Positions 1-8,143 of a DNA stretch of 8,143 bases are shown here, piece after piece. The stretch comes from Thermococci archaeon. Lineage in GTDB: Archaea; Hadarchaeota; B88-G9. The position numbers and the translations under genes are program-made. How positions within the stretch are numbered: the first letter of the stretch is position 1; every line of letters starts with the position of its first letter. The notes below the pieces were generated by a model. The model did no database searches. It was not told the origin of the DNA and saw only the letters and a list, made by a program, of their open reading frames with translations. The stretch lies in NCBI GenBank assembly GCA_003660555.1, contig QMUK01000059.1, positions 1 through 8,143 of the forward strand, given 5' to 3'.

Positions 1-567
1 CTAGAAAGTCGTTGACGCCGAGACAGAGGCTTTTCTCTACGATCTCCTCTAGAACTGAACCGTTCCCTCTCCAAAGAAGGAGGTTAACTCCAACCTCAAA
101 TCTTCTACCGAGAAACTTATCTAGCACATTGCACATTTCCGGATCTCTAATGCTGACTCTAACCTCGCTGACGTACCCCTCAAGCCGAGCTATCTGCTCT
201 TCGGAGGCGGCTGTTCCGTTCGTCGTTACTGAAATGTCCAGCCCCGTATTATTCCATGTCCACTCCGCAATCTCTTGAAGGTATGGATACATGAATGGCT
301 CTCCGCCGCCGAAGGCAACGCCAGAATGCCCCAAGAATCGAGGAACCCGATGAGCCGCTTCAGCTCGTCTAGCTGCCATTCTTCCGTCTTGTTTGGAGAT
401 GCAGATGCGTAGCAGAACCAGCAGTTCTGGTTGCATCTTGAAGTCAGGGCTATCTGGGCGTAAAGCGGCTTAATCCATGACTTCGATCTTATCTGCGGCG
501 TGAAAACGCATAGCCCAGAGTTTCTTTCATGGATGAAGAGGCCTTCAGGCGTCAGAACCCTTCGCAT
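1..567 (-). pseudogene. Radical SAM protein, frameshifted and cut by the left window edge
   Basis: The first part (567 down to about 321) reads as the N-terminus of a radical SAM enzyme: TSRCNQNCWFCYA holds the CxxxCxxC motif (C45, C49, C52) that binds the 4Fe-4S cluster used to cleave S-adenosylmethionine. Near 321-322 the frame breaks. One added base (CTGGCG to CTGGGCG) restores LGVAFGGGEPF, the SAM-binding GGEP motif, then TTNGT, and the frame stays open to base 1 without a stop. The family fold therefore continues past the window. The ATG at 567 has only a distant GAGGTGG (18 nt upstream). In-frame codons before it (RWKIIGIG) look coding, so the true start may be a non-standard codon further upstream. 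Substrate is unknown; SPASM-type or peptide-modifying enzymes are possible. The single lesion could be a real mutation or an assembly error. The radical SAM identity is secure. Confidence 0.85.
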
Positions 568-771
568 CCCAATCCCAATAATCTTCCACCTCGCTATGAT
601 CCTCTAGGAATCCGGAAGGAACATTTTGCGTTCGATCGCGTAAGTTGCATGTTTGAAGAGGCTGCAAGCGGCATCCTATAGTCTTAAAGGGCACTCTAGG
701 AAGCATTTAGAGAGGATAGTCTAATTGGGTTTCAAGTAGGGCGCCGACTTAAGCCGCTGCATGCGTCGCAA

Positions 772-2907
772 TCATTGCTTATGGGAAAATAATTTTCCCG
801 TTAAGGCATGGTAGAGGGTCCATACGACCATGTTGCTGTAGTATTCTGTTCCCCATCTTAGGCTGCCGTCCACTGGCGATATGTTCCATGTGATGTTCCA
901 TGGGGTCTTCTGGTTTAGGGCTATGTTCTCATATGTTTTTTTGGCTACTTCAAGTCCCAGGTCTTTTTCTCCGGCGTAGATGCAGGTGGCCGCGTAACAG
1001 AAGGACTCTCCGATTGTTATGCTGTCAGAGTGGTGACCATGGGATTCGTAATCTATCTTGCCGTTGGGCTTTACGCCGTTGACAACACCATACTTTGTTG
1101 CTGCAACGTTCAGTCTTTTTACGGCTTTTATAACGCTGATTATATGATCTTTCGGCAGGAACTCGCCTAAACCGATTAGGTAGGCGTACCATTGCCCCAC
1201 AAGCTGATTGCCCAGGCAAGTGTCTGAAGCTCTGCCCGTCTCCGGCTCGTTGTATAGGCTGTAGTATTCGCCGTTCCATAGCTTCTCCTCGAAGCTTTTT
1301 AAGCCTGCATTAAACCATTTTTTGCAATTCTCGGCGAAGGTCTTATCGCCTTTTATCTGTGCAAGCTTCTCAGCTGCCTTCAAGCATGCCAGCCAAATGG
1401 TGCCTACATAAGTTGAGGTGCCGTAAAACCTCCAGCAGTCATAGTATTGCATAGAGACTTCGTTCACTACATGATCGTTGTCTGTATCCAATGTTTTTGC
1501 GTAGTATACGGCCTTCTTTACATGCGGATATATCCTGTCCAGAAACTCTTTGTCGCCTGTCCATAGATAGTCCCGGCAGGCCATCAGAACGAACTCTGAG
1601 GAGTTTATTGATTTTTGAACTTCATAGTATGGACGGTCAAAGAATTCTGGTCTGCCAAGAGCGAAGGGTATGGCTCCATCATCTCTCTGATGTTTCGCAA
1701 ACTGATACATAACGTTGAATTCTATGTCTGGGAACATCATGGCCATTGGAATGCTACCGTAAAATCTACAGACAATTGTCTCCATTATTGGGCAAGAGAC
1801 AAAGCTTTCGCTATGACCGAATCTTCCATCCTTTATCCAGAAAGTATTGCGTGCAAGGGAGTATAACGAGTTTATTAAGGCATCCTTAAGCCAATAAGGC
1901 AGGTCAGAGCCGTAAATTTCGTCCTGCCACGCAACGGTTCGCTTGTATAGGCTGTCTAAGTTTTCGGCTACATAGCGGGCTACATCCCACGCGTCCGAGA
2001 ACCAGTTGCTATACATGTGCCCCAAAAAGGCACCGGAGGAATCCGCTAGATTCGGAAAGTACCATGCTAGAACGAAACATAACGTCTTTGTTTCATCCGG
2101 TTTAAGTGATGTTTTTGCGGCTAGAGCCCCTGCTGGTGAACGGTAATCCACGTCTTCTGAGGAGGCTACATTCGGCAGTCTTCCTTCCTTACTGAAGGCT
2201 GGCAAGAATCCCGTTCCAGAGGTGTAGGGATTCCAAGATGCCAAATACGTTAACTCGGCGTCTCCAAGATATATAAGTGCATAACTGTCCCTCGTACCTT
2301 CCGCCGTGTAAAACAATCCTCTTATCCCATCTTTGCTCTGGAACCTGTTTAACTGTTTACCTTGGCTTGGAATATCGTTACCCCATGAAAAGGCAATAGA
2401 AACTTCACATGGGGATCCGCCGACGTTTTTAACGTCAAAGTAGAAGATTGCTGCCGGAATACCCGAATTTTTGCTGTCTCCGGGAATAAAAGGTGTGAAG
2501 GCTTGCATGTTGACTATAACGGGCTCGACTTCAAACTTTATATCGACCATTGGATAATGACCGTAGTACTCGAGGCTCTGAATCCTTGTCTCGCTTTTTA
2601 GAGAAGGATCGAATATGTAAGATAATTCTTGCAAGGGCGGATCGTACAGGTAATTCCCAAGAACTTTACATTGGCTCTTCCCACCGGAGGATGTGTAGAT
2701 GGCGAAGAAGCTTCCCCGTGGATTCCATCTGTCGCGGATATTATTCCTTAATGTGCTGGCGCTGAATGAGCCGTCTGAACCTAAGACGACTGAGCCGGTA
2801 CCTAAACCTCCTAAGGGAACGCCAGATTTTGCTTCTCCATACTCATATTTTACGCAACTAGCTATGTTTTTGAATCCTCTAAACCTAACTTTTACAAATT
2901 TTGCCAT
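772..2907 (-). CDS. GH116 family beta-glycosidase (glucosylceramidase/beta-glucosidase type)
   Basis: This is a 711-aa protein with an N-terminal beta-sandwich domain (about 1-310) and a C-terminal alpha-barrel catalytic domain (about 325-711), the layout of glycoside hydrolase family 116. Visible family signatures are VPLGGLGTGS (residues 30-39), GRFGHSES with presumptive nucleophile E367, RFYGS (381-385), DYLWTGD and NQLVGQW (567-573). Characterised relatives include human GBA2 and archaeal SSO1353, which remove beta-linked glucose or xylose, so the likely reaction is exo-hydrolysis of beta-glucosides or xylosides. There is no signal peptide, so it should act in the cytoplasm. I chose the ATG at 2907 because GGTGAG (2911-2916) lies just upstream; an in-frame ATG at 2940 would add 11 residues but has no ribosome-binding site. 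A weak TATA-like CCATATAG (about 2991-2998) lies upstream. The gene is intact, unlike both neighbours. Exact substrate cannot be told. The residue expected to be the acid/base is unusual (see findings). Confidence 0.88.
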   Translation of the reverse strand: MAKFVKVRFRGFKNIASCVKYEYGEAKSGVPLGGLGTGSVVLGSDGSFSASTLRNNIRDRWNPRGSFFAIYTSSGGKSQCKVLGNYLYDPPLQELSYIFDPSLKSETRIQSLEYYGHYPMVDIKFEVEPVIVNMQAFTPFIPGDSKNSGIPAAIFYFDVKNVGGSPCEVSIAFSWGNDIPSQGKQLNRFQSKDGIRGLFYTAEGTRDSYALIYLGDAELTYLASWNPYTSGTGFLPAFSKEGRLPNVASSEDVDYRSPAGALAAKTSLKPDETKTLCFVLAWYFPNLADSSGAFLGHMYSNWFSDAWDVARYVAENLDSLYKRTVAWQDEIYGSDLPYWLKDALINSLYSLARNTFWIKDGRFGHSESFVSCPIMETIVCRFYGSIPMAMMFPDIEFNVMYQFAKHQRDDGAIPFALGRPEFFDRPYYEVQKSINSSEFVLMACRDYLWTGDKEFLDRIYPHVKKAVYYAKTLDTDNDHVVNEVSMQYYDCWRFYGTSTYVGTIWLACLKAAEKLAQIKGDKTFAENCKKWFNAGLKSFEEKLWNGEYYSLYNEPETGRASDTCLGNQLVGQWYAYLIGLGEFLPKDHIISVIKAVKRLNVAATKYGVVNGVKPNGKIDYESHGHHSDSITIGESFCYAATCIYAGEKDLGLEVAKKTYENIALNQKTPWNITWNISPVDGSLRWGTEYYSNMVVWTLYHALTGKLFSHKQ

Positions 2908-3053
2908 AACCTCACCTATCCTCGAGTTTTCGCTGCACATACACTACGGCTTGAGCGTCGCAAACATAAATGCCTTTCTCACGCCATCGCACTATATGGA
3001 ATACCCACTAAAATGCTATTTTTAGATGATACGGGAAGTGCATAATTGAAGTG

Positions 3054-3502
3054 CTATAGAAAGCTTTCCAGAAAATTCTTGAAGGAAATCGTTTTCATCC
3101 ATACGTCGGGATAGTCCTCGTCGTTTGAAAGGAGAGGCTTGTCCAAGTTCTTTGCGGCTGCGGCCGGCTAGCATCAGCAGATGTACACTGGGAGGAGCCA
3201 ACGACAAATCAGGCAATCTCTTAATGAACTCTTTTAGATCAGATTCCTCTATAATCCTCTCTTTCATCCCCAGAAGCCTCCTCTTTTTTAGTAAGTGCAC
3301 ACAGAAACTTTGCGAATGGATTGAATTCTGAACTGTAATCCAAAAGAAACTCCTTGACAAGTTTAAGATTCTCTAATGTTTTCGGAACATCCCAGACGAC
3401 TTAGAGAGGCGGATATCCCGCACATGCATAGCGACTCGCAAATCTTCTTTCGTATTCCCGGTCTCGGTATGCTCTAATAATGGTTGAGGCTTTAACCCTC
3501 AT
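3054..3502 (-). pseudogene. Decayed gene of unknown function, one stop and two frameshifts
   Basis: The ATG at 3502 overlaps the stop of the upstream gene as ATGA, a typical translational-coupling arrangement. It reads MRVKASTIIRAYRDREYERR and continues to YPPL, where an in-frame TAA (3401-3403) interrupts it. The same frame then carries on as VVWDVPKTLENLKLVKEF. Near 3255-3270 coding character moves to a second frame (IIEESDLKEFIKRLPDLSL, PPSVHLLMLAGRSR). Near 3155-3165, in a GC-rich repetitive stretch, it moves to a third (AKNLDKPLLSNDEDYPDVW), ending at TAG 3054-3056. Put together this would be a soluble protein of about 148 residues. I do not recognise the family. Three lesions in 450 bases make a real pseudogene more likely than sequencing error, though unpolished indels could explain the two shifts. 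The 112-codon open frame 3022-3360 captures only the middle piece in its true frame. Confidence 0.6.
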
Positions 3503-3723
3503 TCTTCAGAAGCCTCCTCCCACCACTCATTGACGGCGTCCAGCCTCACGCCCCATCCCCAGTCAAACAAAAGCCAGTAATGTTCGCCTTCCTGTTCTAT
3601 CCGAAGGACTTCCCCGCATATCTCATCGAATCTCCTCCCCAAACGCTCGGCATTTTCTGGCGTATGCTTCACTTTTACGCAGATGTATCGGCCAACCAAG
3701 CCTTTAGCCTCTTCAGGATCCAT
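3499..3723 (-). CDS. Small hypothetical protein, 74 aa
   Basis: I do not recognise this protein. It is acidic and aromatic-rich at its C-terminus (WLLFDWGWGVRLDAVNEWW), with a pattern of short beta strands (YICVKVKH, GEVLRIEQ, HYWLLFDW) that would suit a small SH3-like barrel; that fold is only an inference. The start at 3723 is preferred because AGGAGGG (3730-3736) sits 6 nt before it; an in-frame ATG at 3747 lacks such a site. A TTAAAAAT box at 3787-3794 could be its promoter. Its stop overlaps the start of the decayed gene downstream (ATGA), so the two were once an operon, and it may have lost its partner. Confidence 0.7.
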   Translation of the reverse strand: MDPEEAKGLVGRYICVKVKHTPENAERLGRRFDEICGEVLRIEQEGEHYWLLFDWGWGVRLDAVNEWWEEASEE

Positions 3724-3786
3724 TTGGAGCCCTCCTTTTCTCCGCAACCTTCCAGCGCTTCGCCTCCAAAAACTAGAATTATGAGG

Positions 3787-3794
3787 ATTTTTAA
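3787..3794 (-). promoter_or_regulatory. Putative archaeal TATA box for the 74-aa gene
   Basis: On the minus strand the bases read TTAAAAAT, about 64 nt before the ATG at 3723. Transcription starting about 25 bp downstream would leave a leader of roughly 40 nt containing the AGGAGGG site. No other AT-rich box is seen between the two divergent genes in this direction. The call rests on sequence resemblance and position alone. Confidence 0.35.
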
Positions 3795-3850
3795 GTCGTC
3801 TTCAAGGCCTCAAGCGGTTGGAGAGTGCATGTCCCGTTTGGAACGTTAAG

Positions 3851-3858
3851 TTTATATA
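3851..3858 (+). promoter_or_regulatory. Archaeal TATA box of the RHH regulator gene
   Basis: TTTATATA is a close match to the archaeal TATA consensus, preceded by purine-containing AACGTTAAG that could serve as a BRE. Its centre lies about 37 nt before the ATG at 3892. Initiation 25 or so bases downstream would fall near 3880, giving a leader of about 10-12 nt that just includes a short GGTG. The three-half-site operator starts at its last base. Confidence 0.7.
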
Positions 3859-3885
3859 GTTGGATACCCAACTTTAAAGTTGGGT
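3858..3885 (+). promoter_or_regulatory. Putative operator: three AGTTGG half-sites at 10-bp spacing
   Basis: AGTTGG occurs at 3858-3863, its reverse complement CCAACT at 3868-3873, and AGTTGG again at 3878-3883. The starts are exactly 10 bp apart, so all three face the same side of the helix. The second and third copies sit in a perfect 20-bp palindrome, acccaactttaaagttgggt (3866-3885). The array fills the space between the TATA box and the start codon of a ribbon-helix-helix protein. Bound protein would cover the expected transcription start. RHH proteins bind as dimers to short inverted or tandem half-sites and commonly repress their own genes, so autoregulation is the natural reading. Confidence 0.7.
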
Positions 3886-3891
3886 GTTTAA

Positions 3892-4485
3892 ATGAAGACG
3901 ACGCTCCAGATCAATGATGTGTTGCTTGAAAGATTTCAGGAGGCCGTTCTTAGGGAGCATGGTAAACTAAAAGGCGCGCAGAGCGAGGCTCTTGAAGAAG
4001 CCGTGAAGCTCTGGCTTGCGTTTAAGGGTGTAAAGAGGTACTTCGCAATAATCGATTCCAAAAGTGCCAAAATAGCGGATTTAGAACATGTTAAGAAGAA
4101 TATGATTAATGCTTTAAGGGAGAGAAAGGTTCAGAGGGCTGAAACTCTAGTTTTCCCGCTCTTTGATTCCTTCGACAGGGAAGACCTGACTGGTTTGCTT
4201 GAGGCCGTTCAGTCAGTTCTAGGGAAGCCTACATCTTCAGACGGGTCAATTGAGGATTTGGAGCATAGCGGCGATTGGGCCGTTTACTCCTGGAGAATAA
4301 GGGAGGGTGAGCATGGATACAGCATGAAGTTCGTGATGAGAATGAGTTTCAATCACGTAGGCTACAGTAGGATCTGGTCAAGGGAGATCTTGAATGTCCG
4401 AGATATCCAAGAGAAGCTGTCAGAGAAGGATCTATCGTATGAGATTAAACCCTCTGAGCCGACCTATCAGCCCATTCAGGAATGA
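3892..4485 (+). CDS. Ribbon-helix-helix (CopG/Arc-type) regulator with unknown C-terminal domain
   Basis: Residues 1-43 fit the ribbon-helix-helix DNA-binding fold. A short strand, KTTLQIN, would insert in the major groove. It is followed by helix one (DVLLERFQEAVLREHG), the turn GKLKGAQ, and helix two (SEALEEAVKLWLAFKG). Residues 45-197 are not recognised. They hold a helical part (ADLEHVKKNMINALRERKVQ), a stretch resembling a small alpha/beta domain, and strands such as WAVYSWRI and YSMKFVMRMSF near 139-160. RHH proteins are often only 45-100 aa, so the extra 150 residues suggest a ligand-binding or partner-binding domain. The ATG at 3892 follows the TATA box and operator closely. The gene converges on the minus-strand cluster and overlaps its last gene by 41 bp. 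It probably represses itself; control of the divergent 74-aa gene is possible but not shown. Confidence 0.75.
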   Translation: MKTTLQINDVLLERFQEAVLREHGKLKGAQSEALEEAVKLWLAFKGVKRYFAIIDSKSAKIADLEHVKKNMINALRERKVQRAETLVFPLFDSFDREDLTGLLEAVQSVLGKPTSSDGSIEDLEHSGDWAVYSWRIREGEHGYSMKFVMRMSFNHVGYSRIWSREILNVRDIQEKLSEKDLSYEIKPSEPTYQPIQE

Positions 4486-5059
4486 CCGGATGGGGCAAGC
4501 CATAGAGGATCCTCCCCTTCTCCTTCTCTCTTCTAGCCAATTCTCCGATCTCAACCATCATTTGATCGCGGTATCTCACTCCATGCTTCGGAGGGGTCAT
4601 CCCTCCATAGCTGACGAGCAAGATAGCGTCGAGATCTGAGACTTCATCGAGGAGTTTACCCAGCAGCTCAATCTCTGATGCGTAAAGGTCGCCCACGAAC
4701 AAGACGAGAAGATCTCTGGTCGCCAAGAACCACCAGAACGCATGAAGGCGTCGCACCCTGATCCCGATGAGCCTCGAGAGCGTTCTTGAACCAACCGGCG
4801 TGACCTTTACCCTCTTAATTACGGCTGATGATCCCTCGCTGATATAGATGCTTGAATACGTCTTTCTCTTAGCTCTCATTCTAGGCACATAATTGTCAGA
4901 ATATATCAGAGGCTCTGGAAACCTAAAGCTACTCTTCAAAGGATCATGATCTACATCTTCATGGCTTACGAGAGTAAATCGAGTCGGAAACCCGAAGATC
5001 CACCTGTCAAACTGAATACTTCCAATCAGCCTGTCAAGATTATCCCTACCCGCCTTCAA
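4445..5059 (-). CDS. Possible metallo-beta-lactamase-fold protein
   Basis: Translation from TTG 5059 gives 204 aa. Features resembling an MBL-fold metallohydrolase, in order, are FTLVSHEDVDHDP (29-40; H33, D35, D37, H38, an HxDxDH form of the usual HxHxDH), H106 in RLHAFWW, VGDL (122-125, with D124 as possible bridging ligand), and ILLVSYGG followed by KHG (H159). The family hydrolyses esters, phosphodiesters or other substrates at one or two metals, but no substrate is implied. The N-terminus is shorter than usual for the fold. No ATG or GTG start exists. The frame is open only six codons upstream (LKGDWR) to the TAA that ends the preceding VWA-like gene in the same frame. Initiation at TTG after termination, readthrough, or a lost start are all possible. 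Its last 41 bp overlap the convergent regulator gene. It could also be a degenerate, inactive member. Confidence 0.5.
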   Translation of the reverse strand: MKAGRDNLDRLIGSIQFDRWIFGFPTRFTLVSHEDVDHDPLKSSFRFPEPLIYSDNYVPRMRAKRKTYSSIYISEGSSAVIKRVKVTPVGSRTLSRLIGIRVRRLHAFWWFLATRDLLVLFVGDLYASEIELLGKLLDEVSDLDAILLVSYGGMTPPKHGVRYRDQMMVEIGELARREKEKGRILYGLPHPVIPEWADRSAQRV

Positions 5060-5077
5060 TCTCCAATCGCCCTTAAG

Positions 5078-6319
5078 TTATTTATGGGAGTTGAAGTTGA
5101 TATGCGCTGTTGTGAAGCCGGGTGCGACGACTGGCTTATGCGTGTATCCTATCATTGCGAATCCAGCCTTCGACGAGACCCTTCTGAACCATTCTTGAGT
5201 CTCGCTTTTCTCCACATCGAATATGTCGCCGTCAGTAAGCATTATAACAGCGTCGCCGCTGTTCATGAATCTGTAAACCTTCTCTAAGACGAGTTTGCAT
5301 ACTGTCCCGCCGCCGCCCTTCATCATCGGCGCAACCCTCCTAGCAACCTGCTGCGGACTTTCAGCCCTCAAAACCTCGTAGGCCTCAGCGTCCCAAGCGA
5401 TTGCCCTCAACGAAGCCCTCCTAGCCTCATGCTTGACGATGCCCAAGAAATATCTCAGCTCATCCTCTCCGATGCTCCCTGAAGTGTCGATTAGACACCA
5501 TACCGTGTATCGGTAGTTTATTGGTCCTGGTAGATCGTCAGAGCGGCGGTTTGGATATGCGAAGCTAGCGTCGAACTTCGAGCTGTTCCTCAAGCCGAAG
5601 CGAACCGTCACCTGCCATGGAGGCCTAACCTCGAGAACCTCGTCGATTATCCTTTCAAGCCCAGCCGGTAATGTGCCGGCTTGCTTCGCGAATGCCTTAG
5701 CCTTCTCGCACAGCCTCTTCCAAGCCTCTCTGAGATCCTCCCTATTTTTCGGCTCAGTCACGCTTCTATCTCCTTCCTGAATCACTTCGCCCTCCACGAT
5801 TCCCGGGATTAGGTCGTCGCCTAATCCTCCATCCCCACACTGCCCGCCCTTCCCTCCATATTTCTCGAGAACCCTAACGATCTCCTCCGTGCTCATCTTC
5901 TCCAAGTCTTCAACCCGAAGCCCCGTGACCGTTGCCAAAGTGTTAAGTGTGACGATGCTCCCACAGTCATAGTCGACTCCTGAAACCCTCGCACTTGATA
6001 TTCCATGATTCACCTTTCCGTCAGCCACGAAGTTATACAGGTCATGGTCGAAGCCCTTCATTCTGAAGGGATGACATAGAACGGCGTGGAGGCACTCGTG
6101 AATCGCCACGAACCTTTTAGCCTCGACCTTCAGGCTGCTCCACCAAGAGGGGTTGATGGCTAATGTTCCACGCTCGTCCACGCCGGCCGTCTCGATGATC
6201 TCGGTCGCCACGATCCTCGCGTAGCTGAGCGGGATCACGACGAACGGGAAGTAGCGGCCGCAGAAGATCCTGATGTCGCGGAGATCCATCCTAATATTCT
6301 CAAGAACCTTCGATGACAT
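5078..6319 (-). CDS. VWA-like putative metallopeptidase (DUF2201/COG3864 type)
   Basis: This 413-aa soluble protein has two parts. The N-terminal part (about 1-245) has AIHECLHAVLCHPFR (72-86), a zincin-like HExxH (H74, E75, H78) with a further H83, as in the VWA-like putative metallopeptidases; residues 151-190 are a Gly-rich, acidic linker. The C-terminal part (about 270-395) is VWA-like: LIDTSGS (276-282) gives the MIDAS DxSxS, GGGGT (335-339) the threonine, and LTDGD (361-365) the aspartate. Homologues usually lie beside a MoxR-type AAA+ ATPase and are thought to work with it in metal-dependent assembly or maturation; no MoxR gene is in this window, though one could be beyond the right edge. 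AGGAGGG lies directly before the ATG at 6319, with only 1-2 bases of spacing. It sits second to last in the minus-strand run. Peptidase activity is unproven for the family. Confidence 0.85.
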   Translation of the reverse strand: MSSKVLENIRMDLRDIRIFCGRYFPFVVIPLSYARIVATEIIETAGVDERGTLAINPSWWSSLKVEAKRFVAIHECLHAVLCHPFRMKGFDHDLYNFVADGKVNHGISSARVSGVDYDCGSIVTLNTLATVTGLRVEDLEKMSTEEIVRVLEKYGGKGGQCGDGGLGDDLIPGIVEGEVIQEGDRSVTEPKNREDLREAWKRLCEKAKAFAKQAGTLPAGLERIIDEVLEVRPPWQVTVRFGLRNSSKFDASFAYPNRRSDDLPGPINYRYTVWCLIDTSGSIGEDELRYFLGIVKHEARRASLRAIAWDAEAYEVLRAESPQQVARRVAPMMKGGGGTVCKLVLEKVYRFMNSGDAVIMLTDGDIFDVEKSETQEWFRRVSSKAGFAMIGYTHKPVVAPGFTTAHINFNSHK

Positions 6320-6394
6320 TCCCTCCTAGACGGAGACTTTTATTTCCATGCTGGTTGTGGCGATTCTTCCTTTTCGCATGAAAATCCGCATGTT

Positions 6395-6535
6395 CTATGG
6401 ATGAACTCTTAATGCTCTCGGCATCAGATGAATCTCTCTGCTAAGCCGATTCATGGCTTCTATCAGCTGAGGCATCATCCTCGAAATCTCGATTACAGCC
6501 TGCTTGTAGGCTTTATCCAGCTCTTCCTCACTCAT
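6395..6535 (-). CDS. Small hypothetical protein, 46 aa
   Basis: A short gene between the membrane protein and the VWA-like gene. GAGGTGA (6543-6549) lies 7 nt before the ATG, a better ribosome-binding site than several longer genes here have. The product (MSEEELDKAYKQ..., ending RVHP) is predicted to be helical, with a heptad-like run of hydrophobic residues (AVIEISRMMPQLIEAMNRL), so it could dimerise or clasp a partner helix. It starts 20 nt after the upstream stop. The family is not recognised. A role as an accessory subunit of the metallopeptidase or membrane protein is only a guess from position. Confidence 0.6.
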   Translation of the reverse strand: MSEEELDKAYKQAVIEISRMMPQLIEAMNRLSREIHLMPRALRVHP

Positions 6536-6555
6536 AAAATCTTCACCTCGCAATT

Positions 6556-7107
6556 TTAGCAGGACAACAAAAATGCAAGCGAAATTAACGTGATGTTCGT
6601 TCCGAAATGAGCAGCGTAGGAATGATCTACTGAATATTTGTCATAGACATGCTTGAAGATGAGGCCTTGACAGAAGATCGGCGGCAAGGCGTAGAGGGCG
6701 GTTCCCATAATCAGGTGAATGAATGTCCAGATCACTACAAGCTTGTATGAGTCTCTGAAGTATTTTTCCTCCCAGAAGTTGGACAACATTATCGTCAGTA
6801 TGCTGATGAGGAGAAAGGCGAATGATAGAATCTGTCCAGTCAGACCTAATGCCCCTGCATCCGCAGAACCTTCCATTAAGGGAAGGGTGATGATGTTGTA
6901 TTCTGGGAGCCCCCATTTGAGGAATGGAAGCGCCTCCGCCGCATATTCAGCTATTACCAGGGTGAAAAGTCCAACTGTGAATGCTACTGGCGAGTACAGG
7001 AATCCTCTGCATCCTCTGTGGAGAGACCTAAGCCTTTCAGGCAGCTCCTTCAAGGCTAAAAATGTTGGAATCACGATCACCGCTAAATAATAGTAGAGTA
7101 ATTCCAT
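6556..7107 (-). CDS. Hypothetical membrane protein, five predicted segments
   Basis: The 183-aa product has hydrophobic stretches near residues 3-20, 38-57, 88-110, 121-143 and 167-182, so about five membrane-spanning segments. A short basic loop (RLRSLHRGCRGF, 26-37) follows the first and would favour the cytoplasmic side. Loops include conserved-looking WGLPEYN (65-71), NFWEEKYFRDSYK (110-122) and a His-containing HVYDKYSVDHSYAAHFG (153-169). No transporter, protease or channel signature is recognised. It starts 15 nt after the upstream stop with only a weak GGGCGAG upstream, consistent with translation coupled to the gene before it. A membrane partner for the soluble proteins of this run is plausible but not shown. 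Confidence 0.7.
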   Translation of the reverse strand: MELLYYYLAVIVIPTFLALKELPERLRSLHRGCRGFLYSPVAFTVGLFTLVIAEYAAEALPFLKWGLPEYNIITLPLMEGSADAGALGLTGQILSFAFLLISILTIMLSNFWEEKYFRDSYKLVVIWTFIHLIMGTALYALPPIFCQGLIFKHVYDKYSVDHSYAAHFGTNITLISLAFLLSC

Positions 7108-7122
7108 AATGCTCGCCCAGAA

Positions 7123-7461
7123 TTAGTCGTTGCCCATGAAGAGGTAGGCCTTCGTCTCCTCGATCTGTCTTGCAAGTTTCTCTGCGCCTTCCTCCACAGT
7201 GTCAAAGTCAAGGCTTCCCATGGCGAGTATCCTGCCGGAAAGAGTGTCTCTGGTGTCCCAGTCAATATTGTATTTTGGGCTTGTCCGCATCCTTCCGCTG
7301 CTGTCTCTCCAAGGATCACATTTTGTCAGAGTCATCTCCGTCTTGAACGGCCAGAAAGAATCGTCTATGATGACCGTTGAGTACTTGCCTTCTCCAGCCT
7401 GCTGAATGGCAATCTCAATATCTTTTTTAGCTTGCTCAATGCTGTAATGTGACTTTTCCAT
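7123..7461 (-). CDS. Hypothetical protein, 112 aa
   Basis: Not recognised. The product is soluble and charged. An N-terminal helix (IEQAKKDIEIAIQQAG) is followed by a strand (YSTVIIDD), then an aromatic and polar middle (FWPFKTEMTLTKCDPWRDSSG), and a C-terminal helix (EEGAEKLARQIEETKAYLF). No metal-binding cluster or nucleotide-binding loop is visible. The ATG is 6 nt after the stop of the upstream 70-aa gene, with a partial AAGTGA site overlapping that stop, so the two are very likely co-translated. Confidence 0.6.
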   Translation of the reverse strand: MEKSHYSIEQAKKDIEIAIQQAGEGKYSTVIIDDSFWPFKTEMTLTKCDPWRDSSGRMRTSPKYNIDWDTRDTLSGRILAMGSLDFDTVEEGAEKLARQIEETKAYLFMGND

Positions 7462-7467
7462 GGCGAA

Positions 7468-7680
7468 TCACTTCACATACTTCATGGCTAACAGGAACTG
7501 TTCAGTCGTGATCTCCCCGTCAAGCCAGGCTCTTACAACCGTACCCTTCGTCCGCAACTTCGTCCCGTGCCTGCACTCCCAAGTTCTATGGACAGGAATG
7601 TAGTGTTCTGGATCAAGTCGATGCGCGGGGCACGACGCTACTTCAGAAAAAGAAACGATTCTAACAGAGCTTTCATCCAT
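7468..7680 (-). CDS. Small Cys/His-rich hypothetical protein, 70 aa
   Basis: A perfect GGAGGTGA (7688-7695) lies 7 nt before the ATG, the strongest ribosome-binding site of the run. The N-terminal half has C17, H20, H26, H31, C36 and H38 (SCPAHRLDPEH, HRTWECRHG), a spacing that could hold one zinc ion. The C-terminal half is a short strand plus helix (VVRAWLDGEITTEQFLLAM). The family is not recognised. Zinc binding is inferred from residue spacing only, and the mix of two Cys and several His fits no zinc-finger class I can name. Confidence 0.6.
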   Translation of the reverse strand: MDESSVRIVSFSEVASCPAHRLDPEHYIPVHRTWECRHGTKLRTKGTVVRAWLDGEITTEQFLLAMKYVK

Positions 7681-7708
7681 TCGGGCTTCACCTCCAAAAA
7701 TTTCAGGT

Positions 7709-8143
7709 TTAGAGGAGGGCTCTTCCAGTCAATTCTAGAACCTTCAATATCTTCGGGTTGTCCTTCACGGCCATGAAGACATCTCTGCGTCTTTGCTTCT
7801 TCAGGAAGGCGAAGAATGCACTGATGAACTCGCGGTCATCGACCCCGGCGACATACAGCAGAAAGCACTTAGACTTCTTGATGTTTCTTGTTGTTTTGTT
7901 TATTGCTTCGGCGACGGTCATGGCAGCCAAGTATTTCTGCTCAATATTGAAGTCCTTGATGACTTGCGGATGCTTTATGAGTTTTTGGAAGCTTGGAACC
8001 CTATTGCTTAGGAACGCCATCAAAGATTCGCCGACACGACCTAATTTGCCCTTAGCAATACTGGCACGTAGCTCCTCCCTCTTTAATTTAGCGAATGCAC
8101 GTGCCACATACGCCCAGCCCCGCGCTGTTGCGGGAGGCCCGTA
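7709..8143 (-). CDS. Hypothetical protein, 5' end beyond the window
   Basis: The frame is open from the stop at 7709 to the window edge. Codons upstream of the first possible start (GTG 8107) still look coding (ATARGWAYVARAF) and no ribosome-binding site precedes that GTG, so the gene probably begins outside. The visible 144 or so residues are basic and mostly helical (FAKLKREELRASIAKGKLG, then SFQKLIKHPQVIKDFN). They end with an alternation of hydrophobic strands and helices (KCFLLYVAGV, REFISAFFAFLKKQRRR). No known motif is visible. It lies 28 nt before the 70-aa gene and heads the visible part of the cluster. Confidence 0.6.
   Translation of the reverse strand, partial: YGPPATARGWAYVARAFAKLKREELRASIAKGKLGRVGESLMAFLSNRVPSFQKLIKHPQVIKDFNIEQKYLAAMTVAEAINKTTRNIKKSKCFLLYVAGVDDREFISAFFAFLKKQRRRDVFMAVKDNPKILKVLELTGRALL

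Follow-up and report, generated by a model that had tools for sequence, protein, structure and literature searches.

A putative autorepression operator of three phased half-sites in the promoter of an archaeal ribbon-helix-helix gene

SvtR (SIRV1), F55 (SSV1) and AvtR (AFV6) are archaeal-virus ribbon-helix-helix (RHH) proteins whose repeated sites overlap transcription start sites or promoter elements; for SvtR and F55, the targets include the promoter of the gene that encodes the repressor (PMC5569661). The locus described here, located in a contig of 8143 bases that was analysed in full (the window), shares with these repressors an RHH protein, repeated sites over a promoter and, probably, targeting of the own gene. 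F55 sites are tandem ATAGATAGAGT and those of SvtR and AvtR are imperfect inverted repeats, whereas the array in the window consists of a perfect hexad alternating at 10 bp. In contrast to the viral proteins, the protein encoded in the window carries an extra C-terminal part of ~150 aa, and no further target was found in the genome bin.

AmrZ of Pseudomonas aeruginosa (Arc/Mnt type) is bound as one dimer per inverted half-site, with an A/T-rich linker and a narrowed minor groove in between, and represses its own gene (PMC3325190). Inverted half-sites with an A/T-rich linker are present in the window as well. AmrZ differs in its GGC half-sites, 5-bp linker and two half-sites per site, and no sequence relationship between AmrZ and the window protein was found. 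RelB of E. coli binds 6-bp repeats of relO on one helix face, with autorepression and spacing-dependent cooperativity (PMC2812701). A hexad array on one helix face is common to both loci; relO, however, comprises four hexads, two per dimer and 6 bp apart, and RelB is an antitoxin with a toxin partner, while no toxin-like neighbour of the gene at 3892 was recognised in the window. Omega/ParB of pSM19035 binds as one RHH dimer per repeat to 7–10 repeats of mixed orientation over promoters, and already binds tightly to three repeats (PMC9499535). Mixed-orientation repeats over a promoter are again shared, but the omega/ParB repeats are contiguous, 7 bp long, number 7–10 per site and also form a segregation site, compared with three repeats at a 10-bp period in the window.

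Array geometry and promoter setting

Half-sites were located by direct reading of the sequence. Half-site 1 (AGTTGG, plus strand) occupies 3858..3863, half-site 2 (CCAACT on the plus strand, AGTTGG on the minus strand) 3868..3873, and half-site 3 (AGTTGG, plus strand) 3878..3883. The last two are contained in the perfect 20-bp palindrome ACCCAACTTTAAAGTTGGGT (3866..3885), which a palindrome scan returned as the sole perfect palindrome of at least 14 bp in the window. The exact 10-bp steps (3858, 3868 and 3878), the palindrome and the position of the array between a TATA box (3851–3858) and the start codon (ATG, 3892) had all been described in an earlier sequence-only reading and were borne out. 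From upstream to downstream, the elements are GTTAAG, TTTATATA (3851–3858), AGTTGG, ATAC, CCAACT, TTAA, AGTTGG, GTGTTTAA and ATG, with the first A of half-site 1 common to the TATA box. A fourth half-site may exist in degenerate form as TTAAAT (3888..3893, minus strand), which lies in phase with the array and across the start codon. It matches CCAACT at 3 of 6 positions, as would about 1 in 6 hexamers by chance; since this is close to the chance level, three is the defensible number of half-sites.

Chance rates were estimated from 40 Mb of simulated sequence with the dinucleotide composition of the window. AGTTGG by itself was not enriched (5 occurrences in the window versus 3.6 expected); the rarity lies in the arrangement. 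Alternating triples of perfect hexamers with a period of 8–12 bp occurred 0.0026 times per 8143-base window or 5e-5 times per 150-bp upstream region; for a period of 10 bp only, the rate was 0.0006 per window. Perfect 20-bp palindromes occurred 0.010 times per window. In ~620 kb of real DNA, other alternating triples were present only at two loci, which had themselves been retrieved by that pattern.

The TATA box TTTATATA (3851..3858, plus strand) was the single TTWWWAWA match on both strands of 3701–3900. It is preceded by a BRE-like element, GTTAAG (3845..3850, plus strand), which fits the BRE consensus RNWAAW except for the last base. The genome bin encodes TBP, which identifies the organism as an archaeon. 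A second TBP-like match in the bin (C32:6008-6396, minus strand) is broken by TGA codons and is either a decayed copy or an assembly error. At the usual distance from the TATA box, transcription would start near 3879–3882, inside half-site 3. The predicted leader should comprise ~10–13 nt, with a Shine-Dalgarno-like GGTG (3883..3886, plus strand; in and just after half-site 3) ahead of the ATG as the presumed ribosome-binding site. The array would span both this predicted start and the presumed ribosome-binding site. A divergent small ORF (3499–3747) is more than 100 bp away from the array. Judged from the TATA box and the placement of the predicted start, the array covers the core promoter of the 3892 gene and nothing else. 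Scans for tRNA genes, Rfam families and sigma-70 promoters yielded nothing relevant.

The RHH protein and its contig

The gene at 3892..4485 (plus strand) encodes a protein of 197 aa, with an N-terminal RHH domain (approximately residues 2–46) and a C-terminal part of ~150 aa for which no family was recognised. Searches with the 197-aa protein against Pfam, NCBIfam, PHROGs and PADLOC gave no convincing direct match. The RHH domain, with which the gene had been said to begin, was recovered through relatives. The first ~48 residues are 33–45% identical to small archaeal RHH proteins in pairwise matches, and the N-terminus is 28–44% identical to such proteins in the alignment. One small archaeal relative matches Pfam RHH_6 at 1.5e-5, and a profile of relatives searched against the PDB matched the RHH chain 2k6l at 8e-4 and SvtR (2kel) at 0.015. 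By sequence, the gene is thus classified as encoding an RHH (CopG/Arc/MetJ-type) domain with a recognisable N-terminal beta-strand and two helices.

An AlphaFold model of residues 1–53 contained two helices (pLDDT 80). This monomer model presented a helical hairpin only, and its fold search matched unspecific helical hairpins; formation of the ribbon requires the dimer. The full-length prediction was unusable (pLDDT 37). A single relative, L003, matched past the RHH domain (37% identity over residues 9–97), and beyond it no recognisable relative of the ~150 C-terminal residues was found. For L003 itself, the 10 genomes of its family contained no relative. The upstream sequence of L003, GTTAACA-N13-TGTTAAC, was considered as a comparable operator and rejected, as it scored within the range of shuffled sequences.

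The window represents a whole contig, and its tetranucleotide signature was compared with sampled stretches of the genome bin. Correlation with the bin was r ~0.05–0.07, versus 0.29–0.70 for other parts of the bin among themselves. The window resembles a contig from another genome of the phylum (L046; tetranucleotide r = 0.52); radical-SAM, DUF2201/VWA and ATPase genes are common to both contigs, with identities of 58–67%. The RHH gene had no match in the stretch of L046 that was read. The radical-SAM gene (2–567, minus strand) is present as two overlapping frames in the window and as a single frame of 301 aa in L046 (3089–3994); the split is attributed to a frameshift or sequencing error. Further genes downstream of the RHH gene are an ORF without family hit (4445–5059, minus strand), a DUF2201 metallopeptidase/VWA protein (5078–6319, minus strand; family match) and an ATPase (7709–8143, minus strand), whose close L046 relative has a match to the phage ATPase family phrog_1297. 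Matches to phage families were obtained for both the DUF2201 protein and the ATPase. Distant DUF2201 relatives are found in Achromobacter, Thermus and other phages. Given the signature mismatch with the bin, the likeness to L046 and the matches to phage families, the RHH gene may reside on a mobile element, or the contig may have been binned by mistake. A type II toxin-antitoxin operon with an RHH antitoxin was also considered and rejected, as the genes next downstream are on the opposite strand and no co-directional adjacent toxin was recognised.

Further copies of the array and arrays at other archaeal RHH genes

Orthologues of the 197-aa protein were searched for with back-translated patterns in 84,980 species genomes, and in IMG/VR, INPHARED phage records, PLSDB plasmids and 394 archaeal genomes; none was found. 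A single exact CCAACTN4AGTTGG was found in the 1.3-Mb genome bin, and 27 further genomes of the phylum contained none. Two copies with one mismatch in the bin were discarded as further sites, being located inside coding frames, and so was the sole other near-complete array, whose three mismatches correspond to the chance level. The genome scan for further arrays that had been proposed to reveal a regulon therefore detected no second array in the 1.3-Mb bin, and no regulon was visible. Being unique in the bin, the site goes with the 3892 gene only. In IMG/VR, the triple array was present at two loci, both representing one sequence and neither with an RHH gene nearby. The palindrome was present at 43 places, mostly within reading frames, and none of these adjoined an RHH gene.

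For a survey of archaeal RHH promoters, 70 archaeal RHH matches (L095–L164) were obtained by profile search and the 75 bp before their start codons were extracted. Similar upstream sequences, ambiguous sequences and the window itself were left out, so that 60 upstream sequences were kept; dinucleotide shuffles served as baseline. The 60 sequences contained 91 direct hexamer pairings (45 in shuffles) and 129 inverted pairings (67 in shuffles). Direct repeats peaked at 8 bp (16 sequences versus 1.9 in shuffles) and 16 bp (15 versus 2.1), inverted repeats at 10 bp (7 versus 2.2) and 21 bp (10 versus 1.7). Control regions, which were less AT-rich, had about half the direct and a third to a quarter of the inverted pairings of the RHH set; the best-matched control (TATA-like starts), with n = 12 only, was nearer to the values of the RHH promoters. 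Direct periods of 8 and 16 bp dominate, and inverted repeats at 10 bp are a minority form; of their seven cases, several are situated at the far upstream end of the region and not in the interval from TATA box to start. Upstream of another archaeal RHH gene (L155, genome G138), AATGCC-ATAC-GGCATT reproduces the hexad-N4-inverted-hexad geometry of the window. The enrichment of hexamer pairs in the 60 promoters supports the view that phased operator arrays are usual in the promoters of archaeal RHH genes, and that self-control via such arrays may be the norm for these genes. Among archaeal RHH promoters, the array at 3858–3883 would then be a typical yet unusually perfect case.

Autorepression and alternative readings

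The promoter of the 3892 gene itself bears repeated half-sites that share a helical face, namely three hexads with a 10-bp period between TATA box and start codon. In the proposed complex, each AGTTGG hexad would receive, in its major groove, the beta-ribbon of a single RHH dimer. With a 10-bp period, one groove after the other would be occupied on the same side of the helix; adjacent dimers could then touch and bind cooperatively, and the AT-rich TTAA linker could provide a narrow minor groove between dimers. When filled, the array would begin at the downstream end of the TATA box, span the predicted transcription start (~3879–3882) and reach as far as the ribosome-binding site, and assembly of TBP, TFB and RNA polymerase would be blocked by occlusion. 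We consider it probable (roughly 0.7) that the array is the operator by which the RHH protein of 3892–4485 represses its own gene in this manner, with one dimer per hexad. This reading, which had been put forward from the sequence, is favoured by the RHH domain identified via relatives, the placement of the array on the gene's own core promoter, its absence elsewhere in the genome bin and the enrichment of arrays in RHH promoters; the autorepression part of the claim was retained as the most likely interpretation, with binding as its inferred component. The accompanying statement that three half-sites are unusual did not hold as a general rule, as omega/ParB of pSM19035 binds fragments of three and of four repeats equally well (PMC9499535) and an odd number of half-sites is thus not unusual for RHH proteins.

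The alternative that survives best is that a different regulator, namely an HTH dimer from the host or borne on an element, uses the array as its operator and controls the 3892 gene, while the RHH protein acts elsewhere. A perfect 20-bp palindrome is also a usual type of HTH-dimer footprint. We nevertheless regard this reading as unlikely: a general regulator would not be expected to have a site that is unique in the genome bin, three hexads alternating at one-turn intervals are more readily explained by successive RHH dimers than by a single HTH dimer, and RHH genes commonly have arrays in their own promoters. More speculative, and in our estimation improbable, is an extension of the autorepression reading in which the RHH protein is a mobile-element regulator, its ~150-aa C-terminal part acts as a ligand sensor or as a dimer–dimer bridge setting the 10-bp period, and the three-dimer array constitutes a graded switch of the element.

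Control at the level of translation would require that 3860–3891 acts as an RNA element, i.e. a 14-bp hairpin in which the GGUG ribosome-binding site is held beside the AUG. The predicted fold is stable (-17.1 kcal/mol, z -2.5) and G-U pairs extend the pairing past the palindrome. However, the TATA box at 3851–3858 implies a transcription start at ~3879–3882, inside the hairpin, which would leave the 5' arm untranscribed; upstream, 3701–3900 contained no second good TATA box, and the element had no Rfam match. Because the predicted start falls inside the hairpin, RNA-hairpin control is considered very unlikely. The least probable explanation is a chance palindrome, or a site of another DNA function (recombination, nicking or segregation) that happens to fall here: 20-bp palindromes are expected ~0.01 times per window and many windows were read, but what requires explanation is three phased hexads (0.003 per window, 5e-5 per 150-bp promoter) rather than a palindrome alone, placed exactly between the TATA box and the ATG of an RHH gene.

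Autorepression by the RHH protein hence remains the preferred reading, and the array itself is likely a well-formed, ordinary example of RHH self-repression. It provides a sharply defined, easily testable candidate operator for an archaeal RHH protein. If arrays in own promoters are as common as the survey suggests, the binding motifs of many uncharacterised archaeal RHH proteins could be read from their own promoters.
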